From: Candidatus Streptomyces philanthi
GTDB taxonomy: Bacteria; Actinomycetota; Actinomycetes; Streptomycetales; Streptomycetaceae
Direction: 5' to 3'
Assembly (NCBI GenBank): GCA_018114805.1
Contig: CP073042.1
Coordinates: 6,927,501 to 6,991,500 of the forward strand
DNA length: 64,000 nucleotides
Shown here: positions 1-64,000 of the stretch, one piece after another
How the letters are laid out: each line of letters starts with the position of its first letter
Numbering within the stretch: the stretch's first letter is position 1
Made by a program: the position numbers and the translations under genes
The notes under the pieces: generated by a model
Told to the model about the DNA's origin: nothing
Seen by the model: only the letters and a program-made list of their open reading frames with translations
The model's database searches: none

Positions 1-694
1 GGCGCCGGGTCACCCAGGTGGTCGCCGCCGCGACCTCGGCGATCTCCAGCAGGTGCTGCACGGCGGAGGTGCCGCCGCCGACCACGACGACCCGCTGCAC
101 GGCGAACGCCGCCGGCCCTGGGTACTGGGCGGTGTGCAACTGGCGGCCGGCGAACGTCTCCTGGCCCGGGTAGCGCGGCCAGAACGGACGGTCCCAGGTG
201 CCGGTCGCGTTGATCACGGCCCGAGGCACCCAGTCGCCCACCGAGGTGCGCACCAGCAGCCGCCCGTCCGCCCCCTCGCGCACCGAGCTGACGTCCACCG
301 GCCGGCGCACCGGCAGCTCGAAGGCGCGCTCGTACGCCGCGAAGTACGCGCCGATCACTTCGGACGAGGGCCGCTCGGGGTCGGTCCCGGTCAGTTCCAT
401 GCCCGGCAGCGCGTGCATCCCGTGCACCCTGCCGTACGTCAGGGTCGGCCAGCGGAACTGCCAGGCGCCGCCCGGCGCGGGGGAGTGGTCGAGCACGCCG
501 AAGCCCGTGTTCGGCTCGAAGCCACGCCTGTGCAGGTGGTACGCGCTGGAGAGGCCGGCCTGACCAGCGCCGATGACGAGCACGTCGAGCGGCGTCGGCG
601 GCGTGGGCCGCGCGTCGCCGCTCCCGCCGAGGCCGCCGTCGGCCGCCCGGCCGACTCCGGTCCCTCGCTCGCGCACTACCCCAGTGTTGTTCAC
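1..694 (-). CDS. FAD-dependent monooxygenase / NAD(P)-binding oxidoreductase (3' end outside window)
   Basis: Open frame running off the left edge, read from a GTG at 694. After a non-conserved, Gly/Ala-rich leader of about 36 residues comes the FAD-binding Rossmann motif DVLVIGAGQAGLSSAYHL, then an NADPH-binding VVVVGGGTSAVQHLLEIAE near residue 190. Between them are TGTWDRPFWPRYPG and the GRQLHTAQY stretch typical of CzcO-type flavin monooxygenases. Expected role: NADPH- and FAD-dependent oxygenation of a small organic substrate in the cytosol; the substrate cannot be told. The C-terminal half is missing only because the window ends. The gene reads away from the sulfonate genes, and a repeat-rich region just upstream is its likely promoter. 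Confidence 0.85.
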   Translation of the reverse strand, partial: MNNTGVVRERGTGVGRAADGGLGGSGDARPTPPTPLDVLVIGAGQAGLSSAYHLHRRGFEPNTGFGVLDHSPAPGGAWQFRWPTLTYGRVHGMHALPGMELTGTDPERPSSEVIGAYFAAYERAFELPVRRPVDVSSVREGADGRLLVRTSVGDWVPRAVINATGTWDRPFWPRYPGQETFAGRQLHTAQYPGPAAFAVQRVVVVGGGTSAVQHLLEIAEVAAATTWVTRR

Positions 695-713
695 GCTTCT
701 ACTAACTTGGGTG

Positions 714-778
714 GCGCGGGAAATCTTCCCGCGCGGCACGGGCCGTACAGAACGGGCCGTACAGCGCGCCGTACGGCG
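714..778. promoter_or_regulatory. Repeat cluster upstream of the flavin monooxygenase
   Basis: An inverted repeat with 9-base arms (714-722 and 726-734, arm gcgcgggaa) is followed by a 13-base direct repeat acgggccgtacag at 738-750 and 752-764, and then by the palindrome gccgtacggc near 769-778. It lies 20-85 bases upstream of the GTG of the monooxygenase, where a promoter and operator are expected. No matching regulator is recognised. Confidence 0.4.
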
Positions 779-921
779 GCACGCCTCTCCGACACGGCCA
801 CCCCGCTCGCGCCGCCGCGGCGTGCTCCGTGGCTGGGCCGCGCCGCAGCGGCCCGTACGCCCCGGGGAAGAGCGCCCGTGCGCTTTGAGAGAGAGCGCGT
901 GCGCCCCAGAAGAAAGCCCGC

Positions 922-950
922 CCGGCCCCGCCACTCGCTGGCGAGGCCGG
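922..950 (-). terminator. Hairpin downstream of the sulfonate genes
   Basis: ccggccccgcca (922-933) pairs with tggcgaggccgg (939-950) with one mismatch and a 5-base loop. It lies 38 bases past the stop of the ssuD-like gene, which fits a transcription terminator. Confidence 0.5.
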
Positions 951-987
951 ACGGGAGCACCGCCGCCCCTCACCGCCCCCCCGGCGA

Positions 988-2172
988 TCAGCAGCGGTGC
1001 GCCACCCGGCGTGGGCACCGGGTGGCCGTGCGTGAGGAGCGCCCGCGCGCCCCGGTCGGAGCGGCCAGCAGCCCGCGCGCGGCCAGCTCGGGCGCGACGC
1101 CCTCGCCGAACCAGTATGCCTCCTCCAGGTGCGGATAGCCCGACAACACGAAGTGGTCGATGCCCAACGCGTGGTACTCCTCGATCCGGTCGGCGACCTC
1201 CGCGTGGCTGCCGACCAGCGCCGTGCCCGCGCCACCTCGCACCAGGCCGACGCCCGCCCACAGGTTCAGCGCGATCTCCAGCTTCTCCCGCGAGCCGCCG
1301 TGCAACGCCAGCATCCGCTGCTGGCCCACCGACTCGCTGCGCCCCAGAGCCCGTTGGGCGTCGTCGACCGTCTCCGCGTCGAGGTCGTCGAGCAGCCGAT
1401 CGGCGACGTCCCACGCTCGCTTCGCCGAGTCCCGCGAGATCGTGTGCAACCGGATGCCGAACCGGACCTCGCCCCCCGCGCGCTCGGCGAGACCCCTGAT
1501 CCACTCGATCTTCTCCCGCACCTGCGCCGGCCGCTCGCCCCAGGTCAGGTACACGTCGGCGTGCTCCGCCGCGACCGGCCTCGCCGCCGGCGATGAACCG
1601 CCGAAGAAGACGGGCGGCAGCGGGTCGGGCGACAGCGCCCTCAGCCCGCCCTCGATCCGGTAGTGCTCGCCGGCGAAGTCGTACGGTTCGCCGCGCCACG
1701 CGCCGCGCACCACCGACAGGAACTCCGCCGTGCGCGCGTACCGCTGGTCGTGGTCGAGGTGGTCGCCGAACCGGCGCTGCTCGGTGGAGTCGCCGCCGGT
1801 CATCACGTTCAGCAGCAGTCGCCCGCCGGTGATCCGCTGGTAGGTGGTCGCCATCTGCGCGGCGAGCACGGGCGAGAGCACCCCGGGCCGGAAGGCGACC
1901 AGGAACCTCAGCCGCTTCGTGTGCTGGGCCAGGGCGGCCGTCGTCAGCCAGGCGTCCTCGCACCAGGTGCCGGTGGGCGTCAACACCGCTTCGAAGCGCA
2001 GGTGTTCGGCGGCCTTGGCGATTTGTGTCAGGTAGTCGATGTCGGGCGCGCGCACCCCGCTCACCGGACCGACGCCCGAGCGCCCCTTCTCGGCGGCGGC
2101 GTAGGCGTGCCGATCCACCAGGGTGCGGCCGTCGCCACCGGTGGGCAGGAACCAGTGCAGGTGGATGGACAT
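988..2172 (-). CDS. ssuD: LLM-class FMNH2-dependent alkanesulfonate monooxygenase
   Basis: 394 residues, close to the usual 360-390. Starts MSIHLHWFLPTGGDGR, followed by AEHLRFEAVLTPTGTWCEDAW, the flavin-pocket stretch FRPGVLSPVLAAQMATTYQ and LLLNVMTGGD, all typical of SsuD. Family reaction: FMNH2 and O2 release sulfite from alkanesulfonates, needing a separate flavin reductase. The ATG at 2172 was chosen because SsuD homology starts there; its ATG overlaps the TGA of the binding-protein gene, so the two are probably translationally coupled. The frame appears intact although both upstream transport genes are broken. The last 20 or so residues are Arg-rich and not conserved. Confidence 0.88.
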   Translation of the reverse strand: MSIHLHWFLPTGGDGRTLVDRHAYAAAEKGRSGVGPVSGVRAPDIDYLTQIAKAAEHLRFEAVLTPTGTWCEDAWLTTAALAQHTKRLRFLVAFRPGVLSPVLAAQMATTYQRITGGRLLLNVMTGGDSTEQRRFGDHLDHDQRYARTAEFLSVVRGAWRGEPYDFAGEHYRIEGGLRALSPDPLPPVFFGGSSPAARPVAAEHADVYLTWGERPAQVREKIEWIRGLAERAGGEVRFGIRLHTISRDSAKRAWDVADRLLDDLDAETVDDAQRALGRSESVGQQRMLALHGGSREKLEIALNLWAGVGLVRGGAGTALVGSHAEVADRIEEYHALGIDHFVLSGYPHLEEAYWFGEGVAPELAARGLLAAPTGARGRSSRTATRCPRRVAHRC

Positions 2173-3209
2173 CAGTGGCCCTTTCCGTAGGAGCGGGGCG
2201 CCGCGGTGGACGGCGGCAGCCCGGCGTTGAAGCGGGTGTCCACGAAGTCCCCGAAGGAGAACCGGCGCGGGGTCAGGCCCAGTTCGGCGAAGGTATCGGC
2301 GATCTTCTGCTCGGAGGCGACCGCGGCCTCGTCCACGGCGACGGTGACCCGGGTGCCGTGCGAGCGGTGCACCGAGTCGAGCGCCGTCTCGTACGGCAGC
2401 CCGGTCTCCTTCGCCCACACCTTGGCCCACTCCTGGGGGTGCTTGAACACCCAGTCCTCGGCGCGGCGTAACCGGCGCAGGTAGTCGGCGATGACCTTGG
2501 ACTTCTTGTCGTCGTCGAGCGCCGCCGGGGCGGCCACCTGGAAGCCCAGCCCGTTCACCACGCCCTGCCCCGTCGTGAGCACCCGGGCGTCGGCCTGCCG
2601 CAGGGCCTGCGAGGTGTACGGGTCCCGGATCGCCTAGGCGTCCACCTTGCCCCGGGTGAACGCGGCCAGCGCGTCGGCGGGTTGGAGGAGGCTCATCTTC
2701 ACGTCGTCGATCGACAGACCGGCCTTGGCCAGCGACGCGGTCAGTTGGTAGTGCGCGGAGCTGCCCTGCGCGACCGCGACCGACTTCCCCTTGAGGTCGG
2801 TGACCGTGCGCAGCTCCGAGCCCTTCTTGACCACGATCGCCTCGCCGTACGAGGTGCCGTGCGTCGCCGCGATCACCTTGATCCTCGACTTCGCGGCGGC
2901 GGCGAACACCGGCGGGGTGTTGCCCACGGCCCCGATGTCCACCGCCTTCGCGTTGACCGCCTCCAGCAGCGGCGGACCCGAGGTGAAGGTCGACCAGCGG
3001 ATCTTGTACGGCAGGTCGTCCAGCTCACCGGCGGCCCGCAACACCGCCTCCGAGCCGCCCTTCTGGTCGCCCACGTTGAGCGTTACCGAGCCCTTGCCGT
3101 CGGTGGTGCCCCCGCCCGAGTTCGCGGACGAGGAGCCCGAGCAGCCCGTGATGAGCAGCACCAGCGGGAGCAGCAGGGCGGGGAGGGCGATGGCGGTGCG
3201 CACGCTCAT
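2172..3209 (-). pseudogene. ssuA: Aliphatic sulfonate ABC transporter, substrate-binding lipoprotein, interrupted by an amber codon
   Basis: Starts MSVRTAIALPALLLPLVLLITGCSG, a lipoprotein signal with its Cys in the lipobox, then the SsuA/NMT1 fold (VTLNVGDQKGGSEAVLRAAGE, VDIGAVGNTPPVFAA, VTDLKGKSVAVAQGSS). A TAG at 2634-2636 interrupts the motif VDA-W-AIRDPYT, where the family has a conserved Trp (TGG). The same frame then continues to residue 345 with good homology. Expected role: extracellular capture of sulfonates for the permease. If the stop is real only a 190-residue fragment without the second lobe is made. No permease gene is left beside it. Confidence 0.8.
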
Positions 3210-3390
3210 GTCAGCGAGTCCGTTCGGGTGCGGTGGTCGGTGATCCGTGGGTGGGTGGGGGTGGTGGCGCGCGGAGCACCGCCGGGGTCGCGGCGGGTGC
3301 TGCCGCGCGGGCAGTGCGGCCCGCGCCCTCTCGGCGGCACGCGGGCCGGGCCCGATGCCGGGCTCATGCGGTCCGTGAGGTCCATGTGGC

Positions 3391-3800
3391 TCATCCCTTC
3401 TTGCGGACGGCCCCCGAGGCGCCATCCGGTCCCGCGTCCGCCACGGCCCGCGCGGCGACGCCGGAGGCGGTCGGGGCCGCCACACCGAGTCGGTCGAGCA
3501 GTTCGGCGCGCAGCGCGGTGAACGCCGGGTCGCCCGCGTCGCGCGGCCGCTCCAGCCCCACCGGCGTCTCGTACGCGATGACCCCGCGGTCCATGACTAG
3601 CACGCGGTCGGCCAGCGACACCGCCTCGTCGACGTCGTGCGTCACGAGCAGGACGGCGCAGCCGCGCCGCTGCCACACGTCGGCGACCAGTCGCTGCGCC
3701 GTGATCCGGGTCAGCGCGTCCAGCGCGCCGAAGGGCTCGTCCAGCAGCAGCAGATCCGGTTCGCGCACCAACGCCCGAGCTAGTGAGGCGCGTTGGTCCT
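3391..3800 (-). pseudogene. ssuB: Sulfonate ABC transporter ATP-binding protein, 3' remnant
   Basis: Only the C-terminal half of a nitrate/sulfonate-type ATPase is present: QRASLARALV (after the signature), Walker B DLLLLDEPFGALDALTR and the switch VLLVTHDVDEA, ending GASGAVRKKG. The Walker A and Q-loop half is missing: homology stops near 3800, where sequence homologous to a LuxR-type regulator on the other strand begins. The remnant precedes ssuA by about 180 bases on the same strand. The usual SsuC permease is also absent and was probably lost in the same deletion. It cannot encode a working ATPase. Confidence 0.8.
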
Positions 3801-6135
3801 CGCCCTGGAGGAGCTCGTCCGCGCGCTCACCGTCAGCGGACTGCCGGCGGGCTGGGGCGCACAGCGGGAGATACTCGACGCGATGGAGGTGCCCAGGCTG
3901 CTGCGCGAGGCGATGGTGGACCAGACGACAGGGTTCTCGGCGCATGCCATGGCCGTGGTGCGCGCGGCGGCCGTGCTGCGCGTCCCCGCCGCCGAGGACC
4001 TGATCGCCGCCGTCGCCAGCGCTGAGCCCGCTTTCGCCGAAGCCGACGAACCCCGGTCCTTGGCGAGCGGCGGCCGAGCGGGTACGCGCGGAAGCGCACC
4101 GGACGCGCTGCCCGGGCACGGGGCTGGCGGCGGGGCGAACCCCCGGGTGCTCCGGCCCCCGAGCGACGTCGACGCGGGCAGCGGGATCAGGGAGGCGCTG
4201 CTGGCGGGCGTGCTCCACGACTTCGGGGGTGACCGCTACGGCTTTCGGCACTCCCTCGCCCAGCAGGCGGCCTACGACTCACTGCCGAGCCTGGACCGGC
4301 GCCGACTGTACCGCCGTGTGATGGCCGTGCTTGTCGACGTCGATCCGCCGCCGGTGCAACTCGCCTACCACGCGCCGCAGGTCGGCGACCTCGATGCCTG
4401 GTTGCGGTACAGCGAGGCGGCGGTGGACGCCGCCCGTGAGCTGGGTGACACCGCCGTCGCGGCGTAGATACTGGAGGGGCTGCTGTCCGACCCGCGTCTG
4501 CGCGGTGACGACCGGGCCAGGTTCGCCGTCCAGCTCAGCCGGGTCGCGGTGCTGGGCCTCGGCTACCGCAGGGCCATCGCGCTGCTGCGCGGCATCGTAC
4601 GGGACGGTGATCTCCCCGACGTCGTACGCGGTGACGTCCGGCTCAACCTCGGGTTGTTGCTCAGGAACCAGGCCGGGTGGTACGAGCAGGGTTGGCAGGA
4701 CACCGAGATCGCGGTCCGGGAGCTGCGCGACTCGCCTGAACTCGCCGCCCGGGCCATGGCCGCGCTGGCCATGGCGAGTTCCGGCGAGCACCCGTACGGG
4801 TCGTACCAGTGGTGGATCGCCCGCGCCGAGGGGCTCCTCACGGACCGGTCGGACCCGGCCCTGCGGCTGGCCGTCCGGGGCAATCACGTCGTCCTACGCA
4901 TGATGGCGGGCGATCCCACGGTCTGGGCCGAGGCCGAGGGGATGATGGGCGCCGGGCGGACTCCCGAGGAGTGCCTGCAACTCGCCCGGCTGTCGGGCAA
5001 CCTGGCCGAGGCCACCACCTGGCTCGGCCACTACGCGGCGGCGCAGCGGTTCCGGCGGGTTGGAGAGCGACTCGCCGCCGAGTGCGGGTCACCCTGGCTC
5101 CAGGGGATCGTCGACGGCACCTCGCTGCGGCTGGAATGGGGCCTCGGCAACTGGCGTGACCTGGCCACGCGTGCGCGCCAGGTGCTCGACATGGTGCAGG
5201 GTGTGTCCGGCACCGCGGCCGATGCGTACCTTGTCCTCGGCTTGCTCGCCATCGCACGCGGTGAGTGGGACGAGGCCACCGACGCACTGGAGGCCGCGGC
5301 CCTCGGTGACCCGGTCAACGCCCGGGCCCCCGTCCTGGCTGCCGCCGCGGGGGCGATGATGCGGGTGTGGATGGCCCGTGGCGCGCTGGGGTCGGCCCGG
5401 GCGGAGGCGGAACGGGCCGTTGCCAGGGTCCGACGCAAGGGGATGTGGGTCTGGGGCGCGGACCTCATGCCGACGGCGGTGGCCGTGCTCGTACGTCACG
5501 GGCGGGCCTCGGAGGCGGATGCCCTGGTCGCGGAGTACGCCGCGGGCATCGCCGGCCGCGACGCGCCACTGGCCGCCGCCGCACTGGAGGCATGCCGGGG
5601 GACGGTGGCGTACGCACAGGGTCACCTGGCCGCGGCCGTCGCGGCCTACGAGGCGGCGAGCGCCCGGTACGCGGCGCTGCCCAGACCGTACTCGGCCGCC
5701 CGCGCCGCCGAAGCCGCCCTGCGCTACGGTCTCGCTGCGGGCGGCCTCGCGGGCAAGGCCGGCCCGGCCGGTACGGCGGGGCGCGGCGGTGCCGGCCGCG
5801 CGGAGGGCAGGTCCGGGGCGCGGGCCGCCAGGGAGCTGACCGAACTCGCCGAACGCTTCGCCGCACTGGGCGCCACGCGGGACGCGGCCCGGTGCCGTCG
5901 GGTGCTACGTGATAACGGTGTCAGCATCTCCGCGCGACGCGTCCGGCGCGGCTACGGCGACCAACTCACGCCGCGCGAGAAGGAGGTGGCCCGTCTCGTG
6001 GCCACGGGGCGCACGAACCGGGAGATCGCCGACGTGCTCTTCCTGTCGCCAAGGACGGTCGAGCAGCACGTGGCGCGAGTGCTGCACAAACTCAACCTCA
6101 ACTCCCGCAGCGAGGTACCCGCGGATGCCTACTGA
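3793..6135 (+). pseudogene. LuxR-family large ATP-binding regulator (LAL), N-terminus deleted, internal amber
   Basis: The frame holds the middle and C-terminal parts of a LAL regulator: PRLLREAMVDQTTGFSAHAM and a helical TPR-like repeat region, then a C-terminal LuxR helix-turn-helix TPREKEVARLVATGRTNREI and FLSPRTVEQHVARVLHKL (residues about 725-775). The N-terminal ATPase with Walker A and B is absent: homology begins at 3793, directly abutting the truncated ssuB on the opposite strand. A TAG at 4465-4467 interrupts the frame further. If reinitiated at 4549 it could give a 528-residue protein with repeats and HTH, but without ATPase control. Ends with TGA at 6135. Confidence 0.8.
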
Positions 6136-6257
6136 CTACTCTGGCCTCCGCCGACCTCGCCGGTCCGGGTGGCGTGGTCGTGGGGTGGTTGGCTTCTGCC
6201 TCCCTGCTGCGAGTACGCCGACCGGAGCGTCATGGGTCGCGTCGCCACCACACGTCG

Positions 6258-6283
6258 GTGCGGGGCCCCCGGGGGCCCCGCAC
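6258..6283. terminator. Perfect 26-base palindrome (hairpin) between convergent genes
   Basis: Arms gtgcggggccccc and its exact complement form an uninterrupted palindrome between the LAL gene (+, ends 6135) and the protease gene (-, ends 6445). The position suits a bidirectional terminator. There is no loop, so the hairpin would open a few central bases. Nothing else is recognised between 6136 and 6444. Confidence 0.5.
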
Positions 6284-6444
6284 GCTGTGGATGGTCTCCC
6301 TCGGAGGTCGGATGGGGGACGGCCCGGCCTCCGAGGCGACGAGCGGTAGCCGTCGATGGTGGGGAGGCTCGGCGGCCCGTGCGGGAGAAGGCAGTCAGCC
6401 GTGGTGGGTGGCAGGGCCGGATGGTCCGTCGAGCGACGGCAGGG

Positions 6445-8253
6445 TCAGTTACCGAAGCAGACGGTCTGGCTGCCGTAGTCACGGCACTGGATCTGCTTGG
6501 TCGCGGTGCCGGCGTTGCCTGCCCGGTCGGTGACCATGAGCTCCGCCGAGTAGGCCTTCTGACCCGCCGGGTAGGTGTTCTTGGCCGTCCTACCCTCGCC
6601 GGTCTTGCCGTCGCCGAACTTCCAGGCGTACGCGGAGATGTCACCGTCCTTGTCGGTGGAGCGGGAGGCGTCGAAGGCGCACGTGTCGTTCCGGCAGGAG
6701 ACGGTGAACCGTGCCACCGGCGGCTCGCCCGTCGCCCTGCCGACGGTCACCTTCCTGGTGACGGTCCCGGTCTTGCCGCTGTTGTCGGTCACCGTCAGCT
6801 TGACCTCGTACGAACCCGCCTTGTCGTAGGTGTGCGACGGCTTGGCCCCCTCGCCGGTCGTGCCGTCGCCGAACTCCCACGCGTACGAGGAGATCGAACC
6901 GTCCGGGTCCTTCGACGCGGACGCGTCGAAGGCGCACGTGGTGTTGGTCCCCGAGCAGGTGGGTGTGAACTCCGCTGTCGGCTTGCCGGGGTCGGCGGGG
7001 GCGCCGAGACTGGTCACGTCGAGGAACTTGTTGGGCGAGCCCGTGCCCGGGTTGGTGACCACGCCGTCCCGTGCGGCGGCGATCACCGCGTCGGTGGCCT
7101 GCGCGCTGCTCGCCTTCGGGCTGTTCTCCAGGTAGAGGGCGAGCGCGCCGGCGGCGTGCGGCGCGGCCATGGAGGTGCCGCCCATGGTGGTCTTGCCGGT
7201 GTCGGAGCTGTTGCTGGCCGAGGTGATGTTGCCGCCGGGGGCGAATAGGTCGATGCAGCGGCCGTAGTTGGAGAAGCTGGACCGCGCGTTGTTGCTGTCG
7301 GTGGAGCCGAGCGACAGCGCCTCGGGCGTGTCGCCGGGCGAGGTGCCGCACGCGTCCTGGTTGGCGTTGCCCGCCGAGATCGCGGTCGTGAATCCTGCCT
7401 GCACGGCTCGCTTGGTCGCGTCCCGCATGCCCTGCGGGTCGGCGTTCGGACCGCCGGAGCCCAGGCTCATGTTGATGACGCCGGGCTTCTTGCCGTTCTT
7501 GACGACCCAGTCGATGCCCGCGATGGTGTCCGCGTCGGGACCGCTGCCCTGGCAGCCGAGCACCCGTACGGCGACGATCTTGGCCTGCTTGGCCACGCCG
7601 TACTCCTTGCCGGCGATTGTGCCGGCTACGTGCGTGCCGTGGCCGTAGCAGTCGGCGGCGTCGGTGTCGTCGTCGAGGAAGTCGTAACCGGACGAGGCGC
7701 GGCCCTCGAAGGTCTGGTGCGAGAACCGGGCGCCTCAGTCGATGACGTACGCGGTGACCCCCGCGCCGGTGCCCGGGTACTCGTACGCCTTGTCCTGCTT
7801 GCCGTTCACGGCGTCCAGGCCCGAGGACGGCGGGTTGGGTTGGCTGCCGCCCCCGGTCGCGCGCACCGTCAGGGACTGCTGCACGTAGGCAACTTCGGGG
7901 TCGGCCGCCAACCGCTTGCCCTGGCCGGGCGTCATCCTGGCGGAGAAGCCGCGCAGGGCCGCGGTGTAGACCCGATCGGCGTCGCCGCCGTAGCGGTCGG
8001 TGAGCCGGTCGGCCTGGTCGGTGACGGCGGTCTCGGCAGCCATGGAGGCCGAGGTGGAGCCCTTGACCGAGACGATGTACAGGCCGTCGACGGCGCCGGG
8101 GACCCCGGCGTTGATGACCGTTCCCTCGGCGGCCGTGCCGCCGCGGTCCTCAGTGGCCTGGGCGGGCGCGCCGGCCATGGCCAGCGCGGCCGTGACGGCG
8201 AGCCCGGTACAACATGCTGTCAACCAGCGGTAGGTCCTTGTCGCGGTTCTCAT
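6445..8253 (-). pseudogene. Secreted S8 (subtilisin-like) serine protease with two PKD domains, opal codon at the catalytic Asp
   Basis: 602 codons from the ATG at 8253. Signal peptide MRTATRTYRWLTACCTGLAV ending APAQA; I9-type propeptide (YIVSVKG to VAYVQQ, about residues 45-125); S8 catalytic domain with Asp in AYVID, His in GHGTHVAG and Ser in [12 protein letters not shown]; then two PKD repeats (YAWEFGDG and YAWKFGDG), each with a pair of Cys. A TGA at 7735-7737 directly follows the catalytic Asp, where the family has Thr or Ser (DTG/DSG). Without readthrough only the propeptide region is made. Expected role: extracellular proteolysis, with PKD domains aiding binding to polymers. The C-terminus ends QTVCFGN. 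Confidence 0.85.
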
Positions 8254-9137
8254 CCTGGGTGTGTCTGCCTTTCCGTCTTTGTGGAGTGCGTGGTGCTTCG
8301 GTGGACGCCGGCCGTACACAGCGCACAGCCGGCGGGAACGGACGGACAACCGACGGCGGGCGAAGGGTCCCGGAGCCCGCTCGTGCCGCTCGTCACGAGC
8401 GTCGGCGAGAGGGCCGAGCCCGCGAGGGGAGGCGGATGTGCCCCGGCCCCGGTCGGCCGCCGCGACCGGACGGCCAGCTGCCGTGGCGAGGTGCTCAACC
8501 GCTCACACGGTGCGAGCGGGCCCGGCGGACCGAGAAGGCGGTGCGCGACGTGTCTGCCTGTCCCGCGCCGAGGCCCAGGGCCTGTGCGGGGCCGCCGGCG
8601 TTCGCCCTACCGGTGCTGACCATCGCGGATACCGTCGCGACGGTGGCAACCCCGACACGGCGTCGCCCGCCGCCTATTCCGTGCCGCTGTCCATCGCCCC
8701 CGGTCGTAGGCGCCGCCCGGCCCGATGTATGGTCGGGCCGGACGAGGAGACCGCCGCCAACGCCGTCGAAGGGTGTGGGAGGTACGACGGCGCCGGCTGA
8801 CGGGCCTACCTTGACGGTGTGCGGGGGCCGGTAGCAATCCGTGTCGTACTCCGTATCGCGGACTGTCGGGACGCCGACGCCCTGACAGCCGGCGTGCCCG
8901 GTGCCGCGCACGGCTTCCTCGCCGGACCCGCGCATAGGGTGACGAGGGCGGCGGGTGAGAGAACGGCGTGTGGCGTCCCACAGGTGAAACCCGCGGATCG
9001 CGGGCGTGTGCCCGATCCAGCGGCGGACGCGACCCCCGGCGAAGCGGCGGGCAGGCGGTCTGACCAGCACGAGCCAACCACCGGGGGAGTGGCCGCCACG
9101 TCCCGCCGGTAAGGCGGTCCTCCTCACGCGGCGCGGG
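8254..9137. other. Long intergenic region without a recognisable gene
   Basis: About 880 bases between the protease start (8253) and the end of the XRE regulator (9138), so it is 5' to one gene and 3' to the other. Open frames here have no recognisable family motifs and the strands show no convincing coding bias. It should contain the protease promoter. A short hairpin cccgcggatcgcggg sits near 8991-9005. It may be decayed sequence. Confidence 0.5.
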
Positions 9138-10043
9138 TCAGCGCTGTGACCCGGACTCCGCCGCGGACCACCTCTTCGGCGCCATGCCCTCCGTGGCGCC
9201 CAGTTCCTGCGCCCCTACGACGGACAGCAGTTCCAACTGCTCGGCTCCCGGGCTACCGGGTGGGGCGGTGAACCAGAGCAGACGTTGTCGTCCGTCCTCG
9301 CTGAAGAGCTTGTAGCAGTCGAGTTCGATGACAACCAGCAGGGGGTGGACGATCCGCTTGCGGTCCATGCGGCGCACCGCGACGTCGTGGGTGTCCCACA
9401 GGGCCGTGAACTCCTGGCTTCGCCGGCGTAGCACGGCGACCATCTTCGCGACCTCCGCGTCTCGGCCGCGTCGGGCGGCTGCTGCCTGGAGGTCGGCCAC
9501 GAACACCCGGGAGTGGTGCGGGTGGTCCTCGGGCGGGTACATCTCGCGCGCCCGCGGGTCGGTGAACCAGCGGTACACGAAGCTCGCCGCCGGTCCACGG
9601 TGTGCCGGGGACCTGCCGAGCAGGGCCAGTGCCAGGTCGTTCTCCACCAGGGTTTCGTGCAGGTCGGTGATCACCCGCGCCGGGGTGTTGGAGAGCCGGT
9701 CCAGGAGTCCGAGGAGCGCGGGCCGCACGTGTGCCGATGCTCCGTGTGCGGACGGCGGGATCGGCCGTTCGGCCAGGTGATACAGGTGGTCGCGCTCGTC
9801 GCCGTTCAGGCGCAGGGCTCGGGCCAGGGCGGCCAGGGTCTGGGCCGAGGGTTGCACGCCGTTCTTGGCGCTGCCGCGTTCCAGCTCGGTGTAGTAGTCC
9901 ACTGACAGCCCTGCCAGCTGTGTGACCTCCTCGCGGCGCAACCCGGGAACGCGTCGGTGCGGGCCGTGGGGGAGACCGACCTCGCCGGGGCGGATGCGGT
10001 CGCGGCGAGTTCTGAGGAAGGCGCCGAGTTCGGGAAGGTTCAC
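9138..10043 (-). CDS. XRE-family regulator with MmyB-like ligand-binding domain
   Basis: 301 residues from a GTG at 10043 (MNLPELGAFLRTRRDRIRP). N-terminal helix-turn-helix: VPGLRREEVTQLAGLSVDYYTELERGS, then the MmyB-like domain from about residue 110 (LLDRLSNTPARVITDLHETLVENDLALALLG, FVYRWFTDPRAREMYPPEDH, RRRSQEFTALWDTHDVAVRR). In streptomycetes such regulators commonly sit divergent to a short-chain dehydrogenase gene that they control, exactly the arrangement here with the SDR at 10202. The frame is uninterrupted. The natural ligand cannot be told, though the family is proposed to bind fatty-acid-like molecules. Confidence 0.92.
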   Translation of the reverse strand: MNLPELGAFLRTRRDRIRPGEVGLPHGPHRRVPGLRREEVTQLAGLSVDYYTELERGSAKNGVQPSAQTLAALARALRLNGDERDHLYHLAERPIPPSAHGASAHVRPALLGLLDRLSNTPARVITDLHETLVENDLALALLGRSPAHRGPAASFVYRWFTDPRAREMYPPEDHPHHSRVFVADLQAAAARRGRDAEVAKMVAVLRRRSQEFTALWDTHDVAVRRMDRKRIVHPLLVVIELDCYKLFSEDGRQRLLWFTAPPGSPGAEQLELLSVVGAQELGATEGMAPKRWSAAESGSQR

Positions 10044-10201
10044 GTCTCCATGGTCGCTCGTACGGCACGGCGCAGCCAGGGGGTGGCATCCTCTCGGTAG
10101 GCGCAGCCCTGGCTCGGGACGGCGGACCGGTCGATCGTGGAGGGCACGGCAGGGCGGCGGCGAGGCCGCGGCCCGGCCCCCAACCACCACAGGAGTCAGC
10201 C
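10044..10201. promoter_or_regulatory. Divergent promoter region of XRE regulator and SDR
   Basis: 158 bases between two divergent starts. It contains an inverted repeat agccaggg (10074-10081) and ccctggct (10107-10114), overlapping a direct repeat gcgcagcc. A caggag ribosome binding site precedes the SDR ATG at 10202. The repeat is a plausible operator for the XRE regulator; this is inference from position. Confidence 0.4.
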
Positions 10202-10984
10202 ATGCCCCTCCCCACGCCCCACGACGGCACCGCCATCCCGGGCCAACCCTCCGCCCCACCCCGTGTCGCGATCGTCGTCGGCGGCTTGCGCGGCATCGGC
10301 CGCCAGGCCGTCGGCCGGCTGGCCGCCGACGGGTACGCCGTCGCGGTCGGCTATGCGGAGAACCGGGACGAGGCCGAAGCCGCCGTGCGGGAGGCCGTCG
10401 CCGGCGGTGGCCGGGCGATCGCGGTGCGCGCGGACGCCGCCGACGAACGCGCGGTCGCGGCCCTGTTCGACGCGGCCGAAGCGGAGTTCGGCGGGGTCGA
10501 CGTCGTCGTGCACGCGGCCGGGCGGATGCACCTGGCGCCGATAGCCGAGTTGGACCTGGCCGCCCTGGACGACCTGCACCGCACCAACATCCGCGGTACG
10601 TTCGTCGTTGTCCAGCAGGCCGCTCGTCGCACGCGTCCCGGTGGCCCGATCGTGACCTTCTCCACCTCCGTGGTGGGGCTGGCCTTCCCGGGCTACGGCG
10701 CGTACGCCGCCAGCAAGGGGGCCGTCGAGGCGCTGACGCTGATCCTGGCCCGGGAGCTGCGGGGCCGGGACGTCACCGCCAACACCGTCGCGCCCGGCCC
10801 CACGGCCACCCACCTGTTCCTGGACGGCAAGGACTAGGAGACCGTCGCCCACCTCGCCGCCCAGCCTCCGCTGGAGCGCCTCGGCACCCCGGCCGACATC
10901 GCCGAGGTCGTCGCGTTCCTGGCCTCCCCGGCCGGCCACTGGATCAACGGACAGGTCATCCGCGCCAACGGCGGGATCATCTGA
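10202..10984 (+). pseudogene. SDR-family oxidoreductase (3-oxoacyl-ACP reductase type), amber near the C-terminus
   Basis: 260 codons. Cofactor motif VVGGLRGIGRQAVGRLAADG (residues about 22-41), DVVVHAAG, catalytic Ser in FSTSVVG and YxxxK in YGAYAASKGAVEAL, then NTVAPGPTATHLF. TAG at 10835-10837 follows FLDGKD, where relatives have Gln or Glu, and the frame continues [21 protein letters not shown] to the family's end NGGII. Truncation removes the last 48 residues, which cover the substrate-binding helices and dimer interface. Expected role: NAD(P)H-dependent reduction of a ketone or the reverse reaction. Probably controlled by the divergent XRE regulator. Confidence 0.85.
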
Positions 10985-11241
10985 ACCCCGCCCTGACACC
11001 GGTTCATTCCTTCGCACACCGATGTGACCGAGGCCGCCGAAGCCCTCGCGCGACGCGTCGCGGCGCAGCACGGCGCTCGGCCTCCGCGCACCCACATGGA
11101 CCCCAGCCGCGACGGCGGCGAAGCCGTCCGCGCGGTGGCCGACCGCCTCCGCGCCGGCTTCTTTCGCCGTACTCGGACTGGACAGCCTGCACGCCGCAGG
11201 CAGCCCCCGTAAGACCCCACTGAGAAGAGGAACAACCAGTC

Positions 11242-11472
11242 ATGCCGTTCGCGAACTTCAAGGTCCCCGAGAAGTCCCTCACCCCGGAGCAGAAGGAGGA
11301 GATCGTCACCCGCACCACCGAGCTGTACGTCGAGATCTACGGCGAGCGCGCCCGCGACACCACCATGGTGCTGGTCGAAGAGGTCGCCGACGGCGGTTGG
11401 TGCATCTCCGGCGACGTGCTGACCCTCGCCATGCTCGGCGAGGCGACACCGTCTGACACCAGCGACGCCTGA
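11242..11472 (+). CDS. 4-oxalocrotonate tautomerase family protein
   Basis: 76 residues starting MPFANFKVPEKSLTPEQKEE. The Pro directly after Met is the catalytic N-terminal proline once Met is removed; TTMVLVEEV and GGWCISGD match the second half of the beta-alpha-beta fold. Length is typical (60-80). A gaagagga ribosome binding site lies 8-10 bases upstream. It follows the broken SDR on the same strand, separated by about 250 bases of unrecognised sequence. Tautomerases of this kind often accompany an XRE/SDR pair. Intact. Confidence 0.9.
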   Translation: MPFANFKVPEKSLTPEQKEEIVTRTTELYVEIYGERARDTTMVLVEEVADGGWCISGDVLTLAMLGEATPSDTSDA

Positions 11473-11549
11473 CCAGCACCGGCCGTCCTTCCGCACCCAC
11501 CGGCCGCGTCACGGCTGTGACGGGTCGATTCCCGCATGCGCGGGTACGG

Positions 11550-11867
11550 ACCGCCGACCTCATCGGGAAGCGCATCGTGATCGCGTCCGACAACTACTTG
11601 CCGCACTTCACCACGAAGCGGTGCCGCCGGGTCGCGGACCGGGCCCGAGGCGAACAACGTCGAGGTCGCCTACGCCCCCGCCAACTCCTCATGGCTGAAC
11701 CGGAGCGAAGCCCAGTTCACCCGCCCTGCGCCACGTCACGCTCGCGGCACCGACCACGCCAGCCACAACGAGCCGGGCAGCATGACCGCCGCTACCTCAT
11801 CTGGCGGAACAAGCGCGTCTAGGACGAGCGCCTACGCGCGGTCGTGAACAGGGCGCACGTCGCCTGA
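11550..11867 (+). mobile_element. IS630-family transposase, degraded 3' remnant
   Basis: Starts inside the DDE domain: GKRIVIASDNYLPHFTTKRC matches the IS630 block around the second catalytic Asp. A frameshift leads to NNVEVAYAPANSSWLNRSEAQF in another frame, holding the catalytic Glu region, then another shift into MTAATSS / RRYLIWRNKRV. A TAG at 11820-11822 is followed by DERLRAVVNRAHVA and a TGA. The first half of the transposase and both terminal repeats are not found. The 3' end overlaps the 3' end of the methyltransferase on the other strand, so this is a dead insertion. Confidence 0.8.
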
Positions 11868-12617
11868 GGCGGCCGCACCCCGGCGGAACAAGGCGGTCCA
11901 CAGGAACGGCACACCGAACAGTGCTGACTCCGGGGGCTCCTCCCGCATCCGGCGCAGTTCCACCTCCACCAGGTCGGAGAAGACCCAGCGCAGCGATGCG
12001 GGGGTGTGGGCGAGGCCGCCCTGCAACTCGCGTTCGCGGTACAGCTCCGCATCCGTGCGTTCCGACCCCATTCCTCTCTCGCCGGCGGCGAAGCTGGTGA
12101 GGGCGAGGTGGCCGCCAGGAGCGAGAACCCGGTCGAGGAGGGCCAGGTAGCTGACCCGGCGGTGCGGCGGCAGGTGGTGGAAGCACCCTGAGTCGACGAC
12201 CAGGTCGTACGGGCCGCTCAATTCGGTAGCGGGAAGCGCGAAAGCGTCGCCGCACAGGAAGCGGATGTCGACACCAGCCTGCTGAGCCCGGTCCTCGCCC
12301 TAGGCGACGGCCACCGGGGAGAGGGCGACGGCGTCCACCTGGAAGCCGCGCGCAGCTAGGTGGAGCGCGTTGCGGCCCGGGCCGCATCCCAGGTCCAGGG
12401 CCCGGCCGGGAGCGATCAGGCCCTGGTCAAGGTAGGCGGCCAGGTTCTCGTCCGGCTTCGACACGAAGAACGGGACCGGCCTTGACCGGTCGGCATAGAA
12501 GCGGTCCCAGAAGTCCCTACCGTCGCCCGTTGCCAAGTGGCTGGCCCCGGATCCAGATGCGAAGAACCCGTCCAAGAGCGCGAGAACGTCCTCGACGGTG
12601 CGTACGGTCCGGTTCAT
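11832..12617 (-). pseudogene. Class I SAM-dependent methyltransferase, amber at a conserved Trp
   Basis: 261 codons from ATG 12617 (MNRTVRTVEDVLALLDGFFA). SAM-binding motif LDLGCGPGRNALHLAARGF at about residues 74-92, then VDAVALSPVAVA followed by TAG (12300-12302), where relatives have Trp (AIAWA). The same frame continues GEDRAQQAGVDIRFLCGDAF, YDLVVDSGCFHHLPP and LAPGGHLALTSFA, through to a normal end. Expected role: methylation of an unknown small molecule. Its 3' end overlaps the IS630 remnant, suggesting the insertion trimmed or replaced the original 3' flank. Confidence 0.8.
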
Positions 12618-12940
12618 CCGGCCCCCCTTTCGACCGAGTCGATCATAGGAGCGAGGAAGGTGAAGAGCCAGGTCAGACGGTATCTAGTGATGGTGGGAGC
12701 GGGCTGCTCCGAGCCCCGGAGGCCACCGGCGAACAACCCACCCCAGACCCCGCGTCCGCCTCCGCGTCCGCCCAGCCTGTCGTCCAAGGCCAGGACGGGG
12801 CCATCCTCGGCTACCGCGGGGAGACTCTTTCGACGAGTTTTCCAGCGTCGGCGACACCGGAGGTGTTGACCCACCAGGCCGCGAGAACCCCGAGTCGCGG
12901 TCGCGGAGCGATGCACTGTGCCGCGACCCGCTCAGCCGCC
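12618..12940. other. Intergenic region, nothing recognised
   Basis: 323 bases between two minus-strand genes. Frames here show no family motifs. A short repetitive tract of cgtccgcctccg-type triplets lies near 12745-12770. It should hold the methyltransferase promoter next to 12618. Confidence 0.5.
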
Positions 12941-13657
12941 TCACAGGGTCCGTCGCACGCCCGCCTGACGTTCGAGGTTGTTCAACTGCACCGACAGGTC
13001 CCCGGTCACGGCATCGTGGGCTGGGCCCAGACGTCCGACGGGCAGGACCGCCTCGCCCCTCATGTCCTCCAGCAAGAGAGCGAACGCGGCGTACATAGCC
13101 ACCTCCGCGAGGAGCAACCCGAAGGCTCCGGAGGTGTGGCCGAGCCATCTGGCACCAGTGAAGTTGGCGAACGCTGCCACGGCGAAGCGCGGTACCGCCA
13201 CACAGAGCACGACCCACATCACGCGCTTGCGGGACGCGATGGTCGCCATCATCAGGGCGAAGACGGCGAACACTAGGTTGAGCACGCCGAGCACCTCGCA
13301 GCCCGACGGCGGACCGATGGCCAGCACCAGGGAACTGGCCAACCAGGTCCAGGAGAAACAGGCCATGAGTGTCGCCGCGAGGACGTCCCGTGCCCCGAAC
13401 GCCAGGATGCTGACGACCAGTTGCAGGATGAAGGCCGGAAAGATCTTCAAGGCCACGGCCCGATGAGCGTCGTCGCCCAGGAAGCCCAACTGGAGGCTAG
13501 CGACGACCGCGGAGGCGATCGCCACCGCGAAGAAGCCGACCGGCATCGGGGAGGCGATGGGGTGGAGGTTGATGCGGGTCATCGGGCGCAGGGACGGTTC
13601 CAAACGCGCGCCTGTCGGCGCGTCCTGCTCCCCAGGCTGCTCGGGACTGCTCGCCAT
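12941..13657 (-). CDS. GPR1/FUN34/YaaH (acetate uptake transporter) family membrane protein
   Basis: 238 residues. An acidic and polar leader of about 30 residues precedes NLHPIASPMPVGFFAVAIAS, which matches the family's N-P-A-P-x-G-L-x-x-F signature in diverged form. Six hydrophobic segments follow (for example FPAFILQLVVSILAFGA, FSWTWLASSLVLAIG, VLNLVFAVFALMMATIA, GAFGLLLAEVAMYAAFALLL). The family moves acetate and other small monocarboxylates. The C-terminal 35 residues are a soluble tail. The frame is uninterrupted. The diverged signature leaves the substrate uncertain. Confidence 0.75.
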   Translation of the reverse strand: MASSPEQPGEQDAPTGARLEPSLRPMTRINLHPIASPMPVGFFAVAIASAVVASLQLGFLGDDAHRAVALKIFPAFILQLVVSILAFGARDVLAATLMACFSWTWLASSLVLAIGPPSGCEVLGVLNLVFAVFALMMATIASRKRVMWVVLCVAVPRFAVAAFANFTGARWLGHTSGAFGLLLAEVAMYAAFALLLEDMRGEAVLPVGRLGPAHDAVTGDLSVQLNNLERQAGVRRTL

Positions 13658-13888
13658 GGTGAACTCTCCTGTAAGTCGTTCTGGTAATGGGTGGGGACTG
13701 ACCGCCGCGACAGTCGCGTGCGGCGCCCGGGCCGGTGTCGCCGGTGCCTTCTCCGTCGAGGGGTGCTGTCACCGGGCGGACGGCTTAGACCAACTGCGCT
13801 TCCGTGCCGTGCGACCGGCATGCCACGGTGCCGGCTCACGTCGAGCCGCCGGCGGCAGCCGCCGCGGCAGTCGACGCTTCGTTCCTGT

Positions 13889-14137
13889 TCAGGAGCGAAC
13901 CAACGGTGTGCCCACCAGGTACTCGGCCAGGAACCCCGCCTGGGGTTCGCCGGTCCGGATCATCTGGGAGACCAGCTGTGTGTCGGCCAAGGCCCTGTTG
14001 AGCCGCTGACAGGAGTACATACGGGCTTCGTAGGACAGGCCGAGCGGGAACTGCTTGACGGTCCCGAACTCCTGGATGATCTCGCCTGTCTGACGCGACC
14101 GTGGCTGGCTGCTCCCGTGGCGCGAGCTGGTGCTCAT
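13889..14137 (-). pseudogene. Dps/ferritin-like protein with most of its core deleted
   Basis: 82 codons. Residues 20-53 (IIQEFGTVKQFPLGLSYEARMYSCQRLNRALADTQ, here split by position) match the N-terminal helix of Dps proteins, and the rest (LVSQMIRTGEP, FLAEYLVGTPLVRS) matches the Dps C-terminus. The central roughly 100 residues, with the His, Asp and Glu ligands of the ferroxidase site, are missing, and the two parts join in frame at ADTQ/LVSQ. Normal length is about 160-190. The product could not form the 12-subunit shell. Dps normally oxidises and stores iron and protects DNA. Confidence 0.75.
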
Positions 14138-14765
14138 GTTCCGCCTCCCGCGATCTGCTCTCTGGGTGTGCGGACGACGCTAGGAGCCGATGCGGCGGAC
14201 TGGTTGCCCGGGAGCGCATGGATGGTGCGCGGCAGCGCACAGTGGACGCGGCTGTGCCCCGTGGTGCGTTCGGCCAGCCCGCGTGCGCTGGCCGGCACGT
14301 CCCGCTGTCTCGCCGCCCCTAGCCTCTCGCGGATGGTGTGAGCCGACGAGCGGCAAGGAGAGGCATGAGGGTGAGCGAGCGGGCCGAGGTGGTCGTGCGT
14401 GGCGTGGCACGCGGAGGCGGGTGCGTACCGGGTGGACCGCCAGGGGCCGGGACGTGTGCGGCGCAGATCGGGACGGATGTGGTCGGAGGCGAGTCCCCGT
14501 ACTGGGTGTGCGTGGCCAGCGAGACGACCTGTGCCGGGAACCCGCTCGCCGGGGCAGGCCCAGCGTCCTCCCACGGGGGTGGGGTAGAGGCGAATGTCAC
14601 CCCGCCGGTCCCGCGCGGTGCCGAGACGTCGTACCGGTCGTACCGGACAGACCGCCGCGCCTTCCACCGGGCAGTGGAAGCTGATCCGGGAGCCCCGCAC
14701 TGAGCCCCCTCGCGCCCGGGGGCGTGCGCGAGACCGGGCGACGGCGGGGGAGACCCTGGGGCGGC
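14138..14765. other. Intergenic region with one doubtful open frame
   Basis: 628 bases between the Dps remnant (-) and the LtrA gene (+). A plus-strand frame at 14338-14703 (121 codons, Gly-rich, ending AVEADPGAPH) has no recognisable family and a long competing frame on the other strand, so I do not call it a gene. The promoter for LtrA should lie near its 3' end. Confidence 0.4.
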
Positions 14766-15913
14766 ATGTCGGGTCGTGACCCCGGCGAACCGCACAGGAC
14801 CGCCACCTCGCTGGAACTCCTCTTCGACCTGTGCGTCGTCATAGCGGTGGCGCAGGCGTCCGCGAGCCTGAGCACAGCGGTGATCGACGGGTAGTACGTC
14901 ACCGGCCTGCTGCGCTTCGCTCTGGTGTTCTTCACCATCTGGTGGGCGTGGATGAACTTCACGTGGTTCGCCTCGGCCTACGACCCGGACGACATCCCCT
15001 ACCGGTTGGTGGTGCTGGTCCAGATCACGGGGTCGCTCATTCTCGCCGCCGGCGTACCCCGGGCGTTCGGGGAAGGCGACCTGCGCGTCATCACGTTGGG
15101 ATACGCCGTACTGCGCACGGCCCTGGCCGTGCTGTGGCTGCGTGCCGCACGGTCGGACCCCGGTCGGCGGCGGACGGCACTGCGTTTCGCCACTGGGGTG
15201 ACGAGCTGTCAGGTCGGGTGGATCGGGACGCTCCTGCTTCCCGAGCCGGCTCGACTGCCGGCCATCATCGTGTTGATCGTCGCCGAGATCTCCGTCCCGG
15301 TGTGGGCGCAGTCCGCCGGAATGACCCCGTGGCATCGACACCACATCGCGGAACGCTACGAACTGTTCACCCTCATCGTGCTCGGTGAGTCCGTCGTGGC
15401 CGCCGCGGCGGCGGTCCGCAGTGCCTTCGCGACCAGGGCCACGGCGCGGGTGCGCTGTACCTGCTGGCCGCGGGTGGCCTGCTCATGGTCTTCGCCATGT
15501 GGTGGCTGTACTTCGCCAGGCCCGCGTACACGCTGCTCACCTCAACGCACCAGGGCCATCGCAAGAGGTTCACCTGCGCGTACGGCCACTACCTGATCTT
15601 CGCTTCGGCGGCAGCCGAGGGGGCCGGCTTGGCGGCGTACGCGGGGTTGGTCACGCGGCGCGCCGATGCCCCGCCGGTGGCAGCGGGTGTGGCGGTCACC
15701 CTGCCACTGGCGGTCTTCCTGATGACCGTGTGGGCCATACACGTCCGGCCGCACCGGCAGAGCGGGACCGGCCCGTTCGCGATTCCCGTCGGCGCGGTTA
15801 CCGTCCTGGCGGCCGCTCTCTCCCCGACGCCGGCTCTGGTGGCCGGTCTGTCGGCGACGGCCCTGGTCGTGGTCGTCACGGTGGTCGACCGGACCGGGCG
15901 GGCGCGGCACTGA
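14766..15913 (+). pseudogene. Low temperature requirement protein A (LtrA) family, amber and frameshift
   Basis: Starts MSGRDPGEPHRTATSLELLFDLCVVIAVAQ, the LtrA N-terminal signature, and continues FFTIWWAWMNFTWFASAYDPDD, the family hallmark. Predicted polytopic membrane protein of unknown biochemical role, about 380 residues. TAG at 14892-14894 falls at residue 43, before the first conserved WWAWMNF block. A one-base shift near 15430 (after AAVRSA) breaks ALDQGHGAGALYLLAAGGLLMVF. The remaining helices then continue to TGA at 15913. Both defects lie within otherwise well-conserved sequence. Confidence 0.85.
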
Positions 15914-16328
15914 GGTGGTGCCCACACGGCCGCGCGGGCCAAGCGACCTGGCCCGCGTGGCCGTTCGCCTTCCGTCAGCGCGCCCCGCGAATTGCCGGCC
16001 GCGCGGCCGCTGTCCGCAACGGCGCACCGCCGCGTGCGGGCGTCCGCCATGACGATCGAGCGCTGGGACCACCGGTGCGCGGTGAGGCAAAGCCCGGTGC
16101 GCTGACGGGATATGGGCGCGCGTCCGCCGCGCCTATCGTGAGGGCGAAGCAGTCGAGGCCCCTTACGCACAGGGTCAGCCCTCGCTCTCAGGCACGACGA
16201 TGTCGGTGGAAGGCCACTCGGTTGGATTCGAGTAACGGGGCATGTGAGCGTGGCTGAAATCGCCGAAGTCCGCCAGTGCCGACCCGTGATGTGAATCGAA
16301 GTCGTTTTCCCAGAGGGAGTCTCACGTA
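15914..16328. promoter_or_regulatory. Intergenic region upstream of the amidohydrolase
   Basis: 415 bases with no recognisable gene. The last 15 bases hold a good ribosome binding site (gagggag) for the ATG at 16329. The stretch 16225-16320 is less GC-rich than its surroundings (for example ttggattcgagtaacgg and gtgaatcgaagtcgttttcc), as expected of a promoter. Confidence 0.45.
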
Positions 16329-18221
16329 ATGTCAACAATGCCCGTCGGCGGGCTGGTTCCGCATGCCGTCGACCATGCCACGGACCTCGTCGTCCGCAAT
16401 GCGAAGATCCACACGGGCGACCCGCGCCGCCCGTACGCCGAGGCGCTGGCCATCCGCGACGGCGTCATCACGGTCGTCGGTGACGACCGGGACGTGGCCG
16501 GGCACGTCGGCCCGGGCACCAAGGTGGTCGACGCGCTCGGGCGGCGGGTGGTCCCGGGCCTCAACGACACGCACCTGCACGTGATCAGAGGGGGCCTGAA
16601 CTACCTACTGGAGCTGCGCTGGGACGATGTGCGCAGCCTGCGTCAGGGATTGGCGATGCTGCGTGAGCAAGCCGCCCGCACCCCGAAGGGCCAGTGGGTG
16701 CGGGTGGTGGGGGGCTGGTCGGCGGAGCAGTTCGCCGAGCGTCGGCTGCCGACCGTCGCGGAGCTGAACGCGGCCGCCCCGGACACGCCGGTGTTCGTCC
16801 TGCACCTGTACCAGTCGGCCGTGTTGAACCGGGCGGCGCTGAAGGCCGCCGGCTTCACCAAAGACACGCCCGATCCCAAGGGAGGGCAGAGCGTGCGGGG
16901 CCGGAACGGGGAGCCCACCGGCATGCTGCTGGCCGCGCCCAGCGCCCTCATCCTCTACTCGACCCTGGCCAAGGCACCGGTGTTGCAGAGCGAGGAGGAG
17001 AAGAGGACCTCCACGCGGCATTTCCTGCGCGAGTTGAACAGGTTCGGGCTCACCTCGGCGATCGACGCCGCCGGCGGATTCCAGAACTTCCCCGACAACT
17101 ACGCCACCGTCATCGAACTCGCCAAGGCCGGACAGCTCTCGCTGCGTATCGCCTACCACCTCTTTCCGCAGACTCCGGGGCGGGAGATCGACGATCTCAC
17201 CCGCTGGATCGAAACGGCCCGCCCCGGGGACGGGGACGAATAGCTGCGGCTGAACGGCGCGGGTGAGAACCTCATCTGGTCGGCGGCCGATTTCGAGAAC
17301 TTCGCCGAGCCGCGTCCTGGACTCGCCTCGGACTACGAGGTGGAGTTCGAGAAGGCGGTCCGCCTGCTCATGGAGAACGGGTGGGGGTTCCGGCTGCACG
17401 CCACCTACGACGAGACCATCCGCCGGGACCTTGCGGTGTTCGAGAAGCTCACCGCGGAAGGACTCTTCCCGGCTGGGAACCGGTGGCTGTTCGACCACGC
17501 GGAGACCGCCTCCGCGGACAGCCTCGACCGCATCGCCGCGCTCGGCGGGGCGATGTCCGTGCAGAACCGATTGTCCTTCCAGGGCGAAGCGTTTCTGCGG
17601 CGTTACGGCCCCGGAGCGGCCGCGGACGCCCCGCCGATCCGCGCCATGCTGGACCGAGGCCTGACCGTGGGCGCCGGCACCGACGCCACCCGGGTCTCCT
17701 CCTACAACCCCTTGGTCGCCCTGCACTGGCTCGTCAGCGGTCGCTCGGTCGGTGACCTAGCGCTGCGCCCGCCGGCGAACCGCGTCGACCGGGGGAGGGC
17801 GCTGGCGATGTTCACGTGCGCCGGCGCCGCGCTGACCGGTGAGGACGAGGTCAAGGGCGTTCTCAGGCCCGGCTGTTACGCGGACCTGGCGGTGCTGTCC
17901 GAGGACTTCTTCAGCGTGCCCGAGCCGGACATCGCGCACATCGAGTCGCTGCTGACGGTGGCCGGCGGCCGCATCGTGTACGCCGCCGCCGAGTACGAGG
18001 GGCTCGACGAGGAACTTCCGCCCGTCAGCCCCGCGTGGAGCCCCGTGGCGCACGTCGGCGGCTACCAGACCCCCCGCCGGACGGCCCGCTCCGGCGCCGG
18101 CCAGGCGGAGGCACTCGGCCAGGCCGTCGCCGAGTCGGAGCAACACCGCCAGTGGCGCGTCGCGCGCGGCCTGGCTCCCGACACCGCGACCACCCCCTTC
18201 GATCCCTGCTTCGACCTGTGA
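16329..18221 (+). pseudogene. YtcJ-like metal-dependent amidohydrolase, amber at a likely Trp
   Basis: 630 codons. N-terminal beta-sandwich strand DLVVRNAKIHTGDPRRPYAEAL, then the metal-binding GRRVVPGLNDTHLHVIRGG (HxH, about residue 85), GWGFRLHATYDETIRRDL with a catalytic-domain His, WLFDHAETA and LTVGAGTDATRVSSYNP with the Asp ligand. TAG at 17241-17243 splits DGDE and LRLNGAGENLIWS, a site that reads best as DEWLRL. Expected role: hydrolysis of a C-N bond in an amide or formamide; the substrate is unknown. It leads a plus-strand set with an isochorismatase-like hydrolase, a pairing that suggests amide or amine breakdown. Confidence 0.82.
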
Positions 18222-18355
18222 ACTCCCGAAAGGGCACGGACACCGCGCCACCCTTTCCGGGACTCCACCCACCAGCTCCGTCCCGACGGACGGTCTCTTC
18301 CCACCACGGCACGGACAGCGATCCGCGCCCTCCTTACCGAGAAAGGCTCACCATC

Positions 18356-19017
18356 ATGGTCAACATCTCCGAGCTCACCGCTGCCCCCAGCCCCGACCTG
18401 CTCACCCCGGACAACTGTGCGGTGCTCTTCATCGACCACCAGCCGCAGATGTTCTTCGGTACCGGCAGCGGCGACCGCACCGCCACCATCAACTCCACCG
18501 TGGTTTGGCGAAGTCCGCGAAGGTGTTCGACGTGCCGGTCGTGCTGAGCACCGTGGCCGCCGAGACCTTCTCCGGCCCGCTCATGCCGCGGCTGGCCGAG
18601 GTCTTCCCCGAGCAGCAGGTCGTGGACCGCACCACGATGAACGCCTGGGAGGACGAGAACTTCGTCGAGGCGGTCAAGGCGACCGGCCGTAAGAAGCTCG
18701 TCATCGCGGGCCTGTGGACCGAGGTCTGCGTCGTGCTGCCCGCGCTGTCCGCCATCGCCCAGGGCTACGAGGTCTACGTCGTCACCGACGCGTCCGGCGG
18801 GGTCAGCCCGCATGCCCATGAGCACGCCGTCCAGCGCATGATCCAGGCCGGGGCCGTCCCGGTCACCTGGGTGCAGGTGCTGCTGGAGCTCCAGCGTGAC
18901 TGGGCCCGCACGGAGACCTACGCCGCCGTGGGCGACGTGGTCAAGGAGCACGGCGGCACCTACGGGCTCGGGATGGTCGACGCACAGGCCGTCATCGGCG
19001 CCCACGCCGCCGGCTGA
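18356..19017 (+). pseudogene. Isochorismatase-like cysteine hydrolase, frameshifted
   Basis: Starts MVNISELTAAPSPDLLTPDN with the catalytic Asp in AVLFIDHQPQMFFG, after a gagaaagg ribosome binding site. The frame shifts near 18500 (TINSTV, then LAKSAKVFDVPVVLSTV one frame over). The rest includes VVDRTTMNAWEDENF, the nucleophile Cys in VIAGLWTEVCV, and DASGGVSPHAHEHAV, ending AAG at TGA 19017. About 220 residues when repaired, normal for the YcaC-like branch. Such enzymes hydrolyse amides; the immediate upstream amidohydrolase may act in the same pathway. Confidence 0.82.
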
Positions 19018-19058
19018 CCCACGCACCGGTACTCGAACGTCAGGAACAGGTAGGCACG

Positions 19059-19562
19059 ATGGACTGTTGGTCCTCCGGCTGGTGGTGGGGCTGCTCGTCG
19101 CCGGGCACGGGGTGCACAAGGTGAGCTTCCGACTCGGAGGCAACGGCCTCGCGGGCGGGACCGAGGAGTTTCCGCCACGACGGGTTCCGCGGCGGCCGGG
19201 TGACCGCCGTCGTCGCGGGGGCCAGCCAGATCGGTTCCGGCCTGTTCCTGGCCGCTGGCCTGCTCACGCCCATGGCCGCGATGGCCGCCATGGGCGTGAT
19301 GACCGTCGCCGGCAAACGGGCTGTGGGTGCAGAACGACGGTTACGAGTACCCCCTGGTCCTGGTCGCCGTCTCCGCCGCGCTGGCCCTCACCGGGCGTGG
19401 GCGGTGGTCCGTGGACCACGCGCTGACCGTCACCCCTGGCCGGTGTGGGTCTGCGTCGCCGCGGTCATCGTGGGACCGGCCAGCGGCCTGCTCACCCGAG
19501 TGGTGCTGCACTGGCCCACCCCCGCGGGCCAGGGGGAGCGGTACGCGAAGGCTGCCGACTGA
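19059..19562 (+). pseudogene. DoxX-family membrane protein, several frameshifts
   Basis: Pieces of a DoxX-like four-helix protein lie in different frames: GLLVLRLVVGLLVAGHGVHK, then VTAVVAGASQIGSGLFLAAG with LLTPMAAMAAMGVMTVAG, then VQNDGYEYPLVLVAVSAALALTG, and VWVCVAAVIVGPASGLLTRV to YAKAAD and TGA at 19562. At least three one-base shifts separate them, at about 19065, 19170 and 19320, with another near 19435. Family members are about 150-170 residues. The gene follows the isochorismatase-like gene by 40 bases and may have been in one operon. Confidence 0.75.
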
Positions 19563-19933
19563 GGCGTTCCACACCCCGGCGCTGCGCGCGACGGAACGTC
19601 ACGGGCCGCTGCCTGGGGCGCGGCTGGCCCTGACCCTGTTCACCGGGCTGGTCGACGCCGTCAGCCACCTGGCGTCCGGACAACGTCCTCGGCTCTCGAC
19701 CGCCGAGGCGACCTGGCTCCGACCCCGGCCCCGAACGACGCACCCTGAACGACACACCCCCGAACGACACCCCGGACCACCGGTGGCCGGCCGCACCTAC
19801 GAACGACAACCGGTGCGCCGAGAAGCGACAGCCACCGGTGGTCCGGTCCCAGCCTGACCACGACACCAGCCAACTGGCGCGCCTCGACACCTGCCGGAGT
19901 CGACGCGTGCGCACTCACCCCGCATGGACCAGC
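19563..19933. promoter_or_regulatory. Intergenic region with a 16-base inverted repeat upstream of the MFS gene
   Basis: 371 bases without a recognised gene. It holds a perfect inverted repeat, arm ccggaccaccggtggc at 19772-19787 and its complement at 19831-19846, each arm containing the palindrome ccaccggtgg. The core motif cgaacgac recurs four times between 19733 and 19806. The repeat lies 90-160 bases upstream of the MFS start and is a candidate operator. No matching regulator gene is adjacent. Confidence 0.45.
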
Positions 19934-21654
19934 ATGAGTTCCGTACCACCCTCCCCACCGAGCCAGCCGCCACGGTCGGACTCGGCATGGGCGCCGCTCG
20001 CGGCACGCCTCTTCCGGGCCCTGTGGATCGCCCAGTTGGTCTCCAACGTCGGTAGCTGGATGCAGATGATCGGGGCGCAGTGGCTGCTGATCGGACACGA
20101 CGCGGCACTGGTGACACTGGTTCAGATGGCCTCCAGCCTGCCCGTCGTGCTCCTGGCCCTGCCCGCGGGCGTGGTCGCCGACCGCTACGAGCGTCGGAGT
20201 GTGCTCCTGGCCGCGCAGTTCGCCATGCTCGCGGTCTCCGGAACGCTGACGGTGCTGGCGTTCGCGGGCTCCCTCACCCCGACGCTGCTGCTCTTCCTCA
20301 CCTTCCTGCTGGGGTGCGGTACCGCGCTGATGGGCCCGGCCTGGCAGACGATCCAGCCGGGGCTGGTGGAATGCCGCCAACTCGGCCAGGCCGCCGCGCT
20401 CGGCGGCGTGAACATGAACCTGGCCCGTGCCGTCGGGCCGGCACTCGGCGGAGTGGTCGTGGCCGCGGCGGGCGCCGGGTGGGTCTTCGCCTTCAACACG
20501 GCCTCCTATCTCGGCATCGCCGCCGTCCTGCTGTTCTGGCGCCGCCCCAGGACGGTCGCCGCAGCGACAGGAGGTGAGAAGCTGCTGACCGCCCTCGACG
20601 CGGGCCGCCGCTACGTGTGGTAAGCGCCGGGCATCCGCCGGGTCCTCCTGCGCGTGGTGCTGTTCGTCCCCGGTGGCGCCGCCCTGTGGGCGCTGCTACC
20701 GCTGGTCGCGAGCCGCTCCCTGCGCTTGGGCTCCGGCGGCTACGGACTGTTGCTGGGCGCCGTCGGCGTCGGAGCGGTCGCCTACGCGCTGCCCCACAGC
20801 AACCGGGTGCTCGGCGCCAACGGCACCCTGGGCGGCGGGGCCCTGGTCTTCGCGGGCGTCCTGGTGGTGCTGGCCACCGTACGGAACACCTGGCTGGTGT
20901 CGGTGGCGCTGCTGTTCGCGGGGATGGCGTGGATCGGTGTGCTGTCCACTCTCAACGCGGCCACCCAGACGCGGCTCCCCGGCTGGGTCAGGGCCCGTGT
21001 CCTCGCCGTCTACCTCCTCGTCTTCCAGGGTGGCCAGGGGTTGGCGGCGCCGCTGTGGGGCGCCCTCGCCGAGCGGCTAGGACTAGCCGTCCCACTGCTG
21101 GCCGGCAGCGGGTTGCTGCTCGTCAGCGCCCTCAGCCTGCGCCGCTGGCCGCTGCACGGGCGGAGGGGGGCGATCCCTCGCCCTCCGCGCACTGGCCGGT
21201 CCCACCGCTGCTGTTCGAACCGGGACCGACCACGGGCCCCGTACTCGTCACCGTCTCCTACCGCGTCGCGCCGGGGGACGCGACCGCCTTCGGTGAGCGC
21301 ATGGAGCACGTCGCCCGTTCCCGGCGGCGCACCGGAGCCCTTATCTGGGGCCTGTACCAGGACGGACGGGACCCTGGGCACTTCATCGAAAACTACCTCG
21401 TCGCCTCCTAGGCCGAGCACCTGGTCCAACACAGTGACAGACTCACCCTCACCGACCGCCGGCACGAGGAGCGGGCACGCCGTCTCCTGGCCCCGGGCAC
21501 CCGACCGGAGGTCACCCACGCCTTCGACACGTCCTCGGGCCCCGTCGTTCCGCGGGACGGTGGGGTGATCCCGTACCCGGTCCTCCGCGGCACGGCGGAG
21601 GACCATGACCGGCAGGCGACGGACCAGTGGGTGAAAGGAGACGATGCCCGGTGA
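19934..21654 (+). pseudogene. MFS exporter (transmembrane secretion effector type) with C-terminal ferredoxin-like domain, three lesions
   Basis: Starts MSSVPPSPPSQPPRSDSAWA, then FRALWIAQLVSNVGSWMQMI and SSLPVVLLALPAGVVADRYERR, typical of MFS_3 proteins (12 helices). The C-terminal about 100 residues (VTVSYRVAPGDATAFGERM, GALIWGLYQDG) form the extra dimeric alpha-beta barrel-like domain usual in this family. Lesions: TAA at 20621-20623, a one-base shift near 21170, and TAG at 21409-21411 in NYLVAS-AEHLVQH, where relatives have Trp. The TGA at 21652-21654 overlaps the GTG of the pirin gene, indicating translational coupling. The substrate is unknown; family members export drugs or siderophores. 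Confidence 0.82.
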
Positions 21655-22639
21655 GTAACGTCGGAACAGAGCGGGGCGAGCAGCGCGACGGAGTACCGGT
21701 CGCGGGCGGACGGGGCGCGGGTGCCCCGCACGTCGACGTACTCGCCCCACGCGACGTCCCCCTCGGCGGCCCGCGGGCGATGCGGGTACGGCGCACGCTG
21801 CCGCAGCGCGCCCGGACCCTGATCGGCGCCTGGTGCTTCGCCGACCACTACGGCCCCGACGACGTCGCCGACACGGGCGGCATGGACGTCGCCCGGCACC
21901 CGCACACCGGACTGCAGACGGTGAGCTGGTTGTTCAGCGGCGAGATCGAGCACCGGGACAGTCTCGGCAGCCACGCGCTCGTACGGCCGGGCGAACTGAA
22001 CCTCATCACGGGCGGGTACGGCATCAGCCACTCGGAGGTCTCGACCGCGCGCGACACGGTCCTGCACGGCGTGCAGCTGTGGGTGGCGCTGCCCGAACGC
22101 CACAGGCACACCGCACGCGACTTCCAGCACCACGTGCCCGAACCGGTGCGGATCGCCGGGGCCGAGGTCCGGGTGTTCCTGGGCTCCCTGGCAGGGGACG
22201 TGTCCCCGGTGGCGATGTTCACCCCCCTGCTCGGCGCGGAGATCGTCCTGCGGCCCGGGGCGACCGTCACGCTTGCCGTCGAGCCCGGCTTCGAGCACGG
22301 CCTGCTCGTCGACACCGGACCGGTCCGGATGGCCGACACGCTGCTGCGACCGGCGGAACTGGGGTACGCCAGCCCGGGGCACGACACCCTGACGTTGACC
22401 AACGAGTCGGACGGACCGGCCCGGGTCGTCCTGCTCGGCGGGACGCCGTTCGAGGAACGAATCGTCATGTGGTGGAACTTCATCGGCCGTAGCCACGAGG
22501 ACATAGTGCGGGCCCGGGAGGACTGGCGGAACGCCTCCGACCGGTTCGGCGCGGTCGAGGGCTACGACGGCGACCGCCTCCCCGCCCCGGCCCTGCCGAA
22601 CGCCGTCATCGCACCGCGCGGCCCCCCCCGCGCCACTGA
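21651..22639 (+). pseudogene. Pirin family protein, stop lost by a shift in a C run
   Basis: GTG start at 21651 inside the overlap with the MFS stop (gtga), with gaaaggag just upstream. Pirin cupin motifs: RTLPQRARTLIGAWCFADHY, the metal-site GMDVARHPHTGLQTVSWLFSGEIEHRDS and HSEVSTARDTVLHGVQLWVALPE. The protein ends near LPAPALPNAVIAPRG. An eight-C run near 22622-22629 shifts the frame so the expected TGA at 22637-22639 is missed and the frame runs on into the next gene. Without that shift length is about 325. Pirins are iron-binding cupins; some oxidise quercetin, and others modulate metabolism or regulators. Confidence 0.85.
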
Positions 22640-22667
22640 CCCGCGCCCACCTGAAAGGACCTCCCCG

Positions 22668-23028
22668 ATGATCCAGTCTCCCTCCGCCCCCACCGTCGAA
22701 CGCGTGGCCGACCGGCACCGGTACGTCATTCTCGTCGACGGGAAACGCGCCGGTCTGACCGCCTACCGCGACCGCGGTGAGCAGCGGGTCTTCTTCCACA
22801 CGGAGATCGACTACGCCTTCGCCGGCCAGGGCTTGGCCGCGCGGCTGATCCAGGAGGCACTCACCGACGTCCGCGCGTCAGGCAGGCGCGTCGTGCCGGT
22901 CTGCCCCTACGTGGCCAAGTACCTGACCCGGCACGAGGAGTTACGAGGACATCGCCGACCCGGTCACCCCGGAGGTCCAGGAGTGGCTGGAGACCGAGTT
23001 GAGGTCACGGCCGAGGCCCCCGGCGTGA
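22668..23028 (+). pseudogene. Small GNAT-like N-acetyltransferase (YjdJ type), frameshift near the C-terminus
   Basis: Starts MIQSPSAPTVERVADRHRYV after aaagga. FFHTEIDYAFAGQGLAARLI is the acetyl-CoA-binding segment and VVPVCPYVAKYLTRHEEY the conserved tail of this about 110-residue family. One extra base near 22942 shifts the last part; corrected, it reads EDIADPVTPEVQEWLETEL and ends at TGA 23028. Role: acetyl transfer to an unknown small acceptor. The upstream pirin frame runs into this gene only because of the C-run shift, so the apparent fusion is not a real two-domain protein. Confidence 0.8.
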
Positions 23029-23043
23029 CCGTCTCCCCGCCTC

Positions 23044-23858
23044 TCACCTGACGGCTCCGCTGGTGGTCCCGGTGGCGACGTAGTGCTGCGCGACGGCGAG
23101 CAGCACGGCTGCCGGAGCGGACGCCAGAATCGAGGTGGCCATGACGGCGTTCCACCGGTTCGTGTGCGCGCCGACGTACTGGTAGATGCCAGGGTGATCG
23201 GTCGCACCGTCTCCGTGGTGGTCAGTGTGAGGGCGAAGAGGAAGTCACTCCAGGTGAAGAGGAAGGTAAAGACGCCGGCGGTGATCAACGCGTTGGCGCT
23301 GACCGGGAGCGCCACGGAGCGGAACGCACGCCAGTCGCCCGCACCGTCCACCCGCGCGGCCTCGATGATCTCCTTGGGGATGCTCCGCAGGAACCAACGC
23401 AGGACGAGGATTGCGAAGGGCACCCCTGCGGTCGAGTCGGCGAAGATCAGTCCGAGGTAGGAGTTCAGCAGCCCCAGGTCGTTGTAGGAGCCGTAGAGTG
23501 CGTTCGCCACGACGATGCCCGGCACCATCTGGGTGATCAGGACGCCGAAGAGGACGAGGTCGGTACCTCGCATGGGGAAGTGCGCCAGCACGTAGGCCGC
23601 CGGCGCGGCCAGGCCCAGGCTGAGTGCCACGCTGCCCAGCGCCACCACCAGGCTGGTGACGATGTTGGCGCCCTGGTCGCGCAGCGCGGTGGCGTAACCG
23701 CTGAAGTCCGGGTGGAGGGGGAACCACCCTCCCCGCAGGATGTTCCCCGCCGGTTGCAGGTAGGCGTTCACCATCCAGTAGGCGGGGAACAGCATCACCG
23801 CGAGCAGCAGGATCCCGACGATCGTGGATGGCCAGCCACGGCCCGGTGCGCGCTTCAC
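23044..23858 (-). pseudogene. Carbohydrate ABC transporter permease, MalG type, frameshifted near the C-terminus
   Basis: GTG start at 23858, 10 bases past the preceding permease stop and behind gaaggag, chosen over a further GTG at 23897 that would overlap that gene. Hydrophobic segments (VGILLLAVMLFPAYWMVNAY, LVVALGSVALSLGLAAPAAY) and the cytoplasmic EAA loop EIIEAARVDGAGDWRAFRSV, which docks to the ATPase. A one-base loss near 23190 shifts GIYQYVGAHTNRWNAVMATS and the last helix out of frame; it ends AVR at TGA 23044. No ATPase gene lies in this operon; such systems often share a genome-wide MsiK ATPase. Confidence 0.85.
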
Positions 23859-23868
23859 GGGCTCCTTC

Positions 23869-24784
23869 TCAGGCGTGTTGGGCGCGCCGGTGGGCACGCA
23901 GGTAGACGAGGGCGAAGACGAGCGACATGACGATCAGTAGGTTGCTCATCGCGGTGCCGCGGCCGAAGTCGAACTGCTGGAAGGACAGTGCGTAGGACTG
24001 GGTGGCGAGGGTCTCCGTGGCGTTGGCCGGCCCTCCGCCGGTCACCACGAGCATGATGTCCAGCACCTTGAGCGTGTAGACTACGCCCAGCACCAGCACG
24101 ACGTTGACCGCGGGGCGCAGCAGTGGCCAGGTGACATAACGGAACGACGCCAGTGGACCGGCGCTGTCCAAACCTCGCCGCCTCGTACAGATGGGGCGGG
24201 ATGTCCCGCAGCCCGCCGTACAGGATCGCGGTGTTGAAGGGGACGCCCACCCAGATGTTGACGAGGATCACCGAGACCAGCGCCTCGGAGGTGTCGGTGA
24301 GCCAAGGGACGCCGGACGAGACGAGGTGGAGTTTGCCCAGCGCGTCGTTGACGACTCCCGAGTCGGTGTCGAGCATCCACTTCCACGTCGTGGCGGAGAC
24401 GACCAGCGGCAGCAGCCACGGCAGCATCAGGAGTGACCGCAGAACGCCGTTGAGCGGAAAGCGGTGCTGGAAGAAGAGGGCCATGGCCAGGCCGAGCACG
24501 AACTGCCCGATGATCGAACCGGCCGTGAACAGGACCGTCGTCACCAAGGTCTGGGAGAACAGGTCCGACGACAGGATCTTGGCGTAGTTCCGCAGTCCCA
24601 CGAACGGCGCGGCACCGGTGTAGAAGGTCGTGGTCGTGTACTGCTGGAAGCTCATCACGACGTTCTTGACGATCGGGTAGCCGAAGAACAGCAGCAGGTA
24701 GGGCCCGGCGGGCAGGACGAACAGCCACCGCGTGAGCGACTCCCGAAGGCGGGCCCGGGCCGCACTCCGGCTCGTGCCGCCCAC
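23869..24784 (-). pseudogene. Carbohydrate ABC transporter permease, MalF type, frameshifted
   Basis: GTG start at 24784. RWLFVLPAGPYLLLFFGYPI, TVLFTAGSIIGQFVLGLAM and MLPWLLPLVVSATTWKWML are transmembrane segments; the EAA loop begins LYEAARLDSAGPLASFRYVT. A base is lost near 24172, inside that loop, moving the last two helices and the end (RAHRRAQHA, TGA at 23869) into another frame. About 305 residues when repaired. It lies between the binding protein and the second permease with spacings near 10 bases, so the three form one operon. Confidence 0.85.
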
Positions 24785-24791
24785 GCCCTTC

Positions 24792-26028
24792 TCAGGAACT
24801 GGTCGCGATCCGCTGGGTACGCTTCAGCGCCTCTCGCGGTGTCTGCTCACCCGTCAGCGCCAACTGGACGGCGGTGTAGATCCCTCGCCGCCCTGGGCCA
24901 CCCGACGCCCAGTTCGCTGGTACGGGACCGGGCCTTCTCGGCGCTCTCGACGAAGGCCGCCATCGACCGGACCCGCTGGGCGTACCGGGCGGCCACCACG
25001 GCACGGTGTACCTCTGCTCGGCCTGGGCGAGCATGTTCGCTGGGTCGTTCAGACAGGCGACCACCCGCGCCGCCTCCTTCCGCTTCGCCGTGGAAGCGTT
25101 GCACGGGACGGTCCACACCTCGCCGCCGAGCGGGGTGACAGGGGCCTGCCCCGCACGGGGGACAGGCACGGGGCCACGCCCCAGCGCAGTTCCCTGGCCG
25201 CGTTCATGGCCGGTATCCGCCAGGGGCCGTTGAGCATCATGGCTGCCTTGCCGGCGACGAACTGGTCATCGAGGTCGGCCTGGTTCCAGTTCAGCACCGA
25301 CCTCGACATCGATCCGCTCTCGACCAGGTCGACCCAGAGCTGGAGGGCTTGCGCGGCCTGCGGGGTGTCCAGACGCCGCTCGCCCCGCCGTTGGACCACA
25401 GGAAGGGCAGTAACTGCCAGCTCCCCTCGAAGGTGGCGTTCGCGTCGACCGCCATGCCGTAGCGCCCTGGGCGGGTCAGCTTGGCCGCCGCCTCCCTGAG
25501 CTGCTCCCCGGTTCTCGGTACCGCGACACCGGCCTCGGCGAGCATGTCCTTGTTGTAGACGAGGGCGACCGTGCTGACCGTGGGCGCCAGCCCGTACACC
25601 TTCCCCTCGTACGTGCCGGCCGAGAGGATGCCTTCGGCGAAGCCGCTGGAGTCGATGCCGTACTGGTCCAGCGGGGTCAGCGCGCCGGTCTGCACGATCT
25701 GCTGCAGGTCCGGGTTGTCCAGCATCAACACGTCGGGGAGCGTCCGCGACAACGCCTGTCGCAGGACCGTGGGGACGAGCGACCGCCCGGGAACGCTTGA
25801 GTGCTCGACCTTCACGCCGACGGCCCTGCCGCACTGGCTGAGCCGCTCGCTCCACTGGGCGTGTTCGACCTCGTCGGTGTAGTAGTCGAGTGCGGTGATG
25901 GAGGTGACCTCGTCCGTGGCGGACCCGTTGCCTGTTCCGTCACCGCACCCGCCGGCAGTCAGGGCCAGGACGACGGTCGCGAGGAGGGCGGTGAGCCGCC
26001 GTGCCGGCGGTCTGACCGGAAAGATCAT
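24792..26028 (-). pseudogene. Extracellular solute-binding protein (sugar type) lipoprotein, multiple frameshifts
   Basis: Starts MIFPVRPPARRLTALLATVV with a lipobox ending TAGGC at residue 28. Family-1 binding protein motifs: LPDVLMLDNPDLQQIVQTG, YEGKVYGLAPTVSTVALVYN and ATFEGSWQLLPFLWSNGG. The frame then shifts near 25375, 25150 and again downstream, so that VDLVESGSMSRSVLNWNQAD with AAMMLNGPWRIPAMNAAREL and the end (TGEQTPREALKRTQRIATSS) occupy different frames. Repaired length is about 410. Role: extracellular sugar capture for the two permeases downstream. The exact sugar cannot be inferred. Confidence 0.82.
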
Positions 26029-26663
26029 GGTGGGGCCTGTTCCCGAGCGACGTGCGTGAGCCGTATATCCTTTATGTCTGTCTCGAGATCTTATGGGTGG
26101 AATCCGGGTCCCCGGACAACTCGGTCAGACTAAGCGCACGAGACGAGGCCCCCGCGTCCGCGGCGGTCACGGAATGGGCCGCGGCGGTGTCCGACCGTGC
26201 ATGGCGAGCCCCGTGCTTGCCCGGGTGTCGGGTCCGCGGCGGCGGAGCCGGATACCGCGAGCCCGTCACGCCGGCTGGCGCCCGGCAGGCCCTTGGGGAA
26301 CCAGGCTGGCGGGTGGGAGCCGCCCCGTCCGGCGAACGGTGTTGTTTCGCAGGTGAAGTACGATGGCCCGCTGTGGCGCCACTCACCTGGTCCTCCGCGT
26401 TCCCTCTCCTCCCAGCCGCGCGGTCGGCACCACCTCTCGGGTCGAACCAGCCGCCTGGCGGTCGCTCGCGAACACGCGGGGTGACCGGCTCGTGTGCCAC
26501 ATCACCCTCGCGGGCGGCCGGACTCGTGCGGTGCGCCCTGTCGACACCCGTCGACAAAGATCCCTGCTGCGGGGGAGAGCGGCTGCCCCCGACGGGTGCG
26601 GTCACTCGGCAGCACGGGGCGGACCCGGCTCCGACGGACGGTGCGGGTTGGAAAGGTGCATGA
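26029..26663. promoter_or_regulatory. Divergent intergenic region between the sugar operon and the second LAL regulator
   Basis: 635 bases. An unusually AT-rich stretch at 26066-26093 (tatcctttatgtctgtctcg) lies 40-65 bases upstream of the binding-protein start and is the likely sugar-operon promoter. A ribosome binding site gaaagg precedes the regulator start at 26664. The open frames between have no recognisable motifs. A LAL regulator controlling the divergent sugar transporter would recall MalT, but no operator match can be shown. Confidence 0.45.
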
Positions 26664-29463
26664 GTGGTGGGGTCGGGCGAACCGCTGACCCGTAGCGGCC
26701 TGCGCGGCCGAGAGGCCGAACTCGCGGAACTTCACGCACTGATCACCGCGGTGCCCCGCACCGGGAGCGGCGGGCTGGCCCTGATCCAGGGGGAGCCGGG
26801 CATCGGCAAGACCACGCTGCTCGCCGAGGCCGTCACCACGGCCAGGGCGGCGGGGTTCTCCGTCGGCCTCGGCAAGGCCGACGAGCTCTACCACATCGTG
26901 CCCCTCTCCTCTTTGGCGGCCTCCGTCCTGCACGGCGAGCAGCCGCTGCTGTCCGGTGACGCCTTCGCCGATCTCGCGCGCAACCAGGACCAGCGGATCT
27001 GGCTGGTGGAGCGGCTCGCGGAGGCGATCGAAGCCAGAGCCGGCAGCGCGCCGGTCCTGATCGGTCTGGACGACGTGCAGTGGGCCGACCCGCTCAGCCG
27101 GTTCGCCCTGCGACAGCTTCCGGCACGACTGCGGACCTCGCCGGTGCTGTAGCTGCTCGCCGGACGACCGGACCCCGCCGGCCCGGCCGAGGACATCCTC
27201 GCGGCCGCGACCGAGGCGCTGCCGACGGTCACCGTGCCCCTGGGACCGCTGTCCGGCGCGGCCATCCGGCAACTGGCCGACGACACCCTGGGGGCAGCCG
27301 TCGACGAGCGGGTACGGGACCTGCTCGACGGTGCCGGCGGGAACCCGTTCCTCGCCGTCGAGATGCTCGCGGGACTGGGGACCGCCGATACATCGGGCGA
27401 TCTCGTGCCCCCCACGCTCCTGGTGGGCGTGCGCGGCAGGCTCAGGTCCCTGCGACCCGACACCCTGCGCTTCCTGTGGATGGGAGCCGTGCTCGGGCGC
27501 GGGTTCAGCCTCCACGACGCCGCCGCGTTGTGCGGCCAGCCGCCCGCCACCCTGATCCCGGCGCTGGAGGAGGCGATGCGCGCCGGGCTTCTGGACGACG
27601 ACGGTGACGACCTCGTCTTCCGGCACGACCTGCTGCGCCAGGCCGTCTACGTCGACATCACCCCCTCAGCCCGGAAGGTCCTGCACCGGGATGCCGCCAG
27701 CCACCTCGTGGCCACGGGCGGCCGGCCGATCGACGCGGTGCCGCACATCCTCCGGGGCGCCGAGGTCGGAGACGAAGAACGCGTGGCGCTGCTGCGGCGA
27801 GCAGCCGAGGACGTGCTGCCGGTCACTCCGGGTCTGGCGGCCGACCTGATGACGCGCGCCCTGGAACTGGTGCCGCCCGCCTCGCCGCTGAGGTTCGAGG
27901 TGGGCGAACGGGCGATCCGCTGCCTGACCCGAGCCGGCAGAAGTCGGGAAGCGCTGTCGACCGGCGATCGGCTGCTGGCCTGCCGGCCGCCGCTGGATGT
28001 CTTCAGCCGGCTGCAGGCCGCCCTCGGCGGGGCGCTGTGGAACATGGACCTGGCCGAGGAGCTGCGCCGCCGGACCGAATCGGCCCTCGGCGTCGAAGGC
28101 GCGGCCCCGGAGGCGGCGGCGAGGCTGGCCGCCCTGCGGGCGCTGGCCCTGTCCCGGGGACATGACCTCATCGCGGCGCGCGCGGCCGGCGCGACCGCGC
28201 TGCGGGCCGCCACCGCGATCGGTGACCGGGAGGCATACGTCCTGGCCCTGTCCGGGCTCGGTGAGATCGCGCAGAACGCGGGGGAGAACGCCGTCCCGCT
28301 GGAGCACTTCGCCAGGCTCAGCACCATCGAACCCGCCTTCCTTCCCGAAGAGATCGTCGCGCACCTGCACATGGACGACTTCGCGTCCAGCGCCCGGCTG
28401 CTCCTGCGGGCGGGGACGACGCCGGGAAAACGCGCCAGGCGATGATGCTGTGGGCGCAGGGCCAGCACGATCTGGGACTGGGCCGGCTCGACGACGCCGA
28501 CGCCGGCTTCGCCACCATGGAGCGCCTGGAGGACGACGTGCAGGTCCCCGTCCAGCAGGTGAACGCCCGCGTGATCCGCTCCCGGATCGCCCTGCTGCGC
28601 GGCGACCGGGATGCGGCGCGGGAGCACCTGGAAGCGGCACAAAGACGGCTGGCGGTCAAACCGAATCCGGGCAACACGGCCGCGGTGCGCTTCCTGGAGG
28701 CCGTCCACGCCGAGGCCGACGGGGACGTCGGGCTCGCCGTCGACAAGATCCTACAGGTGACAAGATCCGACAGGTGACAAGATCCGACAGGTGTAGAAGC
28801 AAGGTGTCTTCATGCGCTGGCGGCTGTTGCGTGACTGGGTCGAGTCCGCGGTACGCGTGGCCCTGCGCGGAGCGGACCACGAGCTCGCCGAGGACCTGGC
28901 CACACAGGCGCGGACGCACGCCGCGCGTAACCCCGCCGTGCCGACTGCCACGGGCGTCGCGGCGCAGGCCCTCGGGCTTCTCGGAAACGATCTCGCCCTG
29001 CTGGAGGAATATCTGTGGCCCTGCTCGAGGCTAGCCCGCGCCCGCTGGTCCGGGCCGCCGCCTACGCCGATCTCGGACAGGCCCATCTGGCGGCGGGTCA
29101 CGGGCCTCAGGCGGTGGCCGCCCTGACGCGGGCCGGGCCCGTGACGTGTTCGCCGAGTCAGGGCTCACGCCGCGGCGGCCCGCCTGCAGCGCGCCCTGGA
29201 CGGCGCGGGGGCCGGCGGCGGCCGGGTGGTGACCAAGCAGCGCCCCGTCCAGGGATGGGGCCCTCACGGCCTCGGAGCGGAAGGTCGCGCGTCTGGTCGC
29301 CGAGGGCCACACCAACCGGTCGGCCGCCGATCTGCTCTTCATCTCCCCACACACCGTCAACACGCACCTGACCTCCGCCTTCCGCAAGCTGGCGGTGAAC
29401 TCCCGGGTCCAGCTCGCCAACCTGGTCAGGGCCTTGCCCGACACCGAGCGGACCGGTGAATGA
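26664..29463 (+). pseudogene. LuxR-family large ATP-binding regulator (LAL), amber plus frameshifts
   Basis: Full-length layout of about 930 codons: LRGREAELAELHALI, Walker A GEPGIGKTT (about residue 45), Walker B VLIGLDDVQWADPL (about 135), a long helical repeat region, and a C-terminal LuxR HTH (LTASERKVARLVAEGHTNRS, FISPHTVNTHLTSAFRKL). TAG at 27150-27152 interrupts SPVL-LLAGRPDP, where LAL proteins have Trp. Shifts follow near 28440, at a 17-base triplication (28742-28792), near 29020 and near 29140. It ends TGA at 29461. It diverges from the sugar ABC operon and may have controlled it in an ATP- and inducer-dependent way. Confidence 0.83.
28742..28792. repeat. 17-base tandem triplication inside the LAL gene
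   Basis: gacaagatccgacaggt is present three times in a row at 28742-28758 (one mismatch, t for g), 28759-28775 and 28776-28792. The two extra units add 34 bases, which shifts the reading frame and leads to a stop soon afterwards. It looks like slippage-type expansion of a unit originally present once (coding ...DKI-Q-V). Confidence 0.85.
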
Positions 29464-29540
29464 TTGGTACGTTCACGCGATGCCTTCCCGCGCCCGGAGC
29501 CACTTGGCTGGGGCGGCGAACCCAAGAGGAGGACACCGCC

Positions 29541-30303
29541 ATGCCATCGACCGCTCCACCGCCCACCATCGTGCTCGTGCACGGGGCGTTCACCGACGCC
29601 TCGTCCTGGGCGGGGGCCATCAGCCTCCTGCACGCCGCTGGTGCCACCGTGCGCGCCCCAGCGAACCCGCTGCGCGGCCTGCCACGACGCCGCCTCCCTC
29701 ACGAACGTGGTGCGCGCTATCGACGTCCCTGTCGTGCTGGTGGGCCATGGCTACGGTGGCGCGGTCATCACGCACGCCGCCACCGACGCCGACAACGTTG
29801 TGGCGCTGTGCTACGTCGCGGCGTTCGGCCTCGACTTCGGCGAGTGCGTCCTGGACATCACGAGCCGGTTTCCGCCCACGCCGGCGGCCGACGTGACGTG
29901 CACCGTCGACTTCCCGGCGCGTCCACCCGGCGGCCCGGACAGCGAGCTCCACATCAGCGAGGGGCGCTTCCCGCAGGTGTACGCCGCCGATCTGCCGCTC
30001 CACGTGCGGAACGTGATGTCCGTGGCCCAGCGCCCGATCGCCCACCGCGCGCTGACCAGCAGATCCGGTCCGCCGGCATGGGCCTCCAAGCCCTCCTGGT
30101 ACGCCATCGCGACCGCCGACCGGATGCTCAGCCCCACCGCTCAGCGCTTCATGGCCCAACGCATGGCGGCCACCGAACACGTGCTGGACGGCTTACACGC
30201 CGTCGCCCTGTCGCAGCCCGAGGCCGTGGTCGCGATGATCCGGGAAGCCGTCGAACAGAGCACCGGTCGCGGCGACGGCGACCGGCCACGGCTGCCCTTC
30301 TGA
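29541..30303 (+). pseudogene. Alpha/beta hydrolase, frameshifted and lacking its nucleophile Ser
   Basis: Starts MPSTAPPPTIVLVHGAFTDASSWAGAISLL, the oxyanion HG motif of the family. The frame shifts near 29680 (PANPLRG, then DAASLTNVVRAIDVPVVLVG). The nucleophile elbow reads GHGYGG rather than GHSYGG, so the catalytic Ser is Gly. The rest (AVITHAATDADNVVALCYVA, KPSWYAIATADRMLSPTAQR with the Asp region, and HAVALSQPEAVVAMI with the catalytic His) is conserved, ending PRLPF. It follows the LAL gene by about 80 bases. Two independent inactivating changes make this a convincing pseudogene. Confidence 0.82.
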
Positions 30304-30461
30304 GTGAGGGGCGAGGGGGTGACCACACCTATCCGCGCGGCGAGGTGGCCCAGGACGCTACCACGTCGCCGCCGGCGCACCGGCGGAGCCTCAGGTGGGG
30401 GCCACCTCGTCCGGCGCCCCTGATCTAGCGGATTCACGCGATGTGCCGGCCCGAGCCGGCT

Positions 30462-30517
30462 GGCCCGGTGGTCTAGAAGCACACCGGGCCCCGGCTACCA
30501 GGCCGCCCGGTAGCCGG
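30462..30517. terminator. Two tandem hairpins between the hydrolase and the AraC gene
   Basis: Hairpin 1: ggcccggtg (30462-30470) with caccgggcc (30482-30490). Hairpin 2: ccggctacc (30491-30499) with ggtagccgg (30509-30517). They abut directly. They could end transcription of the upstream hydrolase or form a leader structure for the AraC gene that starts 40 bases later. Neither is followed by a U run, as is usual in high-GC actinomycetes. Confidence 0.5.
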
Positions 30518-30556
30518 ATACGAACCGCTAGTCGATCAGGATGCCAAGGGAGCCAG

Positions 30557-31781
30557 ATGTCCACCGTCCTTTCCACCGCGTCGCTGTCCGCAGCCGACCG
30601 CATAGAGCGCTGGCATGAAGCGGTGTCCCGGACATTCATACCTCTCGACGTCAAAACCTTGGAGGAGGACCCGTCGCCGGGAAGCATCGTCACCTACCAG
30701 TGGGGCGCCACACAGGTGTCGAACGTCCAGGCCGGGCCCCAGGAGGTGCCGCGCAGCAAGCGCCTGATAGCCCGGGACGGGAAGGAGTTCGTCATCCTCA
30801 CCCTCCAGCGCCGAGGCAGCGCCGTCAACGACCAGGACGGGAGACAGTGCCTGATACAGCCGGGGGAATTCTCCGTTTCTGATTCGTCCCGCGTGTTCAG
30901 GAAGAAGGTGCGGGGCGAGTTCTGCTTCACCTCCTTCCAGTTCCCGCGGAAGGAGCTTCTGGTGCGGGACGAGGACCTGCGGACGCTGACTGCGAGAGCG
31001 TTCTCGGATAGTGACGGAAGTGCCGCACTGGTGGCGACCTATTTCGCGTCCATGGCGCGCGAGGCAGCGGGTTTCGACGACTGCGTCGGCCGTCAGGCTG
31101 TCGCCACCGGGCTCGACCTGCCGGCACTGCTCATCGACGAGCGCAGCGGCCGCTACAGGCCCCAGTCGCCCGACACCGCGGCGGCCATGATGGTGCGGGT
31201 GAAGGACCACATCCTGCGAAACCTCTCCAACCCGGACCTGTTACCCACCGCGATCGCCGCCGCCCATTTCATTTCGGTCCGCTACCTGCACAAGTTGTTC
31301 CAGTCGGAGGGGACCACCGCCGGGGAATGGATTCCGGATGCAGCGCCTGGAGCGCTGCCGTCGGGACCTTCTTCGCTCGCCGGCCCAGGGAGCCGGGGTG
31401 GCGGCCGTTGCCCGACGCTGGGGGTTCGTGAGCCCCAGCCACTTCAGTCGTGTCTTCCGTGCCGCCTACGGCGTATCTCCCCGCGAGTGGCAACTGCACG
31501 GCCTGTCCGACGAGCGGCGCCTGGCCCGCATCGAACGGCCGGTGCGTCGTACGAGGCAGACACCGGCCCTCACCCAGGAGAGCCGGGGGCAGCGAGCTGC
31601 TCGCCCCCGGCTCGGTCGGGCCCGTCGGCATCGCGTGGTGAGACCGCCGCCTGCCCCGGCCCCCGAGCCGAACGGGTGGCCGAGGCCGTACTCAGGACGG
31701 AGCCAGCGGACGTGCGCGTCCCGCGGCCCACTCCGCCTCAGTCGAAGCGCAGGTCGGAGAGCTGCCGTTCGAGCGCGGTGA
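30557..31781 (+). pseudogene. AraC-family transcriptional regulator, frameshift in the DNA-binding domain
   Basis: ATG at 30557 behind aaggga. An N-terminal sensing domain of about 190 residues (SAADRIERWHEAVSRTFIPL, QPGEFSVSDSSRVFRKKV) resembles the AraC-binding-like domain of NdgR/FeaR-type activators. The HTH begins VKDHILRNLSNPDLLPTAIA with AAHFISVRYLHKLFQSEGTT. The frame then shifts near 31335, and the second helix-turn-helix (VAAVARRWGFVSPSHFSRVF, AYGVSPREWQ) lies in another frame. The domain ends near 31490; the frame runs on to 31781 without conservation, overlapping the 3' end of the flavin reductase on the other strand. Confidence 0.8.
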
Positions 31782-32338
31782 TGTCGTCCCGCGGCGCCTC
31801 CCGGGCCGGTCGCGCGGCCACCAGGGCGGCCAGCTCGCCGGCCGCCCGCCGGATGCGGGAGGGCAAGCCCGTGGTGTACTCGTCGCCGCCGGTGCCCCAG
31901 TCCTCGGACGCCGCGTACACCGCGGTGGGGGGCGACCGTGTTGCGCAGGTACGCGAAGAGCGGGCGCAGCGCGTGTTCGAGGACCAGTGAGTGGCGGGCC
32001 GTGACGAGGACCGGCTTGCCGGCCAGGGCGTCCGGGTCGATCAGGTTGAAGAAGGACTTGAACAGCCCGCTGTAGGAGGCGGTGAACACGGGAGTCACGG
32101 CGATCAGCCTGTCAGCGCCCGTCACCGCGTCGACGGCGGCGGCCGGTTGGGGCGGGGGAAAGCCGGTCACGAGGTTGTTGGCGACGGCGACGGCCAGGCC
32201 CCGCAACTCGATGACCTCCGTCTCCACGTCGTGACCCGCGGCAGCGAGAGCGTCGCGGGTGGACTCGGTGAGACGGTCGGCGAGCAGACGGGTGGACGAA
32301 GGGGTGCTCAGCCCCCCGGAAACGGCGACGAGCCTCAT
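31738..32338 (-). pseudogene. NADPH-dependent FMN reductase (CE1759 type), G-run frameshift
   Basis: Starts MRLVAVSGGLSTPSSTRLLA, the flavodoxin-like NADPH:FMN reductase signature, then DRLIAVTPVFTASYSGLFKS and LIDPDALAGKPVLVTARHS. One extra G in the run at about 31926-31931 shifts the end; corrected, it reads TAVYAASEDWGTGGDEYTTG and ends RQLSDLRFD. About 199 residues. Its ATG overlaps the TGA of the monooxygenase upstream. Role: supplies FMNH2 to the partner LLM monooxygenase. Homologues occur as a fixed pair with CE1758-type monooxygenases in actinobacteria. Confidence 0.85.
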
Positions 32339-33417
32339 GCGGCGGGCACCTCCTGGACGGCTCGCAGCGACGCGTGGGTGGGAGCGTCCGGCACGCCGGC
32401 CGGGCGGCCGCGAACTCCGCGCGCAGCACGGGCACCACCTCTTCGCCGAGGATGTCGAGCTGTTCCAGGACCGTCTTCAGGGGCAGCCCCGCGTGGTCCA
32501 TCAGGAACAACTGCCGCTGGTAGTCGCCGACGGTCTCGCGGAACGACAGTGTCCGCTCGATGACCTGCTGCGGCGAACCCACGGTCAGCGGAGTCTGCTC
32601 GGTGAACTCCTCCAGCGACGGCCCGTGTCCGTAGACGGGCGCGTTGTCGAAGTAGGGGCGGAACTTCCGTACCGCGTCCTGCGAGTTCTTCCGTATGAAC
32701 GCCTGCCCGCCGAGCCCCACGACGGCCTCGTTGGGCAGGCCGTGGCCGTGGAAGGCGTACCGCCGCCGGTAGAGCTGGACCATCCGCCTGGTGTGGTCGG
32801 CGTGCCAGAAGATGTTGTTGTGGAAGAAGCCGTCGCCGTAGAAGGCCGCCTGCTCGGCGATCTCCGGTGAGCGGATGGAGCCGTGCTATACGAACGGGGG
32901 CACGCCGTCGAGCGGCCGGGGTGTGGACGTGAACCCCTGCAGGGGCGTGCGGAACGTGCCCTCCCAGTCGACGGCATCCTCCCCCCCACAACCGGCGCAG
33001 CAGCGCGTAGTTCTCCTTGGCGAGGTTGACGCCCTGCGGGATGTCCTGCCCGAACCAGGGGTAGACGGGGCCGGTGTTGCCGCGGCCCATCATCAGGTCG
33101 ACCCAGCCGTCGGCCAGGTGCTGGAGCATCGCGTAGTCCTCGGCGATCTTCACCGGATCGTTGGTGGTGATCAGGGTCGTCGCGGTGGAGAGGATCAGCT
33201 TCTCGGTCCGGGCGGCGATGTAACCGAGCATGGTGGTCGGGGACGACGGCACGAACGGCGGGTTGTGGTGCTCGCCGGTCGCGAAGACGTCCAGGCCGAC
33301 CTCCTCCGCCTTCAACGCGATGGCGACCATCGCGCTGATGCGTTCGCCTTCCGACGGGGTACGGCCGTTGGTCGGATCGGGGGTCACGTCCCCGACCGAG
33401 AAAATTCCGAAATGCAT
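32335..33417 (-). pseudogene. LLM-class flavin-dependent oxidoreductase (CE1758 type), frameshifts and amber at a Trp
   Basis: ATG at 33417 behind gaagagg: MHFGIFSVGDVTPDPTNGRT, with AEEVGLDVFATGEHHNPPFV and LADGWVDLMMGRGNTGPVYP, hallmarks of the bacterial luciferase fold. Lesions: a C8 run near 32983-32990 shifts the frame, TAG at 32886-32888 replaces Trp in GVPPFV-W-HGSIRSPE, and another shift near 32400 precedes the last residues (SLRAVQEVPAA). About 360 residues when repaired. Coupled by an overlapping TGA/ATG to the reductase gene, it would be the oxygenase half of a two-component system; the substrate is unknown. Confidence 0.85.
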
Positions 33418-33724
33418 GAGGGCCTCTTCACTCGGGCGATAAGGGGTTTTCAGAAATGTAGTCATCAGTGGGGCGGCCGCCGTGCCTGTGCGCGCAGCGG
33501 GACTTGTCCGTCAGTGCCCTGCCCACACTCACGTGCAGGCACTCGCCCGCGCTCTCCGGAATCGCATGGGTAACTGCCTCGCGGGAGCAGGCGCTGCCCT
33601 GTGGGGGAATGCGCCGAGCGCTGCCATACGATTCAGCCCGTTCTTCAGCCGGCCGCGATCCGGCACGCGAACGTGAACCGACACCGGAGGCGCATCACGG
33701 TCGTGGGCACAGCGCGCGAGCGAA
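33418..33724. promoter_or_regulatory. Intergenic region upstream of the LLM/reductase pair
   Basis: 307 bases holding the promoter of the LLM/reductase genes next to 33418, including a less GC-rich stretch (cgataaggggttttcagaaatgtagtcatc) at 33436-33465. No gene is recognised. Confidence 0.4.
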
Positions 33725-33752
33725 GCGCCCGACTGGTTCTCCGGTCGGGCGC
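33725..33752 (-). terminator. Terminator downstream of the SsgA-like gene
   Basis: Stem gcgcccgac (33725-33733) with gtcgggcgc (33744-33752), 10-base loop, followed on the minus strand by less structured sequence. It begins 8 bases past the stop of the SsgA-like gene. Confidence 0.6.
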
Positions 33753-33759
33753 CTGTCCC

Positions 33760-34202
33760 TCACTCGCTCCCCGCCACGAGCGCGGCGATGAGACCGTCCA
33801 GGTCGATGTGGCTCCCCTCCGTGCCGCGGGGACGAGTACGTCGGTCTGGTCCAGGAACGCGCGAACCGCCGTCGCCGCGACGTCGGGCAGGGCACATCCC
33901 CCGGTGGACCTGACGGTGACGCGCACCGAGTCCCGATGGCGGCGATGCGGGGGCCTCACCAGCACATCTCCTACGCCTACGGGCTCGCGCACCCCCTCTG
34001 ACAGGAGGGCGCGGGCGAACACCCAGTCGACTGTTCCGGTCGTCGTCCCCCCGATGGACAGGCGCACCGCGTAGGGGTCCGTCCTGTTGTACCGCAGTCG
34101 TGCGGGCAGTGTTGTGGACGGATGGTCCGCGACGGCGACGCGCACCACTATCTCGTGGCTGATCGTGATCTCGTCAGCGGCATGGGGAAAAGGCTCGCTC
34201 AT
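33760..34202 (-). pseudogene. SsgA-like sporulation/cell division protein (SALP), frameshift near the end
   Basis: ATG at 34202: MSEPFPHAADEITISHEIVV, then PARLRYNRTDPYAVRLSIGG, DWVFARALLSEGVREPVGVG and FLDQTDVLVP, all in the order found in SsgA/SsgB-type proteins (130-150 residues). One extra base near 33830 shifts the tail; corrected, it reads GTEGSHIDLDGLIAALVAGS and ends at 33760 just before a terminator. SALPs occur only in morphologically complex actinomycetes and steer septum placement and peptidoglycan work during sporulation. This copy is monocistronic and is a paralogue rather than the highly conserved SsgB. Confidence 0.82.
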
Positions 34203-35436
<1,234 letters not shown>

Positions 35437-35559
35437 TTACGAGTGATGGGTGCGAAGCGGACTCGGCCACGCTAGACCGGACGTCGTGCCGCCGGTTGTC
35501 GGGCAGTGCGCCGCTCCTTGCCCGCGGACGCAGAGAGGGCGGCAGAGGGGGCGGCGGGC

Positions 35560-37240
35560 CCGAGGATTCCTTCTCCCAGCCCGCCGTCTCCGGAAGCGGG
35601 CTGTAGAAGATGGTCGTGCCCACGTTGGCCAGACCCTTCTTCACGCTGTACGTGGATGGACCGCTGAACAGGGGGAGTTGGGCGTACTCCTGGAGTGCCT
35701 TCCGCTCGACCCGGTTCACCTCCGCCGTCTGCTTGTCCAGGTCGGCGATGTTTGCCGTGGTGCGGATCTCCTTGTCCAGTGCCGGGGACCCGGCGCCTGT
35801 GAGGTTGGAGTCACGGTCCGAGCAGTAGGTGTCGCACAGGTAGCGGGTTCCGAAGGGGGCCATGGAACGGTTGCCCGAGAGGATCAGGTCGAACTTGCGC
35901 TCGTTGAGGATGTTGGCGAAGTCTGCGCCGTCGGCCTTCTCGATGGTGAGGCGTACGCCGATCGGCTTCAGCATCGCGGTCAACGCGCCCGCGGTGGCCT
36001 TGTCCAGCGGGCTGTCGCCCAGGAGCATGTATCCGACCTCCAGCTTCTTGCCGTCCTTCTCGCGGACCCCGTCGCTCCCCGGCTTCCAGCCGGCCGCGTC
36101 GAGTTCCTTCCCGGCTTGGTCCGGGCCGTACTTCAGGACGGCCGAGACGTTGTCCTGGTACCCCTTCTGGAAGCTGTAGAGCACGGCCGAGCCGGGCAGC
36201 GGCTCCTTGTAGTCCAGGCCCTGGAACTGGATCTTCGCGATCTGGGTGCGGTCGATGCTCTCCTGGATCGCCTTGCGCACCGCCTTGTCCGCCAGGACCG
36301 GCGACTTGGTGTTGAAGTGGAGCGAGTACTCGCACGGGCTGCCGCCACGGCGGATCTCGGTGCCCTCCAGCCCCTTCACCTGCTTGAGGCTCTCGGCGTC
36401 GACCGCGGAGACGTAGTCGAGCTGACCGTCCTTGAAGGCGTTGATCCCCGCGGTCGACTCCAGGTTCACGTAGACGCGCTTGTCGAGCTTGCCCCTCTTG
36501 CCCGACCACTTGGGGTTGCGGACGAAGGTGATGTTGCCCGAGTGGGTGTCCCACTTGCCGACCGTGTACGGCCCCGCGCCCCACTCGGGGTATGCCTTCT
36601 TGACGTACGCCCGGTTGAAGTTCTCGACCGTCGCCGCCTTCGGGTGCAGGAACGTGGAGAACAGTGTCGACCAGAAGGGGTAGACGCCCTTGAAGGTGAT
36701 GACGGCCTGCTTGTCGTCCCTGCCGCGCGCGACGTCGGTGATCTGGCCGTAGCCGTCGGTGGTGGAGGCCGCGAAGTCCTTGTCGGAGCCGTTGTTGGCC
36801 TGCCACGTGGCCCTGATCGCGGTCCAGTCGATCGGTGTTCCGTCGTTGAAGGTCGCCTTCTCGTTGATGGTCAGGACGACCTTCTGCCTGCCACCGTCGA
36901 CGGTCACCTGCACGTCGCTGAAGTAGTCAGGGTTGTACCGCACCTCGCCGGTGGTTGAGTAGGTGATCGCGTTCGCGTTGTACCAGGCCCACACCCGGGA
37001 CGCCGTGAGCGTGCCGTTGACGTTGAAAGGGTTGCCCTGCTCGTCGAAGGTCCCCACCGTCGTGTAGGTCCCACCATCCCTGATCTTGTCGTACGGCGTC
37101 GGTTTGTAGTCGGCGGCTCCCGACGCGGTGGACGGGGTGCCCTTCCCGTCCGAGCCTCCGGTGCCGGCACCGGAGGATGACTGGCACGCGGTGGCGGTGA
37201 CGGAGATGAGGGCGATGGGCAGGGCCAGTCGTGCGCGCAT
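35560..37240 (-). pseudogene. Oligopeptide ABC transporter substrate-binding lipoprotein, stop lost
   Basis: ATG at 37240: MRARLALPIALISVTATACQ, lipobox Cys at residue 19. Family-5 binding protein: YTTVGTFDEQGNPFNVNGTL, NEKATFNDGTPIDWTAIRAT, PYTVGKWDTHSGNITFVRNP and the RKAIQESIDRTQIAKIQFQG block. The expected end is about LPETAGWEK near 35570. Past that the frame runs on with low-complexity GPPPPLPPSLRP into the neighbouring hydrolase, which implies a one-base shift removed the stop. About 558 residues up to that point. Role: captures peptides or similar solutes for the DppBCDF genes immediately upstream. Confidence 0.82.
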
Positions 37241-37327
37241 GGGAGAGCGTCCTTGTGTGGGTGGTAAGGATGAGGGTGGGAGCGGGTCGGCGGTGGTTCG
37301 TCGTCCGGTGATGGGCCTGGGGCCCGG

Positions 37328-39479
37328 TCACGCGGCGTGGCAGGCGTACGTGTGGCCCGGCTGCCCCGGCGCCGGCCTGGGCGCGGGGCGCTCCGTGCGG
37401 CAGCGTTCCCTGACGGCCGGGCCGGCGAGGCGGTACAGCGGGCAGCGGTCGACGAACACACAGCCGCGCGGCAGGTTCGTGGCGCTCGGCTGCTCGCCGT
37501 GCAGGACGATTCGTTCCCGCGTGCGTTCACGTTCCGGGTCGGGTGCCGGGATCGCCGACAGCAGGGCCCGGGTGTAGGGGTGCTTCGGGTGGGAGAAGAG
37601 GGTCTCCGTGTCGCCGCTCTCCACGATGTGCCCCAGGTACATCACCGCGACGCGGTCGCAGAGGTAGCGGACCACGGCGAGAGCGTGGGCCACCATCAGG
37701 TAGGCGAGCCCCAGCTCACGCTTGAGCCGGGCGAGCAGGTTGATCACCCCGGCCTGTACCGACACGTCCAGGGCGGAGAGCGGTTCGTCGAGGGCGAGCA
37801 GCCTGGGGTCCGTGGCCAGGGCGCGGGCGATGCCCACGCGTTAGCGCTGGCCGCCGGAGAGCGCGGCGGGGAAGCGGTCGCTCACCGAGGCGTCCAGCCC
37901 CACGAGCGTCAGCAGTTCGTGGACGCGGGAGCGGATCGCGGCCTGGTCACGGCCGATGGCGCGCAGGGGCTCGGCGAGCAGTTGGTAGACGGGCAGACGC
38001 GGGTCCAGGGCGCCCAGCGGGTCCTGCATGACCATCTGCACGTCGTGTCGCAGGGTACGCCCGCCCCGGCCGGAACCGGCCGAGCTGCCGGTGGTGCCGC
38101 TCCTGGAATCGGCGTCCCCGCCGGCCGCCGCCCCGATCTCCCGCCCCGCGATCTCGATCAGGCCGCCCTCGGGCCGCCTGAGCCGCAGGATCTCCATCAG
38201 CGTCGTCGTCTTGCCGCTGCCGGACTCGCCCACCAGGCCCAGCGTCTCGCCCGCCCGCAGCTCGAAGCTGACCCCGTTGACCGCGTGCAGCGTGCCGACC
38301 CGGCGCTTGACGAACGCGTCCTTGGTGACGGGGAACGTCTTGACGAGGTCCTCGACGCGGAGCACCACGCCACCGCTCGCGGCCTGCCGCGCGCTCGTCT
38401 CCTCGCCCCCTGGAAGCACGTCCCCGGGCGCGGCGTCCCAGGCCGGGTCCAGCGTGCCGTCGGCGATCTCGGCCGCGCGCAGGCAGGCCACGTCTCCGTG
38501 CCCGATGACCTCGCGCAGCTCGGGCTCCTCGGAGTGGCACGCGTCGAGCGCGACGGCGCACCGGCTCCCGAAGGGGCAGCCGGTCGGCAGGCCGGACAGG
38601 TCGGGTGGCTCGCCGCCGATCGGTACCAGGGGCCGCCGGCCCCCGCCGTCCACGGTCGGCACCGCGGCCAGGAGCCGGGCGGTGTAGGGCATCGTCAGGC
38701 GCCGGAACAGCGCGCGCACGTCCGCCTTATCCACGAGGCGGCCCGCGTACATCACGGCGATGTCGTCCGCGTGGCCGGCCACGACCCCGAGGTCGTGGGT
38801 GATCAGGACGAGCCCGGCGCCGGTCTCCCGTTGCGCCAACCGCAGGACGTCCAGGACCTGGGCCTGCACGGTGACGTCGAGCGCGGTGGTGGGTTCGTCG
38901 GCCACCAGCACGCTGGGCCGGTTGGCGATCGCCATGGCGATGACCACGCGCTGGCGCATGCCGCCGGAGAACTCGTGCGGGAAGGCCGCGGCGCGGCGGC
39001 GCGGGTCGGGGATGCCGACGAGGTCGAGCAGTTCGACGGCCTGCTCCCAGGCGGCCTTCTTGGACAGGTCCTGGTGGACGCGGAGCGCGTCGGACAGCAG
39101 CCTGCCCACGGAGAAGATGGGGGGTGAGCGCGGACAGCGGGTCCTGGAAGACCATGCCGATCGACGCGCCCCGGACCCGTGACAGGGACCGGTCGTCGAG
39201 ACCGATCAGGTTCCGCCCGTCGAGCAGGACCTGGCCGCGCAGGTCGGCGGTGGGCGGCAGCAGGCCCATCACGCCCAGCGCGGTGGCCGACTTGCCCGAG
39301 CCGGACTCGCCGACGATGCCGAGGGTCCGGCCCGGTAACAGGTCGAAGCTGACGCCGCGCACCGCTTCGACCGGGCCGGCCTCGGAAGGGAAGGAGACCC
39401 GCAGGTCTCGTACGGAGAGCACGGGGGTGGCGCCGGCGGGGGAGGCCGGGTCGTCCCGTAGGGGAGTGGTGAGGGTCAT
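37328..39479 (-). pseudogene. Fused oligopeptide ABC transporter ATPases (DppD-DppF in one polypeptide), frameshift and ochre
   Basis: ATG at 39479 (MTLTTPLRDDPASPAGATPV). First ATPase: Walker A GIVGESGSGKSATALG, signature SGGMRQRV, Walker B VLVADEPTTALDV, then the oligopeptide-transporter C-terminal motif CPFGSRCAVALDACH. Second ATPase: Walker A GLVGESGSGKTTTLME, signature [14 protein letters not shown], Walker [14 protein letters not shown], and [10 protein letters not shown]. An extra C at about 39118-39124 shifts the first domain after DPLSALTP; TAA at 37841-37843 replaces the Gln of SGGQRQRV. About 715 residues when repaired. One chain carrying both ATPases is a known but less common arrangement. 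Confidence 0.85.
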
Positions 39480-39502
39480 CGTCGGCCTCCCCGCCGCCCC
39501 GG

Positions 39503-40383
39503 TCACTGAGGTGGGGTCCAGGGCGTCGCGCAACCCGTCGCCGATGAACGTCATCGAGACGGTGAGCAGGACGACCAGGCCCGTGGGAAAGGCGAAGAGC
39601 CAGGGGGCGCTGGTGATGGTGGTCGCCCCGTCGGCGAGCATCGTGCCCAGGGACACGTCCGGGGTCTGGACGCCGAACCCGAGGAAGGAGAGCGCGGTCT
39701 CGCTGAGTACGGTCGCCACGACGCCGAGCGTCAGGTTGACGATGAGCAGGGAGCCGAGGTTGGGGATGATGTGGCGCAGAGATGATGCGCAGCGGGCGGA
39801 CGCCCATGAACTCCGCGGCCGTCACGTAGTCCCGTTCGCGCAGCGAGGTCGAGACGGACCAGACGATCCTGGGGGTGGACATCCAGCCGAACACGGTCAG
39901 CACGATGATCAGGACGCGCCAGTCACCGGCCACCCGGTGGGAGACCAGGGCGAGGATGAGGAACGAGGGGACGATCAGCAGGAAGTGGATGACGGCCAGC
40001 GTCAGCCGCTCCACCCGGCCGCCGAAGTACGCGGCGCTCGAACCGATGACCGCGGCGACCAGGACGGTGAGGACGGACACGCTCACGGCGATCACCAGCG
40101 AGCGCTGTAGCCCGTGCACCGCACTGGCGTAGACGTCGTTGCCACCCTGGTTGGTGCCGAACCAGTGCACGTCGCTCGGCGGTTGGGTGAGCGCGGCGAA
40201 GTCGGCGTCGGTGTGCGCGTACGGGGTGAGCAGGCCGCCGAGGAGGCTGAACAGCACGAGCAGTACGAAGATCACGACTCCGGCGACCGCGAGCCGGTTG
40301 CGCAGGAAGCGTCGCAGGTAAAGCCGGCCGCGGCCGAGGTCTCCCGGTGCCCGGGCGGTGGTGGCGTCGGTTGCTGTCGCCAT
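39503..40383 (-). pseudogene. Oligopeptide ABC transporter permease, DppC type, frameshifted
   Basis: ATG at 40383: FLRNRLAVAGVVIFVLLVLF, LAVIHFLLIVPSFLILALV, and the EAA-like loop MGVRPLRIISRHIIPNL, broken by a one-base shift near 39780. The remainder includes ETALSFLGFGVQTPDVSLGT and the last helix LFAFPTGLVVLLTVSMTFIG, ending GLRDALDPTS. In the shifted frame there is no stop before the ATPase gene; the stop of the other frame at 39503 is the likely natural end. It starts 2 bases from the DppB stop and is clearly co-transcribed with it. Confidence 0.83.
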
Positions 40384-40384
40384 G

Positions 40385-41356
40385 TCAGTTCACCCGCACT
40401 CTCGGGTCGAGGAAGACCGTGGCGATGTCCGCGAGGATCGTGCCGATCGCGGTGAGTACCGCGGCGACCGCGACCGTGCCGTGCACGTCGTTCTTGCTGA
40501 TGGTCTGGATGAAGTAGCGGCCCATGCCGTTCCAGCCGAAGATCGACTCAGTGATGATGGCTCCGGTGAAGATGGCGGGCACGCTGAACGCCACGGAGGC
40601 CGCCGTCGGGATCAGCGCGGCCCGCAGGGCGTGCCGGTGGACAGCCTGGCTCCGGGTGAGGCCGGTGGCCTGGGCCGTGCGCACGAAGTCGGCGTTGATC
40701 GTGTCGAGCAACAACGAGCGCTGCGTCAGGTGGTAACCCACGTAGCCGATCAGGGTCAGGTTCAGGGTCGGCAGGATCAGGTGCAGGAGGCGGTCGCCGA
40801 TCGTGGGGAGCAACCTTTCGACGTTCGGTGAGTTCTCCCCGGCGACGTAGAGGAAGTCCCACCCCGCGTGCTGGTTGAGCCAGATGGCGACGTAGACCAC
40901 CGCGAGCGCGGCGACGGACGTCGGGATGTTGAACACCGCGATGGAGATGGCCTGGGTGACGCGGTCGGCTACCCCGTACTGGCGCGCGGCGGTGTAGACG
41001 GCGAGCGCGACACCGATGACGACGGACAGGAAGGTCGCCGTGATGACCAACTCGGCACTGACCAGGGCGCGGTAACCCACCTCGCCGCCCACGGACACGC
41101 CGGTGGGTGACTTGCCCCAGTCGAAGTCGAGGGTCACCGAGGTGAGCCAGTTCCACCACCGCTGCACCAGCGGCACCCCGGGGTCGAGGTTGTACGGGGC
41201 GAGGGACCGGGCGATCTGTTCCTCACTGCGGGCGGGCCGCAGCTCCTTGTAGTTCGATCGCGGATCCAGGAACCAACTGGCCAGGAAGCAGGCCGCGTTG
41301 GTCGCGATCGCAATCATCAGGAGGCAGCCGCCCGCCTTGCGTACTACGTAGCGCAT
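40385..41356 (-). CDS. Oligopeptide ABC transporter permease, DppB type
   Basis: 323 uninterrupted residues from ATG 41356: MRYVVRKAGGCLLMIAIATN, long periplasmic loop, LVITATFLSVVIGVALAVYT, SIAVFNIPTSVAALAVVYVA, the cytoplasmic loop FVRTAQATGLTRSQAVHRHA, GAIITESIFGWNGMGRYFIQ and a C-terminal FLDPRVRVN. First gene of the operon DppB-DppC-DppDF-DppA, all on minus within 41356-35560. The only intact member, so the importer as read here would not work. Confidence 0.92.
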   Translation of the reverse strand: MRYVVRKAGGCLLMIAIATNAACFLASWFLDPRSNYKELRPARSEEQIARSLAPYNLDPGVPLVQRWWNWLTSVTLDFDWGKSPTGVSVGGEVGYRALVSAELVITATFLSVVIGVALAVYTAARQYGVADRVTQAISIAVFNIPTSVAALAVVYVAIWLNQHAGWDFLYVAGENSPNVERLLPTIGDRLLHLILPTLNLTLIGYVGYHLTQRSLLLDTINADFVRTAQATGLTRSQAVHRHALRAALIPTAASVAFSVPAIFTGAIITESIFGWNGMGRYFIQTISKNDVHGTVAVAAVLTAIGTILADIATVFLDPRVRVN

Positions 41357-41871
41357 GACGCGGACCACCCCCTCACCACACGCGCGGGACGCGCCGGGAC
41401 GGCGCTTGAGGGGTAGATTGAACGCATGTGAGGGAGAACTTTCTGAGACGTACGCGCATGGAACGGCGCCGCGAGGGGCAGATTCAGCTTGGCCCGAAGT
41501 AGATGCCCACACCATCTTTTGGCTGGTTTCGCCACGCGGCTGCTGTGTTGTCGCTGCTGCCGCAATGTTGCTGAAGCAAAACGATCATTAATGTGACGCG
41601 GTCGTCCCCGTCGCGGTCGTGGCGCCCGGGCGGCGGCGCGTGTCGGGTCGCGCCGCCGTGGGGGTCGGTGTGTTCGTGGCTGTTCGAGTGGACATCGCGT
41701 AGATCGCGAACAAATAATGCTGTGAGGGTGGGCCGGTCCACGTCGTCTCGGCAGGCCGCGTCCGGCCCGTGCCGCGCGTCGCGGAGCGCGATGGCGCGCC
41801 GCCGCAACGCGGGCGCGGAGGTCAGACCCCCAGGCCGCGGTCAGTTCACCATCCAGGGCGGAGGGAACCGA
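41357..41871. promoter_or_regulatory. Divergent intergenic region upstream of the Dpp operon and the decarboxylase-like gene
   Basis: 515 bases. A strongly AT-rich patch at 41570-41592 (gaagcaaaacgatcattaat) and another near 41705-41722 (cgaacaaataatgctgtg) stand out and are likely promoter elements for the minus and plus genes. A gcggaggg ribosome binding site precedes the GTG at 41872. No gene recognised. Confidence 0.45.
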
Positions 41872-42215
41872 GTGACGCACGTGAGCGGTGGCCAACCCAC
41901 CGAGCAGGTCATCGAGACCCATTACCAGAACTCGTTCGGCCGGATCGCCGGGTACCTGCCGGCGGACAGGGCCGTCGAGCGGAAGCGGGCGCGGGGCGCC
42001 CTCGTCCGGCACGACTCCGTGGCCGACCTGGCGCGGCTGATCGACCGGGAGCCCGTGACATGGATGTACGTGAGCTGATGAACGAACAGGCTCGGGACCG
42101 CTGGAAGGGCGGGGTGCGCGACATCCCCGACCTGCTCGACCACCTCGACACCATCGTCACCTGGGCTCCGCGCTACACCGACAAGATCCACTTCCCGATG
42201 TCCGCCCTGTTCGTC

Positions 42216-42253
42216 TACATGATGTACACGCCGGTACATGATGTACACGCCGG
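42216..42253. repeat. 19-base tandem duplication in the decarboxylase-like gene
   Basis: tacatgatgtacacgccgg at 42216-42234 is repeated exactly at 42235-42253. The extra copy (19 bases) shifts the frame inside FVYMMYTP. Confidence 0.9.
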
Positions 42254-42422
42254 CCGGTCTGGCGATCTTCCGCGACAGGAGCCTCAACCAGGCGCTCGTC
42301 GGGATCCTGCGGGAGTGGTGTACGTACCTGGACAGCCCAGCCAGCCGGGACGTGCTGCCCCCGACCAGTGGCTGTCGCCGGCCGCCCGGAAGGAACTCAA
42401 GCTCGACGACTTCGAGATCGAC

Positions 42423-42466
42423 TTCACGCAGCCTTATGGTGGGCTTCACGCAGCCTTATGGTGGGT
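42423..42466. repeat. 22-base tandem duplication in the decarboxylase-like gene
   Basis: A 22-base unit beginning ttcacgcagccttatggtgg at 42423-42444 is repeated at 42445-42466 with only the last base changed. The extra copy shifts the frame within the DFTQPYGG segment. Confidence 0.9.
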
Positions 42467-43186
42467 TGGCCTCGTTCAACGACTTCTTCCACCGGGAGGT
42501 CAGGCCCGACAGGCGTCCGATCGCGGGCGACACGGACCCCAAGATCATCGTGGCCCCCAACGACGGCAGGGTGGTCAAGATCCAGGGGAACGTGCGGCGT
42601 ACCGACGAGTTCTGGGTCAAGGGCCAGCGCTTCTCCCTCCACGACATGCTGGACGGCAGCGACCTGACGACCGGCTTCGTCGGGGGCGACGTCTACCAGT
42701 CCTTCCTCGCCGGCAGCGACTACCACCGCTGGCACGCCTCGGTCAACGCCCGTGCCCTGATCTTCATCCAGAGCCCCGACCCCATCGGGGTCGTGTGCGT
42801 GATGCCCGTCGGCATCACCGAGATCTCCTCGCTCACCATCGCGGTCGCACCCGGGCGGCAGGTCGACAAGGGAGACGAGCTGGGGCTGTTTCAGCTACGG
42901 CGGTTCCAGCATGGTCCTGGTCTTCCAGCCGGGTGCCGTGGCCGCCTTCGACGTGCCGGACAACACGACCGGGAACATGGGGAAGGGCCAGTGGTGCGCG
43001 GTCAACTCGCAGATCGGGCACACCGGCTGAGTACCGTGAAGCCTGTGGCTGGGTGGCCGAGGGGCCCGTGGCCCGGTGTGCGGGCGGCGCTTCGGTGGGC
43101 ACCACGCGCTCCGCGCTCCCGTACGGAGCGTGCCCCCCGCGGCGGACCGCCTCGATGCGCGCGCGGTGGGGACCGGCGAGCAACCC

Positions 43187-43232
43187 TGTCGGGGAAAGCC
43201 CGGGTGACCGAGTGTCGGGGAAGGCCCGGGTG
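43187..43232. repeat. 20-base direct repeat upstream of the PEBP gene
   Basis: tgtcggggaaagcccgggtg (43187-43206) recurs at 43213-43232 with one change (aag to agg), a 26-base period. It lies 45-90 bases upstream of the PEBP start and could be an operator or a leftover duplication. Confidence 0.5.
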
Positions 43233-43275
43233 GTCGACGCGTTTGTCCGGACGTGACGGAGGTAACCCGGGCTCC

Positions 43276-43728
43276 ATGGCTGGCATCGAACTCATCAGTG
43301 ACGCGTTCAACGACCACGCCTTTCTGGCCCGTCAGTACGCGTTCGAAGGCGCGAACACCTCGCCGCCCCTGAAGTGGCGCGGCGTTCCGGACGACGCGTC
43401 GGAACTGGTCCTGCTGTGCGAGGACCCCGACGCACCCTCGGGCACCTTCGTGCACCAGGTCGTCGTCGGCATCGACCCCCGCAGTGACGGCGTCGCGGCG
43501 GGGCAGACGCCACCCGGCGGCACGGAGTTGGTCAACGGTTTCGGTGAACGCGGCTGGGGCGGACCGCATCCGCCTCCCGGAGACGAGGCGCACCGCTACT
43601 TCTTCCGCCTCTACGTCCTCGGGGAGCCGTGTGTCCTGCCCGACGCCCCCAGCGCCGAACAGGTGCACCAGGCGGTCGATCCGCGACAGCTCGCCAGCGG
43701 CAACCTGGTGGCGCTCTACCACCGCTGA
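43276..43728 (+). CDS. YbhB/YbcL-type phosphatidylethanolamine-binding (PEBP) protein
   Basis: 150 uninterrupted residues: MAGIELISDAFNDHAFLARQ, TSPPLKWRGVPDDASELVLL, CEDPDAPSGTFVHQVVVGID (the conserved DPDAP motif), GWGGPHPPPGDEAHRYFFRL (GPxPPxGxxHRYxF motif), and the C-terminal LVALYHR. These small cytosolic proteins share the fold of Raf kinase inhibitor proteins; their bacterial role is unsettled. Length and motif order are normal. It follows the broken decarboxylase-like gene on the same strand by 245 bases. Confidence 0.93.
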   Translation: MAGIELISDAFNDHAFLARQYAFEGANTSPPLKWRGVPDDASELVLLCEDPDAPSGTFVHQVVVGIDPRSDGVAAGQTPPGGTELVNGFGERGWGGPHPPPGDEAHRYFFRLYVLGEPCVLPDAPSAEQVHQAVDPRQLASGNLVALYHR

Positions 43729-43760
43729 CGGTGCGCGGCGGGCCGGGCGCGCGGCACACC

Positions 43761-44069
43761 TCACTCCGCCGGCGGCCTGCTGCCGCGCTCGCGCCTGAGC
43801 CTACGGGTGACGATCAGCAGGTCGGCCGCCGCGAAGAGGGTGAGCGCCGCACACACCGCGGCGAGGATGACGAGCGGACCGCGTCCCGGATTGTCGTCGG
43901 CGTCCGATATCGCCGCCCACACCCCGAAGACCACGGCCGCCCCGCCGAACAACGGCAGGAACACGGTCGACAGGACCCGCCGCAGCCCGAGCGCGCTCCG
44001 CGCGGTGACGGGCTCGATCCCGGACCGGGTGGGGCGACGGCCGATCACGCCGGAACGCCCGCGCGGCAC
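43761..44069 (-). CDS. Small two-helix membrane protein (resembles DUF6343)
   Basis: 102 residues from a GTG at 44069; a later GTG giving VIGRRPTRSGIEPVTARSAL is possible. Basic N-terminus with RSGIEPVTARSALGLRRVLS, two hydrophobic segments (TVFLPLFGGAAVVFGVWAAI and VILAAVCAALTLFAAADLLI) separated by an acidic loop, and a basic tail. The EPVTARSALxLR start and two-helix layout recall DUF6343 proteins of streptomycetes, of unknown function. The identification is from memory of the family pattern. Confidence 0.6.
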   Translation of the reverse strand: MPRGRSGVIGRRPTRSGIEPVTARSALGLRRVLSTVFLPLFGGAAVVFGVWAAISDADDNPGRGPLVILAAVCAALTLFAAADLLIVTRRLRRERGSRPPAE

Positions 44070-44517
44070 CGGCGCTCGTGCCGCCTCGGGCTCTCATCGT
44101 TCATGGCGTACTTCCTTCACCGATCTCGGACGGTGCGCGGGGGACGACCGGCGGACGGCCGCTGTCGCCGACACACCACCGCTGCGGGGTCGGCGAGCAC
44201 ACCCCGCGCGCGTCGGGAACCGGTCGCCATGGCCGGGCCCCACCAGGACTATGCCGCGACGGCGCCTGACCGGACGGGCCGGCGCGCCGCTTTCGGCCGC
44301 CCGGGCGACCCGCGCGGTGCGACCGTGAAAGCCGCCGCCACCGTCGCCACCGCCCGGCGCGGGAACCCCGGAGACGCGGCCACAGCCGGACGTCACACCC
44401 GACAGCTACAACCACCCAGGAGATGGGGCAGGCGCCCGCACGGCAGGAGTCGCCGGCGACCCTGCGACCGTGCCCGGCGGTCGGCGCGTGGCGCCTGGGG
44501 CCGCCGGGCACGCGGTG
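44070..44517. other. Intergenic region, nothing recognised
   Basis: 448 bases between the gdhA stop and the start of the small membrane protein (both minus). No conserved motif is seen in any frame; the sequence is GC-rich with short scattered self-complementary stretches. Confidence 0.5.
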
Positions 44518-46122
<1,605 letters not shown>

Positions 46123-47025
46123 ATGGAGCTGAACGCGCTCAGGCAGTTCCTGGTCGTGGCGCGGCTGGAGCACCTCAGTCGGGCGGCCGACGAACTGGGC
46201 GTCGCACAGCCGTCGTTGAGCCGCACCATCTCGCGCCTGGAAGGCGAACTGGGCACCCCGCTGTTCGACCGGAGCGGTCGGCTGCGACTCAACGACGCGG
46301 GCACACTCTTCCGCGCGCACGTCGAACGCGCCCTCGGCGAGCTGCAGGCCGGACAGCTCGCCGTCGCCGAGGCCGCCAGCGAGGGGCTGGGCACCGTGCG
46401 GTTGGCGTCGGAGACCTTCCTCACCCTCACCGGGCCGCTGGCGGTCTACAAGCGCGACTACCCCGCCGTCGAGCTGGAACTCCAGTGGTCGCCGGCCGAG
46501 GACATGGCCCGCCGGCTGTGGGCCCGGGACGTCGACCTGTGTGTCGCCTCGCAGCCGATCCGCGCCGAGGGCGTCGCGACGGTGCGACTCTTCGAGGACG
46601 CGGTGGGGGTGGTCGTGCCACCCGACCACCCGCCCGCGGGCCGTGCGCCCGTGAGCCTCCACGAACTCGCCGAGTACCCCTTCGTCACCGCTCGCGCGGG
46701 GCACTGGCTGCGCGGACTGCTCGACCAGCTCTTCCTCTTCGCCACCCGGGGCATCGCCCCGAGGATCGTCTGTGAGAGCGACGAGCACAGCGCCATAGCG
46801 GACCTGATCGGCGCGGGCCTCGGCATCGGCCTGGTCCCCTCCTTCGCCCGCCGCGAGAACCCGCGTACGCCATTGGTATGGGTACCCGTCGACAGCCCGG
46901 ACTGCCGCCGCACCGTCACCCTGTGCTGGGCCGCCGACGGCCACCTGTCGACGGCGGCCCGACTGATGCGCACCACGATCGCCGAGTGGGACTGGTGTAA
47001 CAACCAGGCGTGCGAGCTTTTCTGA
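46123..47025 (+). CDS. LysR-family transcriptional regulator
   Basis: 300 uninterrupted residues: N-terminal HTH MELNALRQFLVVARLEHLSR with VAQPSLSRTISRLEGELGTP and LFDRSGRLRLNDAG, then the two-lobed effector domain (TVRLASETFLTLTGPLAVYK, VDLCVASQPIRAEGVATVRL, FVTARAGHWLRGLLDQLFLF, GLGIGLVPSFARRENPRTPL). It resembles the YnfL/BenM-like branch. Its orientation, divergent from truncated gdhA, suggests it may once have controlled that gene; LysR proteins usually act on the divergent neighbour and on themselves. Confidence 0.93.
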   Translation: MELNALRQFLVVARLEHLSRAADELGVAQPSLSRTISRLEGELGTPLFDRSGRLRLNDAGTLFRAHVERALGELQAGQLAVAEAASEGLGTVRLASETFLTLTGPLAVYKRDYPAVELELQWSPAEDMARRLWARDVDLCVASQPIRAEGVATVRLFEDAVGVVVPPDHPPAGRAPVSLHELAEYPFVTARAGHWLRGLLDQLFLFATRGIAPRIVCESDEHSAIADLIGAGLGIGLVPSFARRENPRTPLVWVPVDSPDCRRTVTLCWAADGHLSTAARLMRTTIAEWDWCNNQACELF

Positions 47026-47439
47026 CGCCTTGTCAGGTCAAGCCCCGGCCTGTGGGTGACATCTCCAGTGCGTGCGGCGCGCGGGTCGCCGCGTCCACCG
47101 CACCCGTATCGGCTTACCTGGCGGACCCCGTGCGCCGAGGTGTGGGGCGTGAGGTGCGGCGTGTGGCGCCTGGGGCGTGGTGGGGGCGCGTCACGCCAGG
47201 TCACGGGCGTGCCCGGAGCATTGGCCTGAGTTCGCCCTAGGCGGTGCCTCCACGGTTCCTTAACATCTCGCTCAATTGGCATGCGCATGTCTGATCGGAT
47301 CACATGCGCCTCCGCCTCATCGCTCCGCCCGTCACGGGCTCCGGCGGTCGCCGCTCGCGCACAGCACGTCCCCAGCACACCTTGGCGACCCCTGCTTGCC
47401 CTGACTGCCCCGATCCCCAAGGCACAGGATTGGATCACC
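47026..47439. promoter_or_regulatory. Intergenic region upstream of the DUF4360 gene
   Basis: 414 bases. A stretch of lower GC at 47256-47305 (ccttaacatctcgctcaatt, gcatgtctgatcggatcaca) is the likely promoter of the secreted-protein gene. No other gene is recognised. Confidence 0.4.
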
Positions 47440-48095
47440 ATGCACACCGGCATACTTGCAACCAGCGCGGTAGTTGGCCTGTTCGGCGCGACCCTCTCGC
47501 CGCAGAGCCCCGCCACGATCGAGAACCCGCCCGCCTACAAGATCGTGATCGAGGTCGCGACGGTGAACGGCTCCGGATGCCCCAAGGGAACGGCCGAGGT
47601 GGCCGTCTCCCCGGACAACACCGCGTTCACCGTGGCGTACAGCCGCTACCTGGCGAGAGTCGGCGGCGCCTCCGATCCAATGGACTACCGGAAGAACTGT
47701 CAGCTCAGCCTCGTGGTGTACGTGCCCAGCGGCTTCACCTACGCCGTCGCCAGCGCCGACTACCGCGGTTACGCTTCCCTGCAACCCGGTGCCACCAGCG
47801 AGCAGAAGGCGTCGTACTACTTCCAGGGGTCACCGGACAGGGCCGCCCGCTCCCACCCGTTCAAGGGTCCGCAGGACGACGACTGGACGACTGGCAGGTC
47901 GCCGACAAGACCGACTGGGGCCAACTGGTCTGGGCGCCGTGCGGCGCGCGGCGCAACTTCAACATCAACACCGAGTTGCGCGTGAACGCGGGCACCTCGG
48001 ACCCGGAGAAGACCAGCTTCATGACCATGGACTCCACGGACGGTGACATCAACACCGTCTACCGGCTCGCCTGCAAGCAGTGCCCCAAGCCCTGA
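47440..48095 (+). pseudogene. Secreted DUF4360 protein, 8-base duplication causes a frameshift
   Basis: Signal segment MHTGILATSAVVGLFGATLS, then the DUF4360 pattern: YKIVIEVATVNGSGCPKGTA, VSPDNTAFTVAYSRYLARVG, RKNCQLSLVVYVPSGFTYAV and, after a shift at the 8-base tandem duplication 47878-47893, WGQLVWAPCGARRNFNINTE, TSFMTMDSTDGDINTVYRLA and CKQCPKP. About 215 residues. Streptomycetes have several such secreted proteins of unknown role; conserved Cys pairs (GSGC, RKNC, APCG, KQC) suggest disulfides. The start could also be an upstream codon in the same frame. Confidence 0.82.
47878..47893. repeat. 8-base tandem duplication in the DUF4360 gene
   Basis: gacgactg at 47878-47885 is repeated at 47886-47893. 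Removing one copy restores the frame between GPQDD and DWQVADKTDW. Confidence 0.85.
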
Positions 48096-48132
48096 CCCGC
48101 GCACGGGGGGACGCCCTGCCGCTGGTCGGCAT

Positions 48133-48174
48133 CCTCGTACGGCCGGAGGGGTCACGGTTCTTCGGCCGTACGAG
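48133..48174 (+). terminator. Terminator downstream of the DUF4360 gene
   Basis: ctcgtacggccg (48133... arm at 48134-48145) pairs with cggccgtacgag (48163-48174), 12-base stem and 17-base loop, 38 bases past the gene's stop. Confidence 0.7.
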
Positions 48175-48429
48175 TGCCGCGCCGGCGGAACGTGGCACGT
48201 CGGGCGGCCCACGGCTCGCGGCCGTCGTCGACGACGGGAGGATGGCGGTGACCCGCGACGCCCCACCCCGCGCCTACGACTGCCGGATCACGGCGACCCC
48301 CACAGCGTTCCTGCTGGTCTCCTTCCGGCGCACCCCCGTCTGGAGGCTGTGGCATGCGGTCACCCGCGGGCCAGCGGGCGCAGGCCGTGGTCGGCCAGGC
48401 GACTCGGGTCGCTGGTCGCCAGCCCCTGA
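48175..48429 (+). pseudogene. C-terminal remnant resembling a maleylpyruvate isomerase-family protein
   Basis: A short stretch reads VDDGRMAVTRDAPPRAYDCR and ITATPTAFLLVSFRRTPVWR in one frame and, after a shift near 48360, ASGRRPWSARRLGSLVASP then TGA in another. The pattern (A-x-D-C-x-I, P-T-A-x-L-L, GRRPW, LxSLxxxP, stop) matches the C-terminus of mycothiol-dependent maleylpyruvate isomerase-like proteins as I remember them. No N-terminal DinB-like domain precedes it: the stretch starts just after a terminator. A truncated, frameshifted relic; identification is tentative. Confidence 0.4.
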
Positions 48430-48458
48430 CGGCTCAGGCCCGCCGCCCCGCGCGGGCG

Positions 48459-48947
48459 TCAGGCCGGCAGGGTGGCCTCGATGGCGGTGGTGACCTCCGG
48501 GGCGTCCGGCTCGGTGCGGGGATCGAAGCGCGCCGTGACGGTGCCGTCGGGGGCGATGAGGAACTTCTCGAAGTTCCAGCGGATGTCGCCGCTGTGGCCT
48601 TCGGCGTCGGCCGTGCCGACGAGTTCCGCGTACAGGGGGTGCCGCTCGGCGCCGTTGACGTCGGTCTTCTCCGTGAGCGGGAAGGTGACGCCGTAGGTGG
48701 TGGAGCAGAAGGTGGCGATCTCCTCGGCGCTGCCGGGCTCCTGACCCGCGAACTGGTTGCACGGCACGCCGAGGACGGTGAAGCCGCGCGCGGCATAGCG
48801 CTCGTGCAGCTTCTCCAGCGCCGCGTACTGCGGGGTCAGGCCGCACTTGGAGGCTACGTTGACGACCAGGACGGCCTTGCCCCGGTACTGGGCGAGGTCG
48901 GCCGAACCGCCGCCGAGGGCGCCGATCTCCACATCATGGAAGGACAT
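48459..48947 (-). CDS. Glutathione peroxidase family (thiol peroxidase)
   Basis: 162 residues from ATG 48947, which sits 8 bases behind aggag. Peroxidatic Cys in VLVVNVASKCGLTPQ, Gln in LGVPCNQFAGQEPG and Trp in IRWNFEKFLIAPDG complete the catalytic set; a second Cys (VPC) and others may allow thioredoxin-linked turnover. Streptomycetes lack glutathione, so a thioredoxin or mycothiol partner is more likely. Role: reduction of H2O2 and lipid peroxides in the cytosol. Intact and monocistronic. Confidence 0.93.
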   Translation of the reverse strand: MSFHDVEIGALGGGSADLAQYRGKAVLVVNVASKCGLTPQYAALEKLHERYAARGFTVLGVPCNQFAGQEPGSAEEIATFCSTTYGVTFPLTEKTDVNGAERHPLYAELVGTADAEGHSGDIRWNFEKFLIAPDGTVTARFDPRTEPDAPEVTTAIEATLPA

Positions 48948-49164
48948 GTTCACTCCTACGTTCGTCGTCGCGCCTGACTGGGAGGGAAGGTCGGGCTGTT
49001 GACGAGCGTACTGGGCCGACCGGGAGTGGCAGACCGCTTCCGGGGCCCCGCTCCCACCGGCCGGTCGACGGCCAACTGCCGGCCACCCGTAAGCCGTGAG
49101 GCTGTGAGAATGTGGGAGGACGGGTGCGCGCGAGACATCGGGACGCGAGAGCGGGCGGGCGTGG

Positions 49165-49900
49165 TCACGGTGTGCCCTCCGGTGCCGGCTCGGCGACCCA
49201 GTAGCGGGTGAGGCGCCGGCGGGTGTCGGAGAAGCCGGTTCGGGCGTGGAATATCCGGTGGTTGTCCCAGATCAGCAGCGCGTCCTCGGGGATGAGTACG
49301 GAGGTGCCGCCCGTCTCGACGAAGTCGACGGCTCGTTCGGCGAGGGCGACGCCGCCCGGGCCCAGGGGCTGGGAGTCGGCGGTGGGTTGGTCGAGGGTAT
49401 CCGAGTACGCGCCGACTCGTAGCAGGGTGGAGCTCATGCGGATGACGGTCCGGGAGGGGGCGCGGTCCACCACCGGCTTGCGGACGCCCACGGCGTCGGG
49501 GCGCTCCTCGTACGAGGGCCAGTAGACGGGGTGCTGGTGGGCGAGGCGCTGGAGGTCCTCGTCCAGGGTAGTGAGGAAGTGGCGCCTGTCGGCGAGCAGG
49601 GTGCGACCGCCGCCGCAGGTGGCCTGGGTCCGGCAGTGCAGCGCCAGGTAGCGCGGTGGCAGGCTCTGGCCCGGCGCCTCCGTGTGCGGTCGCAGGGTGT
49701 GGGGGCTTCCTGGTGTCCCGCAGCGCCTCGAACCCCGCGTGGGCCCGGATGTCGTAGGCCACCTCCCCGGTGGTCTGCGGAACGAGCTCCCCCAGATGCC
49801 GCAGCAGGGCGGTGGCCTCGGCTGGCTCCAGGGGGCCCTCCACCAGCGCATATCGATGACTGTCCAAATTGTTATTTTCTGTCTCAAATGTCTGCTTCAT
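49165..49900 (-). pseudogene. Fe(II)/2-oxoglutarate dioxygenase (TauD / clavaminate-synthase-like), frameshifted
   Basis: ATG at 49900; the unusually AT-rich first codons give MKQTFETENNNLDSHRYALV. ATALLRHLGELVPQTTGEVA and AYDIRAHAGFEALRDT follow; a base is lost near 49705, and the core RPHTEAPGQSLPPRYLALHC holds the metal motif HxE (HTE), typical of the clavaminate synthase-like branch rather than HxD. Distal His in LLIWDNHRIFHARTGF and the 2-oxoglutarate Arg in DTRRRLTRYWV. About 245 residues when repaired. Members hydroxylate free or carrier-bound amino acids, notably Arg, Asn or related. Divergent from the carboxyethyl-ornithine synthase at 49955, 54 bases away. Confidence 0.78.
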
Positions 49901-49954
49901 TCGTGTCACGTTAGCGTAATCACAAGAACGCGTCGCGTAAGAAGAAGGTGGGTC
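49901..49954. promoter_or_regulatory. Short divergent promoter between the dioxygenase and the synthase
   Basis: 54 bases shared by both genes, with a comparatively AT-rich stretch gttagcgtaatcacaagaac (49910-49929) and a gaagaagg ribosome binding site for the plus gene. So short a gap implies overlapping promoters and joint control. Confidence 0.55.
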
Positions 49955-51003
49955 ATGGGTACGTTGAGCCTGGGCGTGGTGGCGACCACCGGGAAGAAGC
50001 ACGAGAAGCGCGTACCACTGCACCCCGCCCATCTGCCGCTGTTGGACGCCGACATCCGCGCGAGGTTGTATCTGGAGCGCGGTTACGGCAGGTGGTTCGG
50101 CTTCTCGGACGACGACCTGAGGCCGCACGTCGCGGGCGTCGTGCCCCGGGCGGAACTGATCCGCGACTGTGAGGCCGTCATGCTGTTCAAGGTGCCCCCC
50201 AGGACGTCGCCGAACTGCGCGAGGGGCAGGTGCTGGTGGGTGCGGTGCCCCGCACTTCGCGCAGAACATGGAGACCACCCAACTGGCCATCGACAAGCGG
50301 CTGACCGTGATCTCCCTGGAGGCCATGCGGCACTGGCCGACGGATGGCACGCGCGACCGCTTCGCCTTCTACCGGGTCAGCGAGATCGCCGGCTACTGCT
50401 CCGTCCAGCACGCCACCCAGTGCGTGGGCAGGACCGGAGCGTGGGGCCGCCCGCTCAGTGCCGTCGTCATCGGCTACGGCTCCACGGGGCGGGGGCGCGG
50501 TGGCGGCGCTGCGGGCCCAGGGTGTGTCGGAGCTGAGCGTGGTGACCCGGCGCCCCAGCGCCGCCGTCAACCCACCGGCGGGCACCACCCGGATGGGCCA
50601 GTTGCACTACGACCCGTCCCGCTCGCGCGCGAGCACGGTGCGGCTCGCGGAGGGCGAGGTGCCACTCGTCGCCTTCCTGGCGGAGCACGACATCGTCGTC
50701 AACTGCGCGTTGCAGGACATCGCCGCCCCCGAGGTCTACCTCACCACCGAAGACCTGGACCGTTTCGCTCCCGGGTCCCTCATCGTGCACGTCTCGTGCG
50801 ACAAGGGCATGGGTTTCGGTTGGGCGCGTCCCACCTCCTTCGACCAACCCATCATCACGGTGGGTGGGAACGTGCACTACTACGCCGTGGACCACAGCCC
50901 CTCGCTGCTGTGGGACTCCGCCACCTGGGAACAGAGCCAGAGCACCCTGCCGTATCTGCCGGTCCTCGTCGACCGCGAGAAGTGGCACACCCACGAGACG
51001 GTC
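49955..51003 (+). pseudogene. N5-(carboxyethyl)ornithine synthase-like oxidoreductase, three frameshifts, C-terminus joined to other sequence
   Basis: ATG at 49955: MGTLSLGVVATTGKKHEKRV and PLHPAHLPLLD match the pyruvate-binding N-terminal lobe shared with alanine dehydrogenase. Shifts near 50200, 50255 and 50490 separate this from AIDKRLTVISLEAMRHWPTD, the NADP-binding AVVIGYGSTGRGAVAALRAQ, VAFLAEHDIVVNCALQDIAA and SLLWDSATWEQSQSTLPYLP. Homology ends near WHTHETV (about 51000), where a sigma-factor remnant starts. Family reaction: NADPH-dependent condensation of ornithine's side-chain amine with pyruvate. The call rests on overall order and the last conserved block. Confidence 0.72.
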
Positions 51004-51172
51004 CCGGCGGGCCGCTGGCGGGCCTGGCGCTGCTTGACGGCCTGGCCGGCGAACGGCAGCTCCAGGCGTACCACCCGTACCAGGCCGCCCGCGGGGACCT
51101 GCTGCACTGGCTCGGCCGGCTGCCGGAAGCTGCGACGGCCTACCGGCGGGGCGGCGGGCTGGCGGGTGGGGC
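51004..51172 (+). pseudogene. C-terminal fragment of an ECF sigma factor (DUF6596 type)
   Basis: GPLAGLALLDGLAGERQLQA, YHPYQAARGDLLHWLGRLPE and AATAYRR match the last helical repeats of SigI/RpoE-like ECF factors that carry the DUF6596 extension. No sigma-2 or sigma-4 region precedes it; it begins right after the C-terminal homology of the synthase and ends against the 3' end of the deformylase. About 50 residues of a protein normally about 400 long. A deletion or insertion scar. Confidence 0.7.
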
Positions 51173-51886
51173 TCAGGGCTCCGGCGTGGCCGCTGTGGTG
51201 GGCGGCGCGTCCGGCGCGCGACCCAGCCTGGCCGCCTTGGCGGCGCGCTGGGCGAAGACCCGCTCGCGGCGGTCGGCCATCTGTCGCAGCGCGTCCTTCT
51301 GGTCCCGCTTGGCGAGGCGCTGCACGTACAGCCGCCCGTCGAGATGGTCGCTCTCGTGCTGGAGGCACCGGGCGAAGTACCCCGTCCCCTCGATGACCAG
51401 CGGCTTGCCGTCCTGGGCGACGCCGCGCACCACGGCGCGGTCCAGGCGGGGGACGTTCATGGTCGCCCCCGGTACGGACAGGCACCCCTCGCCCTCGTCG
51501 ACCACGTTCCGCCCGGTGGGCGGGAGTTCGTCGAGCACCGGGTTGATGACGTGCCCGACGTGGCGAACGCCGTGGTCGTCGGGGCAGTCGTAGACGAAGA
51601 TCCGCAGGTCCACGTCGACCTGGTTGGCCGCCAGGCCGGCGCCGTCGGCGGCGTGCATGGTCAGGAACATGTCGTCGATCAGGGCCGAAAGTTGGGGCGT
51701 GCCGAACTCGGTCACCTCCCGGCACGGGCGGTGCAGCACCTCCTCGCCCAGCACCGTGATGCGCCAGATCGTCCCGCGCTCCGCCTCGGGCGGCAGCGAC
51801 GGATAGGAGTCGACGGGCTGACCCCGCACCCGGACCCGACGGTCGACAGGGCCGGGCTGCTCGTCACGTACGGACACCGCGGACAT
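51173..51886 (-). CDS. def: Peptide deformylase
   Basis: 237 residues from ATG 51886 (an ATG at 51889 is also in frame). All three zinc-site motifs are present: GAGLAANQ (GxGxAAxQ), EGCLSVPG with the Cys ligand, and QHESDHLDG with the two His and the Glu. The core begins RITVLGEEVLHRPCREVTEF near residue 44, after a variable leader; the C-terminal about 50 residues are a basic helical tail. Role: removes the formyl group from nascent proteins. Its start faces a regulator gene 90 bases away and the operator between them, so it is probably a regulated extra copy rather than the housekeeping one. Intact. Confidence 0.92.
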   Translation of the reverse strand: MSAVSVRDEQPGPVDRRVRVRGQPVDSYPSLPPEAERGTIWRITVLGEEVLHRPCREVTEFGTPQLSALIDDMFLTMHAADGAGLAANQVDVDLRIFVYDCPDDHGVRHVGHVINPVLDELPPTGRNVVDEGEGCLSVPGATMNVPRLDRAVVRGVAQDGKPLVIEGTGYFARCLQHESDHLDGRLYVQRLAKRDQKDALRQMADRRERVFAQRAAKAARLGRAPDAPPTTAATPEP

Positions 51887-51950
51887 CATCCTTCCTCAGC
51901 GTGAGAACGCCTGGGGGCGAGTGGCGAAGCCGGTGGCTGCTTGCCAAGTG

Positions 51951-51978
51951 CTTTGCAAAGTAGTAGACTTTGCAAAGT
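51951..51978. promoter_or_regulatory. Twin palindromic operator between the deformylase and the HTH regulator
   Basis: The palindrome ctttgcaaag occurs at 51951-51960 and again at 51968-51977, centres 17 bases apart; the second copy extends to the perfect 12-mer actttgcaaagt (51967-51978). The GTG of the regulator begins inside this copy (51977), so the operator covers the likely promoter and start, and the transcript may be leaderless or nearly so. This fits autorepression by the regulator and possible control of the divergent deformylase. Confidence 0.75.
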
Positions 51979-52561
51979 GACTGAAGAAGGTGTCAACGCG
52001 CCGGCTCCCGTGGGAGCTGGCGGCCCCGCCCCGACCGTCGGCCGTCTGCCCGAACACCGGGTGCGTCGGGCCCTGCTGGACCTGCTCGCCGAGGTGGGCA
52101 CCGTCACGGCCACCGTGGCGGCCGAGCGGCTCGGCTACAGCTCCGGCCTGTGCTCGTTCCACCTGCGCCAACTCGCCCGCTACGGGCACATCGAGGAGGT
52201 CCCCCAGGTGGGCGGGCGGGCCCGGCCGTGGCGCCTGCGGCAGGAGGCGGCGCCGGCCGACCCGTCTCCCACGGCGGGGTACGGACAACTCGCCCGTGGG
52301 TTGGAGGACGAGAGCTACCAGCGGTGGCTGACCCGGCGCGACCGGGCCCCGCTGGCGTGGCGGTGGGACGAGGCGTTCAGCGCGGTGGTCTACCTGACGC
52401 CCGAGGAGATGGGCGCGGTCGCCGAGGCGGTACGCCGCACGCTTGCCCCGTACCAGGACCGGGAGCAACGGCCCGTGGCGCGTCCCGCCGGCGCCGAGCC
52501 GGTCGCCTTCATCGCCCGGCTCTTCCCGCTGCTGCCCGACACGGCGAGCGAGGACGGCTGA
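51977..52561 (+). CDS. Winged-helix (ArsR-like) transcriptional regulator
   Basis: 194 residues from GTG 51977. After a Pro/Gly-rich leader the HTH is LPEHRVRRALLDLLAEVGTV, TATVAAERLGYSSGLCSFHL and RQLARYGHIEEVPQVGGRAR PWRL (written in parts), an ArsR/HTH_20-type domain at residues about 25-90. The C-terminal half (YQRWLTRRDRAPLAWRWDEA, FSAVVYLTPEEMGAVAEAVR) is a helical effector or dimer domain found in this family. No Cys-rich metal site is seen, so it probably senses an organic ligand. The start overlaps its own operator. Intact. Confidence 0.88.
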   Translation: MTEEGVNAPAPVGAGGPAPTVGRLPEHRVRRALLDLLAEVGTVTATVAAERLGYSSGLCSFHLRQLARYGHIEEVPQVGGRARPWRLRQEAAPADPSPTAGYGQLARGLEDESYQRWLTRRDRAPLAWRWDEAFSAVVYLTPEEMGAVAEAVRRTLAPYQDREQRPVARPAGAEPVAFIARLFPLLPDTASEDG

Positions 52562-52680
52562 CGTCGCGGGGCGGCTCACGTCGCCGGGGCGCTCGCTCGG
52601 GTGCGTGGGTGCGGGCGGCCGGTCGGGGGTGCGGCGTCTGCCGCACGTGCGCGCGGTGCCGGGCCCGGTCAGGGGAGCGC

Positions 52681-52716
52681 GCGGGGCCCCGGCGTTCGAC
52701 GACGCCGGGGCCCCGC
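52681..52716. terminator. Strong bidirectional terminator hairpin
   Basis: Perfect 14-base stem gcggggccccggcg (52681-52694) with its complement at 52703-52716 and an 8-base loop, between the convergent regulator (ends 52561) and the secreted-protein gene (ends 52801). Confidence 0.8.
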
Positions 52717-52800
52717 TTGGTCGCGCTGGTCGGTCGGGGTGCTGGTGGCCGCTGGTCGCGGGTCGGGCGGCCCAGGTGGGGCGGGGCCGCCCGAGTCCGG

Positions 52801-53453
52801 TCAGTGCTTGTCGGTCGCCCCCCGGTCGCAGGAGCAGGAACAGCAGGCGGCCCGGACCACCACGTCGTCGATCGCCGGCCCGTAGGCGCTGCTGGCCGTG
52901 GTGCTGGCGAAGGAGAGGGTGGTGGAGGTGGACCGGGCGACGAAGGTGGCCTGGCGTCCCACGTAACCCATCTTCGTCCTGGTCTTGCTCGTGACGTCGA
53001 AGGTGAAGTCCTGGATGCCCTGCCCGTCGACGAGGACGCGCCCCGTCCTGACCGCCGGGCCGCCGCCGGGGTTGCCGGCGAGAGCGTAGGTGACCGAGTA
53101 CGTGGTGCCGGGGGTGGTCGGGAACGTCTGGCTGATCGTGCCCGGTGTCCCGCCGTTGAGGTCGACTGGTACCGCTCCGCCGCCTGCCAGAATCCGCGTC
53201 CGATGTGGTCCACGTCGCCGCGGGTGACGGTCCACGGGCCTATCGACTGGCCCGTCGTCACGTTGGTGAACCTGTTCGCGGGCACCGTGGGGTACTCGAA
53301 GCTCCCGTCGTCGATGGCGCGAGTCTGACTGGTCGGCTTCGCCGTGCTGGTCGCGCTGTGCTGGTGGCTCGATGCGGCCTGCGTGGCACCGGTCGTGGCA
53401 CCGAGCAGCCCGAAGGCGGCGATCACCGTCACGTACGGTCGTGCGGACACCAT
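52801..53453 (-). pseudogene. Secreted choice-of-anchor C / DUF642-like protein, frameshifted
   Basis: ATG at 53453 behind gggagg: MVSARPYVTVIAAFGLLGAT signal segment ending near TQAAS. Then the DUF642-like pattern DDGSFEYPTVPANRFTNVTT, SIGPWTVTRGDVDHIGRGFW; a one-base shift near 53163 before VDLNGGTPGTISQTFPTTPG; TYSVTYALAGNPGGGPAVRT, and the end YGPAIDDVVVRAACCSCSCD. About 217 residues. The last residues carry five Cys in eleven, unusual for this family. Likely a secreted or wall-associated carbohydrate-binding jelly-roll protein of unknown role. Confidence 0.75.
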
Positions 53454-53822
53454 GTCCTCCCGAGTTTCGACAGCTTGGACAGAGCACCGTGAACTCTGGC
53501 CCCTGCCCCTGGCATGGGCCACCCCTCAGGTGAGGGCGTGCCGACGCGCGGGGGTGCTACGGGCGCCGAGCGGGCGCCGACCGCGCGCTCCCACAAGCCG
53601 GCGCCGAGGGGTGGGTTTCGGACAGCCGGCGGGGACGGCCTGGCCGGGGCGCACCCCGGCTTCCGGCGGTCTCTCTCTCCCCCCCCGCGAGCGGCGGGGG
53701 CGTCGCGCCGGAGCCGGGGCAGGACGACGGAGTTGCCGTCCCGACCCCATCGCATATGGTCGTAAAAGGGGCTGACCGAGTATCTGTGCGACGGGCCGAG
53801 CGCGTCCGGACGGAGATAGGGC
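53454..53822. promoter_or_regulatory. Divergent intergenic region
   Basis: 369 bases between the starts of the secreted-protein gene (-) and the deaminase gene (+). The plus promoter probably lies at 53755-53790 (atatggtcgtaaaaggggct, gagtatctgtgcg). No gene is recognised. Confidence 0.45.
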
Positions 53823-54390
53823 ATGTCAAAGCACCTGCGTTTTATGGCCGAGGCCGTGCGGTTGGTGACGGAGTCGGTGGAGAACAACTGGGGCGGCCCG
53901 TTCGGGGCGGTCATCGTCCGGGACGGGAAGATCATCGCCCGGGTCCAGAACCGGGTCCTGCTGACCGCGGACCCCACCGCGCACGGCGAGGTTGAGGCCA
54001 TCCGCAAGGCCAGCCAGATCCTCAACCCGTCGGCACCCTCGGTCGCCAAGAACCGTCAGGACACCAGCACGCTCAAGCTCATCCCGCGACAGGATGGGGT
54101 CGCCCGACCCGTTCCCCGAGCGGGCCCGCATGCTCAAGGGGTGCACGATCTACACCAGCGGCGCGCCCTGCCCGATGTGTATGAGCGCCATCTACTGGGC
54201 ACGGCTGGACGCCGTCTACTTCGCCTGCGACCTCAAGGCCACCGCGGAGATCGGTTTCAGCGACGCCTACCAGTACGAGGACTTCAAGAAGCCGCTCGAC
54301 CAGCGCCTCATCCCGATCAGGCAGAAACTCCCCGAAGGCGCCATCGCCTACGCGGCGTGGAGGCACAAGCCGGACAAGCACCCGTACTGA
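53823..54390 (+). pseudogene. Cytidine/deoxycytidylate deaminase-fold nucleoside deaminase (guanine-deaminase-like), frameshifted
   Basis: Starts MSKHLRFMAEAVRLVTESVE with NWGGPFGAVIVRDGKIIARV, zinc-ligand His and proton-shuttle Glu in PTAHGEVEAIR, then after a one-base shift near 54095 MLKGCTIYTSGAPCPMCMSA, the PCxxC zinc site, IYWARLDAVYFACDLKATAE and the end HKPDKHPY. About 188 residues when repaired. Role: hydrolytic deamination of a purine base or nucleoside. The RidA-family gene lies convergent 54 bases away; RidA proteins clear reactive enamine products, but a link is only suggestive. Confidence 0.85.
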
Positions 54391-54444
54391 TCGGACGCCG
54401 GTTGGCGGGGAAGGGGCGGGCGCGCCGGGTGAGTGCGGCGCCGG

Positions 54445-54836
54445 TCAGTCGATGACGGCGGTGGCCTCGATCTCCACCAGGTGCTCGGGCACGTCCAGCG
54501 CCGCGACGCCCAACAGGGTGCCCGGCGGTACCGGGGTGGCGCCCAGTCTGGCGCCCTCCAGGAACAGGGGGATCTTGTCGGGCGTCCAGTCGACGATGTA
54601 GACGGTGAGCCGGGTGACGTCGGCGAAGGTGGCGCCGACCGAGGTCAGGGCGGTGTCGACGTTGAGGTAGCACTGCTCGACCTGGGCGGCGAGGTCACCC
54701 ACGCCGACCGTGTTGCCCTCGGCGTCCCAGGCGACCTGGCCGGCCACGGAGATCAGCTTCGACCCGGTGGCGATGGACACCTGCCGGTACGCGTCGACGC
54801 TGGCAGTCCGCCGGGGTTGGTCAGGGTGATGGCCAT
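54445..54836 (-). pseudogene. RidA family protein, one-base shift near the N-terminus
   Basis: ATG at 54836 behind ggag: MAITLTNPGGLP, then one base is missing near 54804 before SVDAYRQVSIATGSKLISVA, GQVAWDAEGNTVGVGDLAAQ, DVTRLTVYIVDWTPDKIPLF and LLGVAALDVPEHLVEIEATA VID (in parts). The RidA substrate Arg is not present in the usual IARVQ... form: the last block has the VPEHLVEIEATAVI pattern, so this is one of the divergent Rid subgroups. About 130 residues, normal. Role: hydrolysis of reactive imines or enamines, or an unknown related activity. Confidence 0.82.
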
Positions 54837-55337
54837 GGTGCGCGTCTCCTCGTCGTACCGTCCCGTGGACGCACGTCCACGGTGCCCTTGGTCTCTCGTG
54901 GTTGCTGGATGACTGTAGGAGAGTGGCCGCTGACATGGGAGAACGCACTTTTCGTGACTCGGGCACCTCTCGGTGACCCAGCAGCTCAGCGGTCCGTCCG
55001 TGGAGCGAATCCCTCCGACGGCCGGGCTCGGGCGCGGGTCGGTCCCGCCGCGCGGCGTCGAGGGGCGGCGGTGTGCGGGGCGGCGCGCGCCGCCGCGCGT
55101 GACCCCGCCGCGCGTGACCCCGGCGCCCGAGATGTCGCCGGCGTTAGCGGCACGCCAGCGGAACGGCAGAGCCGGGGCCGAAGCTGTGGTCAGACGGGTC
55201 TCGGCCGTGTGGCGTGGGGGGCGCCGGGCGGTCGGCGTCCACCCACGTCCGCTCGGTCGCGGCCCGCGCCCGCCGCGCGGCGGCGGGGCGCGACCACACC
55301 CCGTCGACCCGTACCGTCCCGTTCCCCAGGAGGCACC
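54837..55337. other. Intergenic region with a 15-base tandem repeat, upstream of the PL6 lyase
   Basis: 501 bases. cgccgcgcgtgaccc occurs twice in tandem (55091-55105 and 55106-55120). The open frame continuous with the lyase upstream of 55338 has no family motif and no signal peptide, so it is not included in the gene. The segment near 54900-54965 (ttgctggatgactgtaggag) is likely the RidA promoter on the minus strand. Confidence 0.5.
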
Positions 55338-56747
55338 ATGCACAGACGCACCTTCCTCGCCGGCACCGTGTTGGGCACCGCGGCCCTCACCATCGTGCTG
55401 CCGGCCAGGGCATCGGCGGCGCTGGTCACCTCCCTGAAGGAACTGCAGAGCGCGATCGACCGCCCGGGGCCCGGCGCCCGCGTCGTCGTGGCCAACGGGA
55501 CGTACACCGTTCCCTCGAGCGGCATCCGGGTGTCCGGCAAGCACGGCACGACCAGCGCGCCCATCACCATCACCGCGGAGTCACGCGGCGGTGTGGTGCT
55601 CAAGGGGGAGCGCGGCTTCGTCTTCGACGCGTCGAGCAACGTCACCGTCAGCGGCTTCGCCTTCCGGCAGTCCACCAGCCTGGATATCCCGGGCAGTTAC
55701 CAACGCGTCCGGCTGACCCGCAACGACTTCCAACTCGCCGACCTGATCAAGCTCTACTGGGTGGTGGTGCGGGGCGACGACACCAAGATCGACCGCAACC
55801 ACTTCCACCACAAGACCACCTCGGGCATCTTCATCGTGGTCGACGGGCTGGACGAGGCCACCATGGCGCAGCGGCTGCACGTCTTCCGCAACCACTTCTC
55901 CGACCACAGCTTCAGCGGTCTCAACGGCGGCGAGGCGATCCGGCTCGGCGTCAGCAGCCGGGCGCTGGCCAGCGCCAACGCGGTGGTGGAGTACAACCTC
56001 TTCGAGCGGTGCGACGGAGACCCCGAGGCCGTCTCGGTGAAGTCGTCGGACAACACCATCCGGTACAACACGATCCGCGACAGCCGGGGCGGCATCGTGC
56101 TGCGCGACGGCAACCGCTCGACGGTCGATGGCAACTACCTGATCGCTGGGGCCGACGGGGTGCGCGTCTACGGCAACGACCACCTGATCGTCAACAACTA
56201 CCTCAGCGGGCTGTCGGACGACGCCCTGGTGATCGGCAGTGGCAGCACCCGCGACCACCACCCCGGTGAGAGCGAGGACGAGCGGCGCGGTCACGACGCC
56301 TGCGACCGCGCGATGATCGCGCACAACACCCTGCTGAACAACCGCTGCACGCTCTCCAGCGACGGCAAGCCGCACGAGCCGCGCGACGTGGTGGTCGCCG
56401 ACAACCTCCTGGTGGGCGACGTGGGCAGCCTCGTCGCGGTGCCGAAGTCCACCGGCTTCACCTGGCAGAGCAACATCCTGTGGGGCGCGGCGTCCAACGG
56501 CACCGTCCCCGCCGGCGGTTACACCCGCGTCGACCCCCGGCTGCTCAAGGCGTCCGACGGGATCCACCGGCTCGCGGCGGGCAGCCCGGCGATCGGCGCT
56601 GCCACGCTCAGGAGCCCGGCCGTGGCCGAGGACATCGACGGCCATCCGCGCGGCGATAAGCGCGACGTCGGCGCGGACGAGTACGCGACGGCGGCTCCCG
56701 TACGCGGCTCCCTCACCCCGACGGACGTCTGCCCGAACGCCGCGTGA
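55338..56747 (+). CDS. Secreted polysaccharide lyase family 6 (chondroitinase B / alginate lyase type)
   Basis: 469 uninterrupted residues from ATG 55338 behind caggagg. A Tat-type signal MHRRTFLAGTVLGTAALTIV ends LPARASA. Then right-handed parallel beta-helix repeats (TITAESRGGVVLKGERGFVF, NVTVSGFAFRQSTSLDIPGS, HVFRNHFSDHSFSGLNGGEA). The PL6 catalytic block EAVSVKSSDNTIRYNTIRDS with RGGIVLRDGNRSTVDGNYLI holds the Lys and Arg of the Ca-dependent active site. C-terminus: AGSPAIGAATLRSPAVAEDI and DGHPRGDKRDVGADE. Role: beta-elimination of alginate or related uronic polymers outside the cell. Intact, with its own terminator. Confidence 0.92.
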   Translation: MHRRTFLAGTVLGTAALTIVLPARASAALVTSLKELQSAIDRPGPGARVVVANGTYTVPSSGIRVSGKHGTTSAPITITAESRGGVVLKGERGFVFDASSNVTVSGFAFRQSTSLDIPGSYQRVRLTRNDFQLADLIKLYWVVVRGDDTKIDRNHFHHKTTSGIFIVVDGLDEATMAQRLHVFRNHFSDHSFSGLNGGEAIRLGVSSRALASANAVVEYNLFERCDGDPEAVSVKSSDNTIRYNTIRDSRGGIVLRDGNRSTVDGNYLIAGADGVRVYGNDHLIVNNYLSGLSDDALVIGSGSTRDHHPGESEDERRGHDACDRAMIAHNTLLNNRCTLSSDGKPHEPRDVVVADNLLVGDVGSLVAVPKSTGFTWQSNILWGAASNGTVPAGGYTRVDPRLLKASDGIHRLAAGSPAIGAATLRSPAVAEDIDGHPRGDKRDVGADEYATAAPVRGSLTPTDVCPNAA

Positions 56748-56772
56748 GCGGCCACTGCTGAACGCCTGTGCC

Positions 56773-56814
56773 GCCCGCCGGCCCGCCCCGCGCCTTCGGG
56801 TCGGGCCGGCGGGC
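56773..56814. terminator. Terminator between convergent PL6 lyase and N-formylglutamate amidohydrolase genes
   Basis: Perfect 13-base stem gcccgccggcccg (56773-56785) with its complement at 56802-56814, extended imperfectly outward; 26 bases past the lyase stop and 24 before the end of the next gene. Confidence 0.75.
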
Positions 56815-56837
56815 AGGCGCCGCGCGACACCCGCCCG

Positions 56838-57620
56838 TCAGGCGGGCACCCGCGCGACGAGGTCGGCCAGCGCGTCCAGGCCGGGGCCCGCGGGGACGCC
56901 CGGCTCGGTCATGTAGATGTCGCGCCGGATCTCCACCATGAGCGCGCTGACGGCCGCGTTCCTCCCGTAGTACGGCAGCGGCACGTACGTCCCCGCGAAA
57001 GGGCTGTCCAGGCCGACGCCGCCGAAGCCCGCGAACGCCCGTCGGGCCGCCGCCAGCAGCGGGGCCGGCGTGTGGAAGGCGTCCGTGCCGAGGCAGATCG
57101 GCGGGCGCGGACCCGCGCCGTGCAGCTCGTACGGCAGGGGCCTGGTCGGGTACGAGTGGACGTCGATGATCACGGCGCGCCCGACGGTGGCCAGCCGGTC
57201 GGCCACCGCGTCGGTCATGGCCTTCGCGTACGGGTGGAAGTAGCGCTCGATCAGGGGGCGCCCGTCGAAGTCGGCCGGGCGCAGGTCGGCGCGGTGCGTG
57301 GTGCGGGTGTAGACCATGCCCATGCCGCTGCTCAGCATCTCCTCACGCTCGTCGGGGAACCGTTCGGGGTCGACTACCAGGCGGGAGAGCTGGTTGACGA
57401 ACCGCCAGGGGGTGTGGTCTGCGGCCTCGGCCGCGCGGGCGGCGACGCGCGCCGTGTGGGCGTCGGTGATGTGGTCCAATTCGATCGCCAACTCCCGGTC
57501 GTCCAGCACGATCCCGGCGCGGACGGCCGCGGGCAGGGTCCGGGAGGAGTGCGGGACGTGCAGGAGCACGGGGGAGTCGGGTGCTCCCGGATGGAGCTGG
57601 AAGGGGGCGGCGGTGGGCAT
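56838..57620 (-). CDS. N-formylglutamate amidohydrolase
   Basis: 260 residues from ATG 57620 (MPTAAPFQLHPGAPDSPVLL). The metal site HVPHSSRTLP, DHITDAHTARVAARAAEAAD, FVNQLSRLVVDPERFPDERE, the central VIIDVHSYPTRPLPYELHG and the end VSALMVEIRRDIYMTEPG match the family. Role: hydrolysis of N-formyl-L-glutamate to glutamate and formate, the last step of one histidine-degradation route, although many members act on other formyl or acyl amino acids. No hut genes lie nearby. An in-frame start 16 codons upstream is possible but less conserved. Intact. Confidence 0.92.
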   Translation of the reverse strand: MPTAAPFQLHPGAPDSPVLLHVPHSSRTLPAAVRAGIVLDDRELAIELDHITDAHTARVAARAAEAADHTPWRFVNQLSRLVVDPERFPDEREEMLSSGMGMVYTRTTHRADLRPADFDGRPLIERYFHPYAKAMTDAVADRLATVGRAVIIDVHSYPTRPLPYELHGAGPRPPICLGTDAFHTPAPLLAAARRAFAGFGGVGLDSPFAGTYVPLPYYGRNAAVSALMVEIRRDIYMTEPGVPAGPGLDALADLVARVPA

Positions 57621-58003
57621 GCGTTTCTCGCTGGGCGTCCGGTACGGGTGCGTTCTCCCGCACATCATCGTCCCCGGTCGTCGCGCGGGCCCCGCCGCCG
57701 TGGGATCGGCGGGATCGGCGGGGGCGGTCGTTCGGCGGTCCGGGAAGCGGCTGCCGGCGACCCGGGGCGCGCAGTGCCGCGGGCCGTCGCCCGACCGGCC
57801 GCCAGGCTGAACTCGGTCGGGCGCAGTCGATGACGCGGCGGGTCCCGGCGGTCGCGGCGCTCTCGCTGTTGGCGCCGTAACGCCCCTCGGCCAGCGTGAG
57901 GCCGGGGGTGTTCCGGCGGGAACCGGCTTCGCCGGTGGGTCGGGCGAATCCCGCGGGGCCGGTGAGGCGGGGAGCCGCGGGAGAAGGGTCGCGGCACGGT
58001 GAA
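57621..58003. other. Intergenic region, nothing recognised
   Basis: 383 bases between the amidohydrolase start and the chitinase terminator. Frames show no motifs. The region 57650-57700 would carry the amidohydrolase promoter. Confidence 0.45.
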
Positions 58004-58041
58004 AGCCGACCCGCGCCGGGGCCGTGTGGCGCGGGTCGGCT
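58004..58041 (-). terminator. Terminator downstream of the chitinase
   Basis: Perfect 14-base stem agccgacccgcgcc (58004-58017) with its complement at 58028-58041 and a 10-base loop, 50 bases past the chitinase stop. Confidence 0.75.
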
Positions 58042-58090
58042 CGTGATGGGGGCGGCGGGGTGCCGTCCCGGGTGTGGGCGCTTGGCCGGG

Positions 58091-59145
58091 TCAGCGACCC
58101 TGGAGGGACTTGACGTTGTTGCCGAAGCTCCAGGACCGGCTGCTGTCCCAGTTGATGGACCAGGTCTCAGGCCCTTGAGGCCGTCGCTGTACTTGCTCCA
58201 CGCCTGGCTCACCAGGCTCGGCGACATGCAGCCGCCACCGGCGCCGGGCTGGGCGGGCAGCCCGGGGACCTGCTTGTCGTAGGGGACCTTGATGGTGGTG
58301 CCCTGGATGACCAGGCCCTTGTTGAGGCAGTCGGTCTGCGCGGTGAAGCCCTGGACCGTGCCGGCCTGGTACGAGTCACCGGAGCAGCCGTACATGCTGC
58401 CGTTGTAGTACTGCATGTTCAGCCACCACAGCCGGCCGTTGTCCGCGTGCTTCTTGATGATCGGCAGGTAGGCGCCCCAGACCGAGCCGCAGGTGACGCT
58501 GCCGCCGGTGACGTACGCTGTGTCGGGGGCCATTGTCAGGCCGAAGTTGGATGGCATCTTGGCGAGCACGCCGTCGATGATGCGGATCAGGTTGGACTGC
58601 GAGGCGGAGAGCTGGTTGATGTTGCCGCTGCCGGTGAGGCCCGTCTCGATGTCGATGCCGTCGAAGTTGTACTTCTTCAGGATCGGCACCACCGTCTCGA
58701 CGAACCGGTCGGCGACCTTGCTGGAGCTGAGGTCGATGCCGGCCGCGGCGCCGCCGATGGACATCAGCAGCGTGGCGCCGTTGGCCTTGGCGTCGCACAT
58801 CTCGGCCGGCGTCGAGACCTTCACCGTTGCGTCCATCCCGTCCTCCCACAGGACGGTGCCGTCCGAGCGGATGACCGGGAACGCGGCGTTGATCACGTTG
58901 TAGCCGTGGTCTCGGATGCGCTTGTCGTTGATCGGGACCCACCCGAAGGGCTGGTGGACGCCGTTGGCGGCGCCGTCCCAGTTCTCCCAGTAACCCTGGA
59001 GCACCTTGCCGGTGGGCCTGGACTTGACCTCGCAGGTGTCGGCGCGTGGGGTGTCAGGCGTCTCGGCCGCCTGGGCGGCAGGTACTTGGGCGGCGAAGGC
59101 CAACGCGAGGCCCATTCCCTGCAGGCGTAACGTCCGACCGATCAT
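58091..59145 (-). pseudogene. Secreted GH18 chitinase, frameshift near the end and shortened catalytic motif
   Basis: ATG at 59145: signal MIGRTLRLQGMGLALAFAAQ ending VPAAQA. Single GH18 barrel: KVLQGYWENWDGAANGVHQP, GATLLMSIGGAAAGIDLSSS (the SxGG motif), NFDGIDIETGLTGSGNINQL, GLTMAPDTAYVTGGSVTCGS and YQAGTVQGFTAQTDCLNKGL. The catalytic DxxDxDxE motif reads D-G-I-D-I-E, one Asp-Ile pair short. A one-base loss near 58168 breaks KGLETWSINWDSSRSWSFGN; the normal end is SLQGR, TGA at 58091. About 350 residues, no separate chitin-binding domain. Role: extracellular chitin hydrolysis, controlled by the promoter at 59368-59409. Confidence 0.85.
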
Positions 59146-59367
59146 GCTGTGCTGTGCTCCCTTCTGGCCGCGAACGGTGGCACCGGATCGGCGCGCGGTC
59201 CGCGGTGGCGTGTCTTCGGGCGCGTGAGTGGGGACCGCTGGCCGTGGCCGTGTCGATGCGCGGCATTAGATGTGTACATGACACATGAGGAGGCATGGGG
59301 GAAGGCGCGCGTACCTCCTGAGCCGGGGGTGGACCCGAAGATGGGGCATGGATGTGTGGTGGGCAAC

Positions 59368-59409
59368 ACGCTAAGTTGGTCCAGACCTCTCGTCAAGAGG
59401 TCTGGACCA
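59368..59409 (-). promoter_or_regulatory. Chitinase promoter with paired DasR-like boxes
   Basis: On the minus strand: -35 TTGACG (59391-59396), a 17-base spacer, and -10 TAGCGT (59368-59373). Two copies of tggtccagacct flank the -35 in opposite orientation as a perfect inverted repeat (arms tggtccagacctct, 59377-59390 and 59396-59409). They match the chitinase-promoter repeat of streptomycetes and resemble the DasR site TGGTCTAGACCA. N-acetylglucosamine-derived signals should relieve repression. The leader to the ATG at 59145 would be about 215 bases. The rest of 59146-59562 has no gene. Confidence 0.75.
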
Positions 59410-59562
59410 TGCCGAAAGAGGGGTTGCTCAGCGCGATGCCCCGCCGGGGGGAGTACCGAGCGGGGCACCGAACAACCGAGTCGGCCCCAGGCCGGCCCCG
59501 ACCACCGCGAGTGTTCCGCCTCAGGGCGGGTCCGCGCGCGGCGGCCGGAGCGTCGAGGGACC

Positions 59563-60483
59563 CTAGTCCTGCTGCGCGCTGCTGGGCAGCGCGCGCCAGG
59601 CGACCTTGGTCTTGGTCTTGAAGGACCAGTCGAGCATCTTCTTCGCGTCCGCGTAGCGGTTGCCGTCATTGAGGATGACGGCAACCACGGTGCGCTTGCC
59701 CTTCGTCGTGGCGAAGACCAGGCACGGACCGGCGGCTGTGCCGGTGCCGGTCTTGATGCCGAAGGTGCCCTGGTACGAGCCGAGCAGCTTGTTGGTGTTG
59801 TACCAGGTGTACGTGCGGCCGTTGGTGGCCTTCTGCTTGGTGCTCTGCGCCTTCACGACCGTCTTGAAGGTGCTGTTGCCGATGGTGTGCCGGGCCAACT
59901 TCGCCATGTCGCGCGGCGTGGTGTAGTTGGAGCCCTTCGCGGAAATGCCATCGAAGGAGTCGTACTTGGTGATCTTGAGCCCCAGCGCCTTGGCCCGGTC
60001 GTTCATCTTGGTGATGAACGACTTCTTCCGGGCGGCGATGCTGCTGTCCGACCCGAAGGTGTCGGCCAGCGCGTACGCGGCGTCACAGCCCGAGGGCAGC
60101 ATCAACCCGTACAGCAGTTGGCGCACCGTCACCTTGTCGCCCACCTTCAGGTCGGCGGTGCTCGCGCCTTCCTTGGCGACGTAGTCGCGGTACTCCTTCT
60201 TGATGGTGACCTGCTTGTTCAGGTTCACCTTCTTCGTGTCGAGCACCACGACCGCGGTCATGATCTTGGTGGTGCTCGCCATCTCACGCTTAGTGTCGGC
60301 GTCCTTGGCCCACAACTGCTTGTTGGCGCCACTGTCGAGCAGGTACGCACCGCGGGCGGTGATGCCCTAGGGTCCGCTCGCCGCCTGCGCGCTGCTCGTC
60401 GGGACCAGCACGGCGAGCGTCGCTGTAGAGGCGACCACCGTTGCTCCCCACCGGTAGGCCGCGCGTCCCCCACGTCGTTCCAT
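59563..60483 (-). pseudogene. D-alanyl-D-alanine carboxypeptidase (S11 penicillin-binding protein), amber after the signal peptide
   Basis: ATG at 60483: signal MERRGGRAAYRWGATVVAST, cleaved near SSAQA. A TAG at 60367-60369 (residue 39) interrupts AASGP-GITARGAYLLDSGANK, most likely a former Gln or Trp. The frame continues with the active-site SxxK EMASTTKIMTAVVVL, the second motif SGC in LMLPSGCDAAYALA and KTG in GTFGIKTGTGTAAG. About 306 residues. Role: trims the terminal D-Ala of peptidoglycan stem peptides outside the membrane. No C-terminal anchor is evident. If the stop is real, nothing past the signal peptide is made unless translation restarts at the Met before ASTTK. Confidence 0.87.
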
Positions 60484-60595
60484 ATGAGCTCCACTTCGTC
60501 TTGCGCGTTGATCGTGCGAGCGAATGCTCTCATTAGGTCATTTGCGCCAGAAAGGTGGGGGTGTCGAGGAGTCGGCCTGACCCGGTCAGCCAGGC

Positions 60596-61252
60596 CTACG
60601 CACGCTCCGCGTCGAACTCACCCTGGCCGCCCGGGAAGCGGAGCCCCACGGCGGCGAACCGCGGGTCGTCCGCGGTCGCCGGCACGTACGGCACCGCGAT
60701 GCACCGCATCCCGGCCCGGCGCGCCGCCTCCGCGCCCGGCGGCGCGTCCTCGACCACCACGCAGTCGGCCGGCGGCACGCCCAGGCGCCGGGCGGCCTCC
60801 AGGAAGACGTCCGGCTCCGGCTTGCCGTGCGGCACCTCCTCGGCTGAGACGTACGTGGCGAAGTGCGCGTCGAGCCCCGTGGCGCCGAGCACGGCCTTGA
60901 TCGCGGCGCGCGACGAACCGGACGCCACGGCGATCGGGTGGCCCCGCGTGGACAGCCGCTCCACGAACGCGCGCATCCTCGGGAACGCCTCGGTCGAGGC
61001 GCCCACCAACTCCAGGTAGTGCCGGTTCTTGGCCGCCAGCAACTCGTCGACGGACGCCTCGATCCCGTGCTCGGACCGCAGGATGGTCAGCGTCTCGCGG
61101 GTGCCGATGAAGCGGGTGTGTTCGGCCCAGTCGAAGTCGGTCACCCCGTACGCGGCCAGGGTGCGCCGCCCGGCTTCGAAGTAGTGCGGCTCGCTGTCCA
61201 CGAGCGTGCCGTCGAGATCGAAGATGACCGCTGTGGTGGGGGAAGTGCTCAT
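60596..61252 (-). CDS. HAD-superfamily hydrolase (beta-phosphoglucomutase-like)
   Basis: 218 residues from ATG 61252 (MSTSPTTAVIFDLDGTLVDS). Motif I DLDGT, helical cap (PHYFEAGRRTLAAYGVTDFD), motif II HPIAVASGSSRAAI, motif III Lys in EEVPHGKPEPDVFLEAARRL and motif IV DCVVVEDAPPGAEAARRAGM. Complete set of HAD catalytic residues. Role: phosphatase or mutase on a small phosphorylated sugar; the substrate is unknown. It ends with TAG, one of the few natural amber stops here. Intact. Confidence 0.92.
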   Translation of the reverse strand: MSTSPTTAVIFDLDGTLVDSEPHYFEAGRRTLAAYGVTDFDWAEHTRFIGTRETLTILRSEHGIEASVDELLAAKNRHYLELVGASTEAFPRMRAFVERLSTRGHPIAVASGSSRAAIKAVLGATGLDAHFATYVSAEEVPHGKPEPDVFLEAARRLGVPPADCVVVEDAPPGAEAARRAGMRCIAVPYVPATADDPRFAAVGLRFPGGQGEFDAERA

Positions 61253-61317
61253 GGGCACAGCATGCCAAGGAGGCGTATGCGAGGTACCCACGGCCGGCCC
61301 GATCCCGCCCGCCCCGG

Positions 61318-61800
61318 CTACCGCTGCCGGCCCGCCTCCGCGCCCACCGCGTCCACCAGCGGCAACATCCGGTACGGCACCCGCTGGCGCAACGCGATCT
61401 CGGTGCGGGTGCGGACCACGCCGGGAAGCTGGATCAGGCGCTGGACTATGTCCTCCAGGTGGCCCGCGTCCCGCGCCACCACCCGCGTCATGAGATCGCC
61501 GCCGCCGGTGATCGAGAACGCCTCGATGATCTCCGGCACCTCGGCGAGCGCGTCCCCCACGTCGTCCAGGTGCGCCTGGGTCACCTCGACGTGGACGAAG
61601 GCCAGCACCGGATGGCCGAGGGCGGCGGCCGACAGACGAGGTCCGGTGCCGGTGATCACCCCATCGTGCTCCAACCGGTCGAGCCGTGCCTGCAGGGTGC
61701 CGCGGGCGATGCCGAGCAGCCGGGCGTAATCCCGCACGCTGGTGCGCGGCTGCTCCAGGAGCAGCCGCAGGATCTTCGCGTCGAGAGCGTCCACGGCCAC
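61318..61800 (-). CDS. Lrp/AsnC-family transcriptional regulator
   Basis: 160 residues from GTG 61800 (VAVDALDAKILRLLLEQPRT), 10 bases behind aggag. N-terminal HTH VRDYARLLGIARGTLQARLD with RLEHDGVITG; the C-terminal RAM effector domain has LAFVHVEVTQAHLDDVGDAL, EIIEAFSITGGGDLMTRVVA and LEDIVQRLIQLPGVVRTRTE. These regulators usually respond to amino acids and form octamers. The nearest transported or metabolic target is not evident. Intact. Confidence 0.93.
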   Translation of the reverse strand: MAVDALDAKILRLLLEQPRTSVRDYARLLGIARGTLQARLDRLEHDGVITGTGPRLSAAALGHPVLAFVHVEVTQAHLDDVGDALAEVPEIIEAFSITGGGDLMTRVVARDAGHLEDIVQRLIQLPGVVRTRTEIALRQRVPYRMLPLVDAVGAEAGRQR

Positions 61801-61930
61801 GGGCCACCGGCTCCTGTTCGTCGTTGCTCGTCCTGCTCGTCCGTACGGGCCCAGAAGGTCCCGTATGCGACCCGGTGACTGTACCAACGGCCACCAGCGG
61901 CCCGGGCGCCGTGCGGGGGCCGGCCGCCCG

Positions 61931-62584
61931 TCATCCGGGGGCGTGGGCGGCCCGCAGGACGTCGATCACCTCGTCGTCGCTGACCTGCTCGAAGTCCGCG
62001 TACCACTGGCCGACCGAGCCGAAGGGCCGCGGCTGGTGCGTGCACACCACGTCGTCGGCCTCGGCGGCGAGCGCGGTGGCGGCCTCGGCGGAGCAGACCG
62101 GGGCCGCGAGCGCCACCCGGGCCGGTTCCATGCGGCGCACCGCCCGCAGCGCGGCGCGGGCCGTAACGCCGGTGGCGAGCCCGTCGTCCACCACGACGAC
62201 CGTGCGGCCGCGCAGGTCGGGCGCCGGGCTCCCGCCCCGGTACAGGTCCTCGCGGCGGTGAAGCTCGCCGCGCGCCCGGGCGACCTGCGGGCCCAGTTGG
62301 TCCGGCGTCAGGTCCAGCATGGCCAACGCCCGCTCCTCGTAGAGCGGCGGGTCCTCGCCGGTCAGCGCCCCGACGCCGAGTTCGGGGTTGAACGGTGGGC
62401 CGATCTTGCGCACCACCAGCACGTCCAGCGGCGCGTGCAGGACCCTGGCCACCTCGTCGGCCACCGGCACCCCGCCGCGCGGCAGGGCCAGCACGAAGGG
62501 GCTGGCGACCTCGGAGTGGAGTTCGCGGTCGGCGAGCCGGGCGGCCAGCTCCCGGCCGGCTTGCCCGGCGATCGGAGAGAGCAT
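61931..62584 (-). CDS. Phosphoribosyltransferase-domain protein
   Basis: 217 residues from ATG 62584 (MLSPIAGQAGRELAARLADR), with gaagggag upstream. FVLALPRGGVPVADEVARVL, LDVLVVRKIGPPFNPELGVG and the PRPP-binding signature TVVVVDDGLATGVTARAALR. The FNPELGVGAL and HQPRPFGSVGQWYADFEQVS segments are hallmarks of the stand-alone PRTase family often found fused or adjacent to an alpha/beta hydrolase. Here the hydrolase is indeed the next gene upstream (62643-63314). Substrate unknown. Intact. Confidence 0.92.
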   Translation of the reverse strand: MLSPIAGQAGRELAARLADRELHSEVASPFVLALPRGGVPVADEVARVLHAPLDVLVVRKIGPPFNPELGVGALTGEDPPLYEERALAMLDLTPDQLGPQVARARGELHRREDLYRGGSPAPDLRGRTVVVVDDGLATGVTARAALRAVRRMEPARVALAAPVCSAEAATALAAEADDVVCTHQPRPFGSVGQWYADFEQVSDDEVIDVLRAAHAPG

Positions 62585-62642
62585 GGCGGTTTCTCCCTTC
62601 CGCCCGCCGGCGCCCGGTCGTCCCGGTGCTGCACGGGCACGG

Positions 62643-63314
62643 TCATCGGTCGTCCCCGCGGCGCATGCCGAGGAACCAGTCCCGGGCGGCGTGCGCGACG
62701 ACCTCCAGGGCCCCCGGTTCCGCGAACAGGTGCCCGGCGCCCGGCACCATGCGCAGGGTCCACGGGGCGGTCAGGCGCTCGGCCGCTTCCTCGTTCAGGC
62801 GCAGCACCCGCGGGTCCGCGCCGCCGACGACGAGCAGTACCGGCGCCCGCACGGCGTCCAACGCCGGCCCCGCCAGGTCCGGGCGCCCGCCACGGGAGAC
62901 CACGGCGGCCACCCGGTCGGCCCGCTCGGCCGCCGCGTCGAGCGCCGCCGCGGCCCCGGTGCTGGCGCCGAAGAGGCCCACCGGGACCTCGTGCGTATCG
63001 GGCCGGCCATCGAGCCAGTCCACGACCGCCGCGACGCGTCGGGCCAGCATCGGGATGTCGAACCGCAACTCGGCCGTCACCCGGTCGACGCGCTCCTCCT
63101 CCGGACTGAGCAGGTCGGTGAGTACGGTGCCGAGCCCGGCCTCGTGCAGCGTCCCGGCCACCGCCCAGTTCCGCGGACTGTGCCGCGAGCTTCCGCTGCC
63201 GTGGGCGAAGGCGACCACGCCGAGCGGTTCGGCGGGCAGCGTGAGGTCGCCCGGCAGCGCCACGTCATCAACGTCCACGCTGATGGCCTGCGTTGTAGTG
63301 GCTGTCATCGCCAT
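62643..63314 (-). CDS. Dienelactone-hydrolase-like alpha/beta hydrolase
   Basis: 223 residues from ATG 63314 behind gggagg. VVAFAHGSGSSRHSPRNWAV (oxyanion hole), nucleophile Ser in VPVGLFGASTGAAAALDAAA, Asp in LLVVGGADPRVLRLNEEAAE and His in VPGAGHLFAEPGALEVVAHA. It lies 58 bases upstream of the phosphoribosyltransferase gene on the same strand; in many genomes these two domains are one protein or neighbours, so they probably work together, although the reaction is not established. Intact. Confidence 0.9.
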   Translation of the reverse strand: MAMTATTTQAISVDVDDVALPGDLTLPAEPLGVVAFAHGSGSSRHSPRNWAVAGTLHEAGLGTVLTDLLSPEEERVDRVTAELRFDIPMLARRVAAVVDWLDGRPDTHEVPVGLFGASTGAAAALDAAAERADRVAAVVSRGGRPDLAGPALDAVRAPVLLVVGGADPRVLRLNEEAAERLTAPWTLRMVPGAGHLFAEPGALEVVAHAARDWFLGMRRGDDR

Positions 63315-63977
63315 GCTGGGTGCCTCCCACCCCGCCCGACCGCGTGCCGGGGAAGACCTCCGGACGGTCCGGCGTGTGCTGCTGTCGCCTCCGGCTCCGT
63401 GACCGCCGGACCCGGCCCGTGCCGGGCGGCCGGCGGCGGACGCCGGATGTCGGTTCTCGGTTCCCGGGTACGGGATGTCGCCGGCCGACCCGTGCCGGGT
63501 GGGCGTACGGCGCCGGGACCCGCGACCCGGCCGGTCACGCCCCTGCTCGGAGTCCGGACCCGGCGCGTCCGCGGGCGCCGGGGCGTACCCGCCGGCCGGG
63601 TACCCACCCTCGCCGGGTGCACCACCCCTCGGCCCGACGGATCCGCCGGCTCGCGCGGGGCGCCGGCCACGCGGTGGGGCGCGGGCTCGTCGCGGGTGGG
63701 GGCGGTGGGTGGCGGGGGCCGTGGTGAACCAGGTGCGTGCGTGGCCCGGCGCTGTGGTCCGTTGGCCCGCTCCTGGCCCGGTCAAGGCGGCCGATGGTGT
63801 GCCAATGGCTCAGTGGTGGCGGGGTGTGTTGAGCCAACGAGGACGTCAATGCTGTGATGGTCCCGTCGATGGCGCTGCGGAACCCTCCGCGGCGTCATTT
63901 TTCGTGCTGACGCGCGCGGATCGAGGGGATGCGCGCCGTCCACTGTTCGCGCTGGACGACAGAAGGGGTGGGAAACC
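63315..63977. promoter_or_regulatory. Divergent intergenic region at the right end
   Basis: 663 bases, very GC-rich, with many short cgggtac/ccgggt-type self-complementary repeats between 63460 and 63620. A low-GC spot at 63891-63906 (ggcgtcatttttcgtg) lies about 75 bases before the last gene start and is a candidate promoter. No gene recognised. Confidence 0.45.
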
Positions 63978-64000
63978 GTGCTCAAGAGGATGTTCGTGGC
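63978..64000 (+). CDS. Start of a gene cut by the right edge
   Basis: GTG at 63978 behind agaagggg reads VLKRMFV and then leaves the window. The context (good ribosome binding site, divergent to the hydrolase) makes it a likely gene. Several actinomycete FUSC-type membrane proteins start this way, but seven residues cannot identify it. Confidence 0.45.

Follow-up and report, generated by a model that had tools for sequence, protein, structure and literature searches.

Genome erosion is reportedly incipient in the beewolf symbiont 'Ca. Streptomyces philanthi', whose linear 7.3 Mb chromosome is said to carry frameshifts in more than one third of the genes, with transporters and regulators reportedly being frequent targets. 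Numerous pseudogenes, larger deletions included, are also present in Sodalis and Mycobacterium leprae. According to published accounts, Sodalis and M. leprae represent pseudogene-rich symbiont or pathogen genomes (PMC13345370), beewolf symbionts produce streptochlorin while the lower versatility of biovars such as 'triangulum' probably stems from genome erosion (PMC4236554), and strain ID71268, which is close to S. buecherae, likewise produces streptochlorin (PMC10127220).

The window analyzed here, a stretch of 64,000 nucleotides, occupies positions 6,927,501–6,991,500 in a genome assembled as one contig of 7,341,895 bp. Near its left end a remnant of an ssuB-like transporter gene and a LAL-type regulator truncated at its 5′ end meet head to head. 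The comparison with two close relatives, G031 (probably S. buecherae AC541, NZ_CP060404.1) and a second genome, G154, suggests that the scar was likely made by a single recent deletion.

The ssuB–LAL junction

A scan of the reading frames and alignments to the relatives place the ssuB-like remnant on the reverse strand directly against the LAL-like sequence on the forward strand (Table 1), which confirms the head-to-head arrangement proposed in the initial annotation. The breakpoint, however, is found at approximately 3801–3805 and not at 3793–3800 as initially suggested, since positions 3793–3799 are still ssuB sequence with a single substitution at 3797 relative to both G031 and G154. The proposal that both genes lack their 5′ halves is correct for ssuB, where about 146 of 328 residues are kept up to the stop at 3391 and about 55% including the start is lost, but it overstates the loss in the LAL gene, which amounts to about a quarter (248–303 of 1027–1082 residues, the range being set by the choice of start codon).

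Table 1 Features at the junction and in the corresponding segment of G031.
Feature	Coordinates	Strand	Evidence or remark
ssuD-like alkanesulfonate monooxygenase, open	988–2172	−	Bac_luciferase, E=2e-71
ssuA-like pseudogene (sulfonate-binding protein)	2172–3209	−	TIGR01728 on both halves, under cut-off
ssuB-like remnant, C-terminal part	3391–3804	−	NF008420 positions 137–243 of 257
Deletion junction	3800–3805		Flanks of G154 and G031 aligned to window
LAL-type regulator remnant without ATPase domain	3805–6135	+	GerE match; 92% to G031 gene
In-frame TAG inside LAL remnant	4465–4467	+	Glu in intact G031 protein
Subtilase with PKD domains, interrupted	6445–8253	−	TGA at about 7735–7737, TCC in G154
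G031 8,206-bp segment, ssu side			5′ part of ssuB; ssuC (PF00528)
G031 segment, six further genes			ORF without Pfam match; holin-X family gene (PF07332); DUF3618; BrkB (PF03631); UPF0047/YjbQ; trypsin-like gene (PF00089)
G031 segment, far end			AAA_16 ATPase end of 1082-aa LAL regulator

The part missing from ssuB includes the Walker A motif in the ATP-binding N-terminal half, and the cut itself falls in the ABC signature region. The NF008420 match begins at position 137 of the profile in the remnant and at position 11 in the intact G031 gene (11–242). The full-length G031 gene matches both ABC_tran and NF008420, yet the scores of the remnant (125.7) and of the intact gene (250.5) are both below the cut-off of 395, hence the designation SsuB-like; the names ssuA, ssuB and ssuD are all best-family assignments under the NCBIfam curated cut-offs, that of the intact G031 ssuB included.

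On the other side of the junction, the loss covers the whole AAA_16 domain, which occupies residues 72–229 of the G031 protein and thus lies inside the 303 lost residues, and a profile scan of the window frames finds no AAA_16 domain in the window parts of the LAL gene. A LuxR-type HTH remains near the 3′ end (GerE, E=3e-18), downstream of the in-frame TAG at 4465, and the ATPase-less stretch 4549–6135 still encodes 528 residues with no stop and the HTH kept. A combined reading, in which the lineage would be a second, undescribed and rapidly decaying Streptomyces near S. buecherae and not 'S. philanthi', and the LAL remnant would still be made as an unregulated DNA-binding factor, is considered quite improbable.

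The two flanks are joined with almost no sequence in common. The left flank of G154 matches exactly through 3804 and the right flank exactly from 3804, leaving one shared base, while in G031 the left flank is exact through 3801 and the right flank begins at 3804, leaving none. The junction has no long repeat and no filler sequence, and the order and orientation of the flanks are the same as in the relatives. By a chance calculation, random joins of the same DNA share at least one base in 51% of cases and at least five in 1.2%. Inspection of the junction for microhomology, as the initial annotation had advised, thus yields an exact overlap of 0–1 bp, which is no better than chance, and microhomology was dropped as the cause. 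A 5-bp similarity at 3800–3804 contains one mismatch and does not show microhomology, although the imperfect match could mask an older one. Because the exact overlap stays within chance, the sequence suggests illegitimate end joining as the simplest mechanism.

The segment retained in relatives

Window positions 1–3804 and 3800–6197 align to both G031 and G154 in the same order and orientation at 92–95% identity. In the G031 locus (L040) they correspond to 3086–6859 and 15066–17474, respectively, both at 92%. Between these flanks lie 8,206 bp in G031, which the window lacks, and 133,469 bp in G154. The intervening segment which the initial annotation had advised looking for in a related genome is therefore found in G031, with the same genes in G154, and the losses it had predicted, namely the ssuB start, the SsuC permease and the LAL ATPase domain, all fall inside the G031 segment. 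The three genes ssuB, ssuC and LAL are open in both relatives, and the complete LAL proteins have 1082 residues in G031 and 1098 in G154, each with AAA_16 and GerE domains.

When 295 genomes of the genus, among them the studied one, were searched at the DNA level, 294 gave matches; among the matches listed, only G031 and G154 carry both halves at 90% identity or more, and no listed match from the 294 other genomes shows the junction. Relatives sharing the junction with intact functions, the case that would have spoken against the initial proposal, are accordingly not seen among these matches. A further search of 150 relatives, 91 of them shared with the first search, added no genome among the matches listed. 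A scan of genome contigs gave 36 loci, of which two match more than just the HTH end, one from S. buecherae AC541 at 93% (L044) and the other (L045) from a Streptomyces MAG, at 71% over residues 1–288 on a 5.6-kb contig.

The longer interval in G154 consists of the same genes as in G031 and an extra block of about 125 kb between the YjbQ and trypsin-like genes (L041 16071 to L042 10100). A 20-kb piece of the block, searched at E <= 1e-100, has best matches of 69–72% in G031, whereas the studied genome gives a single match at 89%, over 682 bp, and others at 68–71%. With nothing close to the piece in G031 and only that one stretch in the studied genome, the block was more likely gained by G154, as judged from these identities. 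A 15-bp overlap at the block edge was considered as an attachment site and dropped, as no clean direct repeat is visible by eye.

This variation of the interval, G154 having about 125 kb more, could be taken to indicate that the contact between ssuB and LAL is ancestral and that the relatives acquired the 8.2 kb by insertion. Such an insertion, however, would have had to supply exactly the missing parts of two genes, and in G031 as well as G154 both genes are complete with open frames; furthermore, the studied genome has a complete LAL paralogue elsewhere, and in many genomes of the genus the match to ssuB stops at the junction base (query position 414), so that an ancestral contact is hardly credible.

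The segment was also sought in the studied genome itself with a query of 7,641 of its 8,206 bp, the remaining 565 bp at the LAL end (L040 14501–15065) lying outside the query. Over the queried part it was not found at orthologue identity, the best matches being a trypsin paralogue (82%), a LAL paralogue at 1.22 Mb (81%) and a BrkB paralogue (69%); the best SsuC-like protein has 29% identity. The LAL paralogue is an open gene of 1076 residues with both AAA_16 and GerE domains. In the region 1,205,000–1,224,999 (L038), the LAL and subtilase genes recur as a second, diverged copy, and the 82% trypsin match lies alongside.

An assembly misjoin, whereby the segment would be present in the organism and dropped from the assembly, is very improbable. 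The genome is a single contig with 99.54% completeness, both flanks are collinear with two relatives, similar gaps occur nearby, and the queried part of the segment is nowhere else in the assembly at orthologue identity. A deletion from the chromosome is thus the favored reading of the gap.

Decay around and beyond the junction

Lesions also lie next to the junction. In G031 the alkanesulfonate uptake operon keeps the order ssuD-ssuA-ssuB-ssuC, whereas the window has lost ssuC and half of ssuB, and its ssuA is interrupted by an in-frame TAG at 2634–2636, where G154 reads TGG; the G031 ssuA is an open ORF of 345 residues. The ssuD-like gene, with NF001939 as its best NCBIfam match (453.8 bits, below the cut-off of 510), has two 1-bp indels relative to G154 near the 3′ end, at 982 and 1053, and is now left without a complete transporter alongside. 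The outcome is a broken sulfonate-uptake operon together with a truncated regulator. Beyond the LAL remnant, the interrupted subtilase has an open counterpart in G154 with Peptidase_S8 and PKD domains.

The window is mostly collinear with 213 kb of G154 and contains further gaps relative to both relatives. The largest, at 51005–51014, is 5.6 kb long with aligned flanks that overlap by 9–10 bp, and smaller ones are located at 48202 (0.7–1.5 kb), 45730 (285 bp) and 51144–51166 (127 bp). Between 10987 and 16070, five stretches are longer by 158 to 1,230 bp in the window than in G154, through either gain or loss. The presence of several other gaps would be compatible with the scar being the product of two or more successive deletions, but the unchanged order and orientation of the flanks and the lack of filler mean that a single event suffices, and a stepwise origin is unlikely.

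In a two-way census of the window, 40 of the 114 G154 ORFs aligned over at least 95% of their length and 74 were left out. Among those aligned, 27 of 40 read through less than 90% of their length in the studied genome as opposed to 13 of 46 in G031 (P=0.0005), and any in-frame stop or frameshifting indel is present in 30/40 and 14/46, respectively. GC3 and length served as the criteria for calling ORFs, and broken ORFs are also seen in the relatives; in the reverse view, ORFs called in the studied genome are broken in 15/39 cases in G154 and 8/21 in G031, perhaps as a result of spurious ORFs in decayed DNA. The three-way counts for the window (3/12 and 4/9 broken in the studied genome; 0/8, 0/3, 2/11 and 2/11 in the relatives) are small and unremarkable alone.

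An excess of broken genes is also seen in a 60-kb core sample. Of the G154 genes intact in G031, 14 of 34 are broken in the studied genome, against 1 of 21 in the corresponding G031 comparison (P=0.004), and the same analysis from G031 ORFs gives 12/29 against 0/15, the remaining counts for the relatives being 2/25 and 0/22. Raw frameshifts in the G154 ORFs of this sample number 41 in the studied genome and 29 in G031, a narrower gap than for broken genes. In a sample at 6.5 Mb the three-way counts are 4/21 and 4/23 in the studied genome and 1/18, 0/19, 0/19 and 0/19 in the relatives, while the two-way counts (6/24 versus 5/35 in G031) show little excess. A sample at 0.7 Mb, compared two-way only, has 14 broken among the 19 aligned of 36 ORFs; samples at 2.0, 5.6 and 7.2 Mb were left out of the decay counts. 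The counterpart of positions 725,001–735,000 of the studied genome lies on the opposite strand, near 6.17 Mb in G154 and near 6.38 Mb in G031, so that the genomes differ by a large rearrangement.

Many of the frameshifts are 1-bp indels, which raises the prospect that the decay near the junction reflects sequencing error, i.e. false indels and stops, with the large gap alone being real, a reading compatible with the deletion. As a control, no indel is present in 22.2 kb made up of 27 genes for translation, SecY and RNA polymerase, whereas 6 (core rate, P=0.002) or 21 (window rate) would be expected from the frameshift excess of the studied genome over G031; this excess was used since the relatives show frameshifts too, the raw rates giving 21 (core) and 32 (window). 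The 27 genes were picked by eye or position from 34 aligned ORFs, seven more being unaligned; of the seven dropped, four are broken (201, 257, 197 and 294 aa), the rest having 310, 112 and 732 aa. Because the housekeeping genes lack the expected indels, sequencing error is a poor explanation; moreover, the stops arise from substitutions and indels of 4–34 bp are present too, leaving only a very slight chance for such artifacts. Inactivating lesions are numerous in this genome, which is undergoing early, widespread erosion, and the deletion, as one among them, is an ordinary event in this setting.

Age of the deletion and comparison with known erosion

Comparison with G031 and G154, the two informative relatives, which differ in interval length, shows a missing segment, the removal of ssuC together with the ATPase domain and, in the regions sampled, more broken genes than in the relatives, while one event, the mechanism of its joining, its original length and its age are inferred. 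In the favored model, which we regard as likely, a single recent deletion would have taken ssuC entirely, along with the 5′ part of ssuB, the six genes listed in Table 1 and the ATPase-encoding end of the LAL gene. Its length would be about 8.2 kb, although it could reach about 133 kb had the ancestor possessed the block that G154 alone carries today, and the ends would have rejoined with essentially no common sequence, that is, by illegitimate joining and not by recombination between repeats.

The changes unique to each branch provide an approximate timing. In the kept part of the LAL gene, the ratio of nonsynonymous to synonymous changes (N/S) is 0.27 in the studied genome, 0.29 in G031 and 0.19 in G154 (Fisher P=0.78), and purifying selection thus seems to have acted on this part along most of the branch leading to the studied genome. 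Because the remnant still looks constrained there, the deletion appears to be young. The ssuB remnant, with an N/S of 0.12 on 13 changes, is in line with a young cut. For ssuA, in turn, the ratio is 0.68 versus 0.08 and 0.26 in the relatives (Fisher P=0.011 against both together), which suggests that ssuA was relaxed earlier. The locus would therefore present one roughly dated step of erosion, in which ssuA was relaxed first, other genes of the operon were later removed by a deletion no shorter than 8.2 kb, and the adjoining regulator was cut while apparently still constrained. Since the close relatives retain the genes, how and in which order a Streptomyces loses genes may be read event by event in this genome.

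The overall picture resembles the erosion reported for 'Ca. Streptomyces philanthi', as the genome studied here is a single contig of 7.34 Mb and the lost functions are those of a transporter and a regulator. Genome size, level of decay and kinship to S. buecherae make this beewolf symbiont the most likely identity of the organism, and streptochlorin production both by beewolf symbionts and by strain ID71268 is compatible with it. Compared with the fraction of more than one third of genes reportedly affected there, broken genes make up 14/34 in the core sample and 4/21 in the 6.5-Mb sample. In contrast to Sodalis and Mycobacterium leprae, the present case concerns a large, high-GC Streptomyces chromosome, and the ssuB–LAL deletion is a new instance of an already known type of event.
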